This document shows, one piece after another, positions 1 through 64,000 of a DNA stretch of 64,000 nucleotides; position 1 is the first letter of the stretch; each line of letters begins with the position of its first letter. The stretch is from Nissabacter sp. SGAir0207 (GTDB lineage: Bacteria; Pseudomonadota; Gammaproteobacteria; Enterobacterales; Enterobacteriaceae). A model generated the notes under the pieces. That model saw nothing but the letters and a program-made list of their open reading frames with translations, was not told the DNA's origin and ran no database searches. The DNA lies in NCBI RefSeq assembly GCF_005491205.1, contig NZ_CP028035.1:3224001-3288000 (forward strand). Reading direction: 5' to 3'. The translations under genes were made by a program, and so were the position numbers.

Positions 1-691
1 TGGCCTCAACCCGGCGCTGCCAGCGGTGCTGCAACAGCCCGCGCTGTGGCAGGCGCTGTTCACCTCGCTGCGCATCGCGCTGGGTGCCGGGCTGATCTGC
101 CTGCTGCTTGCCATGATGCTGCTGTGGAGCAGCCGTGAGTTGCGCCTGCGCCAGCAGCGGGGCCGCGCACAGGCGCTGGAGCTGAGCGGCATGGTGATTC
201 TGGCGATGCCGGGCATCGTGCTGGCAACCGGCTTCTTCCTGCTGATGAGCACCACCACCGGGCTGCCGCAATCGGCGTGGGGACTGGTGATGCTCACCAA
301 TGCGCTGATGGCGGTGCCCTACGCGCTGAAGGTGCTGGACAACCCGATGCGCGATCTGGCGGAGCGCTACAACCCGCTCTGCCGCGCCCTCGGCATGGGC
401 GGCTGGCAGCGCCTGCGCTGGGTGGAGCTGAGCGCGCTGCGCCGACCGCTGGCACAGGCGCTGGCCTTCGCCAGCGTGCTGTCGATGGGCGATTTTGGCG
501 TGGTGGCGCTGTTCGGCAACGAGCAGTTCCGCACCCTGCCCTTCTACCTCTACCAGCAGATGGGAGCCTACCGCAGTCAGGCGGGCGCGGTCACCGCGCT
601 GCTGTTGCTGCTGCTCTGCTTCCTGCTGTTTACCCTGATTGAACGCCTACCGGAACGCCGCAATGCCCGAACCGATACTGACGCTGGATAA
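1..691 (+). CDS. thiP: ThiP, thiamine/TPP ABC transporter permease (3' part)
   Basis: C-terminal part of the inner-membrane permease of the ThiBPQ thiamine/thiamine-pyrophosphate importer; the reading frame is open at the left window edge (codons start at base 2), so the N-terminal half lies outside. About 229 residues are visible, with several hydrophobic spans and the cytoplasmic EAA-type loop of ABC permeases ([13 protein letters not shown] followed by a basic stretch), where the ATPase docks. The family is about 536 residues. The stop overlaps the start of thiQ by 29 bases, which indicates a thiBPQ operon. The TPP riboswitch expected before thiB would be upstream of the window. Confidence 0.95.
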
Positions 692-1373
692 CATCACCTA
701 CCTCTATGAGCATCTGCCGATGCGCTTTGATCTGGCGCTGGCCGCTGGCGAGCGGGTGGCGATCCTCGGCCCCAGCGGCGCGGGCAAGAGCACGCTGCTG
801 GGGCTAATTGCTGGCTTCCTGGCGCCAAGCAGCGGCACGCTGCGCATTGCCGGTGACGACCACACCCGCACGCCGCCCGCGCGGCGGCCGGTGTCGATGC
901 TGTTTCAGGAGAACAACCTGTTTGCCCATTTAACGGTGCGGCAGAATCTGGGGCTGGGGCTGCACCCCGGCCTGAAGCTGGACGCCGCGCAGAAGCGCGC
1001 GCTGGTAGAGATTGCCGATCAGGTCGGGCTGGGCGACTGTCTGGATCGCCTGCCGGGGCAGCTCTCCGGCGGCCAACGGCAGCGGGTGGCGCTGGCGCGC
1101 TGCCTGTTGCGCAGCCAGCCGCTGCTGCTGCTGGATGAGCCGTTCTCGGCGCTCGATCCGGCCCTGCGCAGTGACATGCTGACCCTGCTGGATGAGGTGT
1201 GCCGCCGCCGGGAACTGACGCTGCTGATGGTGTCACATAATCTGGATGACGCGGCGCGCATTGCGGCGCGCACGCTGCTGGTGGTGGACGGGCGGCTCTA
1301 CTACGACGGCCCGACGGCGGCGCTGCTCGACGGCAGCGCCAAAGAGGCGGCGGTGCTCGGCATCCGCCGTTAG
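663..1373 (+). CDS. thiQ: ThiQ, thiamine ABC transporter ATPase
   Basis: ATP-binding subunit that drives thiamine/TPP import through ThiP. Of 236 residues, it shows Walker A (GPSGAGKST, about residue 38), the ABC signature LSGGQ, and Walker B LLLLDEP, with a switch His in MVSHN. The ATG at 663 gives an N-terminus ([19 protein letters not shown]) that matches E. coli ThiQ, so the TTG eight codons upstream is not needed. It overlaps thiP and ends head-to-head with yabI, the two stops overlapping by 4 bases. Confidence 0.96.
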
Positions 1374-2137
1374 AAGGCCATCACCTGCCACAGCAGGTGG
1401 CGGTAGACCGGCATCAGCGGGTGGCGCACCAGCATCACCAGTGCCACCAGCGCCGCGACAGCCGCCAGTACGCAGGCCCAGCGCAGGCGGCCCAGCGGCA
1501 GGTAACGCGACAGCCAGTCGGCGCTGCGCTTCCCTTCACGGAACCAGCGCCAGCCAAGCCAGCCGGCCAGCCACACCAGCACGAAGGCCGTCAGCAGCAG
1601 CCAGCGGAAGTGCGCCACCTCCGCGCCCGCCGGGATGCCAATCGCCACCCCCGCCAGAATGCCCGGCAGGAAGTAGACCGGCGGCCACGTCAGGCAGCCA
1701 AGGACATTGGGCAGCGCGAACTTCAGCGGCTTCAGATCCAGCATCCCGGCCACCAGCGGCACCAGCGGCCGGGTCGGGCCGATAAAGCGGCCGACAATCA
1801 CCGTGGCGAAACTGTGCTGGTGCAGCGCGTGGCTGGTTTTGCTCATCAGCGACTTGTGCTTTTTCAGGAACGACCAGCGGTGCAGCGGCTTCTTGAAGCG
1901 GTGGCCGATGTAGTAAGAGATCCAGTCACCGGCGAAGCAGCCGATGATCCCCGCCGCCCAGGCCTCGTAGAAGTTGACCCGCCCGCTGCCGATAAAGGCA
2001 CCGAGCGTCGCCATCATCACCGTGCCCGGCAACAGCAGCCCCACCAGCGCCAGCGACTCCAAAAAGGTCACCAGCAACACCGCGGCCAGTGAGAACGCAA
2101 CAGATTGGGTAATCAGATGTTCAATGTAGGATTCCAT
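1370..2137 (-). CDS. yabI: YabI, DedA-family membrane protein
   Basis: Polytopic inner-membrane protein of the DedA (SNARE-associated/VTT) family, thought to act in membrane homeostasis and lipid or proton-dependent transport; the exact role of YabI is not settled. The 255-residue product carries the family signature [17 protein letters not shown] around residues 110-127 and long hydrophobic stretches at both ends. The ATG at 2137 ([12 protein letters not shown]) aligns with the E. coli start; a TTG three codons earlier is an alternative. Convergent with thiQ and divergent from polB, as in E. coli. Confidence 0.93.
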
Positions 2138-2314
2138 AAATTCCAACGCGTTTTCCGGCTTAATTCATCATTTTGGCGCTGAATTGTCATCGCCGTCATT
2201 AATGCAGTCAATGAATGAATTGTATGTGGTTTTGGCAGAAGCGGCGGCGGTTGGACAGCGCCGGATGAAAAACCGATACTGATCGCCCGCTCTCAGGCCG
2301 CAAGAAGGTAGCCC

Positions 2315-4684
2315 ATGACCCCAGCCCGCCAGGGTTTTATCCTGACCCGCCACTGGCGCGACACCCCCGCCGGCACCGAACTTGAGTTCTGGCTGGCGAC
2401 CGATGATGGCCCGCAGCGGGTGCTCCTGCCGCCGCAAACCGCCGTGGCCTTCCTGCCCGCCGAGCAGCAGGCGCGCGCCGAGGCGCTGCTGCGCGGCGAA
2501 CCGGGTGCGGTGCTGCGCCCGGTCAACCTCCAGGATTTCCGCCACCGGCCGCAGCTCGGCCTCTACTGCCCGCAGTACCGCCAGCTGACGCGGCTGGAGA
2601 GGCAGTTCCGCGAGCAGGGGTTGTCGCTGTATGAGGCGGACATCCGCCCGCCGGAGCGCTTCCTGATGGAGCGCTTCATCACCGCGCCGGTCTGGTTCAG
2701 CGGCGAGCCAGCCGCCGACGGCAGCCTGCGCCAGACGCGGATGAAACCGGCGGAGGGCTACCGCCCGCCGCTGAAACTCGCCTCCATTGACATCGAAACC
2801 AGCGGCAGCGGCGAACTCTACTGCATCGGCATTGAGGGGTGCGGCCAGCGGCAGGTCTACATGCTCGGGCCAGAGAGCGGCCCGCCCACGCAGGTCGATT
2901 TCGCGCTGGAGTATGTCGCCAGCCGCCCGCTGCTGCTGGAGCGGCTCAACGAGTGGCTGGCGCGCCACGACCCGGATGCGATCATCGGCTGGAACGTGGT
3001 GCAGTTTGACCTACGGGTGTTGCAGAAGCACGCCGACCGCTACGGCATCCCGCTGCGGCTGGGCCGGGGCGGCGCGCCGCTGGAGTGGCGCGAGCACCCC
3101 TTCAAGCAGGGGCACTACTTCGCCTCGGCGGCCGGGCGGCTGCTCATCGATGGCATTGAGGCGCTGAAATCAGCGTTCTGGAGCTTCCCTTCCTTCAGCC
3201 TGGAGTCGGTGTCGCAAACCCTGCTCGGCGAGGGCAAGGCAATTGACAACCCCTACCAGCGGCTGGCGGAGATTGAGCAGCGCTTTCGCAGCGACAAACC
3301 CGCGCTGGCACGCTACAACCTGAAAGATTGCGAGCTGGTGACGCGCATCTTCGCCAAGACCGACCTGATGCCCTTTTTGCTGGAGCGCGCCAGCGTCACT
3401 GGGCTGGAGGCGGATCGCCACGCCGGTTCGGTGGCGGCCTTCAGCCACCTCTATATCCCACGGATGCACCGCGCCGGTTACGTCGCGCCCAACCGCGGCG
3501 AGGTAGCGGAGCAGGCCAGCCCCGGCGGCTTTGTGATGGAGTCGCGCCCCGGCCTCTATGACTCGGTGCTGGTGCTGGACTACAAAAGCCTCTACCCCTC
3601 CATCATCCGCACCTTCCTGATCGACCCGGTCGGGCTGGTGGCTGGCCTGCAACAGCCCGACGACGCAGCCTCGGTGGCGGGCTTCCTCGGCGCGCGCTTC
3701 TCGCGCCAGACCCACTGCCTGCCGGAGATTGTGCAGCGCATCTGGCAGGGGCGCGAGGCGGCCAAGCAGCAGGGCAACGCCCCGCTCTCACAAGCGCTGA
3801 AGATCATCATGAACGCGCTGTATGGCGTGCTCGGCACCAGCGCCTGCCGCTTCTACGATCCGCGCCTCGCCTCCTCCATCACCCTGCGCGGCCATGAGAT
3901 CATGCACCGCACGCGGGCGCTGATTGAGGAGGAGGGCTATCAGGTGATCTATGGCGACACCGACTCGACCTTTGTCTGGCTGAAGCAGGCCCATGATGAG
4001 ACGCAGGCGCGGCAGATAGGCCAGCGGCTGGTGGAGAGGGTCAACGGTTACTGGCAGCAGAGCCTGAAGGCGGAGCTGGGGCTGGAGAGCGCGCTGGAGC
4101 TGGAGTTTGAGACCCACTTCCGCCGCTTCCTGATGCCCTCGATCCGTGGCACCGGGACGGAGCTGGGCAGCAAAAAGCGCTACGCCGGGCTGGTGAGCCG
4201 CGACGGCCAGGAGCAGATCATCTACAAGGGGCTGGAGACGGTGCGTACCGACTGGACGGCGCTGGCGCAGATCTTCCAGCAGGAACTTTACCAGCGCATC
4301 TTCCGCCAGCAGCCCTACCAAGAGTTTGTGCGCGACTACGTGGCGCGCACCCGCGCCGGTGAGTTTGACGACCGGCTGGTCTACCGCAAGCGGCTGGGCC
4401 GGCCGCTGGCGGAGTATGAGCGCCACGTGCCGCCCCACGTGCGCGCCGCGCGGCTGGCGGATGAGTATAACCGGGCACACAACCGGCCGCAGCAGTACCA
4501 GAAAGGCGGCTGGATCAGCTACGTGATGACCCTCGCCGGGCCGGAGCCGCTGGAGGCGCGCAGTGCCGCCATCGACTATGAACACTACATCGAGCGGCAA
4601 CTGGAGCCGGTGGCGGATGGCATTCTGCCTTTCGTCCAGGATGATTTTGCTACACTGATTACCGGGCAGATGGGACTGTTCTAA
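2315..4684 (+). CDS. polB: DNA polymerase II
   Basis: Family B DNA polymerase with 3'-5' proofreading, active in SOS-associated repair and replication restart. The 789 residues (E. coli 783) contain the exonuclease motif SIDIET (catalytic D159 and E161), the palm motif [10 protein letters not shown] near residue 425 and the catalytic YGDTDST near residue 548, and the thumb motif GSKKRYAG. The start aligns with E. coli PolB ([12 protein letters not shown]). E. coli polB is LexA-controlled, but I did not find a convincing CTGT-N8-ACAG box in the 177-base gap to yabI; only a partial AAAACCACA core is seen on the opposite strand near 2225-2240. Confidence 0.97.
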
Positions 4685-4921
4685 CCGGCTGCCCGCCGGG
4701 CCGCCGGGATGCGGCACCGGGCCACGCGCCCGGCATGCAGAGACGTAACAGAAATAACGGCGCTGGCAGGTGACGAAACCGCAACCTTCCATTACCATAG
4801 CGCCCTTTCCCATTTTACCTGCCCATCACTCCGTGCCTCGCTGCATGGGAGGCTTTGCTATTGCCCAAAGGGTAAGCAAGGAAAAACGTACGACCCGACC
4901 TTATCAACACAGAGAGTAACT

Positions 4922-7828
4922 ATGCCCTTTAAACTTGGTCAGCGCTGGATCAGCGATACGGAAAGCGAATTAGGATTAGGCACTGTGGTGGCGCTCGACG
5001 CGCGCATGGTGACGTTGCTCTTCCCCGCGACCGGCGAAAACCGCCTTTATGCCAGAAACGACTCCCCTATCACCCGCGTGATGTTCAATCCGGGCGATAC
5101 CGTCACCAGCCATGAGGGCTGGCAACTGCACGTGGATGAAGTGAAAGAGGATAACGGCCTGCTGACCTATATCGGCGTGCGCCAGGATACCGGCGAGTCG
5201 CCGGTGGCAATGCGCGAGGTGCTGCTCGACAGCAAGCTGACCTTCAGCAAGCCGCAGGATCGCCTGTTTGCCGGCCAGATTGACCGCATGGACCGTTTTG
5301 CGCTGCGCTTCCGCGCCCGCAAATACCTGCGTGAGCAGTACCGCCTGCAATGGAGCGGCCTGCGTGGGATGCGCGCCAGCCTGATCCCGCACCAGCTGCA
5401 CATCGCCCATGAAGTGGGCCGCCGCCATGCGCCGCGCGTGCTGCTGGCGGACGAGGTGGGTCTGGGCAAGACCATCGAAGCCGGGATGATCATCCACCAG
5501 CAACTGCTCGCTGGCCGGGCCGATCGCGTGCTGATCGTGGTGCCGGAGACGCTCCAGCACCAGTGGCTGGTGGAGATGCTGCGCCGCTTCAACCTGCGTT
5601 TCTCCCTGTTTGATGATGAGCGGTATGCCGAGTCGCTGCACGAGGCGACCAACCCGTTCGAGAGCGAGCAGCTCGTTATCTGTTCGCTGGACTTCGTGCG
5701 CCGCAACAAGGGCCGTCTGGAGCAGCTGGCGGACGCCGCCTGGGATCTGCTGGTGGTGGATGAGGCGCACCACCTGGCCTGGAGCGAAGAGGCACCAAGC
5801 CGCGAGTACCAAGTGATTGAGCAACTGGCCGAGCAGACGCCGGGCGTGCTGCTGCTGACCGCCACCCCCGAGCAGCTGGGGCCGCAGAGCCACTTCGCGC
5901 GCCTGCGCCTGCTCGACCCGAACCGTTTCCACGACTACCACGATTTTGTCGCCGAGCAGCAGCAGTACCGCCCGGTCGCCGACGCCGTGACCCTGCTGAT
6001 GAGCGGCAACGCCCTCTCCAACGACGAGCAGAATTTGCTGGGCGAGATGGTCTCCGAGCAGGACATTGAGCCGCTGTTGGCGGCGGCCAACGGCGAGGGC
6101 GAGCAGAGCGAGGCGGCACGCCGCGAGCTGGTCTCCCTGCTGATGGATCGCCACGGCACCAGCCGCGTGCTGTTCCGTAACACCCGTAACGGCGTGAAGG
6201 GCTTCCCGCACCGCGTGCTGCATGAGATCCGCCTGCCGCTGCCGTCGCAGTACCAGACCGCGATCAAGGTCTCCGGCATCATGGGCGCGAAAAAGAGCAC
6301 CGAGGAGCGCGCGCGTGACATGCTCTACCCGGAGCGCATCTATCAGGAGTTCGAGGGTGAGAATGGCACCTGGTGGAACTTTGACCCGCGCGTCGAGTGG
6401 CTGATGGGCTTCCTGACCGCCAACCGCCACGAGAAGGTGCTGGTGATCTGCGCCAAGGCCGAAACCGCGCTGCAACTGGAGCAGGTACTGCGTGAGCGCG
6501 AAGGCATCCGCGCTGGCGTCTTCCACGAGGGGCTGTCGATCATTGAGCGCGACCGCGCCGCCGCCTACTTCGCCTCCGAAGAGGAGGGCGCGCAGGTGCT
6601 GCTCTGCTCCGAGATCGGTTCCGAGGGGCGTAACTTCCAGTTCGCCAGCCATCTGGTGATGTTTGACCTGCCGTTCAACCCGGATCTGCTGGAGCAGCGC
6701 ATCGGCCGCCTTGACCGTATCGGCCAGCTGCACGACATCCAGATCATGGTGCCTTACCTTGAGCAGACCGCGCAGGCAGTGCTGATCCGTTGGTATCACG
6801 ACGGGCTGGACGCCTTCGAGCACACCTGCCCGACTGGCCGCACCATCTATGACAAGCACCACGAGCAGCTGGTGACCTATCTGGCCGCGCCGACCCAGAC
6901 CGACGGCCTGCCGGAGTTCATCCACCAGTGCCGTCTGGAGCATGACGCGCTGAAGCAGCAGCTTGAGCAGGGGCGCGACCGCCTGCTGGAGATGCACTCC
7001 AACGGCGGCGAGGCGGCGCAGGCGCTGGCCGAGTCGATTGCCGAGTGTGACAATGACGTCAATCTGGTCAACTTTGCGCTGAACCTGTTCGACATTGTCG
7101 GCATCAACCAGGATGACCGCAGCGACAACCTGATCGTACTGACGCCCTCTGACCACATGCTGGTGCCGGACTTCCCCGGCCTGCCGCAGGATGGCTGCAC
7201 CGTCACCTTCGACCGTGAGCAGGCGCTCTCGCGCGAGGACACCCAGTTCATCACCTGGGAGCACCCGATCATCCGCAACGGCCTGGATCTGATCCTCTCC
7301 GGCGACACCGGCAGCTGTGCCGTCTCGTTGCTGAAGAACAAGGCACTGCCGGTCGGCACCCTGCTGGCGGAGCTGGTCTATGTGGTCGAGGCGCAGGCGC
7401 CGAAGCACCTGCAACTGACCCGCTTCCTGCCGCCGACGCCGATCCGCATGTTGATGGATCGCAAGGGCACCAACCTGGCGAAGCAGGTGGAGTTCGAGAG
7501 CTTCAACCGCCAGCTCAACGCCGTGAACCGCCACACCTCCAGCAAGCTGGTGAACGCGGTGCAGCAGGATGTCCACGCCATGCTGCAACAGGCAGAGGCG
7601 CTGGTGGCCGACGAGGCGAAGGCGCTGATTGAGGCCGCCAAGGTCGAGGCCGACGAGCAGACCAGCAGCGAGCTGGCCCGTCTGGAGGCGCTGCGTGCCG
7701 TCAACCCGAACATCCGTGACGATGAGGTGGAGGCGCTGGAGCACAACCGCACCCAGGTGCTGGCGAACCTGAATGACGCCACCTGGCGTCTGGACGCCAT
7801 CCGTCTGGTGGTGGTGAGCCACCAGTAA
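4922..7828 (+). CDS. rapA: RapA, RNA polymerase-recycling SWI2/SNF2 ATPase
   Basis: RNA polymerase-associated translocase that helps recycle stalled or post-termination polymerase. The 968 residues are the same length as E. coli RapA. Visible: N-terminal Tudor-like domains (1-110), helicase motif [11 protein letters not shown] near 175, motif II VDEAHH near 280, and the C-terminal helicase lobe with [10 protein letters not shown] and [11 protein letters not shown] near 570-605, then the Spacer and C-terminal domains. The ATG at 4922 ([16 protein letters not shown]) matches the E. coli N-terminus, so 71 upstream in-frame codons are excluded. It is followed 54 bases later by rluA. Confidence 0.97.
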
Positions 7829-7882
7829 CCCGTTCCGGGCGCGCCTGCCGCGCCCGGTTCCCTTTCCCCGAGACAAGAAGCG

Positions 7883-8569
7883 ATGAGCGACAATGCCGCG
7901 TCCCTGACGCCCCCGCTGGAAGCCTACCACCCGCCGCTGGATCCGTGGCTGATGCTGCTCTATCAGGACGAACACCTGATGGTGGTCAACAAGCCGAGCG
8001 GTTTGCTCTCGGTGCCCGGCCGGGCGGAGGAGCACAAGGACAGCATCATCACCCGCATCCAGCGTGACTTTCCGCTGGCCGAGTCGGTGCACCGCCTCGA
8101 CATGGCCACCAGCGGCGTGCTGGCGGTGGCGCTGACCAAGGCTGCCGAGCGGGAGCTGAAACGCCAGTTCCGCGAGCGCGAGCCGAAAAAGCGCTATCTG
8201 GCGCGGGTGTTCGGCCATCTGGCCGAGGATGAGGGGCTGGTGGATCTGCCGCTGATCTGCGACTGGCCGAACCGGCCCAAGCAGAAGGTGTGCCACGAGA
8301 GCGGCAAACCGGCGCAGACCCTCTACCACGTGCTGGCGCGTGACGCGGATGGCACCAGCCGCGTGCGCCTGACGCCGATCACCGGCCGCTCGCACCAGTT
8401 GCGCGTGCACATGCTGGCGCTCGGCCACCCGATCCTTGGCGACAACTTCTACGCGCCGCCCGAGGCGCGGGCGATGGCCCCCCGGCTGCAACTTCATGCC
8501 GAGACCCTCACCCTCACCCACCCGCACTTCGGCACGCCGATGACCTTCCGCGCGCCCGCCGACTTCTGA
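7883..8569 (+). CDS. rluA: RluA, dual-specificity rRNA/tRNA pseudouridine synthase
   Basis: Makes pseudouridine at position 746 of 23S rRNA and position 32 of several tRNAs in E. coli. 228 residues (E. coli 219). The catalytic motif HRLDMATSG is present around residues 72-80, with the active-site Asp, followed by the C-terminal GRSHQLRVHM signature. The gene follows rapA on the same strand and is closed by a strong hairpin terminator, so rapA-rluA may be co-transcribed. Confidence 0.95.
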   Translation: MSDNAASLTPPLEAYHPPLDPWLMLLYQDEHLMVVNKPSGLLSVPGRAEEHKDSIITRIQRDFPLAESVHRLDMATSGVLAVALTKAAERELKRQFREREPKKRYLARVFGHLAEDEGLVDLPLICDWPNRPKQKVCHESGKPAQTLYHVLARDADGTSRVRLTPITGRSHQLRVHMLALGHPILGDNFYAPPEARAMAPRLQLHAETLTLTHPHFGTPMTFRAPADF

Positions 8570-8574
8570 TTGCC

Positions 8575-8603
8575 TGACCGCCGTCCGTCGGCGGTCATTT
8601 TTT
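8575..8603 (+). terminator. Rho-independent terminator after rluA
   Basis: Perfect 9-bp stem TGACCGCCG / CGGCGGTCA with a 5-base loop, followed by six T residues, starting six bases after the rluA stop. Confidence 0.9.
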
Positions 8604-8766
8604 GACCCGCATCACAAACTCACATCACTGGCCGCCATTTCTCCTGCTAATTGATTGTGCCGGGCAGACATTCCGCCGCCCGCTTTTTATGCTTCCCCCT
8701 ATCCGGCCCGGCAACACAGCGATACCGCCGCGGCCTTTGCCTTACGCAGGTGATAAAGAGGATGTC

Positions 8767-10065
8767 ATGAAAAGATATGCATTAGTCGGAACCGGTGGGC
8801 GCGCGGGCCTCTTTATTGAGGCCATCGGCAGCACCTACCGGGAGAGCGCCAGGCTGGTGGGATTTTGTGATACCAACCAGACGCGGATGAACTACGCCAA
8901 CCGCCTGCTGGCCCAGTCAGGCGCGGCGCCGGTGCCGACCTTCTCGGCGGCGGAGTTCGAGGAGATGATTGACGAGACCAGCCCGGACATCGTGATCGTC
9001 ACCAGCATTGACCGCACCCACGATGACTACATCATCCGCGCGTTGCAGGCTGGCTGCGATGTGATCACCGAAAAGCCGATGACCATCGACGCCGAGCGTG
9101 CGCTGCGCATCACCGAGGCGATCGAGGAGAGCGGCCGGCAGGTGCGCGTCACCTTCAACTATCGCTACGCGCCGCACCACAGCAAGGTGCGCGAACTGCT
9201 GATGAAGGGAACGATTGGCGAGGTGTTCTCCGTGCACTTCGAGTGGCTGCTGAACACCGAGCATGGCGCGGACTACTTCCGCCGCTGGCACCGCGAGAAA
9301 CGCAACAGCGGCGGCCTGCTGGTGCACAAATCGACCCACCACTTCGATCTGGTCAACTTCTGGCTCAACAGCGCGCCGGAGCAGGTCTACGCGATGGGCG
9401 ACCTGCGCTTCTACGGTCGCGAGAACGCCGAGCGGCGCGGCGAGACCCAATTCTACGCCCGCGCCCACGGCTCCGCGCTGGCGAAGGAAGATCCTTTCGC
9501 GCTGCACATGGCCGATAACCCGCAGTTGAGCGCCCTCTATCTGGAGGCGGAGCATGAGGACAGCTACTACCGCGACCAGAGCGTCTTCAGCGACGGCATC
9601 AACATCGAAGACACGCTGTCGGTGCTGGTGAAGTACCGCAACCGCGCGCAGCTCACCTACTCGCTCAACGCCTACCTGCCGTGGGAGGGGCTGAACGTGG
9701 TGTTCAACGGCAGCAAGGGACGGCTGGAGATGAAGGTGGTGGAGCACTCCTACGTCAACGGCGGCGGCCTGCGCGAGGGAGAAGGCGCGCTGGATGAGTG
9801 CCAGATCACCGTCTGGCCGATGTTTGGTGAGGCGTGGCAGGCGGAGTTCACCGCGGGCGCAGGCGGCCACGGCGGCGGCGATCAGGCGATGCTGGAGGAT
9901 CTGTTTGGCTCGCCGCCCATCGACCCGCTGCAACGCGCCGCTGACCACCGCGCTGGCACGCTCTCCATCCTGACCGGCATCGCTGGCAACCTCTCGATGC
10001 AGCGCAATGCGCCGGTGCGCTTCGATGAGTTCGAGGTGGTGCGCAAACTGCGCGGCGGCCGCTGA
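8767..10065 (+). CDS. Gfo/Idh/MocA-family NAD(P)-dependent oxidoreductase
   Basis: Predicted sugar or polyol dehydrogenase of the glucose-fructose oxidoreductase/inositol dehydrogenase family; the substrate is unknown. The 432-residue protein starts with a Rossmann motif (VGTGGRAG, residues 6-13), has the family motif EKPMTID near residue 105, and the C-terminal dimerisation domain with the conserved LVHKSTHHFDLVNFWL around residues 182-197. The start ATG follows a GATAAAGAGGAT stretch acting as ribosome-binding site. It stands alone between two terminators, so it is a single-gene unit inserted between rluA and djlA relative to the E. coli order. Confidence 0.85.
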   Translation: MKRYALVGTGGRAGLFIEAIGSTYRESARLVGFCDTNQTRMNYANRLLAQSGAAPVPTFSAAEFEEMIDETSPDIVIVTSIDRTHDDYIIRALQAGCDVITEKPMTIDAERALRITEAIEESGRQVRVTFNYRYAPHHSKVRELLMKGTIGEVFSVHFEWLLNTEHGADYFRRWHREKRNSGGLLVHKSTHHFDLVNFWLNSAPEQVYAMGDLRFYGRENAERRGETQFYARAHGSALAKEDPFALHMADNPQLSALYLEAEHEDSYYRDQSVFSDGINIEDTLSVLVKYRNRAQLTYSLNAYLPWEGLNVVFNGSKGRLEMKVVEHSYVNGGGLREGEGALDECQITVWPMFGEAWQAEFTAGAGGHGGGDQAMLEDLFGSPPIDPLQRAADHRAGTLSILTGIAGNLSMQRNAPVRFDEFEVVRKLRGGR

Positions 10066-10072
10066 GCGCCAT

Positions 10073-10101
10073 AAAAAAAGCCGCCCGCGGGCGGCTTTTT
10101 T
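10073..10101. terminator. Bidirectional terminator between oxidoreductase and djlA
   Basis: GCCGCCC / GGGCGGC stem flanked by seven A residues on the left and six T residues on the right, so it can end transcripts arriving from both the + strand oxidoreductase and the - strand djlA. Confidence 0.9.
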
Positions 10102-10116
10102 GTGCGTGGCAGGCGG

Positions 10117-10929
10117 CTATTTAAAGCCCTTCTCACGCTTGATCAGGTCATAGGCGGCCTGAATCGCCTGCGCTTTCTGCTTCGCCATCTCCATCATCTC
10201 TGGCGGCAGCCCCTTCGCCACCAGCTTGTCCGGGTGGTGCTCGGACATCAGCTTGCGGTAGGCGCGCTTGATGGTGGTGGCGTCGTCACCGGGCTGCACG
10301 CCCAGCACCTTGCAGGCGTCCGCCAGCGTCGGCCCCTGTGGCTGCTGGTAGCCGCCGTGGGAGTAACCGCCCTGCCCGCCGCCAAACTGCTGGCCGCCCT
10401 CCATCATGCTGAGGAACTGGTCGAACTGGTGGCGCGAAATGCCCAGCTCCTCGGCGATCACATACAGCACCTGCCGCTCGTTCGGGTGCAGCACGCCGTC
10501 GTTGAACGCCACCTGCACCTGGATTTCGAGGAACATGCGGATCAGGTCAAAGCGCCCAAAGCAGACGCTGCGCAGCTCACGCAATTTGTCACGCAGCGGG
10601 AAATTGCTCTCCTTGCCCTCGCGGAACGCCTGCTGCGCCATGGTGCGCTGCTCGCCATGCAGCTGCATACGTGCCATCAGCTGGCTGGCGGTCTGGATGT
10701 CGGCTTCCGTTACCCGGCCCTTCGCTTTTGACAGGTGTCCCATGACCTGGAAGGTGGTGCGGAAAAAGATGGTCTGTCTTGTCTGCTGATCGGCAAAGTA
10801 GCCCTGACGGCGGGTGGCCCGCGCCCGGTCAACCAAATGACCGATCAGAAATCCCAATACTATGCCCCAAAAGCCCGCACCGGACATCAAGCCCAGTACA
10901 ACGCCGAGCAGCTTTCCCCAATACTGCAT
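10117..10929 (-). CDS. djlA: DjlA, membrane-anchored DnaJ-like co-chaperone
   Basis: Type III inner-membrane J-protein that stimulates DnaK and is linked to the Rcs envelope response. The 270 residues show a single N-terminal transmembrane segment (about 5-30) with glycines typical of the DjlA dimerising anchor, a central TerB-like helical domain, a Gly/Gln-rich linker near 185-205, and a C-terminal J domain with the essential HPD (SEHHPDKL). It is divergent from lptD, as in E. coli, with a 182-base gap that must hold both promoters. Confidence 0.96.
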
Positions 10930-11111
10930 ATACTCCTCAATTCACCATGCCGTCGCGTAAGATTTGCTTTATCATACTCGGCATTTATCCGGATGCCTAA
11001 CGACGACAGAATTGCGGCTGGATTTAACACTAGCGCAACGTAGATGAGTGAGATAGTCTCTGACCGTTTGCCGGCATGATGCCCCTGATGACGGAACACC
11101 CTATACCGCGT

Positions 11112-13454
11112 ATGAAAAAAACTCTTCCTACACTGCTGGCCACCATGATTGGCACGGCACTCTACAGCCAGGGCGCGATGGCCGACCTTGCTGAACAATG
11201 TATGCTTGGCGTTCCCACCTACAATAAGCCGCTGGTGAATGGCGATCCGGAGACCCTGCCGGTGCACATTCAGGCTGACAAGAGTGAGGCCAACTATCCG
11301 GACAACGCCATCTTCTCTGGCAACGTCAACATCCAGCAGGGGAACAGCACCCTGACCGCGGATCAGGTGCAACTCGACCAGACCCAGGTGAAAGACCAGC
11401 CGGAGCCGGTGCGCACTGTGACCGCGACCGGCAACGTCCACTACGACGACAACCAGATCAAGCTGAAGGGGCCGCGCGCCTTCTCCAACCTGAACACCAA
11501 AGATACTGACGTCGATCAGGGCGACTACCAGATGGTAGGCCGTCAGGGGCGCGGCGATGCCGATAAGATGAAGATGCGCGGCAACAACCGCTACACCATC
11601 CTCGACAACGGCACCTTCACCTCCTGCCTGCCGGGCGACAACAGCTGGAGCGTGGTCGGTTCCGAGGTGATCCACGACCGCGAGGAGCAGGTGGCCGAGA
11701 TCTGGAACGCCCGCTTCAAGATTGGGCCGGTGCCGGTGTTCTACAGCCCCTACCTGCAACTGCCGGTGGGCGACCGCCGCCGCTCGGGCTTCCTGATCCC
11801 GAACGCCAAATTCGGCAGCCACAACGGCTTCGAATTCATGCTGCCGTACTACTGGAACATCGCGCCCAACTTTGACGCCACGCTGACGCCGCACTACATC
11901 AGCAAGCGGGGAATGCAGTTCCAGAACGAGTTCCGCTACCTGACCGCGCCGGGCGCTGGCAACATCGAGTTCGATTGGCTGCCAAGCGACAAAGAGTACC
12001 GCGACGACTATCCGCAGGATGACGACTCCACCCGCTGGCTCTTCTACTGGCGCCACAGCGGCGTGATGGATCAGGTGTGGCGCTTCAACGTCGACTACAC
12101 CAAGGTGAGCGACTCCCAATACTTCACCGATCTCGACTCGGAGTACGGCTCCACCACCGACGGCTACGCCACACAGAAATTCAGCGTCGGCTACGCCGAT
12201 GCCAACTGGGATGTGACGCTGGCGTCGAAACAGTTCCAGGTCTTCGCCGACGCAGGCAATGCCAACGCCTACCGCGCGCAGCCGCAGCTCGACATCCACT
12301 ACTACCAGAATGACCTTGGCCCGTTTGACTTCAACGTCTATGGGCAGGCCGCGCGCTTCACCAGCGTCAACCCGGACAACCCGGAGGCGACCCGTCTGCA
12401 CCTGGAGCCGACCGTCAACCTGCCGCTGGCCAACCGCTGGGGCAGCCTGAACACCGAAGTGAAGCTGCTGGCGACCCACTACCAGCAGGATGTGCCGGAC
12501 GAGTTCAACGCCAACCGCAACTTAGCGCTGAAGGACAACGTCAACCGCACCATCCCGGAGTTCAAGACCGACGGCAAGATGGTGTTTGACCGCAACATGA
12601 CCTGGGCGGAGGGCTACACCCAGACGCTGGAACCGCGCGCGCAGTACCTCTACATCCCGTACCGCGACCAGAGCAACATCTACACCTACGACTCCACCCT
12701 GTTGCAGTCGGACTACACCGGCCTGTTCCGCGACCGCAGCTACAGCGGCCTGGATCGCATCGCCTCCGCCAACCAGGTGGCCGCCGGTTTGACCTCGCGC
12801 ATTTATGATGATGCGCTGGTTGAACGTTTTAACGTTTCTGCGGGTCAAATCTACTACTTCACCCAGCCGCGTACCGGCGATCCGAACTCGTCGCTGGATG
12901 AAGATGATGACACCGGCAGTCTGGTGTGGGCGGGCGATACCTACTGGAAGATCAGCAACAACTGGGGCGTGCGCGGCGGGGTACAGTATGACACCCGCCT
13001 GGACGCGCTGGCGCTGGGCGACGCGGTGCTGGAGTACCGCAAGGACGCCGAGCGCATGGTGCAGCTGAACTACCGTTACGCCAGCCCGGAGTATATCCAG
13101 GCGACGCTGCCCACCGTGCAGAACCCCGGCTACCAGCAGGGCATCTCGCAGGCGGGCATCACCGCGAGCTGGCCGATTGCCAATCGCTGGGCCGTCGTCG
13201 GCGCTTACTACTATGATGTTGAGGCCAAACAACCGGCCGACCAGCTGATTGGTGTGCAGTACAGCACCTGCTGCTGGGCGATCAACCTTGGGTATGAGCG
13301 TAAAATCACTGAGTGGGACAACACGTCCCAGTCGAGCAAATACGATAACAGGGTGTCATTTAATATTGAGTTGCGCGGCCTGAGCAGCAACCATTCGCTC
13401 GGCACACAGGAGATGCTAAGACAGGGTATCCTCCCTTACCAGCGTGCATTCTGA
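11112..13454 (+). CDS. lptD: LptD, outer-membrane LPS assembly protein
   Basis: Beta-barrel that with lipoprotein LptE inserts lipopolysaccharide into the outer leaflet. The 780 residues (E. coli 784) begin with a signal peptide ([12 protein letters not shown]..., cleavage likely after residue 24), then an OstA-like jellyroll domain and the C-terminal barrel. The four disulphide-forming Cys positions are kept: C30, one in FTSCLPG, and the adjacent pair in STCCWAI. The ATG at 11112 corresponds to the E. coli start, so 12 upstream in-frame codons are left out. First gene of the lptD-surA-pdxA-rsmA-apaG-apaH cluster. Confidence 0.97.
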
Positions 13455-13519
13455 TTAAGTGCAACTGCTTGATGTGTAAACTTTAACCCGCTATGCGGAT
13501 GACAAAAAATGGAAAAGGT

Positions 13520-14818
13520 ATGAAGAACTGGAGAACGCTTATTCTCGGATTGGTGATCTGTGCCAATACCGCGTTCGCAGCACCGCAGGAAGTTGATAAG
13601 GTCGCCGCCGTCGTGGATAACGGCGTCGTACTGGAGAGTGATGTGAACGGCCTGATGCAGTCGGTGAAGCTGAACGCGCAGCAGGCTGGCCAGCAGCTGC
13701 CGGACGACAACACCCTGCGCCACCAGATCCTGGAGCGTCTGATCATGGACAACATCCAGTTGCAGATGGCGCAGAAGATGGGCATCACCCTCACGGATGC
13801 TGACGTGGACAAGGCGATCGCTAACATCGCTGCCCAGAACCGCATGAGCGTTGACCAGATGCGCAGCCGTCTGGCCTACGAGGGGCTGGACTACGGCACC
13901 TACCGCAGCCAGATCCGCAAGGAGATGCTGATCTCCGAAGTGCGCAACAATGAAGTGCGCCGTCGCGTCACCATTCTGCCGCAGGAAGTCGATTCGCTGG
14001 CGAAGCAGATTGGCGCACAGAACGGCAACGACGCCGAATTCAACCTGAGCCACATCCTGATCCCGCTGCCGGAGAACCCGTCGCAGGATCAGGTGGATCA
14101 GGCTGAAGAGCTGGCACGCAAGCTGGTGGCCGAGATCAATGGCGGCGCCGACTTCGGCAAGCTGGCGATCACCTACTCCGCTGACCCGCAGGCGCTGAAG
14201 GGCGGCCAGATGGGCTGGGGCAAACTGCAAGAGCTGCCGACCCTGTTCGCCGAGCGCCTGCAAAGTGCCCAGAAGGGCCAGGTGGTAGGGCCAATCCGCT
14301 CCGGCGTTGGCTTCCATATCCTGCGCGTCAATGACATCCGCGGCAACAACCAGACCGTCTCCGTCACTGAGGTGCACGCCCGCCACATCCTGCTGAAGAC
14401 CTCCGTGGTGCTGACCGACGATCAGGCGCGCGCCAAACTTGAGGACGCGGCCAACCAGATCAAGAGTGGCCAGTCGGACTTCGCCACTCTGGCGAAACAG
14501 CTCTCCCAGGATCCGGGTTCTGCCATGCAGGGCGGCGATCTTGGCTGGGCCTCCCCGGACATGTACGATCCGGCGTTCCGCGATGCGCTGCTGAAGCTGC
14601 GCAAGGGTGAAGTGAGCCAGCCGGTGCACTCCGCCTTTGGCTGGCACCTGATCCAGCTGCTGGATACACGCCAGGTGGACAAGACAGACGCCGCCCAGAA
14701 AGATCGGGCCTACCGTATGCTGTTCAACCGCAAGTTCGCCGAAGAAGCGCAGACCTGGATGCAGGAGCAGCGCGCCGCGGCCTACGTGAAAATTCTGGAT
14801 GGCAATGCACAACCTTAA
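13520..14818 (+). CDS. surA: SurA, periplasmic chaperone / peptidyl-prolyl isomerase
   Basis: Escorts outer-membrane proteins, including LptD, across the periplasm. 432 residues with a signal peptide ending AFA|AP after residue 20, an N-terminal chaperone domain, and two parvulin repeats starting at [12 protein letters not shown] and ARHILLK. The ATG at 13520 is preceded by GGAAAAGGT and gives the E. coli-like start MKNW; nine in-frame codons upstream are excluded. It follows lptD by 65 bases and overlaps pdxA, so translational coupling with pdxA is likely. Confidence 0.97.
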
Positions 14819-15797
14819 TCCTGTGGTGATCACTCCCGGCGAACCCGCCGGGATTGGGCCGGATCTGGTGGTTGCCCTGGCTCAGCAGGCATGGCCTGTT
14901 GAGCTGGTGGCTTGCGCCGATCCGGCTTTGTTGTCTCAGCGTGCCGCGCAGCTTGGCCTGCCGTTGACGCTGCGCGACTACCAGCCGGGGCGGCCCTCCA
15001 CGCCCGCCCCGGCCGGCACCCTGTCGGTGCTGCCGGTGGCACTGGCCGCGCCGGCGCACGCTGGCCAGCTGGACGCTGCCAACAGCGCCTACGTGGTCGA
15101 GACGCTGGCGCGCGCCTGCGATGGCTGCCTCGCGGGCCACTTCTCGGCGCTGATCACCGGCCCGGTGCACAAAGGCGTGATCAATGACGCTGGCGTGCCC
15201 TTCAGCGGCCACACCGAGTTCTTCGCTGATCGCAGCGGCTGCGACCGGGTGGTGATGATGCTCGCCACCGAGGAGCTGCGCGTGGCGCTGGCCACCACCC
15301 ACCTGCCGTTGAAGGAGGTGTCGGACGCCATCACCCGCCAGAGTCTGGATGAGGTGATCACCATCCTCGACGCCGACCTGCGCAGCAAATTTGGCATCGC
15401 CCAGCCGCAGATCTACGTCTGTGGGCTGAACCCCCACGCCGGGGAGGGCGGCCACATGGGGCGCGAGGAGATCGACACCATCGGCCCGGCGCTGGAGGCA
15501 CTGCGCCAGCGCGGCATCAACCTGATTGGGCCACTGCCCGCCGATACGCTGTTCCAGCCGAAATATCTGCAACATGCGGATGCCGTGCTGGCGATGTATC
15601 ACGATCAGGGGCTGCCGGTGCTAAAATACCAGGGGTTCGGCCGGGCGGTGAACATCACCCTGGGCCTGCCCTTTATCCGAACTTCAGTAGACCATGGTAC
15701 CGCCCTGGAGCTGGCTGGCAGCGGCACTGCCGACGCCGGGAGCTTCAAGACGGCCTTACATCTCGCCATTAAAATGATAACCAACAGTAATGAATAA
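14805..15797 (+). CDS. pdxA: PdxA, 4-hydroxythreonine-4-phosphate dehydrogenase
   Basis: NAD-dependent oxidation of 4-phosphohydroxy-L-threonine in the DXP-dependent pyridoxal phosphate pathway. 330 residues. Metal-binding His residues are in [21 protein letters not shown] and AMYHDQGLP. The start [16 protein letters not shown] is chosen because Yersinia PdxA begins MHN; an ATG two codons earlier (14799) is possible. The start lies inside the end of surA (14-base overlap) and the end overlaps rsmA by 8 bases. Confidence 0.96.
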
Positions 15798-16629
15798 TCG
15801 AGTCCACCAAGGGCACTTTGCCCGCAAACGTTTTGGACAAAACTTCTTAAACGATCAGTTTGTCATCGACAGCATTGTCTCCGCCATCCACCCGCAACCG
15901 GGCGAGGCGGTGGTTGAAATCGGCCCCGGCCTCGGCGCACTGACCGAGCCGGTCGGCGCACGCATGGACAAAATGACCGTGATCGAGCTGGACCGCGATT
16001 TGGCGGCCCGGCTGGAAGTGCACCCGACGCTGAAGGACAAGCTCACCATCCACCAGCAGGACGCCATGACCGTCAACTTCGCCGAGCTGGCGGAGCAGGC
16101 AGGCCAGCCGCTGCGGGTGTTCGGCAATTTGCCGTATAACATCTCTACCCCGTTGATGTTCCATCTTTTCAGCTATACTCAGGCGATCCGCGACATGCAC
16201 TTCATGTTGCAGAAAGAGGTGGTCAACCGTCTGGTGGCCGGGCCGAACAGCAAGGCCTATGGCCGCCTGACCGTGATGGCGCAGTACTACTGCAAGGTTA
16301 TCCCGGTGCTGGAAGTGCCGCCGACGGCCTTTACCCCGCCGCCGAAAGTGGACTCCGCCGTGGTGCGTCTGGTGCCGCACACCGAGCTGCCCTACCCGGT
16401 CGGCGACGTGCGCATGTTGAGCCGCATCACCACCGAGGCGTTCAACCAGCGCCGCAAGACCATCCGTAACAGCCTCGGCCACCTGTTCACCCCAGAGCAG
16501 CTGACCGAACTGGGCATCAACCCCGGCCTGCGGGCGGAGAACATTACCGTGGCGCAGTATTGCGCGCTGGCAAACTGGCTCTCCGCCAATCCGCCGCATC
16601 AGCAGCAGGAACCACAGGAGTCGCTGTAA
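15790..16629 (+). CDS. rsmA: RsmA (KsgA), 16S rRNA dimethyladenosine transferase
   Basis: SAM-dependent dimethylation of A1518 and A1519 near the 3' end of 16S rRNA, a late check in 30S assembly and the basis of kasugamycin sensitivity. 279 residues; SAM motif [12 protein letters not shown] near 42-53, acidic motif VIELDRD, and catalytic NLPYNIS near 113-119. The C-terminal helical domain is complete. Stop overlaps the apaG start by one base (TAATG). Confidence 0.97.
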
Positions 16630-17006
16630 TGATTGAGTCGCCCCGCGTTTGCGTACAGGTACAGAGCGTTTACATTGAGTCCCAGTCGTTGCCCGACGAG
16701 AACCGCTATGTCTTTGCTTATACCATCTCGATCCGCAACCTGGGGCGGCATCCGGTACAGCTGCTGCGCCGCTACTGGCTGATCACCGACGCCAATGGGC
16801 GTGAAATGGAGGTCCAGGGCGAGGGGGTGGTCGGCGAGCAGCCGCACATCCTGCCCGGCGGCGAGTTCCAGTACACCAGTGGTGCCGTGCTGGAGACGCC
16901 GCTCGGCGCCATGCAGGGCCACTATGAGATGATTGATGAGCAGGGAGCGCCCTTCCGTGTCGCCATTCCCGCCTTCCGCCTTGCCATTCCAACCATGATT
17001 AACTGA
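16629..17006 (+). CDS. apaG: ApaG (CorD) protein
   Basis: 125-residue all-beta ApaG/DUF525 domain protein, associated with divalent cation resistance in enterobacteria; the biochemical role is still uncertain. The family motifs [11 protein letters not shown] and [18 protein letters not shown] are intact and the length equals E. coli. The ATG overlaps the rsmA stop, arguing for translational coupling, and apaH follows after three bases. Confidence 0.95.
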
Positions 17007-17009
17007 GTT

Positions 17010-17864
17010 ATGTCGACATATCTGATAGGCGATATCCACGGCTGCTATGAGGAGCTGCGCGCGTTGCTGGCGCAGGTCAATTTCGATCCGGCTACTGACA
17101 CCCTGTGGCTGACCGGCGATCTGGTGGCGCGCGGCCCGGCTTCGCTGGACGTGCTGCGCTACGTGCGCTCGCTCGGCCCGGCGGTGCGGATGGTGCTGGG
17201 CAACCATGACCTGCACCTGCTGGCGGTCTACGCTGGCATCAGCCGCAACAAACCCAAGGATCGCATCACGCCGCTGCTGGAGGCGGAGGATGCCGATGAG
17301 CTGATCAACTGGCTGCGCCGCCAACCGGTGTTGCAGGTGGATGAGGAGAAGCGGCTGGTGATGGCCCACGCTGGCATTACGCCACAGTGGGATCTGGCGA
17401 CCGCCCAACTCTGCGCGCGTGAGGTGGAGGCGGTGCTGAGCAGTGACAGCTACCCGCTGTTCCTCGACGCCATGTATGGCGACATGCCCAACAACTGGCT
17501 GCCGGAACTGTCCGGGCTGGCGCGCCTGCGCTTTAGCACCAACGCGCTGACGCGGATGCGCTACTGCTTCCCCAACGGCCAGCTCGACATGATCTGCAAG
17601 GACATGCCGGAGCACGCACCCGCGCCGCTCAAGCCGTGGTTTGCGCTGCCTAACCCGGTGGCGGAGCAGGGTTACGCCATCATCTTTGGCCACTGGGCCT
17701 CACTGGAGGGGCGTGGCGCGCCGGAGGGCATCTATGCCCTCGACACCGGCTGCTGCTGGGGTGGCGAACTGACGCTGCTGCGCTGGGAGGATAAGGCGTA
17801 CTTCACCCAGCCCTCCAACCGCCAGCATGACATGGCGGAGACCGAGGCCCCCAAGGCCTCCTGA
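17010..17864 (+). CDS. apaH: ApaH, diadenosine tetraphosphatase (symmetrical)
   Basis: Hydrolyses Ap4A and related dinucleotides to ADP, and removes Np4 caps from RNA. Metallophosphatase motifs are all present: GDIHG (residues 7-11), [14 protein letters not shown] and a C-terminal GHW. 284 residues, close to E. coli (280). Last gene of the lptD-apaH cluster, closed by a terminator. Confidence 0.96.
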
Positions 17865-17875
17865 TCCGCCACCAA

Positions 17876-17914
17876 TAAAAAGGCCGCCCGGCATCTCGCC
17901 CGGCGGCCTTTTTT
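17876..17914 (+). terminator. Terminator after apaH
   Basis: Stem AGGCCGCC / GGCGGCCT (partly extended by CGGC/GCCC) followed by TTTTTT. A short A run on the left side could also help stop leftward transcripts from phoX. Confidence 0.85.
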
Positions 17915-17924
17915 ATGGCGCGCG

Positions 17925-19817
17925 TCAGGCGCCGATGATGCCGCCATCCTCACGGGTGATCATCAGTACCGAAGAGCGCGGGCGCGGGCTGTTGTCCGGG
18001 AAGTGGGAGTCGCCCTCCTCGCCGGGGTGCTGGATGTTGACGAACAGCGTGCGGTAGTCCGGGGTGAAGGCCACGCCGGTCAATTCGCAGGACTTCGGCC
18101 CCACCAGGAAGCGGCGGATCTCGCCGCTCTGCGGGTCGCCCACCAGCATCTGGTTATTGCCCTGCCCCTGATAGTCACCGCTGTTGGTGTACTTGCCGTC
18201 GGTCAGGATCCACAGGCGGCCATCGTGGTCGAAGCCCAGCCCATCCGGGCTGTTGAAGGTGTTCTCCGCCGTGATGTTCGGCGTGCCGCGGTTGACGCCC
18301 TGCGGGTGGGCGATCGGGTTGCCGCACAGCGCGTACATGTCCCAACTGAAGCTCTCGGCGGTGGCGTCGCCGCCCTCATCCCAGCGGATGATCTGGCCGT
18401 AGATGTTGTCCGGGCGCGGGTTGGCGGCGTTGAGCGGCATCCCCTCGTCGCCACGTTTGCTGTTGTTGGTCAGGGTGCAGTAGGCGCGGCCATCATGCGG
18501 GTTGACGGCGATCCACTCCGGGCGATCCATCTTGGTCGCGCCCACCTGTGCCGCCGCCTTGCGGGCGAAGATCAGCACCTCGGCCGCGTTCTGGAAACCA
18601 TTCTCCGGCGTCAGGCCATTCTCACCAAAGCGCAGCGGCAGCCACTTGCCGGTGCCCTTCAACGGCGTGCCATTGGCGTCGCCATTGAACTGCGCGGCGT
18701 AGAGCGTGCCCTCATCCAGCAGTGTGCGGTTGTTGGCCGGGTTGGCGCTGTCCACCTTGCCGTTGGAGACGAATTTGTAGATGTGCTCGCCGCGCTCGTC
18801 ATCGCCCATGTAGACCACCAACCGGCCATCTTCGGCGACGGTAACGGCGGCATTCTCATGTTTGAAGCGGCCCAGCGCGGTGCGCTTGATTGGCGTGGAG
18901 TCCGGGTTCATCGGGTCGATCTCGACGATCCAGCCAAAGCGGTTGAACTCGTTCGGGTTTTTCGCCACGTCAAAGCGCGGGTCGTAGTCCGGCCAGTTGC
19001 GCTCTGGATCCTCTGGCTTCAAGGTATAGCGCTTCTGGTCAGCGGTGGTGGCAAAGCCCGCCTGTTTGGTGCCGAAGTAGGTGTCGAAGTTCTCTTCACA
19101 GGTGAGGTAGGTGCCCCACGGGGTTTTGCCGTTGGCGCAGTTGCCGAAGGTGCCGAGCACGCGGGTGCCGGTTGGGTCAGCGGCGGTTTGCAGCAGCGCG
19201 TTGCCCGCCGCCGGGCCGCTGAAGGTCATCGGCGTGTTGGCGGTGATGCGGCGGTTGTAGCGCGAGTCGGTGACGCGCTCCCAGCGCGGAGAACCGGCGA
19301 CGCGGCGCACTTCCAGCACCGAGACGCCATGCGCCGCCTGCGACTTGCGCACATCCTCCAGGCTGGTGGCCTTTTTGCCGCCGTGGGCGAACAGGTATGG
19401 CTCGTTGACATATTCGTTGTTGATGGCCATCACGCCACGGTTGTCATCCAGCGGGAAGAAGCTCATGCCATCGTTGTTGTCGCCGAACTGCTGCTCCTGA
19501 TCCGCCGCGCTGTTGCCGCCATTCGGATCGAAGGCTGGCGCGCCCGCGTGCAGCGGGTCGCCCCAGGAGATCAGCACGTCCGACCGGTAGCCCTCGGCCA
19601 GCACCACCTTGTCCTCGGTGGAGGCGGCAATGCCCTTGAAGCCCAGTAGCTTGCTGCCGTTGGTGCCCGTGCCCTCTGCCGCCCAGACGTCACGCGGGAA
19701 GGTGCCAATGCCGCCCAGGAAGCCCGCCAGACCCACCATCCCCGCGCTTCCCAGCAATAATTTGCGGCGGGTTGGATTCATCAGGCGGTCGGCATTCAGT
19801 TCAATTTTTTCACTCAT
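17925..19817 (-). CDS. PhoX-type alkaline phosphatase, Tat-exported (DUF839)
   Basis: Predicted periplasmic phosphatase of the PhoX family (Ca/Fe-dependent monoesterases acting on many phosphate esters). 630 residues with a twin-arginine signal (NPTRRKLLLGSAG near residues 14-26, hydrophobic core to about 46, ending VWAA). Family segments are visible: SWGDPLHAGAP, NNEYVNEP, GNCANGKTPWGTYLTCEENF, and the C-terminal NIQHPGEEG. It lies between apaH and folA, which are neighbours in E. coli. A candidate Pho box precedes it, fitting control by PhoB under phosphate starvation. Family assignment is firm; the precise substrate is not known. Confidence 0.85.
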   Translation of the reverse strand: MSEKIELNADRLMNPTRRKLLLGSAGMVGLAGFLGGIGTFPRDVWAAEGTGTNGSKLLGFKGIAASTEDKVVLAEGYRSDVLISWGDPLHAGAPAFDPNGGNSAADQEQQFGDNNDGMSFFPLDDNRGVMAINNEYVNEPYLFAHGGKKATSLEDVRKSQAAHGVSVLEVRRVAGSPRWERVTDSRYNRRITANTPMTFSGPAAGNALLQTAADPTGTRVLGTFGNCANGKTPWGTYLTCEENFDTYFGTKQAGFATTADQKRYTLKPEDPERNWPDYDPRFDVAKNPNEFNRFGWIVEIDPMNPDSTPIKRTALGRFKHENAAVTVAEDGRLVVYMGDDERGEHIYKFVSNGKVDSANPANNRTLLDEGTLYAAQFNGDANGTPLKGTGKWLPLRFGENGLTPENGFQNAAEVLIFARKAAAQVGATKMDRPEWIAVNPHDGRAYCTLTNNSKRGDEGMPLNAANPRPDNIYGQIIRWDEGGDATAESFSWDMYALCGNPIAHPQGVNRGTPNITAENTFNSPDGLGFDHDGRLWILTDGKYTNSGDYQGQGNNQMLVGDPQSGEIRRFLVGPKSCELTGVAFTPDYRTLFVNIQHPGEEGDSHFPDNSPRPRSSVLMITREDGGIIGA

Positions 19818-19894
19818 GCTGTTTCCCTTTTCTTATTTGCGAGCGGCAGGAGGCTGCCGGCTGCCAACGATGCGGGCCAGTCTAAACAGAGAGT

Positions 19895-19912
19895 GTTTCA
19901 GGTTTGTTACAA
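19895..19912 (-). promoter_or_regulatory. Candidate Pho box upstream of the phoX-type gene
   Basis: On the minus strand reads TTGTAACAAACCTGAAAC, two 7-mers (TTGTAAC, CTGAAAC) spaced 11 bp apart, matching about 12 of 18 positions of the CTGTCATAAATCTGTCAC consensus. A further CTGTTTA follows about one turn later, then TAGACT as a possible -10. The site ends 78 bases before the start codon. Confidence 0.5.
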
Positions 19913-19930
19913 TTTAATGGCGAGAGGTGG

Positions 19931-19958
19931 AAAAACGGCGCGCCAGCCGGGCGCGCCG
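19931..19958 (-). terminator. Terminator after folA
   Basis: Minus-strand stem CGGCGCGCC / GGCGCGCCG (9 bp, 5-base loop) followed by TTTTT, 10 bases after the folA stop. It separates folA from the downstream phosphatase gene. Confidence 0.9.
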
Positions 19959-19967
19959 CCAGCAAGA

Positions 19968-20453
19968 TTAACGACGGCGGTCGAGGATTTCGAAACAGTA
20001 ACTGTGGGAGTTGTTGTCATCCGCATCGTGGAATTCGCTGAACTGGCTCTCCCACTCATCCGGCTCGTAGTCCGGGAAGTGGGTATCCCCCTCCACTTCG
20101 GCATCAATGTGCGTCAGGTAGAGGCGGTCAGCACGCGGCAGGAACTGGTCATAGACCCGACCACCGCCAATCACCATCACCTCGGCGGCGTCGCCAGCCT
20201 CGGCCAGCGCAGCCTCGACGGAGGTGGCCCAGGTGACGCCATCGTGGTCGCCGGGGTGGCTGCTGATAACAATATTGTGGCGTCCCGGCAGCGGGCGTCC
20301 AATAGACTCAAATGTCTTGCGTCCCATAATTACCGGTTTATTGAGCGTGTTACGCTTGAACCACGCCAAGTCAGCCGGTAAATGCCACGGCATGGCATTT
20401 TCCATGCCAATAACGCGATCCACCGCCAGTGCAGCGATCAGGCTGATAATCAT
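19968..20453 (-). CDS. folA: Dihydrofolate reductase
   Basis: NADPH-dependent reduction of dihydrofolate to tetrahydrofolate; target of trimethoprim. 161 residues (E. coli 159), beginning [16 protein letters not shown], with the catalytic Asp in [12 protein letters not shown] (D28 by count), NADPH-binding [15 protein letters not shown] and [13 protein letters not shown]. The ATG at 20453 matches the E. coli start; about 38 upstream in-frame codons are not part of the gene. Confidence 0.97.
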
Positions 20454-20810
20454 TGTTAAACCTTGTGTCGTCGGAGTGTGTTGTCGTCGGAAAGTGTAGT
20501 ACCGAAAAGTGCTGTCACTATACGGAAAGGGCCAACAGCCGTCGATAGCGTCAGCGGTTCCCAACAAATTTATGAGACAGCTCTTAGCGAAGCCGCCATT
20601 TTACCGCGTATTTCGCCACAAATAGTGGCCTGCCCGCATGTTTCCTGCCCGCAAAGTGGAAAAAAGCCAGTACAAGATCGCACTTCCTACCCCGAAGGGG
20701 TTAGTAAAGCAGCAGTAACAGCGGCCCGGCGTGCCAATCATCCATAAGCGTGGTGCGAATTTCCCGCCGTGAGGCTATCATTCCCTTTTTTCCTCCTCGG
20801 CCTGTATACG
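20454..20810. other. Intergenic region folA / exporter, with short direct repeat
   Basis: 357 bases with no convincing gene; must contain the divergent promoters of folA (leftward) and the LysE/RhtB gene (rightward). The folA leader holds a 10-bp direct repeat, TGTCGTCGGA at 20466-20475 and 20482-20491, spaced 16 bp. TACACT and TATAGT on the minus strand are possible -10 elements. Nothing else recognised. Confidence 0.5.
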
Positions 20811-21425
20811 ATGTTAGAAACCTCTCTGTTTGTCGCGACCATCGCGGCGCTGGGCATGTTGTCGCCCGGCCCGGACTTCTTTTTGGTGATCAAGAACGCG
20901 GCGCGCTACCCGCGTGCGGCGGCGATGTTCACCGCGCTGGGCGTCATCTGTGGCGTGGCGACCCATATGTCCTACTGCGTCGCCGGGCTGGCGGTGGTGA
21001 TCACCACCACCCCCTGGCTGTTCAACGTGCTGAAATACGCTGGCGCGGCCTACCTGATCTGGGTCGGCATTCAGGCGCTACGCGCGCGTGGCGACAGCAA
21101 AATGAACCTCAGCCAGCTCACCCCGCAGAGCGTCAGCCTGAAGGCGGCCTTCTTGCAGGGCTACCTCTGCAACCTGCTGAACCCGAAGGCGACGCTGTTC
21201 TTTCTGGCGGTCTTTACCCAGGTGTTGCAGGTCAACTCCAGCATCGGCGAGAAGCTGTGGTACGCCGGTATCATCCTCAGCCTGTCGGTGGTCTGGTGGC
21301 CGCTGCTGGTGATCCTGTTCCAGAGCGAGCCGGTACGGCGCGGACTGGCGAAGGCGCAGAAGATCGTTGACCGCCTGCTGGGCGGCGTGCTGATCGCACT
21401 GGGGATCAAGGTGGCGTTGAGCTGA
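20811..21425 (+). CDS. LysE/RhtB-family amino-acid exporter
   Basis: Predicted six-helix inner-membrane exporter for amino acids or homoserine lactone-like metabolites. 204 residues with the family hallmark GMLSPGPDFFLVIKNAARYPR near residues 13-33, and CNLLNPKATLFFLAVF around 121-136. The ATG at 20811 places the first helix right at the N-terminus; an in-frame ATG-like start 14 codons earlier lacks support. Substrate cannot be read from the sequence; members are annotated RhtB, RhtC, LeuE or EamB. Flanked by a terminator. Confidence 0.88.
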   Translation: MLETSLFVATIAALGMLSPGPDFFLVIKNAARYPRAAAMFTALGVICGVATHMSYCVAGLAVVITTTPWLFNVLKYAGAAYLIWVGIQALRARGDSKMNLSQLTPQSVSLKAAFLQGYLCNLLNPKATLFFLAVFTQVLQVNSSIGEKLWYAGIILSLSVVWWPLLVILFQSEPVRRGLAKAQKIVDRLLGGVLIALGIKVALS

Positions 21426-21441
21426 TCGCCCCCTGATCCAG

Positions 21442-21465
21442 AGCGGGCTACGGCCCGCTTTTTTT
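21442..21465 (+). terminator. Terminator after the LysE/RhtB gene
   Basis: AGCGGGC-TACG-GCCCGCT stem-loop followed by a run of seven T residues. Confidence 0.9.
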
Positions 21466-21614
21466 ATGCCACTCGTTAAATCATGATTAAGCCCCGCTAA
21501 CGCATCCCCTGCCCTTTCTTTGATCCTGTCCGCCTTCCTGATTCAGCCTGTTGTTTTATCGTCCGTTTTGGCCTGCATCCGGCAGGCCGCTATTGACGAC
21601 TGACAGGAATAATA

Positions 21615-22274
21615 ATGAAAACAGAGACACCTCACGCAACAGAGCGGGTCGGCATCACCGGCTACCTCGCCTTCTTTATCACCATCCTGCTCTTCTCCGG
21701 CCTCTTCTCCAGCAGCAGCGGCTGGTGGCGGGTGCTGGACTTCACCGTGCTGAATGGCGCGTTCGGCACGCTCAATGCGCCGGGCGATACCGTCACCTCC
21801 TTCCGCGGCAGCGGCGGCAGCGGCGCGAAAGATGGCTTCCTGTTCGCCCTCGAGCTAGCGCCCTCAGTGATCCTCTCGCTGGGCCTGATCGCCATCACCG
21901 AGGGGCTGGGTGGCCTGCGCGCCGCGCAGCAACTGATGACGCCCGTCCTGCGCCCGCTGCTCGGCGTGCCGGGTATCTGCTCGCTGGCGTTGATCGCCAA
22001 CTTACAGAACACCGACGCCGCCGCCGGCATGACCAAGGAGCTGGCGGAGTCGAAGGTGATCACCGAACAGGAGCGGGCAATCTTCGCCACTTACCAGACC
22101 AGCGGCAGCGCCATCATCACCAACTACTTCTCCTCGGCGGCGGCGCTGTTCAGCGTCATCACCGTGCCGGTGATCACCCCGCTGGCGGTGATTCTGCTGT
22201 TCAAATTCATTGGCGCGAATCTGTTACGCGTCTGGATCTTCGCGCTGGAAAGCCGCCGGGCACAGGAGCAATAA
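21615..22274 (+). CDS. yjiH: YjiH-like Gate-domain membrane protein
   Basis: 219-residue membrane protein with the nucleoside-recognition/Gate fold, of unknown substrate. Hydrophobic helices alternate with a conserved LIANLQNTDAAAGMTKEL segment near 134-151 and TYQTSGSAIITNYFSSAA near 162-179. The order yjiH-yjiG-iadA is the same as in E. coli, where the two membrane proteins probably form one transporter feeding isoaspartyl peptides or their products; that role is inferred from context only. One base separates its stop from the yjiG start codon. Confidence 0.85.
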   Translation: MKTETPHATERVGITGYLAFFITILLFSGLFSSSSGWWRVLDFTVLNGAFGTLNAPGDTVTSFRGSGGSGAKDGFLFALELAPSVILSLGLIAITEGLGGLRAAQQLMTPVLRPLLGVPGICSLALIANLQNTDAAAGMTKELAESKVITEQERAIFATYQTSGSAIITNYFSSAAALFSVITVPVITPLAVILLFKFIGANLLRVWIFALESRRAQEQ

Positions 22275-22275
22275 G

Positions 22276-22734
22276 ATGGTGACGCAACGCAAAAATGTGA
22301 TGGAGATGTTTATCGACGGCGCGCGGCGCGGCTTTACCATCGCCACCACCAACCTGCTGCCGAACGTGGTGATGGCGTTCGTCATCATTCAGGCACTGAA
22401 GGTGACCGGCCTGCTGGAGTGGGTCGGCCGGATTTGCCAGCCGGTAATGGCGCTGTGGGGGCTGCCGGGCGAGGCGGCGACGGTGCTGCTGGCGGCGCTG
22501 ATGAGCATGGGCGGCGCGGTCGGCGTCTGTGCCAGCTTGGTGCTGGAGGGGGCGCTCAACGGCCACCACGCCACCGTGCTGCTGCCCGCCATCTACCTGA
22601 TGGGCAACCCGGTACAGAACGTCGGCCGCTGCCTCGGCACCGCTGGGGTGCACCCGCGCTACTACCCGCTGATTCTGGCGGTCTGTGTGATCAACGCCCT
22701 GCTCTCCATCTGGGTGATGCAGGCTCTGGTGTAA
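22276..22734 (+). CDS. yjiG: YjiG-like Gate-domain membrane protein
   Basis: 152-residue partner of YjiH (E. coli YjiG 153). Contains the Gate-type motif AALMSMGGAVGVCASLVLEG and LLPAIYLMGNPVQNVGR. Translation likely starts at ATG 22276, directly after the yjiH stop (TAAGATG). Together YjiH and YjiG look like the two halves of a spore-maturation SpmA/SpmB-like pair, and iadA begins 10 bases later. Confidence 0.85.
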   Translation: MVTQRKNVMEMFIDGARRGFTIATTNLLPNVVMAFVIIQALKVTGLLEWVGRICQPVMALWGLPGEAATVLLAALMSMGGAVGVCASLVLEGALNGHHATVLLPAIYLMGNPVQNVGRCLGTAGVHPRYYPLILAVCVINALLSIWVMQALV

Positions 22735-22744
22735 GGAGATAAAA

Positions 22745-23914
22745 ATGATGGATCTCTCAATGGTTGGCGGCGTGTTGCTGCGCGGTGCCAATGTCTATAC
22801 CCCGCAGGCGCTCGGACGGCAGGATCTGCTGGTGATCGCCGGCAAAATTGTGGCCCTCGCCCCGCACATCGCGCCGGAGTCACTGCCCGGCTGTGAGGTG
22901 GTGGATCTGGCGGGCCACTGCCTCTGTCCCGGCCTGATTGACCAGCACGTCCACCTGATTGGCGGCGGCGGCGAGGCTGGCCCGCACACCCGCACGCCGG
23001 AGGTGCGGCTGTCGCGGCTGGTGGAGGCAGGCATCACCAGCGTGGTGGGGCTGCTGGGCACCGACAGCGTGACGCGCCACCCGGAGTCGCTGCTGGCCAA
23101 GGTGCGGGCGCTGGAGAGCGAGGGGATCAGCGCCTGGATGCTGACCGGGGCCTACGGCATTCCCTCGCCCACCATTACCGGCAGCGTCGAGCGCGACGTG
23201 GCGCTGATTGACAAGGTGATCGGCGTGAAGTGCGCCATCTCCGACCACCGCTCCGCGGCCCCGGCCCCGGCGGCGCTGGCCAATCTGGCGGCGCAGGCGC
23301 GGGTCGGTGGCCTGCTGGGCGGCAAGGCGGGCGTCAGCGTCTTCCACCTCGGCAACAGCCCGCGCCTGCTGGCCCCGCTCGAGGCAATCCTGCGCGACAG
23401 CGACGTGCCGATCGGCAAGCTGCTGCCGACCCACGTCAACCGCAGCACCACGCTGTTCACCGCCGCGCTGGAGTTCGCGCGCGCGGGCGGCCACATCGAC
23501 CTGACCAGCGGCATTGAGACCCCGTTCAGCGCCGCCGAAGGGGTGGCGCGGGCGGTGGCGGCCAATGTGCCGCTGGCGCGCCTGAGCATCAGCTCCGATG
23601 GCAACGGCAGCCAGCCGGTATTTGACGAGCAGGGCAACCTACAGGGCATCGGCGTGGCCGGGTTCACCTCCCTGCCGCAGGCGCTGCGCGAACTGGTGCA
23701 GTGCCACGGCTTCACGCTCGCGGAGGCGCTCTGCCCCTTCACCTGCAATGTGGCGGCCTTCTTGGGGCTAAGCATGAAAGGGGAACTGCTGCCGGGGCGT
23801 GACGCTGACCTGCTGGTGCTGACGCCGGATCTGGCGATCGATCAGGTGTGGGCGAAGGGGAAACGGCTGGTGGAGAACGGCAAGGCGTGCGTGAAAGGGA
23901 CGTTTGAGGAGTAA
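22745..23914 (+). CDS. iadA: Isoaspartyl dipeptidase
   Basis: Dizinc amidohydrolase that cleaves beta-aspartyl dipeptides arising from damaged proteins. 389 residues (E. coli 390). The metal centre is complete at the E. coli numbering: H68 and H70 in DQHVHL, the carboxylated-type K162 in IGVKCAISDH, H201 in VFHLGN, H230 in PTHVNRS, and catalytic D285 in SSDGNGS. The ATG at 22745 is preceded by AAGGAG; a second ATG directly follows. Third gene of the yjiHG-iadA unit. Confidence 0.95.
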   Translation: MMDLSMVGGVLLRGANVYTPQALGRQDLLVIAGKIVALAPHIAPESLPGCEVVDLAGHCLCPGLIDQHVHLIGGGGEAGPHTRTPEVRLSRLVEAGITSVVGLLGTDSVTRHPESLLAKVRALESEGISAWMLTGAYGIPSPTITGSVERDVALIDKVIGVKCAISDHRSAAPAPAALANLAAQARVGGLLGGKAGVSVFHLGNSPRLLAPLEAILRDSDVPIGKLLPTHVNRSTTLFTAALEFARAGGHIDLTSGIETPFSAAEGVARAVAANVPLARLSISSDGNGSQPVFDEQGNLQGIGVAGFTSLPQALRELVQCHGFTLAEALCPFTCNVAAFLGLSMKGELLPGRDADLLVLTPDLAIDQVWAKGKRLVENGKACVKGTFEE

Positions 23915-23943
23915 AGAAAAAGGTGGCCGCGGGCGCGGCCACC
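23914..23943 (-). terminator. Terminator after kefC (minus strand)
   Basis: Perfect 9-bp stem GGTGGCCGC / GCGGCCACC with a 4-base loop; on the minus strand it is followed by TTTTTCTTT. On the plus strand no T run follows, so it mainly serves kefC, not iadA. Confidence 0.85.
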
Positions 23944-23954
23944 GGTGCGCCGCA

Positions 23955-25805
23955 TCAGGCTTGGTGCGGCGTCTCCTCCTGCGGGATCTCGCCCTCTTCC
24001 GAGCGCCCCTGCCAGCCAGTCTGCTGCGCCCGCGCCAGGCGGGTATGATCCATCGCCATCGCTTCGGTCAGCATGGTTTTGGCGCGCTGCATGGTGGCGA
24101 TGCGGAACTCAGTATCCTCGTAGTTCGGCAGCGTCTCCTCCAGCATCTTCAGGTTGTAGTCGCGGAAGATGTCCGCTTTCTCCCGCGCCTCATAGGCACC
24201 GATGCCGATCGCCTCCAGCGCGCGGCGGGCCGTGCGTAGCGAGCCTTCAAACATCTCACGCTCCGGCGACTCCACGCCACGCAGCCGCAGCTGGTAGTAG
24301 TGGTCAACGTCACGCGCGCGGGCGATGATCTTCAGGTGCGGGAAGTGCTCACGCGCCAGGTCGGTCAGTTGCAGGTTGGCGTCCACGTCATCCAGCGCGT
24401 TGACCAACACTTTGGCCTGCGCCGCGCCCGCGGACTCCAGCAACTCCACGCGCGTGACATCGCCATAGAACACCTTGGTGCCAAATTTGCGCAGCGTCTC
24501 CACGTGATCCGGGTCGTTGTCCAGAACCACCGCGTTGATGCCGTTCGACAGCAGCAGACGGCCGGTGATCTGGCCAAAGCGGCCGAAGCCCGCGACGATC
24601 ACGCTGGCGTGCTCATCAATGGTGTCATCTGGGCGTGAATTGGCGGGTGCCGCCTTCTCGAAGCGCTTGGACAGCACCAGCAGCAGCGGTGTCACCGCCA
24701 TTGACAGCGCCACCGCCAGCGTCAGCGCCTTCGACCACTCGACCGGCAGCACGCCAGCGTTCTGGGCAGTGCTGAACACCACAAAGGCGAACTCACTGCC
24801 CTGCCCGAGCAGGATGGCGAACAGCCCACGCTGGGCGCGTGGCACGTGCAGCATTGGGGCCAGCAGCCACAGCAGCGCCCCCTTCAGCAGCATAAAGCCG
24901 CCCAGCAGGGTGAGGATCAGCAACGGGTTGTTCACCAGCGTACCGAAGTCGATCGACATGCCGACGCCAATGAAGAACAGCCCCAGCAGCAGCCCCTTGA
25001 AGGGTTGGATATCGCTCTCCAGCGCGTGGCGGTACTCGGAACTGGCGAGCAGCACGCCAGCGAGGAACGCGCCCATCGCCATCGACAGCCCGGCCATCTC
25101 CAGCAGCACGCCAAAGCCGAACACCAAAAACAGTGCCACGGCGCTGAACACCTCACGCATCCCGGACTTGGCAACAAAGCGCAGCAGCGGGCGGGTGACG
25201 TAGCGGCCAAGCAGCACCACCAGCGCCAACGCCAGCACCATTTTGCCAGCGGAGAGCGCAAAGGTACTGAGGGTGGTGCCGCCGCCGGTGCTCGCCAGCA
25301 GCGGGATCATCGCCACCAGCGGAATGGCGGCGATGTCCTGGAACAGCAGCGCGGCAAAGGCGCTGTTGCCCACCGGCGTCGAGGTCAGGTTACGTTCGCT
25401 CATCGCCTGCATGGCGATGGCGGTGGAGGAGAGCGACAGCGTCAGGCCAATCAGCGCCGCCACCTGCCAACTCAGGCCGAGCACGTAGCAGAAGGCGCTG
25501 AGCAGCACCCCACAGCCAGCCATCTGCAAGCCGCCGCCGCCGAACACCGCGGCGCGCAGGTTCCACAGCCGTTTCGGATCCAGCTCCAAACCGATGATAA
25601 ACAGCATCAGCACCACGCCGATTTCGGCGAAGGTCAAAATCGATTCGGCATCGGCCACCAGCCGTAGCCCCCACGGCCCAATCAAACAGCCAGCGATCAG
25701 GTAGCCGAGCACCGAGCCGAGGCCAAAGCGCACGGCAATCGGCACGATCAGCGCCGCAGAGCCGAGGTAGATCAGCCCCTCAATCATCATCGCGTGGTTA
25801 TCCAT
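23955..25805 (-). CDS. kefC: KefC, glutathione-gated K+/H+ antiporter
   Basis: Inner-membrane potassium efflux system that opens on glutathione adducts and protects against electrophiles. 616 residues (E. coli 620): N-terminal CPA2 exchanger domain of about a dozen helices with [13 protein letters not shown] and [13 protein letters not shown], then an RCK/TrkA-N domain with [20 protein letters not shown] near 400-420 and the [14 protein letters not shown] nucleotide loop. The ATG at 25805 overlaps the end of kefF by 8 bases, as in E. coli kefFC. Confidence 0.95.
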
Positions 25806-26355
25806 GCTCACCTCCGTTCGCCGCGGCCTCAAGGGTGGCGGCCAGATAGCCCGCCAGTTGTGCCCGGTAGCGTGCCGCTGCCGCCTCCAGGGTCGCCGCA
25901 TCACAGCTAAAGGTGCCATGCAGCACGAACGGCGGCTGCCACGCCATGCCGCAGTAGAGGGCGGTCGCCTGCAACGGCTGCGCCAGCGCGTCAAAGTGCG
26001 GGAAGTCGCCCAGCTTGAAGTGCGGCTGGTCGCCGCCGGTGGTCACGGCCCACAGCGCCTGTTTGCCATGCAGGGCGTCGCCCCCCTGCCCGTAGGCCCA
26101 GCCATGCTCCAGCACTTTGTCAAACCAGAGCTTGAGCAGCGGCGGCATGCTATACCACTGCATCGGGTGTTGCCACACCACCAGCGAGGCACGGCTCAGC
26201 GCCTGCTGCTCGGCACGGACATTGATGGTGAAGTCGGGGTAGAGATCGTAGAGCGATCTCACCTCCACGCCATCCAGCTCACCGGCCGCCTGGATCATCC
26301 GTTTGTTGGCGTGGGAGTGGTGGGGATAGGGGTGGGCGTAAATAATCAGGATCAT
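25798..26355 (-). CDS. kefF: KefF, ancillary FMN oxidoreductase of KefC
   Basis: Flavodoxin-fold quinone oxidoreductase required for full KefC activity. 185 residues (E. coli 176); starts [17 protein letters not shown], with the FMN-binding [19 protein letters not shown] near 62-80 and [10 protein letters not shown] near 105. In E. coli kefFC sits directly beside folA; here the exporter and yjiHG-iadA lie between. Confidence 0.94.
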
Positions 26356-26512
26356 CAGGATCTCGCTACAACGTGTGTCGCGTCAGGCAGGGCCATCCAC
26401 ACGCCCGGCCCTGACGCTGCCGCCAATGGAAACCGCGCATTCTACGGCCTTCACGTCACAGGAGAAATGGGAAAAGAGCGAAACAGGGGGAAAGAGGCCG
26501 CCCCGGCGCGGA

Positions 26513-26992
26513 TCACCCCGTCATCAGCAGGCGGCTGAGCTGCTGGCGGGTCTGCGTTAGCGTGTCGCGGCTGCGCGGCGCGACCCACACCGTGCTGCTG
26601 CCGGCCACCACCCCCAGCACGCCGGGCAGGGCGTGGTGATCGATCAACCGCCCCACCGCCCGGCCATAGCCCGTCACGGTCTGGATCAGGATGAACTCCT
26701 GATTGGCCTCGATGCCCAGCACCATCTCGGCCAGCGGGCAGGCGGCGTGCGGCTCCGCCTGAGCCGGTGCGGTAAGGATGTAGGTGCGCTCGCCCTTGGC
26801 GTTGCGCGCCTTGGTGACGCCCAGCAGGCCGAGCAGCCGCGACACCGTGGACTGGCTGATGTGCCGGTAGCCGTGCTGTTTCAGGGCGCGGCGGAGCGCC
26901 TCCTGCGAGCGGAAGGCGTTGCCGGTGATCAACTGCCGGCAGAGCGCCAGCTGTTTTTGCTCTTTGTCGAGCGTGTCAGATCGCTTTGTCAT
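26513..26992 (-). CDS. ArgR-family regulator of the arginine deiminase cluster
   Basis: 159-residue homologue of the arginine repressor. The N-terminal winged helix has ISQSTVSRLLGLLGVTKARNAKG (compare NQSKVSR in E. coli ArgR, about residues 42-60). In the C-terminal hexamerisation domain the segment LPGVLGVVAGSSTVWVAP replaces the GILGTIAGDDTIF of E. coli ArgR, so the Asp pair (D128/D129 in E. coli) that contacts L-arginine is Ser-Ser. It is the last gene of the arc operon, 35 bases after the transporter gene. It is not the housekeeping argR by position (that is near mdh). It probably controls the deiminase operon. Confidence 0.85.
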   Translation of the reverse strand: MTKRSDTLDKEQKQLALCRQLITGNAFRSQEALRRALKQHGYRHISQSTVSRLLGLLGVTKARNAKGERTYILTAPAQAEPHAACPLAEMVLGIEANQEFILIQTVTGYGRAVGRLIDHHALPGVLGVVAGSSTVWVAPRSRDTLTQTRQQLSRLLMTG

Positions 26993-27027
26993 GGCCTGTG
27001 TCCGTGCAGGGAGGGTGCCACCCGGCG

Positions 27028-28431
27028 TCAGAACAGCGCGCCGACGCTCAGGATCAGGGTGATCATCACAAATAAAATGCCCAGCAGCGGCGCGATCCAG
27101 CGCAGCCAGCGCGCATAGGGGATGCGGGCGATCGCCAGCCCGCCCATCACCACCGCCGAGGTGGGGGTGATCAGGTTGACCAGCCCGGAGGCCGACTGGT
27201 AGGCGGTGACCACCAGATCGCGCGGCACCTGCGCAAAGTCCGCCAGCGGGGCCATGATCGGCATGGTCAGCACCGCCAGCCCCGATGAGGAGGGCACCAG
27301 GAAGGAGAGCAGCCCCTCCAGCCAGAAGGTGGTGTTGATGAACACCACGCTCGACAGCCCGGTCACCAGCCCCTCGGCATAGTTCAGGATGGTGTGGGTG
27401 ATCATGCCGTTGTCCATCACCACCACAATGCCGCGTGCGATGCCGATGATCAGCGCCACGCCCAGCAGATCGCGCGCGCCGTTGATAAAGGCGCGGGTCA
27501 ACGCCTCCTCCCCCATGCGCGCCAGCAGCCCGGCAAAGATCGAGGCCGCCAAAAACAGCGCCGAGATCTCCGCCATCCACCAGCCGCGCACCGCCACGCC
27601 GTAGATCATCACGGCAAAGACGATGGCGAACAGCGTCAGCACCATTTTGCGTACCGGCGTGAAGGCCAGCGTCCCCTCTGGCCGCTGGCTGAGGAAGTGG
27701 GCGCGGTTCTCCTCCCACTTGTCCGCCAGCAGCGAATTGGCGGGATCGCGCCGCACCCGTTGGGCATAGCGCATCACGTAGAGCACGCACGCTGCCCAGC
27801 CCGCCAGCAGCACCAGCAGGCGCAGGCCGATGCCGGTGGTGAACGGCACCCCGGCAGCGTTGGCGGCGATCACCGTGGCGAAGGGGTTGATGGTGGAGCC
27901 GAGCGTGCCGATCCCCGCGCCGAGCAGCACGGTGGCGGCGGCGACCACTGGGTCAAAGCCTGCGGCGATCATCACCGGCACCAGCAGGGTGTAGAACGGC
28001 AGTGACTCCTCCGCCATGCCGTAGATGGTGCCGCCCGCCGCGAACAGCCCCATCAGGATCGGGATCATCCAGACCTCCTTGCCGTGCAGCAGCGCCATCG
28101 CGCGCGCGATGCCCGCGTCGATCGCGCCGGTCTCACCGACGATCCCCAAAAAGCCGCCGATGATCAGGATAAACAGCGAGACGTCGATCGCCCGCGCCTC
28201 GTTGGTTTTGTGGTCGTAGAGGCCGTCGATGGGCGCCAACAGCACGTCCACCACGCCCTGCGGTTGCGCCTCTGCTGGCTGGTAGGTGCCAGCGACCGGC
28301 ACCTCCTTGCCCAGATCGGCGTTCATCGCCATCCGGTACTGCCCGGCGGGCACCACCCAGGTCAGCGCGGCGATCAAGGCAATCAGCGCAAACAGGATGG
28401 TGTAGGCGGAAGGAAAGGTGAATTTTTTCAT
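27028..28431 (-). CDS. YfcC/ArcD-like transporter of the arginine deiminase operon
   Basis: 467-residue polytopic inner-membrane protein of the YfcC branch of the DcuC/ion-transporter superfamily. About 12 helices; conserved features include the AGGTIYGMAEESLPFYTLLV stretch (about 130-149), GIGTLGSTINPFATVIA, and a matching C-terminal repeat with VPSSSGLAVLTMPIMAPL and QSASGLVNLITPTSAVV. Placed between arcB and the ArgR-like gene, its likely job is arginine uptake in exchange for ornithine (or citrulline). YfcC-type ArcD proteins are known from Gram-positive deiminase clusters; the classical Pseudomonas ArcD is an APC-type protein. The function is inferred from the operon. Confidence 0.75.
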   Translation of the reverse strand: MKKFTFPSAYTILFALIALIAALTWVVPAGQYRMAMNADLGKEVPVAGTYQPAEAQPQGVVDVLLAPIDGLYDHKTNEARAIDVSLFILIIGGFLGIVGETGAIDAGIARAMALLHGKEVWMIPILMGLFAAGGTIYGMAEESLPFYTLLVPVMIAAGFDPVVAAATVLLGAGIGTLGSTINPFATVIAANAAGVPFTTGIGLRLLVLLAGWAACVLYVMRYAQRVRRDPANSLLADKWEENRAHFLSQRPEGTLAFTPVRKMVLTLFAIVFAVMIYGVAVRGWWMAEISALFLAASIFAGLLARMGEEALTRAFINGARDLLGVALIIGIARGIVVVMDNGMITHTILNYAEGLVTGLSSVVFINTTFWLEGLLSFLVPSSSGLAVLTMPIMAPLADFAQVPRDLVVTAYQSASGLVNLITPTSAVVMGGLAIARIPYARWLRWIAPLLGILFVMITLILSVGALF

Positions 28432-28479
28432 GGGATGCCCTCTCGTCAGGCCAGCGTGCCGTGCACGCTGGCCAGTTGC

Positions 28480-29478
28480 TCAGCCCGCCAGCGTGGCGAC
28501 CATGACCGCCTTGATGGTGTGCATACGGTTCTCCGCCTCATCGAACACGATGGCGTGGTCAGACTCGAACACCTCCTCGGTCACCTCCAGCCCCGCCAGC
28601 CCGTGGGCCAGTTCGATCTCGCGCCCCAGCCGGGTGTCGGCGTTGTGCAGCGCTGGCAGGCAGTGCATGAACTTCACCGCCGGGTTGCCGGTGGCCGCCA
28701 GTAGGGCAGCGTTCACCTGGTAGGGTTTCATCAGGCTGATGCGCTCCGCCCAGGCGGATTGCGGCTCGCCCATTGACACCCAGACATCGGTGTAGAGGAA
28801 ATCGACGCCCGCCACCCCCTCCTCCACCTGTTCGGTCAGGAGGATGCGCGCGCCGGTGCGGGCGGCGATCTCGCGGCACTGCGCCACCAGCCCGGCGTCG
28901 GGCCAGAACGCCGCCGGAGCCACCAGCCGGATCTCCATGCCCATCTTGGCCGCCCCCACCAGCAGCGAGTTGCCCATGTTGTTGCGGGCATCCCCGAGAT
29001 AGGCGAACGCCACTTGATTCAACGGCTTGTGCGGGCAGTGCTCCTGCATGGTCATCAGGTCAGCGAGGATCTGCGTCGGGTGGAACTCGTCGGTCAGGCC
29101 GTTCCAGACCGGCACGCCCGCGTAGGCGGCCAGCTCCTCCACCACCGCCTGCCCAAAGCCGCGGTACTCAATGGCGTCATACATGCGGCCCAGCACGCGG
29201 GCGGTGTCCTTCATCGACTCCTTGTGGCCAATCTGCGATCCGCTGGGGCCGAGGTAGGTCACACTCGCGCCCTGATCAAAGGCCGCGACCTCAAAGGCGC
29301 AACGGGTGCGGGTGGAGGCTTTCTCAAAGATCAGGGCGATGTTTTTCCCGCTCAGCCGTGGCCATTCGGTGCCCTGCTGTTTCTCCTGCTTGAGCTGGAT
29401 CGCCAGCGCGATCAGGCTGGCGATCTCCTCTGGGGTAAAGTCCAGCAGCTTCAGGAAGTGGCGATGTGTCAGGTTCAT
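28480..29478 (-). CDS. arcB: Ornithine carbamoyltransferase, catabolic (ArcB)
   Basis: Phosphorolyses citrulline to ornithine and carbamoyl phosphate in the arginine deiminase pathway. 332 residues with the carbamoyl-phosphate site STRTRCAFE (about residues 54-62), the HPTQ motif in [12 protein letters not shown], the ornithine-binding DVWVSMG and the catalytic FMHCLPAL (Cys near 272). The same fold is used by anabolic ArgF; the assignment as catabolic rests on its position between arcC and the transporter gene. Confidence 0.92.
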
Positions 29479-29504
29479 GATCTCTCCTTAATGCGTAGTG
29501 GCCG

Positions 29505-30413
29505 TCAGCCGTGGATCCGTGTGCCGTGCTGGCCGGTGAGAATGGTGCTGCCATGCTGGAGTGGGCCAATGCCCGCCACCCCGTTCGATCGGGTGGCGAA
29601 GCGGCAGGCGGCCTCCACCTTTGGCCCCATGGATCCGGCGTCAAACGTCAGGCCAGCCAGATCGGCAGGCGTGACATCCGCCAGCGCCCGCTGGGCGGGC
29701 GTGCCCCAGTCGAGGCAGACCGCCTCGGCATCGGTCAGGATCAGCAGCGCATCCGCGCCGATCTCCTCCGCCAGCAGCGCGGCGCAGAGATCTTTGTCGA
29801 TCACCGCCTCCACCCCGCGTAAGCCCTGCCCCTCGCGCACCACCGGCGCGCCGCCGCCGCCACAGCAGATAACCAGATGCTGTTGCGCCAGCAGCGCCTG
29901 AATGGCCGCCAGCTCAACAATCCGCTGTGGGCGTGGCGAGGGCACCACGCGGCGGAAGTGGTCGCCGTCCGCGTGCATCACCCACCCTTTTACATGGCGG
30001 AGTGCGTCGGCCTCGGGCGCGCCATAGAGCGGCCCGATATATTTGGTCGGCGCGTGGAAGGCGGGATCGTCCGCCGCCACCTCCACCTGCGTCAGCAGCA
30101 CGCTCACCTCCTGCGCGGGCAGGCAGTTCTTCAGCGCCTGTTGCAGCAGGTAGCCAATCATCCCCTGGCTCTCCGCCCCCAGCACATCCAGCGGATAGGG
30201 CGCGACCGCGCGGTAGGCGCTGTTCTGCAACGCCAGCAGCCCCACCTGCGGGCCGTTGCCGTGCACCAGCACCACTCGCCAGTCGGCGGTCAGCGCCGCC
30301 ACCACCGCCGCTGCCTGTGCCACGTTCTGTTGCTGGAGATCGGCCTCCAGCGGCTGGCCGCGCTTGAGCAACGCATTGCCGCCAAGCGCCACCACCAATG
30401 TCGGTGTTGTCAT
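29505..30413 (-). CDS. arcC: Carbamate kinase
   Basis: Transfers phosphate from carbamoyl phosphate to ADP, the ATP-yielding last step of arginine fermentation. 302 residues with VVALGGNALLKRGQP at the N-terminus, VLVHGNGPQVG near 49-59, CCGGGGAPVV near 184-193, AVIDKDLCAALLA and MGPKVEAACRF. It lies 10 bases downstream of arcA and 26 bases upstream of arcB. The order arcA-arcC-arcB differs from the arcA-arcB-arcC order of Pseudomonas (arcDABC). Confidence 0.94.
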   Translation of the reverse strand: MTTPTLVVALGGNALLKRGQPLEADLQQQNVAQAAAVVAALTADWRVVLVHGNGPQVGLLALQNSAYRAVAPYPLDVLGAESQGMIGYLLQQALKNCLPAQEVSVLLTQVEVAADDPAFHAPTKYIGPLYGAPEADALRHVKGWVMHADGDHFRRVVPSPRPQRIVELAAIQALLAQQHLVICCGGGGAPVVREGQGLRGVEAVIDKDLCAALLAEEIGADALLILTDAEAVCLDWGTPAQRALADVTPADLAGLTFDAGSMGPKVEAACRFATRSNGVAGIGPLQHGSTILTGQHGTRIHG

Positions 30414-30423
30414 GGGTCTCTCC

Positions 30424-31644
30424 TTAAATGGCGTCGCGTTCCAGCGGGCAGCTCATGCAGCGTGCGCCACCGCGCCCGCGCCCCAGCTCATCGCCCGGAA
30501 TCGGCAGCACCGTGATGCCGGCCTTGTCATACTGCTCGTTGGTCCAGGTGTTGCGCGCATAGCCCACCACCACGCCGGGGCGCAGCGCCAGCACGTTGTT
30601 GGCGTCGTTCCACTGCTCCCGCTCCGCCTCGAAGCTGTCACCACCGGTGGCCACCAGCCGGATTCTGTCCAGCCCCAGCGCCTGCCCAATGGCGTGCAGG
30701 AAGTCCGGCGACTCGCGGTAATGCAGCCCGCCGTGGCCGTCGCCAGTCAGCGTCCAGCACTTGATCTCTTTGCGGATCACCTCCGGGTAGATGGAGAAGG
30801 CATCCAGATCGATGTGGGTCATCACCGTGTCGAGGTGCATACAGGCGCGATGCTTCGGCAGCTCCAGCACGATCACCTGGCTGGCCTGTTGGTGGGCGAA
30901 CAGCGCGCGCGCCAGAAACTCCACCCCCTGCGGCGTGGTGCGCTCCGACAGGCCGATCAAGACCGTGCCGCGCCCCAGCACCAGCACGTCGCCCCCCTCC
31001 AGCGTGGCGTGGTCGTAGTTGAGGTCGTCATCGCCGAAATATTTGGTGAAGCCGCCGTCAGCAAAGAGCGGGTGCCAGCGGTAGATGGCGCGGACGTTAT
31101 GGGTTTCGCGTTGGCGGGCGACCTTCGCCATCGGGTTGATGGAGACGCCCTGATAGATCCAGCAGGAGGTGTCGCGGGTAAAGAGGTGGTTGGGCAGCGG
31201 CTCCATAATGAAGTCCTCCAGCGCGTGGGTGCCCATCACCCATTTGCCAAAGGCGGTGGGGATGTCGCCGTAGGTCAGCCCGCCGGTCATCAGGCGCGCC
31301 AGCTGGCGCTCATCCTGCTCGCCCAGCCAGCCGCGGATCTCGGCGGCAAACGCTGGCCCGAGCCGGAAGTCCGAGACCTGCGAGGCCAGCAGCCAGGCTT
31401 TGGCGGCTGGCACCTGTAGCGTCTCGTAGAGCAGATCGTTGAGCAGCCGCACCTCCACCCCCTCCTGCCGCAGGATGGCGGCGAAGGTGTCATGCTCCTC
31501 GCCCGCCCGCTCCACCGACAGTACATCATCGAACAGCAGTGACTGGCAGTTGGAGGGCGTCAGCCGTTTCAGGCTCAGGCCGGGGCGGTGCAGCATTACC
31601 GTGCGCAGCCGGCCGATTTCTGAGCCAACATAGTGTCTTTCCAT
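30424..31644 (-). CDS. arcA: Arginine deiminase
   Basis: Hydrolyses arginine to citrulline and ammonia, giving ATP and acid resistance by way of the downstream enzymes. 406 residues, with the guanidine-group fold motifs LFTRDTS, the EGGDVL loop, catalytic His in [11 protein letters not shown] and the catalytic Cys in GGARCMSCP (C396 by count). First gene of the minus-strand operon arcA-arcC-arcB-transporter-argR-like. A CRP-like site lies 118 bases upstream. The operon abuts carAB, which makes the same intermediate, carbamoyl phosphate. Confidence 0.95.
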
Positions 31645-32187
31645 ATTTCATCCCGTTTCTCAAATTTGGACTGGCCGACGCAGATGGCCGGCGCGTAGCG
31701 CAAATTACCCCAGGGTTTGGCACGGGAGATAATATCGGTGGGAGACATTATTTATGTGATAATACTCACGGCCGATGGCATGGCCGCTATTTGTTGCAAG
31801 CTTATTGATTAGGCGCATTGTCAGGCGTTAATTATTCTGCCTGCTTTTGCTTAATTAACCCCCCGGCTGCATAGATATTTCCAGCGCCAATCCCCGCCCT
31901 GCGCCCCTCAAATAAAATTAATATAATTCATATAATTAGTTGTAAAATTAAGTTTCCCTGCATAACTACGCAGTTGGCTCGGGAAATTATTGGGCGTTTT
32001 ACGATAATTATGCGCTTATGCCTGAATGGGCAAGGGAGAAATAGTTGTGACCGCGATGCTTCTTTTTTCGTGAGTCGTTTATTGGCAAGGGAAATAAGAG
32101 AGGAAAAAAACGTGGCGAAAAAAACATTATGCAGATAATGCGGATAACCTGCGCATCAGGGTGGGCGCGAATGGCAATAATTATGCG
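31645..32187. other. AT-rich intergenic region upstream of arcA
   Basis: 543 bases without a convincing gene, clearly richer in A+T than the flanks (31840-32010 in particular). It must contain the arcA promoter on the minus strand. It holds a CRP-like palindrome (31755-31770). A perfect ATTCA half preceded by an A/T core is present near 31930, which could be half of an ARG box, but the left half is poor. No clear FNR box (TTGAT-N4-ATCAA) was found. Confidence 0.5.
31755..31770. promoter_or_regulatory. Candidate CRP site upstream of arcA
   Basis: TGTGATAATACTCACG matches TGTGA-N6-TCACA in 9 of 10 fixed positions. Its centre is about 118 bases before the arcA start codon. Confidence 0.5.
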
Positions 32188-32212
32188 AAAAAAACCCCAC
32201 GTTGCCGTGGGG
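32188..32212 (-). terminator. Terminator after carB
   Basis: On the minus strand CCCCAC-GGCAAC-GTGGGG followed by seven T residues, 20 bases beyond the carB stop. Confidence 0.9.
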
Positions 32213-32231
32213 TCTGTGGGGTCGCGCTGGA

Positions 32232-35462
<3,231 letters not shown>

Positions 35463-35478
35463 GGTAAGTCGCTCCTGA

Positions 35479-36627
35479 TTATTTGGCGGTAGAACGGTAG
35501 GTCTGGATCAGTTCGATAAAGTGATCGAACAGCGGCGCCGCGTCGTGCGGGCCGGGGCTGGCTTCCGGGTGACCCTGGAAGCTGAAGGCCGGTTTGTCAG
35601 TGCGGTGGATGCCCTGCACCGTGTGGTCGAACAGCGAGGTGTGCGTGATGCGCAGCGTCGCTGGCATCCCCTCTTCATCGACGGCGAAGCCGTGGTTCTG
35701 GGCGGTGATCATCACGGTATTGTTGTCATGGTCTTTGACCGGATGGTTGCCGCCGTGGTGGCCGAGCTTCATTTTGCGCGTCTTCGCGCCGCTGGCCAGC
35801 GCCAGCAACTGGTGGCCGAGGCAGATGCCGAACACCGGCACCTCAGTCTCGAGGAAGCGCTGGATGGCAGTGATGGCGTAGTCGCACGGTGCCGGGTCGC
35901 CGGGGCCGTTGGAGAGGAAGATGCCATCCGGGTTCATCGCCAGCACCTCGTCCGCCGGGGTCTGCGCCGGTACGACCGTCAGGCGGCAGCCGCGATCCAC
36001 CAGCATCCGCAGGATGTTGCGCTTCACGCCGTAGTCATAGGCCACCACATGGAAGGGCAGATCCGCGGCCTCTTTGGCCTCCGGCAGCTCGCCCTCCAGT
36101 GACCAGCTCCCCTGCTGCCAGCTGTAGCTCTCTTTGGTGCAGACCTCTTTCGCCAGATCCATGCCGTTCAGGCCGGGGAACGCCTGCGCCTTTTGCAGGG
36201 CCAGCGCCGCGTCTGGATGGTCGCCAGCGATGATGCAGCCATTCTGCGCCCCTTTCTCACGCAGCAAGCGGGTCAGCTTGCGGGTGTCGATATCGGCGAT
36301 GCCCACGATGTTCAGGCGCTTGAGGTAGTCCGAGAGGGTCTCTTCACAGCGGTAGTTGCTGGCGATCAGCGGGAGGTCGCGGATGATCAGGCCTTGCGCG
36401 TGGACGGTGGAGGATTCTTCGTCGGCGGTGTTGGTGCCGACATTGCCGATATGGGGATAAGTGAGGGTGACGATCTGGCGGGAATAGGAGGGATCAGTGA
36501 GGATTTCTTGATAACCGGTCATCGACGTATTGAAGACCACTTCCCCCACTGCCGTACCTTCGGCCCCGATGGCCCGACCGTGGAATTGGGTTCCGTCTTC
36601 CAGAACCAACAGCGCTGACTTAATCAA
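35479..36627 (-). CDS. carA: Carbamoyl-phosphate synthase small (glutaminase) subunit
   Basis: Class I glutamine amidotransferase that supplies ammonia to CarB. 382 residues, as in E. coli; the catalytic Cys is in [12 protein letters not shown] and the His/Glu in [11 protein letters not shown]. The start codon is TTG (36627), as in E. coli carA, preceded by GGAGG; the N-terminus reads [21 protein letters not shown]. Regulation by arginine is shown by conserved ARG boxes just upstream. Confidence 0.97.
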
Positions 36628-36638
36628 AGCATCCTCCA

Positions 36639-36673
36639 GGAATAATCAATCATTATATTTGCATATTAATTCA
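36639..36673 (-). promoter_or_regulatory. Tandem ARG boxes at the carAB arginine-controlled promoter
   Basis: Minus strand: TGAATTAATATGCAAATA (36673-36656), a sequence I recall in the same form from the E. coli carAB P2 operator, and a second box TGATTGATTATTCC (36652-36639), 3 bp apart. Both end within 11-30 bases of the carA TTG codon, where ArgR would block promoter P2. A second upstream promoter (P1) is suggested by TTGCCA near 36725 and TGATTT 17 bp downstream of it. Confidence 0.85.
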
Positions 36674-37547
36674 GAATTGACGCCCTAAATCAATGCAAAA
36701 ATCACTGCGAGAGCTAATTTTTGGCAAATTGCGCGCATTCTAATGATGCCCCCTACCTTTGTCTACCAGAAACACGCATTTTTACCCCTATTTCTCTTCA
36801 TTCAGCAGAAATGCAGCCTTAGCCAGCCAAAAAAGGGGGATAAGTGGGGTGGGTAAACGGTTGCGACACTTTTCCGCAGAAAAAAAGCGGGGAGGCTGCC
36901 CGCTCAGGGTGAACTTTGAGCAATTGCAACATGAAAAACGGGATTGCAGAGGGATAATTATATTTTATTTAATCAATAACTCAAAATCACTCACAACCCC
37001 ATTAAAATTTAGTAATTAACTAAAAAAATCTTAAAATACATATCTATAAAAATAGATAACTTAATTTTAATAATCTAAAAAAATGGCAAAATCCCTGACT
37101 TAACCCACATAAAAACCACATTCACTAGAAAAATACACCCCAAGTTACGCCATCCCATTTATTTACCATTATGTAACCTAATCGCCAGTCATCGCTGCCC
37201 TGACAGCCCCTTTTGCCCCTGAAAAAGCGCGCTTTCTCCGGTGTTAGCGTGAAAACCGTGGGGAGATGCCCCAGCGCTTTTTGTTGCTTTTCTCAGCCCG
37301 ACCGAGGGCCAGAAAGCTGCTTTTTTCACCCGCTTCGCTTAACCCCTGCCCACTGGACGCTGGCTGGCCGCAGGGCGGGCGGGCATCGGCCATTTTTCAC
37401 CTCCTGAACCGCTATGCTGTAGGGGGTGCATAGTTATTCTGCCCTTGGGTGTCAACTGAAAGCCACAGAGGCCACGAATGACGCACGCTGGTGGCCGGGT
37501 CAGGCACTGGGGTCAGGGATGCCTCCTGTCTCTGGCTGCACTTTCTT
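36674..37547. other. Long intergenic region carA / PTS gene, partly AT-rich
   Basis: 874 bases with no gene I can support. From 36690 to 36750 lies the likely carAB P1 promoter. A minus-strand hairpin with a T run is at 36880-36904. From about 36950 to 37180 the sequence is strikingly A+T-rich against the GC-rich genome. Then 37200-37440 holds several small hairpins (AAAGCGCGCTTT near 37224; TGGGG/CCCCA at 37259-37273). Short open frames here have no family resemblance. Confidence 0.6.
36880..36904 (-). terminator. Terminator-like hairpin facing carA
   Basis: Minus strand AGCGGG-CAGCCTC-CCCGCT followed by seven T residues. No minus-strand gene ends nearby; it lies about 250 bases before carA and could insulate carAB from read-through. 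Confidence 0.6.
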
Positions 37548-37563
37548 TGTGAGCTGCCTCACA
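37548..37563 (+). promoter_or_regulatory. CRP site of the fructose-type PTS / alpha-mannosidase operon
   Basis: TGTGAGCTGCCTCACA is a perfect TGTGA-N6-TCACA palindrome. Its centre is 55.5 bp upstream of the centre of the first operator, the same distance as at the second PTS promoter (45400-45471). Confidence 0.8.
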
Positions 37564-37602
37564 GCCGGGGCGACAACGTGCCGCATCTCCCGGAATCTGC
37601 TG

Positions 37603-37619
37603 GGTTAATCGCGTTTACC
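37603..37619 (+). promoter_or_regulatory. Operator O1 (17 bp) of the sugar regulon
   Basis: GGTTAATCGCGTTTACC: half sites GGTTAA and TTTACC (one mismatch to TTAACC) separated by TCGCG. Same 17-bp form as the site at 45455-45471. Confidence 0.7.
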
Positions 37620-37634
37620 ACCCTTTCGTAAAAA

Positions 37635-37650
37635 AGTTAATCGATTAACC
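37635..37650 (+). promoter_or_regulatory. Operator O2 (16 bp) of the sugar regulon
   Basis: AGTTAATCGATTAACC, a 16-bp palindrome with central CG typical of LacI-family operators; one mismatch at the outermost base. Centre 31.5 bp from O1, about three helical turns, and 47.5 bp before the start codon. Confidence 0.75.
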
Positions 37651-37689
37651 TAGCGCTGACCAGATTTCACCCATGCGGCAGGAGGAGTG

Positions 37690-39654
37690 ATGATACTAAG
37701 CAGCATAACGGCCGAGAGCCTCATTGTGCTGGATGCGCCCTGGGACAGCCGGGCGGTGATCCTTGAGGAGCTAAGCCAGCGCCTGCTTGAGCAGGGAAAG
37801 ATCGCTGACCGGGCGCAGTTTCTGGAGGCGGTGTGGCAGCGCGAGGCGCTCTCCGAGACTGGCTTTGAGCAGGGTGTCGCCCTGCCCCACGGCAAGTCGC
37901 CGGTGGTGACGGCCCCGGCGTTTGCCGTGGCGCGGCTGACGCAGCCGGTGGCCGACTGGCCAACGATGGATGGCGAAAACCGGGTGGATCTGGTGTTCCT
38001 GCTGGCGGTGCCGCAGGGGGACAGCGACGGCCATATCCGTTTGCTGTCGGCGCTGAGTCTGGCGCTGATGGAGGAGGATCGCGTGCAGGCGCTGAAAACC
38101 GCCACCAGCCCGCAGGCATTCCTCACGCTGCTCGACAGCGCCAGCGCCGACGCCACGCCAGTGAGCGCGCCCAGCCGTACGCTGGTCGCCATCACCTCCT
38201 GTCCGGCCGGTATCGCCCACACCTATATGGCTGCCGAGGCGCTGGAGCGGGCGGGCGCGGCGCGCGGCATCCAGATCCATTGTGAAAAACAGGGCGCGAG
38301 TGGCACCGAAGGGGAATTGACGGCGGCGCAGATTCGTGACGCCGAGGGGGTGATCTTTGCCGCCACCCTGCCGCCCAAGGGACGGGGGCGCTTCCACGGC
38401 AAGCCCTACGTCTCGGTGCCGGTCTCCGCGCCGTTGAAGGATGCCGACGGCGTGATTGACCGCCTGTTGCAGCAGCCCGATGGCGTAGTAACCGAGGCGC
38501 ACGCGACGGAGCCACCGCCGCGCAGCGGCCTCACCCTCTCCGGCCGCCTCTACCAAGGCGTCTCCAGCGGCATCTCCTATATGATCCCGGTGATTGTCGC
38601 CGCCGGGCTGATGATGGGCATCGGCCAGTTGCTCGCCAGCGCCTGCGGCATCACGGACATTGCCAACGCGCAGTATGCCACCGCCGATCGGTGGACGGTG
38701 ACGATGGCCCACTGGCTGTCGCTGTATGGCGCGATGATCATGAAGTTTATGTACCCGGTGTTCGCCGCCTACATGGCGTGGAGTCTGGCCGACCGGCCGG
38801 GCCTGATGCCGGGCTTTGTCGGCGGGGCCTTCGCTGGCGGGCTGCACTTCACCTTCTGGTCGGTGCCCGGCGGCGTGCCCTCCGGCTTTCTGGGCGCATT
38901 GATCCTTGGCATGGCGGCCGGGCTGATCGCCGACACCCTCAACCGGCGCATCCACCTGCACCGGCATTTGCAGGCGATGAAGCCGATGCTGATTGTGCCC
39001 GGCCTGACGGTCATCGCCCTGTTCCTGCTCAACTTCTACTTTGTCGATCCGGTGTTTGGCGGCCTTAACCGGGCGTTGCAGGCGTTCATTACCGCGCACG
39101 GCAACTCCAGCGCCCTGACGCTCGCCGTGATCATCGCCTCCCTCACCGCCTTCGATTTAGGAGGCCCGGTAAACAAATCCGCCGGGGCGATCGCCATTGG
39201 GCTGGCGGCTGACCACATCTTCCCGCTGACGCCACGGGTGCTGGCGATTGTCATCCCACCGATCGGCATCGGCCTCGCCACCCTGATCGACCGCTTTCTG
39301 GTGCACCGCCGGGTGTTCGACGAGAGCCTGCGGGTCACCGGCACCACCTCGCTGATCCTCGGCTTCCTCGCCATTGGCGAGGGGGCGATCCCCTTTATGC
39401 TGAAAAACCCGCTGATCACCATCTCCCTCAACATGCTGGGCGCGGTGCTCGGCGCGGTGATCGCCATCCTGCTTGGCTCGGTGCAGTGGTATCCGCTGCC
39501 CGCCATCTGGGGCTGGCCACTGGTGCAGAACCTGCCCGCCTACCTGTGCGGCATGGTGACCGGGATTGCGTTCATCGCCATCAGCAATGTCTTTCTGCGT
39601 TTCTATCTGATTAAGCGCGGCCTGTTGACCGTCAATGACCAGGAGGGGTCATGA
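37690..39654 (+). CDS. Fructose-type PTS EIIABC (MngA-like)
   Basis: PTS permease that phosphorylates its sugar during uptake. 654 residues in the order EIIA-EIIB-EIIC, as in E. coli MngA (mannosylglycerate PTS, 658 residues). EIIA phosphorylation site H67 in GVALPHGKS; EIIB active Cys C172 in ITSCPAGIAHTYMAAE; EIIC from about 285 with FDLGGPVNKSAG and EGAIPFMLKNPL. The ATG at 37690 follows GGAGG by four bases; a GTG directly before it is less likely. The stop overlaps the downstream alpha-mannosidase start by four bases. The partner enzyme suggests an alpha-mannosyl-type glycoside such as 2-O-alpha-mannosylglycerate, but the substrate is inferred. Confidence 0.85.
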   Translation: MILSSITAESLIVLDAPWDSRAVILEELSQRLLEQGKIADRAQFLEAVWQREALSETGFEQGVALPHGKSPVVTAPAFAVARLTQPVADWPTMDGENRVDLVFLLAVPQGDSDGHIRLLSALSLALMEEDRVQALKTATSPQAFLTLLDSASADATPVSAPSRTLVAITSCPAGIAHTYMAAEALERAGAARGIQIHCEKQGASGTEGELTAAQIRDAEGVIFAATLPPKGRGRFHGKPYVSVPVSAPLKDADGVIDRLLQQPDGVVTEAHATEPPPRSGLTLSGRLYQGVSSGISYMIPVIVAAGLMMGIGQLLASACGITDIANAQYATADRWTVTMAHWLSLYGAMIMKFMYPVFAAYMAWSLADRPGLMPGFVGGAFAGGLHFTFWSVPGGVPSGFLGALILGMAAGLIADTLNRRIHLHRHLQAMKPMLIVPGLTVIALFLLNFYFVDPVFGGLNRALQAFITAHGNSSALTLAVIIASLTAFDLGGPVNKSAGAIAIGLAADHIFPLTPRVLAIVIPPIGIGLATLIDRFLVHRRVFDESLRVTGTTSLILGFLAIGEGAIPFMLKNPLITISLNMLGAVLGAVIAILLGSVQWYPLPAIWGWPLVQNLPAYLCGMVTGIAFIAISNVFLRFYLIKRGLLTVNDQEGS

Positions 39655-42284
39655 AGCACACGCACGTTTATGTTGTCCCGCACTGCCACTGGGACGCCGA
39701 GTGGTACTTTACCTGCGAGGACTCCCACATCCTGCTGGTGGAGAATCTCGACTACCTTCTCGACCTGCTGGAGCAGCGCGAGGATTTCCCCAGCTACACC
39801 TTCGATGGGCTGGCGATTGTGCTGGAGGAGTACCTGCGGGTACGGCCAGAGAACGCCGGGCGGCTGGCGGCGCTGATCGGCCAGCGCCGGCTGTTGGTCG
39901 GCCCCTGGTACACCCAGTGCGACTCGCTGCTGATCCGCACCGAGTCTTTGATCCGCAACCTGCAATATGGCATCCGCACCGCCGAGCGCTTCGGCCACAG
40001 TATGGACATCGGCTACCTGCCGGACATCTTCGGCCAGCACGCCTGGCTGCCTGCCATCTTCACCGACCTTGGCATCCACTACTGCGTGCTGCAACGCGGC
40101 GTCTATACCGAGCAGCTCAAAGGCGATCTTAACTTCTGGTGGCAGTCGCCCAACGGCAAGCGTATCGCCACCCACTACCTCTACTATGGCTACGGCCCCG
40201 GCAAGTTCCTGGCGGCGGATGACACCTACCTCAACCAGCGCCTGCTGCCGATTTTGACCTCGTTGCGCGCCATGAACCGCAGCACTGACACGCTGCTGCT
40301 GCCCGCGGGCGGCGATCAGGTGCTGGCAAATGCCCGCTTCCCGCAGATTGTCGAGGAGCTTAACGCCCTTGGCCTGCCGTGGCGTTTCACCCTTACCGAC
40401 TATGAGCACTATATGCGTGACGTCTGGGCCGACGCGCCCTTTAGCCACACGCTGGAGGGTGAGCTGTACGCCTGCCAGAAGTCGCGCATCCACCGCACCT
40501 GCCACTCCACGCGCTATGACATTAAGCGCCAGAACTGGCAGACCGAGCACCTGCTGCTGGATCAGCTGGAGCCGCTGGCGGCGATGGCGTCGTTGATGGG
40601 CATCCACTACCCCGCGCCGCTGCTGGATGAGATGTGGAAAACGCTGTTCGCCGCCCATGCGCACAACGGCATTGAGGCGACCAACGCCGATGCCGTCAAC
40701 CTCAATATCCGCCAGCGGCTGGTGAGCGTGGAGCGCTCCGCCCTCAGTCTGCTCAACCTGTTGAAGAAGAAGATTGCCCGCCGCGTCGATCAGGAGAACG
40801 CGTTGCTGGTGTTCAACGGCGATCCGACCCCGCAGGAGAAGCTGGTGCGCGCCGTGCTCTTCACCCGCCAGCCCAACTTCGCCCTGCGCCGGGCGGGCGC
40901 GCTGCTCGACAGCACGCTGCTCAGCCAGCAGCAAATGCCCGGCGGCCAGCGCGTGGTGGTGACCGCCGCTGGCGAGAAGCTGGAGCCGCTGGAGGATTAC
41001 TACCGCAGCGAGGTGCTGTTCCGCACCACCCTGCCGGGGCTGTGCTGGCACACCCTGAGTGTCGATGAGCAGGGTGCTGCCCCGGCGCTGCGCCCCGCGC
41101 CGCAGCCGGTGATAGAGAATGGCTGCTATCGCGTCACCTTCGAGCAAGAGGGGCTGACGCTGGAGAACCTGCGCAACGGTTGCCGCCTGCGCCACCCCAT
41201 CACCTTTGTCGAGTGCGGTGATGACGGCGACGAGTTTGACTTCGCGCCGCTCGAGTCCGAGATCCCCGACGCCTGCCAGCGCTTTAGCCTCATCCGTTGC
41301 GAGACCGGGCCATTGGCCGCGCGCATGACGCTGGCGACCACGTTGCAACTGCCAGCGGACATGGCGAGCCGCAAGGCGGGCCAGCGCAACCTGACGATGG
41401 TGGTGCACACCACGCTGGAGCTGCGTCAGGGCGAGCCGTGGCTGCGCGTGCAGCACCAGCTGACCAACGCCGCCACCGACCACCGGTTGCGGGTGCACCT
41501 CGCCACGCCCGTCCGCTCGCCGCGCTTCTCCTTCGCCGATCAGGGCTACAGCCTGCTGCGCCGCGACACCCACAGCCCGTGGCTCGCCAATTGGCGCGAG
41601 CAAGGTTTTGTCGAGAAGCCGATGCCAATTTTCACGCTGGAGAACATCGTGCTGGTGCAGAATGACGACCACAACTTTGGCGTGCTGACGCAGGGCATCA
41701 AGGAGTATGAGGTGTTGCCGGATGAGCAGGTGCTGGCGCTGACGCTCTATCGCAGCGTCGGGCTGCTGGGCAAGGATGACACCCCCTGGCGGCCGGGGCG
41801 CGCCTCTGGCATCAACAACAAAGTGGTGGAGACGCCCGACGCCCAGCTATTGCAGCCGCTGGTGTTCGACTATGCGCTGCTGCTCGACACCCTGCCGGAT
41901 GAGGCCGCGGCCTTCGCCGCCATCCGTGACTACCGCGAGCCGGTGATGAGCTACCACGTGCAGGATCTCAACACCTTCGAGGAGCGGCTGGAGCGCTTCA
42001 CCCTGCCGCTGCCTGCGCAGACGATGCCAGCGGATCTGTCGCTGTTCAGCCTGACCAACCCGCGCATCTTCCTCAGCATGTGTCGGCCCGGCGTGGAGGC
42101 CGGGGAGTTGGTGATCCGGCTGTTCAACCCCGGCCGCCGCCCGGAGCGGGCCACGCTGGAGATGGCGCGCCCCTGCCAGATGCTGCGTCTGTCGCTGCGT
42201 GAGGATGATCCGCAGCCGCTGGCCGAGGAGGCGCTGATCCCGCCGGGCGACTACCTGACGCTGCTGCTGCGTTTCGCGCCCTAG
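39651..42284 (+). CDS. GH38 alpha-mannosidase (MngB-like)
   Basis: Cytosolic glycoside hydrolase family 38 enzyme; MngB of E. coli hydrolyses 6-phosphomannosyl-glycerate after PTS uptake. 877 residues, the same length as E. coli MngB. Catalytic zinc motif HCHWDAEW with H13 and D15, nucleophile D125 in GYLPDIFGQHAWLP, and a further zinc His in AAHAHNGIEA near 343. Starts ATG inside the last codons of the EIIABC gene (ATGA overlap), so the two are translationally coupled. The expected products are mannose 6-phosphate and an aglycone. E. coli mngAB is controlled by a GntR-type MngR; here a LacI-type regulator is predicted. Confidence 0.85.
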   Translation: MKHTHVYVVPHCHWDAEWYFTCEDSHILLVENLDYLLDLLEQREDFPSYTFDGLAIVLEEYLRVRPENAGRLAALIGQRRLLVGPWYTQCDSLLIRTESLIRNLQYGIRTAERFGHSMDIGYLPDIFGQHAWLPAIFTDLGIHYCVLQRGVYTEQLKGDLNFWWQSPNGKRIATHYLYYGYGPGKFLAADDTYLNQRLLPILTSLRAMNRSTDTLLLPAGGDQVLANARFPQIVEELNALGLPWRFTLTDYEHYMRDVWADAPFSHTLEGELYACQKSRIHRTCHSTRYDIKRQNWQTEHLLLDQLEPLAAMASLMGIHYPAPLLDEMWKTLFAAHAHNGIEATNADAVNLNIRQRLVSVERSALSLLNLLKKKIARRVDQENALLVFNGDPTPQEKLVRAVLFTRQPNFALRRAGALLDSTLLSQQQMPGGQRVVVTAAGEKLEPLEDYYRSEVLFRTTLPGLCWHTLSVDEQGAAPALRPAPQPVIENGCYRVTFEQEGLTLENLRNGCRLRHPITFVECGDDGDEFDFAPLESEIPDACQRFSLIRCETGPLAARMTLATTLQLPADMASRKAGQRNLTMVVHTTLELRQGEPWLRVQHQLTNAATDHRLRVHLATPVRSPRFSFADQGYSLLRRDTHSPWLANWREQGFVEKPMPIFTLENIVLVQNDDHNFGVLTQGIKEYEVLPDEQVLALTLYRSVGLLGKDDTPWRPGRASGINNKVVETPDAQLLQPLVFDYALLLDTLPDEAAAFAAIRDYREPVMSYHVQDLNTFEERLERFTLPLPAQTMPADLSLFSLTNPRIFLSMCRPGVEAGELVIRLFNPGRRPERATLEMARPCQMLRLSLREDDPQPLAEEALIPPGDYLTLLLRFAP

Positions 42285-42317
42285 CGGCGCGGCCCCGGCC
42301 AGCAACTCAAGGCCGGG

Positions 42318-43091
42318 TCAGGGCAGGAAGCGCCGCCACTGTGCTGCCACCCGTCCCGGCCGGGAGATGAACTGTAGCCGCGCCGGATCGTCGCGGAACT
42401 GCTGGTAGAGCGGCGCATCGGTGAGGCCGAACTCGTGGTAGCGGCGCGGCGTGATCACCTGCAACTGCCCTGGCGCATAGTGCGGGTTGCGCTGCCAGAC
42501 AATGTGCGTGCCCTGTACCAGCGGATACCACGCCAACCCGTGGCGCGCGCAGAGCGCGCCATGATCCGCGCGCCTCTCCCGGTCACAACAGGTGGCGAAA
42601 GCCAGCGGCGCGTCTGGCGTGGCGGACAGGATGGCGTGCGCCCAGCCCGGCGGCACCAGCACCTTCTCCCCCGGCCCGGCCTGCACCGCGAAGCAGCGTC
42701 CGGCATCCTCCGCCACATACTCCTGCATGTAGACCATCGCCCGCCCCTGCCAGATCTCAATCAGCTCCGGCGGCGACCAGCCGCTGTGCTGGCTGATAGG
42801 GTGCACATGCCCCTGGCTGTGCACCGGCTCCGCGCCGAGGGTGCCCGCCGCGCAGGCCACCACGCAGAAGCGCAGCATCCGCCGCTCCAGCTCCGCCCGA
42901 TCATCCAGCCGCGCCACGTCCGTTGCCGTGGCGTACACCTGTGCCGGGCCGTCGCAACCCGGATCGCGCAGCAGCGACCGCATCTGCGCCAGCGTGCGGA
43001 TCTCCGGCATCGGCCCAATCACCTCCTCGCCATAGCTGAAACCCAGCGGATCGTGCCGGATGGCCATCTCCAACCCATACCTCGTCTCCAT
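42318..43091 (-). CDS. Cupin phosphosugar isomerase homologue (GPI type), copy A
   Basis: 257-residue protein related to the cupin-type glucose-6-phosphate isomerases. The metal-site region reads SQGHVHPISQHSGWSPPELIEIW (H95, H97, acidic E109/E112) and VLVPPGWAHAI (H152). It is a close paralogue of the product at 49884-50666: long segments such as SQHSGWSPPEL, GEKVLVPPGW and LQFISRP are shared. The insertion between the HxH and the Glu is unusual for canonical cupin isomerases, so the activity is uncertain. Start ATG 43091 follows AGGGGGAGAG. It is convergent with the alpha-mannosidase gene; no regulon operator was found in front of it. Confidence 0.7.
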   Translation of the reverse strand: METRYGLEMAIRHDPLGFSYGEEVIGPMPEIRTLAQMRSLLRDPGCDGPAQVYATATDVARLDDRAELERRMLRFCVVACAAGTLGAEPVHSQGHVHPISQHSGWSPPELIEIWQGRAMVYMQEYVAEDAGRCFAVQAGPGEKVLVPPGWAHAILSATPDAPLAFATCCDRERRADHGALCARHGLAWYPLVQGTHIVWQRNPHYAPGQLQVITPRRYHEFGLTDAPLYQQFRDDPARLQFISRPGRVAAQWRRFLP

Positions 43092-43299
43092 CTCTCCCCC
43101 TGTCTGGTTATTGTGATCCCGGCAGGGTAGCCGATGGGTTTGGTGGCGCTGGCGGCAGGTGTTGGATTCTGCTGGCCCAGTCACAAGCCAGCGCTGTCAG
43201 GGTGCCAATGGCGCCGAAAAAACCATAAATAATGCAAATATCTGCATATTCATGCATTAATCGGAGAGGGGAAAAAGGGAGGTAGTCAGGCGCGGGGCG

Positions 43300-43326
43300 A
43301 AAAAAGGGGCAACCGTTCATTGCCCC
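43300..43326 (-). terminator. Terminator after dapB
   Basis: Minus strand GGGGCAA-TGAACGG-TTGCCCC followed by six T residues, about 52 bases beyond the dapB stop. Confidence 0.9.
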
Positions 43327-43377
43327 GTAATCCAAGACTTATGATTGAAATAACCACATCACGATGGTTGGGAAAGC

Positions 43378-44214
<837 letters not shown>

Positions 44215-44332
44215 TTAATTTTAGGTAAATCGTTTTCAGAGTAACCAGCACATCGTCGTGCCGCCAGCCGAAAACGTCGATAATTAGAATTTAATGATAA
44301 ACAGGCGGAGATATCAGTAAAAGGCATGACTC

Positions 44333-45340
44333 TCAGCAAAAGCCACATGACTCCCTGACCACCAGCGCCGGCGGCAGGATAATGCGTTTCGGCGGTTCGT
44401 CATTGCCCTGAATCCGGCTGTACAACAGCTCCCCCGCCTTGCGGCCGATCTCTTTCGCCGCCACGGACACCGTGGTGAGCGCGGGTTGCACCAGCGCCGC
44501 TTCGGTGATGTCATCAAACCCCACCAGCGCAAAATCCCGTCCCGGTTCGCGCCCCATCTTGCGTAGCGCCTGCATGACGCCAAGCGCCACGATATCTTGG
44601 TAACAGACGGCGGCGGTAATTTGCGGGTAACGCAGAAGCAGGGACTCCGCCACGTTTTCGCCGTCAATTTGGCTGGCCTGCGTCGCCACGATCCACGCCG
44701 GGTTCGGCGATATGCCCTGCTCCAGCAACGTACTGGTGAACCCACCGATGCGCTGTGCCCGGCTGCCGGAAGTGGGGCTGCCGCCAATAAACGCGATGTG
44801 TTTATGCCCCATGTTGACGAGGTGGGTGGTCGCCATCTGCGTACCGAGAAAGTTATCGGTGCCGACAAAATCAAAATCAGGATCGCTCAGGGGACGCACC
44901 ACCATGATGGCGGGAATGTTGCGCCGTTTCAGCGCCTCGAAAAAGGAGGCTGGCGTCTCGCGCGCCGCGCAGAGCACCATGCCGCAGGCATTGTTGCGCA
45001 TCAACGAATCGACAAATTTTTGCTGCCGCTCTCCTGACTCTTCGCTATTGGCCAGAAACAGCAGCAGGTCATGCCGCTCCATCTCATGGCTTAGCCCTGC
45101 CGTCATCTCGCCGTAAAAAGGGTTGGTGATATCGTGCAGCAGCAAGCCAACCTGGTTACTCCTGCGGTTACGCAGGTTGGCGGCGGTTTGGTTGTACACA
45201 TAGCCCGCATCATCCAGCGCTTTGAGCACCCGGTCGCGTGTAGCCTGAGAAATTCGCCCCCGGTTGCGCAGTACCATTGAAACGGTTGCCGTGGAGACGC
45301 CCGCGCGTTCAGCGACCTGCGCCAACGTGACTGTTGCCAT
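44333..45340 (-). CDS. LacI/MalI-type transcriptional regulator of the sugar regulon
   Basis: 335-residue repressor. N-terminal helix-turn-helix VTLAQVAERAGVSTATVSMVL (about 4-24) with hinge helix region ending near 60, then a periplasmic-binding-protein-like effector domain beginning NQVGLLLHDITNPFYGEM. The ATG at 45340 follows GGAGAG; an upstream GTG or TTG extension is unlikely. A palindrome of the GGTTAATCGATTAACC type lies 25 bases upstream of its start (autoregulation), and five more lie before the surrounding sugar genes, which makes this protein the likely regulator of all of them. Binding is inferred; the effector is probably a phosphosugar or mannosyl compound. Confidence 0.85.
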   Translation of the reverse strand: MATVTLAQVAERAGVSTATVSMVLRNRGRISQATRDRVLKALDDAGYVYNQTAANLRNRRSNQVGLLLHDITNPFYGEMTAGLSHEMERHDLLLFLANSEESGERQQKFVDSLMRNNACGMVLCAARETPASFFEALKRRNIPAIMVVRPLSDPDFDFVGTDNFLGTQMATTHLVNMGHKHIAFIGGSPTSGSRAQRIGGFTSTLLEQGISPNPAWIVATQASQIDGENVAESLLLRYPQITAAVCYQDIVALGVMQALRKMGREPGRDFALVGFDDITEAALVQPALTTVSVAAKEIGRKAGELLYSRIQGNDEPPKRIILPPALVVRESCGFC

Positions 45341-45364
45341 GATCTCTCCTGATCTCCTGTCCAA

Positions 45365-45380
45365 GGTTAATCGAATAACC
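45365..45380 (-). promoter_or_regulatory. Operator in front of the lacI-type gene
   Basis: GGTTAATCGAATAACC, one mismatch to the perfect palindrome, 25 bases upstream of the regulator start codon; probable autoregulatory site. Confidence 0.7.
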
Positions 45381-45399
45381 TACGTTTTGCTTTTTTACC

Positions 45400-45415
45400 T
45401 GTGATTCCCATCACG
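45400..45415 (+). promoter_or_regulatory. CRP site of the isomerase / mannose-type PTS operon
   Basis: TGTGATTCCCATCACG matches 9 of 10 fixed positions of TGTGA-N6-TCACA. Lies between the divergent regulator and PTS promoters and could serve both. Confidence 0.7.
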
Positions 45416-45454
45416 CCAGTGTGCTTTTGACCCTGCTGAATCCCGAATGTGGCG

Positions 45455-45471
45455 GGTTAATCGCGTTAACC
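45455..45471 (+). promoter_or_regulatory. Operator O1 (17 bp) of the second PTS promoter
   Basis: GGTTAATCGCGTTAACC: perfect half sites GGTTAA and TTAACC around TCGCG. Centre 55.5 bp downstream of the CRP-site centre. Confidence 0.75.
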
Positions 45472-45486
45472 ACACTAGGAAAATAA

Positions 45487-45502
45487 GGTTAATCGATTAA
45501 TC
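45487..45502 (+). promoter_or_regulatory. Operator O2 (16 bp) of the second PTS promoter
   Basis: GGTTAATCGATTAATC, centre 31.5 bp downstream of O1 and 35.5 bp before the start codon of the isomerase gene. Same spacing as at the first PTS promoter. Confidence 0.75.
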
Positions 45503-45529
45503 TTTAATAAGCCAACACGGAGAAAGAAA

Positions 45530-47275
45530 ATGTCTACCACCTACAATAAATTCCCTGAGGTTAACGTTCAGGGCTATGACCATCACGCCTGGCAGGGTTG
45601 GGCGTCGATCCAGGCTGAGCTTAACACCAGAATCTCTACCGCCGCCAAAACCGTCCTGATCGTGGATTGCTATCCGGGCGTGCGGCTTGACGAACTGGAG
45701 CACCAGCTCGTCACGACACTCGACACCGCGCGGGTGCTGAATATTGAATCCGCCCGCCGCGATGAGCAGGCCCTGCATGAACTGCTGGCGCGCAACCTGA
45801 CCGACGATCGCGTATTCGGCGTGCTCTCCTGCCATCAGCTGGAGGAGTTTTTTGATCGCGACAAGCTCAGCCAGATCCGGCAACAGATTGATGCCGTCAC
45901 CGAGGGTCTGGTGGTGGTGTATGGCTCCGGCGCGGCGCTGGCGCACCCCGGTGACGTACTGGTGTATGCCGATCTCCCACGCTGGGAGATCCAACAGCGT
46001 ATGCGCCATGACGGGCTGGGTAACTGGGGGGCGGAGAACCCGCAGGAAGACATTCTTCGGCGTTACAAACGCGCGTTCTTTATTGAGTGGCGGGTGTTCG
46101 ACCGGCACAAAACCCCGTTACTCAAACGCGCCGATTATTTGCTGGATACCACGCTAGAGAATCATCCGGCGATGGTCAGCGGCGACGCGCTGCGCGCTGG
46201 CCTGCAACAAACCACCGAACAACCGTTTCGCGTTGCCCCGCTCTTTGACCCCGGCGTCTGGGGTGGACAGTGGATGAAACAACGATTTGATCTCGATCCC
46301 TCAGCCGCCAATTACGCGTGGTGTTTTGATTGCGTGCCCGAGGAAAACAGCCTGTTACTGCGTTTTGGCAATGTGCGGATCGAGATCCCCTCTCAGGATT
46401 TGGTACTGACCTGTCCACGCGCCCTGCTGGGCGAGAAAGTGCACGCGCGCTTTGGCGCGGAGTTCCCGATTCGTTTTGACCTCCTCGATACCATTGGCGG
46501 CCAGAACTTGAGTTTCCAGGTTCATCCGGTCACCGAGTACATACAGCAGCAGTTTGGTATGCACTACACCCAGGATGAGAGCTATTACATTCTGGACGCC
46601 GAGCCGGATGCCGTGGTCTACCTCGGCACCAAAACCGGCATCGCGCCGCAGGCGATGCTCGACGATCTGAGGGCGGCGGGCCGTGGCGAGAAAGCGTTTG
46701 ATGATGAGCGATTCGTCAATCAGATCCCTGCCCGTAAACACGATCACTTCCTGATCCCGGCCGGCACCGTGCACTGTTCCGGCGCGGGCACGCTGGTGCT
46801 GGAGATCAGCGCCACGCCCTATATCTTCACCTTCAAACTGTGGGATTGGGGACGCTTAGGGTTGGATGGCCTGCCGCGCCCCGTCCATCTGGATCACGGC
46901 CAGCAGGTCATTGACTGGCAGCGTGATACCCAGTGGGTGCACGACAATCTGGTCAACCATATTGAGCCGATCGCCGAAGGGGAAGCGTGGCGGGAGGAGA
47001 GAACCGGGCTGCACGAACGCGAGTTCATTGAAACGCGTCGCCACTGGTTTACCGGGCCGGTCACGCACCACACCCGCGGCGGCGTGAACGTCCTGAATCT
47101 GGTGGAAGGTGCGCAAGCGGTGGTTGACAGCCCGAGCGGCGCGTTTGCCCCGTTTGTCGTCAATTACGCAGAGACTTTCATCATCCCAGCCGCGGTTGGC
47201 GAGTATCGCATTTCACCCTTTGGCAAGGGCATCGGCCAGCAGCTCGCCACCATCAAAGCCTGGGTAAGGGGATAA
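45530..47275 (+). CDS. Class I mannose-6-phosphate isomerase with extra N-terminal domain
   Basis: 581 residues. The C-terminal part (about 230-581) is a class I phosphomannose isomerase, expected to turn mannose 6-phosphate into fructose 6-phosphate: metal ligands Q330 and H332 in LSFQVHP, E350 in QDESYYIL, H415 in IPAGTVHCSGAG. The first 210 residues are additional to ManA (about 390 residues). They contain KTVLIVDCYPGVRLDEL where a nucleoside-kinase-like P-loop would be expected, but the GKS/T is missing, and a WRVFDRHKTPLLKRADYLLD segment near 187-206 that resembles the end of uridine-kinase-like domains. That domain is probably non-catalytic or binds a ligand. First gene of the operon, four bases before EIIA. 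Confidence 0.75.
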   Translation: MSTTYNKFPEVNVQGYDHHAWQGWASIQAELNTRISTAAKTVLIVDCYPGVRLDELEHQLVTTLDTARVLNIESARRDEQALHELLARNLTDDRVFGVLSCHQLEEFFDRDKLSQIRQQIDAVTEGLVVVYGSGAALAHPGDVLVYADLPRWEIQQRMRHDGLGNWGAENPQEDILRRYKRAFFIEWRVFDRHKTPLLKRADYLLDTTLENHPAMVSGDALRAGLQQTTEQPFRVAPLFDPGVWGGQWMKQRFDLDPSAANYAWCFDCVPEENSLLLRFGNVRIEIPSQDLVLTCPRALLGEKVHARFGAEFPIRFDLLDTIGGQNLSFQVHPVTEYIQQQFGMHYTQDESYYILDAEPDAVVYLGTKTGIAPQAMLDDLRAAGRGEKAFDDERFVNQIPARKHDHFLIPAGTVHCSGAGTLVLEISATPYIFTFKLWDWGRLGLDGLPRPVHLDHGQQVIDWQRDTQWVHDNLVNHIEPIAEGEAWREERTGLHEREFIETRRHWFTGPVTHHTRGGVNVLNLVEGAQAVVDSPSGAFAPFVVNYAETFIIPAAVGEYRISPFGKGIGQQLATIKAWVRG

Positions 47276-47279
47276 GCGC

Positions 47280-47708
47280 ATGATCAACGTCATTGTTGCC
47301 ACCCACGGCCCGCTGGCAGAAGCGCTTGTTGCCAGCGGGCGTATGGTTTACGGCGAGTTGCCGCACGTTTACCCGGTTACGCTGCGTGAAGACGCGGGTA
47401 TCGAAGGGTTTAAGGAGGCGTTCGCCCAAACGCTCGCCGATGCCGGGAAAAATGCCGACGGCGTGCTGGTGCTGTGCGACATGCAGAGCGGTACGCCGTG
47501 GAACGTCGCTTGCCACCATGCATTCTCGCCACAAACGCGCCCTCCCGTCGCCGTGGTGGCGGGCGTCAATTTCCCGATGCTGCTGCAAAGCGAAGAGATC
47601 TGCCATTTGACGGATGTCCACGCCGCAGCCGTTGAACTGTTGGCCTTGACGGTGCCGACCCTGATTAAAGCCGCCCCGGTTCTCTCCGTTCAATCCGACG
47701 ATTTTTAA
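47280..47708 (+). CDS. Mannose-family PTS EIIA component
   Basis: 142-residue soluble IIA protein; passes phosphate from HPr to IIB. The N-terminus MINVIVATHGPLAEALVASG carries the phosphorylated His H9. Separate IIA, IIB, IIC and IID genes follow in that order, the mannose/sorbose family arrangement. GC content in this operon looks lower (about 57% in a sampled stretch) than in the neighbouring alpha-mannosidase gene. Confidence 0.88.
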   Translation: MINVIVATHGPLAEALVASGRMVYGELPHVYPVTLREDAGIEGFKEAFAQTLADAGKNADGVLVLCDMQSGTPWNVACHHAFSPQTRPPVAVVAGVNFPMLLQSEEICHLTDVHAAAVELLALTVPTLIKAAPVLSVQSDDF

Positions 47709-47719
47709 AGGAAACCACT

Positions 47720-48214
47720 ATGAGTCTCTCTTTTGTACGTATCGATGACCGCGTGATCCACGGGCAGCTCGTGACACGTTGGGCCAAAGAGCTGCCCTGT
47801 GATGGGATCGTCGCGATAGATGATGCCGTCGCGGCCGATCCCCTGCTCTCTTCGGTGATGAAAGGGGCGGTGCAGGACACCAAGGTCTGGCTGTTTGATA
47901 CGGCCACCGCGATTGAAAAACTGCCCAAAGTCATTGCCAGCGAGAAGCGCTATTTCGTCATTGGCAAATCGCCTGTCACGCTGAAACGCCTCGAAGAGGC
48001 GGGCATCAGCCTGAAAAATGCCAACGGCAAGATCAACGTTGGCCCGATGAGCGCCCGCGCCGATACCACCACCATCGGCCCCAACCAGTCGGTGAATGGC
48101 GATGAAATTGCCGCCTTTGACTGGCTGACGCAACGTGGGCATCTGGTTGAGTTTCGTCTGGTGCCGGATGCCAGTTACTACAGCTGGCAGGACGCACGCC
48201 AGAAGCTGAAATAA
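47720..48214 (+). CDS. Mannose-family PTS EIIB component
   Basis: 164-residue soluble IIB protein with the family signature VRIDDRVIHGQLVTRW; H14 is the phosphorylation site. It directly phosphorylates the incoming sugar. Spaced 11 bases after EIIA and 10 before EIIC, with a GGA-type ribosome-binding site. Confidence 0.9.
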   Translation: MSLSFVRIDDRVIHGQLVTRWAKELPCDGIVAIDDAVAADPLLSSVMKGAVQDTKVWLFDTATAIEKLPKVIASEKRYFVIGKSPVTLKRLEEAGISLKNANGKINVGPMSARADTTTIGPNQSVNGDEIAAFDWLTQRGHLVEFRLVPDASYYSWQDARQKLK

Positions 48215-48224
48215 GGAGCGCACC

Positions 48225-49022
48225 ATGATTATCGAAGCTACGTTGATTGGCATACTTTGCTATCTCGGCGCGCTTAGCTGCCCCTGGCTGCTGGGACTGA
48301 CGGGCGGCTGGTATCTGATCACCCGCCCGCTGGTGTCCGGGATGTTGGTCGGGATTATCCTCGGCGACATTCAAACCGGCATCATGATTGGCGTTGCGGT
48401 GCAGGCGGTCTATATCGCGATGGTGACGCCCGGCGGCTCCATGCCGGCTGACCTTAACTTTGTCGCTTACCCGGCGATTGCCTTGGGGATCCTGTCGGGA
48501 CAAGGGCCAGAGGTGGCGGTCGCGCTGGCGGCGACCATCGGCATTGCCGGAACCATCTTATTTAATGCGATGATGGTTCTGAACTCCTTCTGGAACCACC
48601 GCGCCGACGTGGCGCTGGAGCGGGGCGACGAACGCGGGATCTACCTGAACAGCGCCATCTGGCCGCAGGCGACGAACTTCGTCCTACGTTTTGTGCCGAC
48701 CTTTATTGCGGTCTACTTTGGCGCGCAGTACATCAGCGGCTTTATGGACAGCTTGCCGAAGGTGGTTCTGTCGACGATGAACGTGCTGGGCGGCATTCTA
48801 CCCGCCGTCGGGATCGCGATTCTGCTTAAACAGATCATCAAAAACTACACCATGTTGATCTATTTTCTGGTCGGTTTTGTCTGCATCGTCTTTTTGAAAC
48901 TCAATATGGTCGCGCTGGTGATTGTCGGTTCGCTGTTGGCGTTGATCCATTACAACTACAAACCAGAACCGCCGCAGGCTGCGAAGGCAACGTCGGTTGT
49001 CGATGATGAGGATGAATTCTGA
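48225..49022 (+). CDS. Mannose-family PTS EIIC component
   Basis: 265-residue integral membrane channel component; hydrophobic throughout with GGWYLITRPLVSGMLVGIIL near 26-45 and GVAVQAVYIAMVTPGGSMPAD near 56-76, the hallmark of sorbose/mannose IIC proteins. C-terminal tail is acidic (DDEDEF). Its TGA overlaps the EIID ATG by one base. Confidence 0.9.
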   Translation: MIIEATLIGILCYLGALSCPWLLGLTGGWYLITRPLVSGMLVGIILGDIQTGIMIGVAVQAVYIAMVTPGGSMPADLNFVAYPAIALGILSGQGPEVAVALAATIGIAGTILFNAMMVLNSFWNHRADVALERGDERGIYLNSAIWPQATNFVLRFVPTFIAVYFGAQYISGFMDSLPKVVLSTMNVLGGILPAVGIAILLKQIIKNYTMLIYFLVGFVCIVFLKLNMVALVIVGSLLALIHYNYKPEPPQAAKATSVVDDEDEF

Positions 49023-49840
49023 TGGAAGCGCGCACACTGACCCGTAAAGATCTTCGCCGCTGCTGGCGTGCATGGATGATGCATAACTTGTCATCCATGA
49101 GCTTTGAACGTCTGGAATCTTTTGGCTTTTGCCTGAGTATGCTGCCGGTGGCGAAAAAACTCTATCCCGACGCCGCGCAGCGTACTGAAATGCTGCGCCG
49201 TCACGCCTCGTTCTATAATACCGAACCGCAGATGGGCGCCATCGTGAATGGCATGGCGCTGGGGCTGGAGGAGAAGAAAGCGAACGGTGAGCCGATCGAT
49301 GGGGAGACGATCAATACCCTGAAGGTTGGCCTGATGGGGCCGATTGCCGGGATCGGCGACTCGATGATCCCCGGCATGTTGATCCCTATCCTGCTCAGCA
49401 TCGGTATGGCTTTGGCGGCTGGCGGTAACATTCTGGGGCCGCTGTTTTATACCGTCGCCTGGCTGGCCATCATTATTCCCGGCTCGTGGTTCCTGTTCCT
49501 GAAGGGCTACAAAATGGGCTCCGGCTCGGTGGAGATGCTGGTGAGCAGCAAATCTACCCGCCTGCGTGAAGCGTTGTCACTGCTGGGCGTGTTTGTGATG
49601 GGGGGCGTCGCGGCAAGCTACGTGAAGCTCGGCAGCGGACTGGAATTTATCACCAACGATGGGGTGAATATCCATGTCCAGCAGATGTTGGACGGTATCT
49701 TCCCACAGTTACTGCCGCTGATCGTGGTACTCGGCACCTGGTATCTGATGGCGAAGCGCGGCGTGTCGCCGGTAAAAGCCATGATTCTGCTGTTGGTGCT
49801 GGCTGCCCTCGGCGTCGCCACGGGCCTGTTTGCGGGGTAA
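49022..49840 (+). CDS. Mannose-family PTS EIID component
   Basis: 272-residue membrane protein that forms the sugar channel with IIC. Family motifs: LSSMSFERLESFGFCLSMLP near 21-40, FYNTEPQMGAIVNGMALGLEE near 64-84, and GPIAGIGDSMIPGMLIPI near 110-127. Last gene of the operon, closed by a strong terminator. The sugar could be mannose, glucosamine, fructose-like or an oligosaccharide; sequence alone does not say. Confidence 0.9.
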   Translation: MEARTLTRKDLRRCWRAWMMHNLSSMSFERLESFGFCLSMLPVAKKLYPDAAQRTEMLRRHASFYNTEPQMGAIVNGMALGLEEKKANGEPIDGETINTLKVGLMGPIAGIGDSMIPGMLIPILLSIGMALAAGGNILGPLFYTVAWLAIIIPGSWFLFLKGYKMGSGSVEMLVSSKSTRLREALSLLGVFVMGGVAASYVKLGSGLEFITNDGVNIHVQQMLDGIFPQLLPLIVVLGTWYLMAKRGVSPVKAMILLLVLAALGVATGLFAG

Positions 49841-49861
49841 TACCTCAACGGCAATCTCTGT

Positions 49862-49885
49862 ACCGGGGCGATGCCCCGGTTTTTT
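49862..49885 (+). terminator. Terminator after the mannose-type PTS operon
   Basis: ACCGGGGC-GAT-GCCCCGGT stem-loop and a run of six T residues; the tail overlaps the stop codon of the converging cupin gene. Confidence 0.92.
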
Positions 49886-50666
49886 ATGGATGGAAGTTCT
49901 GCCACAGCGCCGGGTGTTTATCCGGGCGTGAGATAAATTGAAAGCGTGCCGGGTCTTCAATGAATTGCTGATAGACGGGCGCCGGGGTGACCGAAAATTC
50001 CGTATAGTGTCGGGGTGTGACGGCCTGTAACCGCCCCGCTTTGTAACGCGGATTATGCTGCCAGATAATCTGGTTCCCCTGAAGTAACGGATACCATGCC
50101 AGCCCTTTGTGCGCCCGTACCGCCTCGTACTCGAAGCCATATTCACGATCGCACCATGCCCCAAAGGTCAAGGGCACCGCCGGGTCGGCGGAGATGGTCG
50201 CATGTCCCCAACCGGGCGGCACCAACACTTTTTCACCGGGCCGGGCAATCACCGCAAAACAACGTCCGGGGTCATCCTCCACATACTCCTGCATATAGAT
50301 TATCGCTCTCCCCTGCCAGATTTCGTACAACTCCGGCGGAGACCAGCCGCTGTGCTGGCTGATGCGATGGATATGCCCCTGACTACGCACCGGCTCCTCC
50401 CCCAGCCGCCCCGCGGCATAGGTCACCACGCCAAACAGCAGCATCCGCTTTTCCAGCTCTTCGCGATCCTGCATCCGGGCCACATCCATCGCAATGGCAT
50501 ACACCTCTTCCGGCCCGTCACAGTGCGGATCGCGCAGTGAGGCGCGGATGTGGTCGAGCCGACGAATCTCCGGCATCGGCCCGGTAACGTCATCCCCATA
50601 GCTAAAGCCAAGCGGCTGGTGGTGAACCTTCATGTCCAGTCCGTAACCGGGCGCTGAGTCAGCCAT
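49884..50666 (-). CDS. Cupin phosphosugar isomerase homologue (GPI type), copy B
   Basis: 260-residue paralogue of the product at 42318-43091. Metal-site region SQGHIHRISQHSGWSPPELYEIW and VLVPPGWGHATI; the ELYEIWQGRAIIYMQE run is closer to canonical cupin glucose-6-phosphate isomerases than copy A. Start ATG 50666 follows GGAGGT; the gene overlaps the end of the upstream cupin gene by 8 bases, so the two form a unit. Canonical members interconvert glucose, fructose and sometimes mannose 6-phosphates, which fits the PTS and mannosidase context, but activity here is inferred. Confidence 0.72.
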   Translation of the reverse strand: MADSAPGYGLDMKVHHQPLGFSYGDDVTGPMPEIRRLDHIRASLRDPHCDGPEEVYAIAMDVARMQDREELEKRMLLFGVVTYAAGRLGEEPVRSQGHIHRISQHSGWSPPELYEIWQGRAIIYMQEYVEDDPGRCFAVIARPGEKVLVPPGWGHATISADPAVPLTFGAWCDREYGFEYEAVRAHKGLAWYPLLQGNQIIWQHNPRYKAGRLQAVTPRHYTEFSVTPAPVYQQFIEDPARFQFISRPDKHPALWQNFHP

Positions 50667-51222
50667 TCTGTACCTCCTTCGCCTGCACCCTCTGGTTCTG
50701 CTCAAAGACCCGGATGTTGAAGCCGCGGGCCAGCGCCGCATAGTCGTGGCCCGCGATCGCTGGCCATACGGCAAGCGCGGACAACACCTCCTCTCCGGTA
50801 TTGATTAACCGATGGGCGGTAAAGCCAGGAATAATATGCACCGAACCGGCGAAGACCTTTTCCAGCCGCGCCTCGCCCTGCTCCGTTTGCAGCAGCAACA
50901 ACCCGCTGCCACGCAGGCCAAAATAGACCTCCCCCTGTTCGCGGCGCGCATGGAAATGCCCGCGGGTCATGAAGTACTCGCAGCCGACCCGGCCAGGGTA
51001 AAGGTGGGTGACGCCCGTGTAGAGTTCGCCTTCCGCAGGCGTGGTAGCCAGCATCTCAACGTCATACACGACCCGCTCGCCAGCCAACTGCTGGCGGGCC
51101 TCTTCGTCGTCAAAAACGTCAGTAAGATCCTGAATGCGGGTTGATTTACGCAATAACGGGCCACCGGCTAATGCGCCGCTAGCCCACGCCACCTGGGGTG
51201 GCTGGATAAAAGAGAGAGTCAT
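50659..51222 (-). CDS. Cupin-type glucose-6-phosphate isomerase homologue (short form)
   Basis: 187 residues, the usual length of the archaeal-type cupin phosphoglucose isomerases. It has the canonical GHFHARREQGEVYFGLRGSG with H89, H91 and E98 (HxHx6E), then VHIIPGFTAHRLINTGEE with H137, and the AIAGHDYAALARGF tail typical of the family. Start ATG 51222 is chosen because ten upstream codons have no homology. First gene of a two-gene minus-strand unit with copy B; a regulon operator lies 43 bases upstream. Likely reaction is interconversion of hexose 6-phosphates. Confidence 0.8.
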   Translation of the reverse strand: MTLSFIQPPQVAWASGALAGGPLLRKSTRIQDLTDVFDDEEARQQLAGERVVYDVEMLATTPAEGELYTGVTHLYPGRVGCEYFMTRGHFHARREQGEVYFGLRGSGLLLLQTEQGEARLEKVFAGSVHIIPGFTAHRLINTGEEVLSALAVWPAIAGHDYAALARGFNIRVFEQNQRVQAKEVQNG

Positions 51223-51568
51223 ATGTGCCTCCGGCCCAAGGAGAACAGCCATCTCAGGTTAGCAGATTAATCGATTAACCCACCAATCCGATCACTATAG
51301 TGCGGGTTGGGTCACAACCTTAAGGCATCCGCGCTCCGCCCCTCTCGCCGGACAAATGGTTGAATAGTGAGGAATTTATGATATAGGCTTGTGAACATCG
51401 GCTAGATTTATCTGCCAGATGTTGAAAATAAGCGGCATCAATGGCTTCTGGCCGGAACGTGCAGGATTTTTCATATCCGGCCTGCGCCAGAGGGCGCTGA
51501 GGGCTAAGCTAAGAGGGCCGCGGCGTTGCTGCCGCACCCGATGAATGAAAGGGAGGACGACACGATTC
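51223..51568. other. Divergent intergenic region cupin operon / SMP-30 gene
   Basis: 346 bases without a gene. Holds the operator at 51265-51280 and, on the minus strand, TATAGT near 51300 as a possible -10 for the cupin operon. No operator or CRP site was found close to the SMP-30 start; a GCGGC/GCCGC hairpin lies just before its ribosome-binding site. Confidence 0.5.
51265..51280 (-). promoter_or_regulatory. Operator in front of the cupin isomerase pair
   Basis: Minus strand GGTTAATCGATTAATC, the same 16 bases as the O2 site at 45487-45502, 43 bases before the start of the short cupin gene. Confidence 0.75.
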
Positions 51569-52438
51569 ATGGCCGCATTTTTACGTTCTGAGATTACCCC
51601 GGTCAGTGACTACCGGGCCGAGCTGGGGGAGACCCCGGTATGGTGCGACCGCAGCCAGTCGCTGCTGTGGGTCGACATTAACTGCCAGCGCCTGCTGCGC
51701 CACTGGCCGGATCGCCAGGAGACGGCGGTGCGCGAGTTGCCGGGCGTCACCAGCGGCGTGCTGCTGACCGAGCGCGAGGAGTGCTTCCTGCTGGTGTCGC
51801 AGCTGGGCATCGCGCTGTATGACTACGCCAGCGGCGAAATCACCTCGCTCTGCGACTACCCCGAAGATATCGGCCGCACCCGCCCGAATGAGGCCGCCAT
51901 CGCCCCGGACGGCTCGCTGTGGTTCGGCACCATGGATTTGACGGAGGGGAGCGCCATCGGCAGTTGGTATCGCTATGCCGCGGGCGACGCCCAGCCGGAG
52001 CGGATGATGGAGAATCTCACCATCCCCAATACGCTGGTCTGGCATGAGCAGCGCGTCTGGTTCGCTGACAGCGACGCCAAGCGCTTCTACTCCGGCCACG
52101 GCAAACGCATCAACCCGCGCGCGCTAAGCTGCTACTCCAGTGGCGACCTGACGCCGGATGGCTCCACCCTCACCACTCGCGGCCAGCTGGTCAACGCCTG
52201 CTTCGGCCACCACTGCCTCTGCCTCTACCAGCTGCGCGGCGACGAGTTGCTGAAGGAGCAGGAGATTCGCCTGCCGGTGACCCAGCCGAGTTGCTGCACC
52301 TTCGGCGGCCCGGAGATGAAGACGCTGTTTATCACCTCGGCGCGCAAGGGGCTGGAGCAACCGCACGATCTGGAGGGGGCGCTGCTGCGCGTGGAGACCA
52401 GTGAAACCGGCGTGCCGCAGAACCGCTTCGCGATCTGA
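51569..52438 (+). CDS. SMP-30/gluconolactonase/regucalcin-family protein
   Basis: 289-residue six-bladed beta-propeller of the SMP-30 family, usually lactonases of sugar acids. N-terminal metal-site Glu in AELGETPVWCDRSQSLLWVDI, RPNEAAIAPDGSLWFGTMD in the middle, the metal-site Asn in IPNTLVWHEQRVWFADSD, and a later LTPDGSTLTTRG where the second Asp of the usual PDG-x3-D motif is Thr. ATG 51569 follows GGAGGA by 11 bases; an ATG eight codons earlier is an alternative. Sits between the sugar region and ispH, with GC content like the core genes. The actual lactone substrate is unknown. Confidence 0.8.
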   Translation: MAAFLRSEITPVSDYRAELGETPVWCDRSQSLLWVDINCQRLLRHWPDRQETAVRELPGVTSGVLLTEREECFLLVSQLGIALYDYASGEITSLCDYPEDIGRTRPNEAAIAPDGSLWFGTMDLTEGSAIGSWYRYAAGDAQPERMMENLTIPNTLVWHEQRVWFADSDAKRFYSGHGKRINPRALSCYSSGDLTPDGSTLTTRGQLVNACFGHHCLCLYQLRGDELLKEQEIRLPVTQPSCCTFGGPEMKTLFITSARKGLEQPHDLEGALLRVETSETGVPQNRFAI

Positions 52439-52456
52439 TCGCCCGCTCGCTGCCAT

Positions 52457-52485
52457 AAAAAAGGGCCTGCATTAGCAGGCCCTCT
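52457..52485 (-). terminator. Terminator after ispH
   Basis: GGGCCTGC-ATTA-GCAGGCCC perfect stem; on the minus strand followed by TTTTTT, so it ends the ileS-ispH operon. The plus-strand side has only a weak TCTTATT tail. Confidence 0.88.
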
Positions 52486-52501
52486 TATTACGTGGCAGGG
52501 A

Positions 52502-53452
52502 TCAATCGATCTGTTTGACCTCGACCCGCAACTCTTTCGGCACTTCGAACACAATGTTCTCTTCACGGCCGCTCAGCTCGATGGCGATGCCACCGCCCAG
52601 CGCCTGAACGCGGGCGATCACCTCTTGCACCAGCACATCCGGCGCGGATGCCCCAGCCGTGACGCCGATGCTCGACGCCCCGTTCAACCAGGCTTCCTGG
52701 ATGTCTGCGGCGGAATCGACCAGATAGGCCTGCTTACCCATCCGCTGTGCCAGCTCCGCCAGACGGTTGGAGTTGGAGGAGTTGCGTGACCCCACCACCA
52801 GCACCACGTCCGCGCCGCCCGCCAGGGTGCGCACCGCTTCCTGCCGGTTGGTGGTGGCGTAGCAGATGTCATCCTTGCGCGGGCCGACAATATTCGGGAA
52901 GCGCTCACGCAGGGCGTCGATCACGTCCGAGGTGTCATCCACCGACAGCGTGGTCTGCGTCATGAAGCAGAGATTGTTCTCATCCTTCACCTGCAACTTA
53001 AAGACATCCTCTGGCGACTCCACCAGATACATGCCGCCCTTCGGGTTGCTGTACTGGCCCATGGTGCCCTCCACTTCCGGGTGGCCAGCGTGCCCAATCA
53101 GGATCGCCTCCGTCCCTTTGCGGCTGGCACGCGCCACTTCCATATGCACCTTGGTCACCAACGGGCAGGTGGCGTCAAAGACCGTCAGGTCACGGCTGCG
53201 CGCTTCCGCCCGCACCGCCTGCGACACGCCGTGCGCCGAGAAGATCAGGATCGAGCCATCCGGCACTTCCGCGATCTGCTCAATGAACACCGCGCCACGT
53301 TCGCGCAGGCTGTCCACCACGTAGCGGTTATGCACCACTTCATGGCGCACGTAGATCGGCGCGCCGTAGATCTCCAGCGCGCGCTCGACAATGCTGATGG
53401 CGCGATCAACGCCTGCGCAGAAGCCGCGCGGGTTAGCCAGCAGGATTTGCAT
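52502..53452 (-). CDS. ispH: IspH, 4-hydroxy-3-methylbut-2-enyl diphosphate reductase
   Basis: [4Fe-4S] enzyme making IPP and DMAPP in the last step of the MEP isoprenoid pathway. 316 residues, as in E. coli. The three cluster cysteines are in [12 protein letters not shown] (C12), [11 protein letters not shown] (about C96) and [11 protein letters not shown] (about C197); catalytic His/Glu in [15 protein letters not shown]. The start ATG 53452 overlaps the end of fkpB by 20 bases; 15 further upstream codons are not needed. Confidence 0.97.
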
Positions 53453-53903
53453 CGTTGCCCTCCAGTTGCGGGTCGATCTCCAGCACTTCGAGATCAAAGC
53501 TGATGTGCTGCCCGGCCAGCGGATGGTTGAAGTCCACGGTAATCGACTCCTCCGCCACCTCGCGCACCACGCCCGGCATCTCGCTGCCGTCCATCGCGGT
53601 GAACATCATGATGGTGCCCACTTCCGGCACGCCGGTCTCGATAAAGTCGCGGCGTGAGAAGAACTGGATCAGATCCGGGCTTTTCTGTCCGAAGGCAGAA
53701 TCAGGTGACAGGGTGAACGCCCGCTTCTCGCCGACGTGCAGGCCCAGCAGGTGGGCCTCCAGGTCGCCAGAGAGGCTGCCGTCGCCCAGCCGGAACAGCG
53801 CCGGCTTGCCGTTGCCACGGGTGGACTCCGCCACTGAGCCATCTTCCAGCGTCAGGGTAAAGTGCACCAGTACGGCGCTGTCAGGTTGTACGCTCTCTGC
53901 CAT
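53433..53903 (-). CDS. fkpB: FkpB (SlpA), FKBP-type peptidyl-prolyl isomerase
   Basis: Cytoplasmic SlyD-like FKBP with an inserted IF domain. 156 residues (E. coli 149). Starts [17 protein letters not shown], with [15 protein letters not shown], the insert starting near 68, and [20 protein letters not shown] at the end. ATG 53903 has better spacing to GGGG than the adjacent ATG 53906. Lies directly after lspA and is conserved in the ileS-lspA-fkpB-ispH order. Confidence 0.95.
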
Positions 53904-53906
53904 CAT

Positions 53907-54422
53907 TTACCCCTTGTTTCCGGCCGTAGCCTTGTCTTTGTCGGCCGGGGAGATGAACCCCTCCAGCACCACCAGCGCCGCGCCGACGCAGATGGCAGTA
54001 TCAGCGATGTTAAAGGTCGCAAAGTGCCAGTCGCCGACGTAGAAGTCGATGAAATCGACCACGAAGCCGTGCCACATGCGATCAAACAGGTTGCCCAGCG
54101 CGCCGCCGATGATCAGGGCGTAGGCGCTGTTGGCGATCCGCTTCTGCGCGCTGCTGCGGAACATCATCACCAGCAGCGACAGTGCGATGGCGATGGCGAT
54201 GCCAGCAAACATCCAGCGCTGCCAGCCGCCGCGATCCGCCAGGAAACTGAACGCCGCGCCATAGTTACGCGCGTAGTGCAGGTTCAGGGACGGGAACAGC
54301 GGCTGGGTCTCCCCCAACATAAAGTGGGAGAGGATCCACTGCTTGCTGCCGAGATCGACAATTAGCACCACAATCGCCAGCCACAGCCAGCGCAGTCCGG
54401 TTGAAAGTAACGGTTTACGCAT
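53907..54422 (-). CDS. lspA: Lipoprotein signal peptidase (signal peptidase II)
   Basis: Membrane aspartyl protease that removes signal peptides from prolipoproteins. 171 residues with four hydrophobic helices; catalytic Asp residues in [18 protein letters not shown] and FNIADTAIC. Its ATG overlaps the ileS stop by one base (TGATG), so translation is coupled. The TAA is followed at once by the fkpB start region. Confidence 0.97.
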
Positions 54423-57238
54423 CAGGCGAACTTACGCTCTTCGCCGTTGCCGGCCACGTTGGTATAGCAACGGCCGCAGATCTCGGCGTGCTCCGGGTTG
54501 TGGCCCACATCGGTGGTGTAGTGCCAGCAGCGCGGGCACTTCTCGCCAGCGGCTTTCGCCAGACCCACTTTCAGCCCTTTCAGCTGCTCGCTTGGCTGGG
54601 CGTCTGCCGGGGCGTCTGCCAGCGGGGCCACGGTGGCCGCCGAGGTCAGCAGCACAAAGCGCAGTTCCGCATCCAGGCTCTCCAGCTGGCTCGCCAGCGT
54701 CTCGTCCGCATAGAGCGTGACGGCCGCTTCCAGCGAGCCGCCGATGCGCTTGTCAGCGCGCGCCTGCTCGAGCACCTTGTTCACTTCGCCACGCACTTTC
54801 AGCAGCGAGGCCCAGAACTCATCGTTCATCGGCTCGGCCGCGTCCAGCCCGAACAGGCCGTCGAACCACTCCTCGGTGAAGACGAATGGCACACGTTGGC
54901 CCGGCAGGTAGCCCCAGATCTCATCCGCGGTGAAGGACATGATCGGTGCCATCCAGCGCACCAGCGCCTCGGCGATGAAGTAGAGCGCGCTCTGGCAGCT
55001 GCGGCGCGCCACGCCGTCCGCTTTCGCGGTGTACTGGCGATCCTTGATGATGTCGAGATAGAAGGAGCCCATCTCGATGGAGCAGAACTGCATCAGGCGC
55101 TGCACCACTTCGTGGAAGTCGTAGCGGGCGTAAGCCTGCTCGATATCCTGCTGCGCCGCCAGCGCCCGGCCCACGGCCCAGCGATCCAGCACTACCATCT
55201 CCTCCGGCTTGACCATGTCGGTCGCCGGGTTGAAGCCGTTCAGGTTCGCCAGCAGGAAGCGGGCGGTGTTACGGATGCGGCGATAGGCGTCTGCGGAGCG
55301 CTTCAGGATCTCGTCGGAGACCGCGATCTCGCCGGTATAGTCGGTGGACGCCACCCACAGGCGCAGGATGTCGCCACCCAGCTTGTTCATCACGTCCTGC
55401 GGGCTGACGGTGTTGCCGATGGACTTGGACATTTTGCGACCCTGCCCGTCCACGGTGAAGCCGTGGGTCAGCACCTCTTTATAAGGCGCCTTGCCCTTCA
55501 TCGCCGTGGAGATCATCAGCGAGGACATGAACCAGCCGCGATGCTGGTCGGAGCCTTCCAGATACATGTCGGCGCTGTGGCCTTCGAACTCTGGGCGGGC
55601 ATCCACTACCGAGAAGCTGGTGGAGCCGGAGTCAAACCAGACGTCCAGCGTATCCGGCACCTTCACGTAGTCCGCCGCCTCGTCACCCAGCAGCTCGGCC
55701 GGATCGAGATCCCACCATGCCTGAATGCCGTGCTGCTCAACACGCTGCGCCACCGCTTCCATCAGCTCGACGCTGCGCGGGTGCAGGACTTCAGTCTCTT
55801 TGTGGACGAACAGTGCCATCGGCACGCCCCAGGTACGCTGGCGGGAGATGCACCAGTCCGGGCGGTTGGCGACCATGGTCTCGATGCGCGCCTGACCCCA
55901 ATCCGGGATCCACTTCACGCCCTTGATCTCGCTCAGCGACTGCTGGCGCAGGCCCTTCTGGTCCATGCTGATGAACCATTGCGGGGTAGCGCGGAAGATG
56001 ATCGGCGTTTTATGGCGCCAGCAGCACGGGTAGCTGTGCACCAGCTTCTCAACGTGCAGCAGGGCGCCCTTCTCGCGCAGCAGCTCCACGATGACGTCAT
56101 TCGCCTTGAAGACAAACAGGCCATCCAGCGTCGGGTAGGTGCCCGGCAGGTAGCAGCCGTTCGGGCCAACCGGGTTCGCCACCTCAAGGCCATATTTTTG
56201 GCCGATGACATAGTCATCCGGGCCGTGGCCGGGGGCGGTGTGCACCGCGCCAGTACCGGCGTCCAGCGTTACGTGGTCGCCCAGGATGGCCGGCACGTCG
56301 AACGCCAGGAACGGGTGCTGGAAGCGCAGCAGCTCCAGATCCGCGCCGCGGCACTCGCCCAGCACGTTCCAGCTGGCGACACCGATGCGCTTCATGACGC
56401 TCTCCACCAGATCGGCGGCCAGAATCAGGCACTGGCCCTCAATCTGCACCAGCTGGTAGGCGATCTCCGGGTTAAGGGAGATGGCGCGGTTGGCTGGCAT
56501 GGTCCACGGAGTGGTGGTCCAGATCACCAGCGACACCGGGCCAGTAAAGTCGGTCACGCCAAATTTGGCCGCCACGGCGGCGGCGTCGGTGGCGTTGAAG
56601 GCCACGTCAATCGACGGCGAGGTTTTGTCGTAGTACTCCACTTCCGCTTCGGCCAGCGAGGAGCCGCAGTCGGTGCACCAGTGCACCGGCTTCGCGCCCT
56701 TGTGCAGGTGGCCGTTGGCGATGATCTTGCCCAGCGCGCGGATGATGTTGGCTTCGGTGTCGAAGTTCATGGTCAGGTAGGGGTGATCCCAGTCACCCAG
56801 CACGCCCAGACGGATGAAGTCCGCCTTCTGCCCTTCCACCTGCTCGGCGGCATAGGTACGGCACGCCTGACGGAACTCCGCCGCGCTGACCTTCTCGCCC
56901 GGCTTGCCAATCAGTTGCTCAACCTTCAGCTCAATCGGCAGGCCGTGGCAGTCCCAGCCCGGCACGTACGGCGAGTCATAACCGGCCATTCCTTTCGACT
57001 TGATAATAATGTCTTTGAGAATTTTGTTAACCGAGTGACCAATATGAATGCTGCCGTTCGCATACGGAGGGCCGTCATGCAGGATAAAGGTTTTTTTGCC
57101 CTTTTTGGCAGCACGAATAATCCCGTACAGATCCTGCTCATACCAATGTTTCAGCATGCCAGGCTCGCGCTTGGCGAGGTCGCCGCGCATCGGGAACCCT
57201 GTTTCCGGCAAATTCAGGGTATTTTTGTAGTCACTCAT
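54422..57238 (-). CDS. ileS: Isoleucyl-tRNA synthetase
   Basis: Charges tRNA-Ile, with editing of valine. 938 residues, as in E. coli. HIGH motif GSIHIGHS near 61-68, KMSKS motif [11 protein letters not shown] near 600, editing domain with [15 protein letters not shown], and the C-terminal zinc finger CPRCWHY...CGRCYTN. Eubacterial class without the mupirocin-resistant features. Starts 32 bases after the ribF stop. Confidence 0.98.
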
Positions 57239-57270
57239 CAGATTCTCGGTTCCGTTTTCGGCAAGAGAGG

Positions 57271-58209
57271 TTAAACCGGTGCCTTCAGCCCGAAATAGTT
57301 CCGGGTAGTCACCACATCATTCGCGATCTGCTGCTTTAATGCATCAAGAGAAGCAAACCGCTGTTCATCGCGCACTTTGGCGCGCAGCACCACATCTATA
57401 TGGCGCCCATATAAGTCCATTGCAACGTCCAGCAGGTGAACTTCCAGCTGCTGGCGTACTCCCGCCACGGTCGGGCGGGTTCCGATATTGGCGACGCCGG
57501 GCACCGGCGCTGGCCCAAGGCCAAGCACCTCGACCGCATAGACGCCGTTGACGGGTGCCACCAGCCGCTTCAGCGGCAGGTTGGCGGTGGGGAAGCCGAT
57601 GGTTCGACCCAGCGCGTCACCATGCACCACCCGGCCAGAGATGCTGTAGGGGTGGCCAAGCAGGCGCTCCGCCAGCGCCAGGTCATCCTGCTTCAGCGCG
57701 GTGCGGATGGCGGTACTGCTGATGCGCATACCGTCGTCACAGAAGGTGTCGGTGTTACATACGGTAAAGCCATACTCGGCACCCGCCTTCTGTAGCAGCG
57801 CAAAATCGCCCTGCCGGCCCGCGCCAAAGCGGAAGTCATCACCGACCATCAGGAACTTAACACCCAGTTTTTCGATCAGCAACTCAGCGACAAACGACTG
57901 GGCGGTATTGGCGGCAAAACGGGGATCAAACTTGACGCAGAGCAGGTAATCCACCCCCGCTTCCGCCAGGTATTTGGCCTTGTCGCGCAGGCGGGTCAAC
58001 CGGGCGGGGGCCTTGTCGGCCGCAAACAGCTCCAGCGGCTGCGGCTCAAAAATCATCACCATCACGGGCAAGCCCAGACGTTGCCCCTGTTGTTTCAACT
58101 GCTCCAGCAACGCCCGGTGGCCACGGTGCACGCCGTCAAAGTTACCAATAGTGAGCACACAACCGTGGTGGCGCGCCCGAAGATTGTAAATGCCGCGAAT
58201 TAGCTCCAT
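57271..58209 (-). CDS. ribF: RibF, bifunctional riboflavin kinase / FAD synthetase
   Basis: Makes FMN and FAD. 312 residues. The N-terminal FMN adenylyltransferase domain has [16 protein letters not shown] (20-35), a HxGH-like motif, and [14 protein letters not shown]; the C-terminal flavokinase domain has [11 protein letters not shown] and NIGTRPTV with the catalytic Glu in QLEVHLLD. It heads the ribF-ileS-lspA-fkpB-ispH operon and is divergent from rpsT. Confidence 0.97.
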
Positions 58210-58607
58210 AGCTGGCTCAAGACAGTGGAAATCGGCGGATTATACCTTGTACAGCGTTTAAGGTTAACCGGCGATTGGGGGTTTAGTGTGATGTCCTACC
58301 ATACCGGAGTTATCGCCGCGGTAAAATCCCTTTGCGCGCTGGCCCCACGCCATGTGGCGGGATCGGCTGAATCGAAACAAATGGTTAGCTTTCTTTACTC
58401 TGCCCCGGTCAGGCCAGTGGTGAATTTTCATGTTAAAGACTGTATTCCGAGCGGCGAAGCTGTTAAAATCCTGCGCCATCACAACGTAACAAGTGCCGCT
58501 CGTACAAACGGCGCTTATTTGCACAAATCCATTGACAAAAGAAGGCTGAACGGGCATATTCCTCGGCCTTTGAATTGTCCTCAATAGAACATTTTGGGAG
58601 TTGGACC
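58210..58607. other. Divergent intergenic region ribF / rpsT
   Basis: 398 bases without a gene. Holds the rpsT promoters on the plus strand (best at 58532-58560) and the ribF promoter on the minus strand; a second upstream rpsT promoter is likely near 58420-58480 where TTAAAAT occurs. Small open frames here show no homology that I recognise. Confidence 0.6.
58532..58560 (+). promoter_or_regulatory. rpsT promoter
   Basis: Consensus -35 TTGACA, 17-bp spacer, -10 CATATT; a short G/C-containing discriminator follows. It lies 48 bases before the rpsT start codon. Confidence 0.75.
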
Positions 58608-58871
58608 TTGGCTAATATCAAATCAGCTAAGAAACGCGCCGTACAATCTGAAAAGCGCCGCAAGCATAACGCTAGCCGTCGCTCCATGATGCGTACCTTC
58701 ATCAAGAAGGTATACGCGGCTATCGCAGCTAACGACAAAGAAGCTGCACAAAAAGCATTTAACGAAATGCAACCGATCGTGGACCGTCAGGCCTCTAAAG
58801 GTCTGGTTCACAAAAACAAAGCTGCGCGTCATAAGTCAAACCTGGCTGCGCAAATCAACGCAATGCAATAA
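58608..58871 (+). CDS. rpsT: 30S ribosomal protein S20
   Basis: 87-residue basic protein binding 16S rRNA early in 30S assembly. Starts with TTG (read as [20 protein letters not shown]), as in E. coli, where the UUG codon is part of translational autoregulation by S20. GGGAG lies seven bases before it. Much lower GC than the neighbours, as is usual for a highly expressed small ribosomal gene. Closed by a strong terminator. Confidence 0.97.
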
Positions 58872-58895
58872 TCGCATTACGCTGTGTGCTTTGTT

Positions 58896-58923
58896 AAAAA
58901 AACCGGCTTAGGCCGGTTTTTTT
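58896..58923. terminator. Bidirectional terminator between rpsT and nhaR
   Basis: ACCGGC-TTAG-GCCGGT with seven A residues on the left and seven T residues on the right. Confidence 0.9.
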
Positions 58924-58934
58924 ACGTCTGGTGT

Positions 58935-59849
58935 TTACCTCTGGCTCTCCCCTCCCCCGCTGAACAGCGCTGAGAAGTCGCTGTGGCAGATGCGCTGCAC
59001 CGCCGGGTGCTGGATCATCCGCTCGGCAAAGATCACGTAGTACTCCTCCTGCACCTGCTCCAACTGGCCAATCTTCTGCACCTGCATGGCACCGCCCATC
59101 TCGGCCGCATCCATCGCCGGGGCAACAAAAATGGCGTTGTTGCGCTGGCCGAAGGCGCTCATCAACGCTGCGTCATCAAACTCGCCGAGGATCTCCGGCT
59201 GGATGCCCTGCGCGCCAAACCAGCTGAGCAGCTTGCGCCCCAGCATGGAGCGCCGACCGGGGATCAGCAGCCGCCGCTCGCTCAGGCAGGCCGGGAAAGG
59301 CGCAGTTGGCAGCGGCTGGCAGCAGTAGAAACCGACCGGGCACTCGCCCAGTTTCAGGGAGAACAGTCCCGCCTGTTGGCTGGAGTCCACTGGGCAGTCA
59401 GAGAGGATCATGTCCAGCTTGTGCTGGCTAAGCTGCTCCAGCAGCAGCTCATGGGTCGATTCAAAACAGCGCAGGTGAATGGGCGTCTCCACCGTTGCCA
59501 CCGTCTCCAGCACCCGGCTCACCAGCCGCTTGCTCAGCGCATCTGCCACGCCGACATCAAACAGCAGGCTCGACTCCTTGCGGTAGTTGACGATATCCAG
59601 CATCTCCTGGCTAAGCATGAACATGCGATCCGCGTAGCGGAACACCAGTTGCCCCAGTTCCGAGGGCACCAGCCCGCGCCCCTGACGTTTGAACAGTTTG
59701 CCGCCGAGCCGCTCCTCCAGCGCCTTGATCTGGCCGGTGATGGTCTGCGGCGTCAGGAACAGCGCCTCCGCCGCGCCTGCCACGGAGCCAGCTTTGCAGA
59801 TGTGCCAGAAGTAGTAGAGATGGTTGAAATTGAGATGGGACATACGCAT
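58935..59849 (-). CDS. nhaR: NhaR, LysR-type Na+-responsive activator
   Basis: Activator of nhaA and osmC in response to sodium. 304 residues. N-terminal winged helix with [21 protein letters not shown] (26-46), then the LysR effector domain. ATG 59849 gives [15 protein letters not shown], close to E. coli NhaR. Lies 76 bases downstream of nhaA on the same strand, as in E. coli nhaAR. Confidence 0.95.
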
Positions 59850-59925
59850 GGTTTACCCCCGGTGGCGGCAAGTGGGGCCTGCCGCATCATGCTGGGGGCG
59901 GCGCAGGAGACGCCGCCCCACTCCG

Positions 59926-61098
59926 TCAGGCCGGGCGTTTGGCCGGCAACACCCGGCTCAGCACCAGGTAACCAAAGAACGCCGCCAGCAGCGATCCGCT
60001 CAGGATGCCAATTTTGGCGTAGGTCATCAGGTGCGGATCGTCATGGCCGAAGGCCAGCCCGGCGATGAAGATCGACATGGTAAAGCCGATGCCGCACAGC
60101 ACCGAGACCGCGCTGATATGCTTGAACGTAATGTCATCCGGCAGGCTGGCGATGCGCATTTTTACGGCCAGCCAGCAGATCAGGGTAATGCCCACCGGCT
60201 TACCGATAAACAGCCCGGCGATGATGCCCAGCGGCAGGTCGGTGAACAGGCCAGCCAATGTCACGCTGCCAAACACAATGCCAGCGTTGGCAAAGGCGAA
60301 CAGCGGCAGGATCACGCGTGACACCCAAGGGTGCAACTGGTGCTCCAGCTGGCGCAGCGGCGATACCTTCTGACCGCGGTTCAACGGGATCAGGAACCCG
60401 GTGATCACGCCCGCCAGAGTGGCATGGATCCCTGATTGCAGGATGCACACCCACAGCACCACGCCCAGCAGCAGGTAGATCGAACGGGCATTGACGCCGC
60501 GCCAGTTCAGCAGTGCCATCACGGCGATCACCCCACCGGCGGCGGCCAGCGCGATCAGCGAGAGATCGGCGGTGTAGAACAACGCAATAATCACGATCGC
60601 ACCCAGATCGTCGATGATCGCCAGCGCCAGCAGGAACGCCTTCAGACTGACCGGTACGCGGCTGCCAAGCAGCGCCATCACCCCAACGGCAAAGGCGATG
60701 TCCGTGGCGGCCGGGATCGCCCAGCCGACGCGGGTGATTTCATCACCGGCGTTGAACAGCAGATAGATCAGCGACGGGGCGATCATGCCGCCGAGTGCCG
60801 CAATCACCGGGAACAGCGCCTTGTTAATGCCCGCCAGTGAGCCTTCCAGCAGTTCGCGCTTGACCTCCATCCCCACCAGCAGGAAGAAGATTGCCATCAG
60901 GCCGTCATTAATCCACCACTCCGCCGAGCGGGTAAAGTCAAACCCACCGGCCTGCAAGGGCAGGGAGAATTCAACCAGCGCGTGATAGACGGGTTCCAGC
61001 GAAGAGTTTGCCATGACCAATGCCGCGGCGGCGGCCACGATCAGCACAATGCCGCCGGAGGCTTCCATATTGAAAAATTGCCTGATGATGTTATGCAC
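59926..61098 (-). CDS. nhaA: NhaA, Na+/H+ antiporter
   Basis: Two-proton-per-sodium exchanger for pH and salt homeostasis. 390 residues (E. coli 388), about 12 helices. The paired catalytic Asp residues are in [13 protein letters not shown] (D163/D164 by homology), with [15 protein letters not shown] and the C-terminal [17 protein letters not shown]. Upstream lies a 213-base gap to dnaJ. Confidence 0.96.
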
Positions 61099-61253
61099 GA
61101 AAGTCGTCCTTAAAAATTCTCTGTAGTGGATGCGGGCCTAAAGAGTACGCAATCCCATACATCGTTAAAAGCAGCTTTTAGATTATGATTGATTCGGCTT
61201 TACCGAAGTGTAAACAGGATCAATTCTGTCTGGAAAAAGCGGAAAGACAGGCA

Positions 61254-61286
61254 TAAAAAAAACCAGATGGCCGGGGCCATCTGGTT
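61254..61286 (-). terminator. Terminator after dnaJ
   Basis: Perfect 12-bp inverted repeat AACCAGATGGCC / GGCCATCTGGTT; on the minus strand followed by a run of about nine T residues. Confidence 0.92.
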
Positions 61287-61311
61287 TCAGGGGAGTGACG
61301 CCTGCCGCGTT

Positions 61312-62445
61312 TTAGCGGGTCAGGTCATCAAAGAACTTTTTCACGCCGTCAAAGAAGGACTTGGAGCGCGGGCTGTTGTTCTCACCCGATGGGCCGCCCA
61401 GACTATCTTCCAGCTCACGCAGCAGTTGCTTCTGGCGCTCGCTCAGATTGACCGGAGTCTCCACCACCACGCGGCACAGCAGGTCGCCCTGACTGCCGCC
61501 ACGTACCGATTTCACGCCCTTGCCGCGCATACGGAACAGCTTGCCGGTCTGGGTCTCGGTCGGGACTTTCAGCTTCACGCGGCCATCGAGGGTCGGCACT
61601 TCAATCTCGCCACCCAGTGCAGCCATCGCAAAGTTGATCGGCACTTCGCAATAGAGGTTGTTGCCTTCACGCTCAAAGATCGGGTGGGCTTTCACCTGTA
61701 CCTGAACGTACAGGTCGCCTGCCGGTGCGCCATGCTCACCCGCTTCACCCTCACCCGCCAGACGGATGCGGTCGCCGGTATCCACGCCAGCCGGGATCTT
61801 CACCGACAGGGTTTTAGACTTCTCAACGCGGCCGTGGCCGTGGCAGGTGTTGCACGGATCTTTGATGATCTGGCCGCGACCCTGACAGTGCGGACACGCC
61901 TGCTGCACGGTGAAGAAGCCCTGACGCATCTGCACCTGGCCCGCGCCGTGGCAGGTTGGACAGGTGACCGGCGAACTGCCCGGTTTCGCGCCGCTGCCGT
62001 GGCAGATTTCGCACTCTTCCAGCGTCGGGATACGGATCTCTTTGGTGACGCCGCGTACCGCCTCTTCCAGCGTCAGCTCCATGTTATAGCGCAGGTCGGA
62101 GCCACGGCTGGCACGCTGGCGACGGCCGCCGCCAAAGATGTCGCCGAAGACATCGCCGAAGATGTCGCTGAAGTCCGCGCCACCGCCGCCAAAGCCGCCG
62201 CCACCGCCCATACCGCCCTGCTCGAAGGCCGCATGGCCGTACTGATCGTAGGCCGCGCGTTTCTGCTCGTCCGTCAGGATCTCGTAGGCTTCTTTGATCT
62301 CTTTAAATTTGGCTTCCGACTCTTTGTCGCCCTGATTGCGGTCAGGGTGATATTTCATTGCCAGGCGTTTATAGGCCTTTTTGATCTCGCGCTCTTCCGC
62401 TGTTTTGGAAACGCCCAAAATCTCGTAATAGTCTCTTTTCGCCAT
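61312..62445 (-). CDS. dnaJ: DnaJ, Hsp40 co-chaperone
   Basis: Delivers unfolded proteins to DnaK and stimulates its ATPase. 377 residues: J domain with the HPD in MKYHPDRNQ (33-35), Gly/Phe region (75-105), four CxxCxGxG zinc repeats ([29 protein letters not shown]) near 143-205, and the C-terminal substrate domains. Follows dnaK on the minus strand after a 126-base gap with two strong hairpins. Confidence 0.98.
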
Positions 62446-62472
62446 TGTTTTTTTCCTGCCCTCAACATGCGT

Positions 62473-62553
62473 GCACGGGCGTAAGGTTTCCCCGACGCCC
62501 GTGCCTGGTTGGCAGCGGCGGCGAGGGAAATGGGTTCCGCCGACGCCGCCGCT
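62473..62553 (-). repeat. Two consecutive strong hairpins between dnaK and dnaJ
   Basis: Inverted repeats GCACGGGCGT/ACGCCCGTGC (62473-62482 and 62495-62504) and AGCGGCGGCG/CGCCGCCGCT (62514-62523 and 62544-62553), each perfect over 10 bp. No T run follows, so they are not simple terminators; they may act in mRNA processing, stability or attenuation between dnaK and dnaJ, or belong to a small RNA. In E. coli the Tpke11 RNA is reported in this gap. Confidence 0.6.
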
Positions 62554-62571
62554 GTGCCCGCTTAAGGGCGA

Positions 62572-64000
62572 TTATTTTTTGTCTTTAACTTCTTCGAACT
62601 CAGCATCAACCACGTCGTCATCTTTCTTCGCGCCGTCGGTTGCCTGGCCTTCCGCTGCGCCAGCCTGGGCTTGCGCCATCTCAACCAGCTTGCCGGAAAC
62701 CTGTGCCAGCGCCTGCATTTTCGCTTCGATGTCGGCTTTGTCTTCGCCTTTCAGCGCCGCTTCCAGATCTTTCAGCGCAGATTCGATCGGCGCTTTGTCG
62801 TCAGCGGAGAGCTTGTCACCGGCTTCATCCAGCTGCTTGCGGGTGCTGTGCAGCAGGTGGTCACCCTGGTTGCGGGTCTGAACCAGCTCTTCGAACTTAC
62901 GGTCAGACTCGGCGTTGGCTTCCGCCTCACGCACCATTTTCTGCACTTCTTCATCGCTCAGGCCAGAAGAGGCTTTGATGGTGATCTTCTGCTCGCGGCC
63001 GCTGTTTTTGTCTTTCGCGGAGACGTGCAGGATACCATCGGCGTCGATGTCGAAGGTCACTTCGATCTGCGGCATACCGCGCGGTGCCGGCTGGATGCCG
63101 TCCAGGTTGAACTGGCCGAGGGACTTGTTGTCCGCCGAACGCTTACGCTCACCCTGCAGCACATGGATGGTCACGGCGGCTTGGTTGTCTTCCGCGGTGG
63201 AGAACACCTGGCTGTGCTTGGTCGGGATGGTGGTGTTCTTGCTGATCAGCGAGGTCATCACGCCACCCATGGTTTCGATACCCAGGGAGAGCGGGGTGAC
63301 GTCCAGCAGCAGGACGTCTTTCACGTCACCTGCCAGCACGCCGCCCTGAACCGCTGCACCGATCGCTACCGCTTCGTCCGGGTTCACGTCTTTACGCGGC
63401 TCTTTGCCGAAGAACTCAGCCACTTTCTTCTGTACCATCGGCATACGGGTCTGACCGCCTACCAGGATCACGTCATTGATCTCGGAGACAGAGAGGCCAG
63501 CGTCCTGCAGTGCCACTTTCAGCGGCTCGATGGAGCGGGCAACCAGATCTTCTACCAGCGACTCCAGCTTAGCGCGGGTCACTTTGATGTTCATGTGTTT
63601 CGGACCGGTGGCGTCTGCGGTGATGTACGGCAGGTTCACGTCGGTCTGCTGGGCAGAGGAAAGCTCGATCTTCGCCTTCTCAGCGGCCTCTTTCAGGCGC
63701 TGCATTGCCAGCGGGTCGTTGCGCAGGTCAATGCCCTGCTCTTTCTTGAACTCGTCCACCAGATAGTTGATCAGGCGGCTGTCGAAGTCTTCACCACCCA
63801 GGTGGGTGTCACCGTTGGTAGCCAGTACTTCGAAGGTTTTTTCGCCGTCAACTTCATCGATCTCGATGATGGAGATATCGAAGGTACCGCCACCCAGGTC
63901 ATAGACCGCGATGGTGCGGTTGCCGATGCCTTTGTCCATGCCGTAAGCCAGCGCAGCGGCGGTCGGTTCGTTGATGATACGTTTCACTTCCAGACCCGCG
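62572..64000 (-). CDS. dnaK: DnaK, Hsp70 chaperone (C-terminal part)
   Basis: About 476 residues of DnaK; the frame stays open to the right window edge, where it reads [20 protein letters not shown], so roughly the first 160 residues (start of the ATPase domain) are missing. Visible: ATPase motifs [13 protein letters not shown] and [13 protein letters not shown], linker [14 protein letters not shown], the substrate-binding domain and the lid ending in a conserved acidic EEVKDKK tail. First gene of the heat-shock operon dnaK-dnaJ; its sigma-32 promoter is outside the window. Confidence 0.98.

Follow-up and report, generated by a model that had tools for sequence, protein, structure and literature searches.

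E. coli MalI is a LacI-family regulator of the malI-malXY divergon, in which CRP also takes part. It is the nearest NCBIfam model to the regulator considered here, whose gene likewise diverges from a PTS operon with a CRP-like site in between. However, the local protein scores 304.6 bits, just under the cutoff of 310, and so falls short of a MalI equivalogue, the target genes are of mannose type rather than malXY, and the MalI operator, GATAAAACGTTTTATC, differs from the sites described below. The E. coli mannosylglycerate system, MngR-MngA-MngB, comes close in two of the sugar genes, a PTS EIIABC of the fructose/mannosylglycerate type (37687..39654, plus strand) and a GH38 alpha-mannosidase (39651..42284, plus strand), which resemble MngA and MngB but score far below the cutoffs of the respective models (419.8 bits vs 763 and 635.6 bits vs 1138); moreover, MngR is of GntR type, whereas the local regulator is of LacI type. 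A separate mngR-mngA-mngB set on contig C2 of the same genome passes all three cutoffs, with mngA and mngB copies at 1147.8 and 1391.2 bits and, beside mngA, a GntR-type protein (PRK09764, 437.6 vs a cutoff of 281) taken for MngR. On the sub-cutoff scores and this separate set, an assignment of the EIIABC-GH38 genes to the Mng system was rejected; their substrate, though probably an alpha-mannoside, is probably not mannosylglycerate.

The LacI-family regulog survey of Ravcheev et al. (2014, PMC4052901) describes regulogs that are alike in their even 16-bp palindrome with a central CG, in autoregulation and in tandem sites about 32 bp apart; its section 9 reads the intersite peak at 32 bp as cooperative binding. 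According to this survey, half-site spacing is usually constant within a group, flexibility being rare, and odd palindromes are given for 4% of the regulators, whereas the present locus has adjacent odd and even operators for a single regulator. No paper describing this regulon was found by title or abstract opening, and RegPrecise or the supplement of PMC4052901 may already list it. A further described relative is the cupin phosphoglucose isomerase of Thermococcus litoralis (1j3p), matched by the first protein of the local cupin pair over residues 37-193 (E 8e-39); here, in contrast, the gene belongs to an enteric bacterium, has a LacI-type operator ahead of it and is accompanied by a divergent second cupin (E 3.4e-6).

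In the window, that is, the whole stretch of 64,000 nucleotides analysed, site specificity, promoter plan and conservation argue strongly for the control scheme of the original prediction, in which the regulator would act on the EIIABC-mannosidase operon, an isomerase-PTS operon, a cupin pair and itself. We consider it highly probable that the locus is a local catabolic regulon of a LacI-family repressor, which through six sites would act on its own gene and on three groups of mannose-type sugar genes. The regulator (335 aa; 44333..45340, minus strand, with the ATG at 45340 chosen from its ribosome-binding site) combines a LacI helix-turn-helix (PF00356, 57.3 bits, cutoff 27) with a periplasmic-binding-protein-like sugar domain (PF13377, 122.3 bits, cutoff 26.5), which places it in the LacI family. 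It was found (E <=1e-120) in 51 of the 392 sampled genomes of its family, and a megablast of 44333-47275 against complete E. coli genomes gave no match. Its helix-turn-helix and hinge are conserved in 76 orthologues, with Leu56 and Ala53 in all 76. By a correspondence drawn by eye, these residues would match AA-54 and AA-51, the hinge positions that section 6 of PMC2978694 ties to a central CG of the operator. The same section pairs Arg with G at NT-6; residue 22 of the regulator is Met (73 orthologues) or Leu (3), not Arg, and the operator has T at NT-6.

The isomerase-PTS operon opens with a 581-aa protein (45530..47275, plus strand) that is assigned as a class I mannose-6-phosphate isomerase from about residue 229 on (1qwr, E 3.2e-12 over residues 229-454; E 2.4e-10 by Foldseek from a model with a mean pLDDT of 67.6), the preceding part being of alpha/beta layout and of no known family. 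Mannose-family PTS EIIA, EIIB, EIIC and EIID follow (47280..49840, plus strand). Both genes of the cupin pair lie on the minus strand, the first of the cupin phosphoglucose isomerase type (50659..51252), the second of the GPI (PF06560) type (49884..50774); judged by eye, their true starts are probably the ATG at 51222, which has a ribosome-binding site, and a position near 50660, respectively. A third cupin gene (42318-43184) is without an operator of its own.

A direct check of the window sequence found all six predicted palindromes in place. They had been taken for six copies of one operator; the number stands, but they are of two lengths, four being 16-mers of the GGTTAATCGATTAACC type, each with a central CG, and two being 17-mers of the GGTTAATCGCGTTAACC type, whose left half is the same as the half-site of the 16-mers. 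The EIIABC-GH38 promoter has the 17-mer GGTTAATCGCGTTTACC (37603..37619, plus strand) upstream and the 16-mer AGTTAATCGATTAACC (37635..37650, plus strand) downstream; the isomerase-PTS promoter has a 17-mer that is GGTTAATCGCGTTAACC itself (45455..45471, plus strand) and the 16-mer GGTTAATCGATTAATC (45487..45502, plus strand). Two single 16-mers, given without a strand, lie ahead of the regulator gene (GGTTAATCGAATAACC, 45365..45380, off-consensus in form and a probable site of autoregulation) and ahead of the cupin pair (GATTAATCGATTAACC, 51265..51280).

A chance origin of these sites is ruled out by window shuffles and by genome-wide scans with both lengths. With up to 3 mismatches, the 16-mer pattern found in the window only the four claimed sites, against 0.05 expected, and none of 100 shuffles reached 4. 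Over the genome (5.03 Mb) it gave 22 places (4 with 1 mismatch, 1 with 2 and 17 with 3) vs 6 for the reversed-pattern control; all four of the first class are the sites of this regulon in the window, the single place with 2 mismatches is G000:C5:91356, and 7 of the 17 with 3 share one identical string, GGTTAAGCGACTAAGC, which we take to be the start of the 23S rRNA. The 17-mer gave 10 places within 3 mismatches vs 5 for its control, those with 0-1 mismatch being only the window's two. The frequency of the motif in the genome is not random, and apart from the six sites no 16-mer or 17-mer comes within 1 mismatch. Twelve further genomes were scanned, of which 11 have the full regulator and one, G481, a truncated version; of their 29 places with at most 1 mismatch, 28 were at regulon genes, as judged by gene content or by a distance of about 10 kb or less from the regulator, the exception being G080:C1:3772134; with at most 2 mismatches there were 53 places, and 3 for the reversed control.

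The two large operons share a plan that extends beyond the palindromes, in which a CRP-like site precedes the centre of the 17-mer by 55.5 bp and the centre of the 16-mer follows it by 31.5 bp. Both CRP-like sites, scored against TGTGAN6TCAC[AG] and absent from the original prediction, are on the plus strand: TGTGAGCTGCCTCACA (37548..37563), with 10 of 10 consensus bases, at the EIIABC-GH38 promoter, and TGTGATTCCCATCACG (45400..45415), with 9 of 10, between the promoters of the regulator gene and of the isomerase-PTS operon, which diverge. A search of 81 sources (L115 and L116 repeat L014 and L008) yielded 82 pairs of 17-mer and 16-mer in 76 of them, with centres 31.5 bp apart in 67, 32.5 in 11, 33.5 in 3 and 26.5 in 1; three loci, L054 and L056 of Pantoea and L052 of Sodalis, showed no recognisable pair. 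The exact strict pair pattern matched only 6 of the 394 genomes of the order sample, 34 of which come from the window's family. A CRP-like site with at least 8 of 10 bases lies 54.5-56.5 bp upstream of the 17-mer in 80 of the 82 pairs, the others being cut by the locus edge (L037) or a chance pair (L072).

This fixed distance would also be expected if the 17-mer were conserved as core promoter sequence and only the 16-mers were bound, a reading to which we give a minor but appreciable probability. The 17-mer has no CpG at its centre in several lineages (e.g. L019, L033, L039, L068, L069, L070), and conservation is higher in its left half than in its right. However, both arms are conserved over 46 promoters (for the TTAACC arm, T 100, T 97, A 80, A 100, C 82 and C 100%), the left half is that of the 16-mer, and promoter function by itself would need no palindrome. 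The odd 17-mer, lacking the central CpG in some lineages, may be a weak or half site.

In relatives that keep the genes, the operators are mostly kept as well. The 16-mer, with at most 2 mismatches, was sought within 300 bp upstream of each gene, leaving out genes whose upstream sequence was shorter than 250 bp and matches that began beyond residue 25. It was present in all 75 loci ahead of the regulator, in 72 of 74 ahead of the isomerase-PTS operon (in the other two the isomerase follows GH38 as part of a longer operon), in 59 of 63 ahead of the cupin pair (two of the four misses, L065 and L066, being Chimaeribacter congeners) and in 3 of 5 ahead of the EIIABC. There was no site within 300 bp of the EIIABC of L072, and in L116, from C. 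amalonaticus, it is an RpiR-like gene and not directly the EIIABC that follows the pair; the control genes gave 0/50 (carA), 0/35 (ispH), 0/32 (fkpB) and 0/16 (lspA). Rejected as targets were dapB (43378..44199, minus strand), with a site in 1 of 52 loci (L008) that belongs there to the neighbouring pair, and the SMP30 gene at 51545, which in congeners adjoins dapB without the cupin pair and had a site in none of 4 loci.

The regulon had been described as lying around dapB. The regulator block, of about 43.6-51.3 kb and including most of dapB, is Citrobacter-like within a Chimaeribacter chromosome, and it is this horizontal transfer, not any role of dapB, that accounts for the position. The EIIABC-GH38 genes have a history different from that of the block, which, together with the two EIIABC loci devoid of a nearby site, would suit a regulator acting only on itself and the isomerase-PTS operon, the sites of the other two sets being decayed or neutral copies. 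This is improbable, given the exact 55.5/31.5 bp geometry of the window's EIIABC promoter, the same CRP/17-mer/16-mer plan at the EIIABC-GH38 copies of three Chimaeribacter congeners, where the EIIABC, 70% identical to that of the window, and the regulator are on different contigs, and the retention of the cupin-pair site.

From the computed sites, spacing, conservation, specificity and gene content we infer that the LacI-type protein, probably as a dimer, would bind GGTTAATC half-sites when free of its sugar effector. At the two operon promoters it would occupy both members of the pair, the 17-mer lying at the core promoter, the 16-mer just past the probable start, and cooperative binding is probable because the centres lie 3.0 turns apart on one helix face. 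Its own gene would be repressed through the off-consensus, probably weaker, 16-mer, and the cupin pair through the single 16-mer. CRP-cAMP would activate at low glucose; the CRP-like site lies about 75 bp from the inferred start, a distance not among the classical class I positions. The EIIABC would import and phosphorylate the alpha-mannoside, to be cleaved by the GH38 enzyme, and the mannose-type PTS would import a hexose, with the class I and cupin isomerases acting on hexose phosphates; a phosphorylated PTS product, probably a phospho-mannoside or mannose-6-phosphate, would release the repressor. That the regulator is instead an activator, or a dual regulator, is very improbable, as the operators overlap the inferred core promoters and the start region, the usual place for repression. 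A -35 was not recognisable at the promoters; in several lineages the operator of the cupin pair is followed directly by TATACT, TATGCT or TATAAT, and the window's own cupin promoter has TAACCT, a poor -10. That the sites belong to a different LacI-type protein, for instance Cra (FruR), with whose consensus TGAANCGNTTCA they have the AATCGATT core in common, is very improbable, since a Cra regulon would be genome-wide whereas the close matches are confined to this regulon and precede the regulator gene at every locus.

The locus furnishes a LacI-type regulator with a defined set of operators, a promoter plan and a list of genes, among them PTS and mannosidase genes distinct from Mng, and the mixed 16/17-bp pair offers a natural test case for the effect of half-site spacing on LacI-family binding. 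Gene transfer between genera is the most unusual part of an otherwise familiar arrangement, a sugar-regulon block of donor origin including part of dapB, an essential biosynthetic gene, with the operators outside it remaining compatible. We put forward tentatively, as possible rather than probable, that one repressor uses two operator lengths as an obligate unit, the odd 17-mer in the core promoter being joined, at a distance of three helical turns, by the even 16-mer at the start, and that this grammar survives inter-family transfer. A Citrobacter-type regulator would then have taken control of a Chimaeribacter regulon in which the EIIABC-mannosidase operon, acquired from another source, already had matching operators.

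Comparative evidence shows the LacI-type regulon proposed around dapB to be real, with good conservation among relatives, and its unusual features are an operator pair of two lengths and a composite history; no description of it was found in the literature searched (RegPrecise and supplements being outside that scope). All six palindromes are present where they had been reported, but the original prediction of six copies of one operator holds in part, as they are of two lengths: four 16-mers (37635-37650, 45365-45380, 45487-45502 and 51265-51280), each with one mismatch to GGTTAATCGATTAACC and CG at the centre, and two 17-mers, GGTTAATCGCGTTTACC (37603-37619) and GGTTAATCGCGTTAACC (45455-45471). 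With up to three mismatches, the 16-mer occurs four times in the window against 0.05 expected, and at 22 places in the 5.03 Mb genome against 6 for the reversed-pattern control, 7 of the 3-mismatch places being a single repeated string, presumably the start of 23S rRNA; the 17-mer occurs at 10 places genome-wide (control, 5). The best matches in the genome (16-mers with one mismatch, 17-mers with none or one) are confined to the four and two claimed places, respectively.

The sites are mostly kept where relatives keep the genes, as anticipated. In 75 loci (the Clostridium locus left out, edge rows dropped), a 16-mer with at most 2 mismatches was found within 300 bp upstream of the regulator in 75/75, the isomerase in 72/74, the first cupin in 59/63 and EIIABC in 3/5 cases, with corresponding values of 1/52 for dapB, 0/50 for carA, 0/35 for ispH, 0/32 for fkpB, 0/16 for lspA, 0/4 for SMP30 and 0/1 for ileS. 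In both isomerase misses (L014 and L039) the gene stands behind GH38. Scanning 12 further genomes, 11 with a full regulator and G481 with a shortened one, placed 28 of 29 matches with at most one mismatch at regulon genes, as judged from gene content or nearness to the regulator; at up to two mismatches there were 53 places and 3 for the reversed control. The G481 frame (L148, 683-1444) stops early at 253 aa, the match being limited to residues 1-211 of 335, and one-mismatch 16-mers still stand at three places. Two-mismatch sites in two congeners (GGTTAATCGATTAATT at 6196 of L150, CATTAATCGATTAACC at 4221 of L152) are candidates at the end of a different GH38 gene, 32-33% identical. A second regulator-isomerase set (L145, 8112-11084, 67% identical) is a paralogue, probably with another operator, judging from its contig, G570:C49, where no 16-mer with up to 2 mismatches was found.

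The EIIABC-GH38 (37687-42284) and isomerase-PTS (45530-49840) operons share one promoter plan, in which a CRP-like site (37548-37563 and 45400-45415, respectively) is centred 55.5 bp upstream of the 17-mer centre, with the 16-mer centre 31.5 bp downstream of that of the 17-mer, a distance of 3.0 turns if one turn takes 10.5 bp. Among 81 sources (the window, 76 regulator loci of relatives, L114, L115, L116 and L124), 76 carry a total of 82 such pairs, spaced 31.5 (67), 32.5 (11), 33.5 (3) or 26.5 bp (1), and 80 of the 82 have a CRP-like site (at least 8/10 consensus bases) 54.5-56.5 bp upstream of the 17-mer. The pair was not found in five sources, namely L052 (Sodalis), L054 and L056 (Pantoea), L075 (Clostridium, 30% identity) and L124 (the mng region of this genome). 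In 55 cases the 17-mer is preceded at 90.5 bp by the regulator's own 16-mer, which in many Enterobacteriaceae has an off-consensus arm, CGAATAACC. Aligning 46 promoters on the 17-mer shows GGTTAATC conserved at 95-100% and the TTAACC arm at 80-100%, and a hexamer C-A-C-n-C-T (A 93%, T 100%) directly follows the 17-mer. TATACT, TATGCT or TATAAT stands right behind the 16-mer in several of the cupin-pair promoters shown, and TAACCT in that of the window. The operators would thus extend over the spacer that precedes the -10, with the second operator of a pair at about the position of lac O1; polymerase placement stays an inference because no -35 was recognisable. In PMC4052901, intersite distances peak at 32 bp, which is taken there as a sign of cooperative binding, and 4% of regulators have odd palindromes.

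The regulator (44333-45340, minus strand) consists of a LacI helix-turn-helix and a sugar domain, its closest NCBIfam model being MalI, below cutoff (304.6 vs 310). In 76 orthologues Ala53 and Leu56 are invariant, the TATVS helix deviates in a single row, and at residue 22 there are 73 with Met and 3 with Leu. According to PMC2978694, the hinge Leu pairs with CG at the operator centre, and Arg at the recognition position pairs with G at NT-6; with residues matched by eye, the regulator has no Arg at the corresponding place, and its operator has T at NT-6.

Membership of EIIABC-GH38 is supported by three congeners (G481, G582 and G651), in which it lies on a different contig from the regulator and is preceded by the same order of CRP-like site, 17-mer and 16-mer. 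In Enterobacter sp. kpr-6 (L034), EIIABC-GH38 has its own promoter of this kind, divergent from the cupin pair. In Enterobacter sp. ENT03 (L115), the divergent promoter of the regulator is followed in a single row by an EIIABC-like piece (314 aa, by eye resembling the EIIABC N-terminus), GH38 and the isomerase-PTS genes; in Citrobacter sp. 18056 (L039), it is followed likewise by EIIABC in two pieces, GH38 and the isomerase. Against membership, no site was found near EIIABC in L072, and in C. amalonaticus (L116) the pair precedes an RpiR-like gene, with EIIABC further down. RpiR-like and KdgM-porin-like genes (named by eye) occupy L116 7467-8891 in between. The locus in L033, a record titled Chryseobacterium sp. 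18061, is enterobacterial and close to that of Citrobacter sp. 18056; the record is likely mislabelled or contaminated.

With respect to history, the genome is a Chimaeribacter, as genomes assigned to its genus share their regulator coordinates with C. arupi (L065) and C. coloradensis (L066). The flanks (ileS to ispH, and carAB) encode proteins 89-96% identical to those of the congener G582 (SMP30, 80%), whereas the block at about 43.6-51.3 kb is Citrobacter-like, with 78-94% DNA identity to C. braakii in 150-bp steps and 96-97% for the regulator. For dapB (43378-44199, minus strand), identity to the congeners is only 77%, and in trees both dapB and the regulator of the window fall among five Citrobacter, at support values of 99/97 and 100/93, respectively. 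By these comparisons, the block 43600-51300, most of dapB included, is of Citrobacter-like ancestry within a Chimaeribacter chromosome. Given the long branch of dapB and the ambiguity of its 3' end, one break probably lies inside this gene, and the other probably just past the operator at 51280. The window's EIIABC is 70-71% and its GH38 61-65% identical to the six further long copies used in each comparison, congeners reaching 87-92% and 77-85% among themselves; shorter pieces reach 76% (EIIABC, L039) and 74% (GH38, L034). We read the EIIABC-GH38 operon as being of separate origin, its operators still matching the transferred regulator.

EIIABC and GH38 are similar to MngA and MngB, yet score well below those cutoffs, and a separate mngR-mngA-mngB set on another contig of this genome (C2, 150000-162000; L124) passes all three; the substrate is likely an alpha-mannoside other than mannosylglycerate. 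The 581-aa isomerase falls into no family of Pfam or NCBIfam at an E of 0.001, and matches mannose-6-phosphate isomerase 1qwr in sequence (E 3.2e-12, residues 229-454) and fold. Its fold also matches pantothenate kinase weakly (5xmb, E 4.3e-4, TM 0.40 by target; matched range not displayed), which probably reflects the N-terminal alpha/beta part; this third (45530-46200) has an alpha/beta layout and no recognised family. The first cupin (50659-51252, minus strand) matches archaeal phosphoglucose isomerase at 8e-39, the second (49884-50774, minus strand) weakly. A third, GPI-type cupin gene (42318-43184; G+C 0.689), with no operator of its own, lies between GH38 and dapB; its product is 60-68% identical to 12 compared second-cupin proteins, and the gene may be left over from an earlier regulon.
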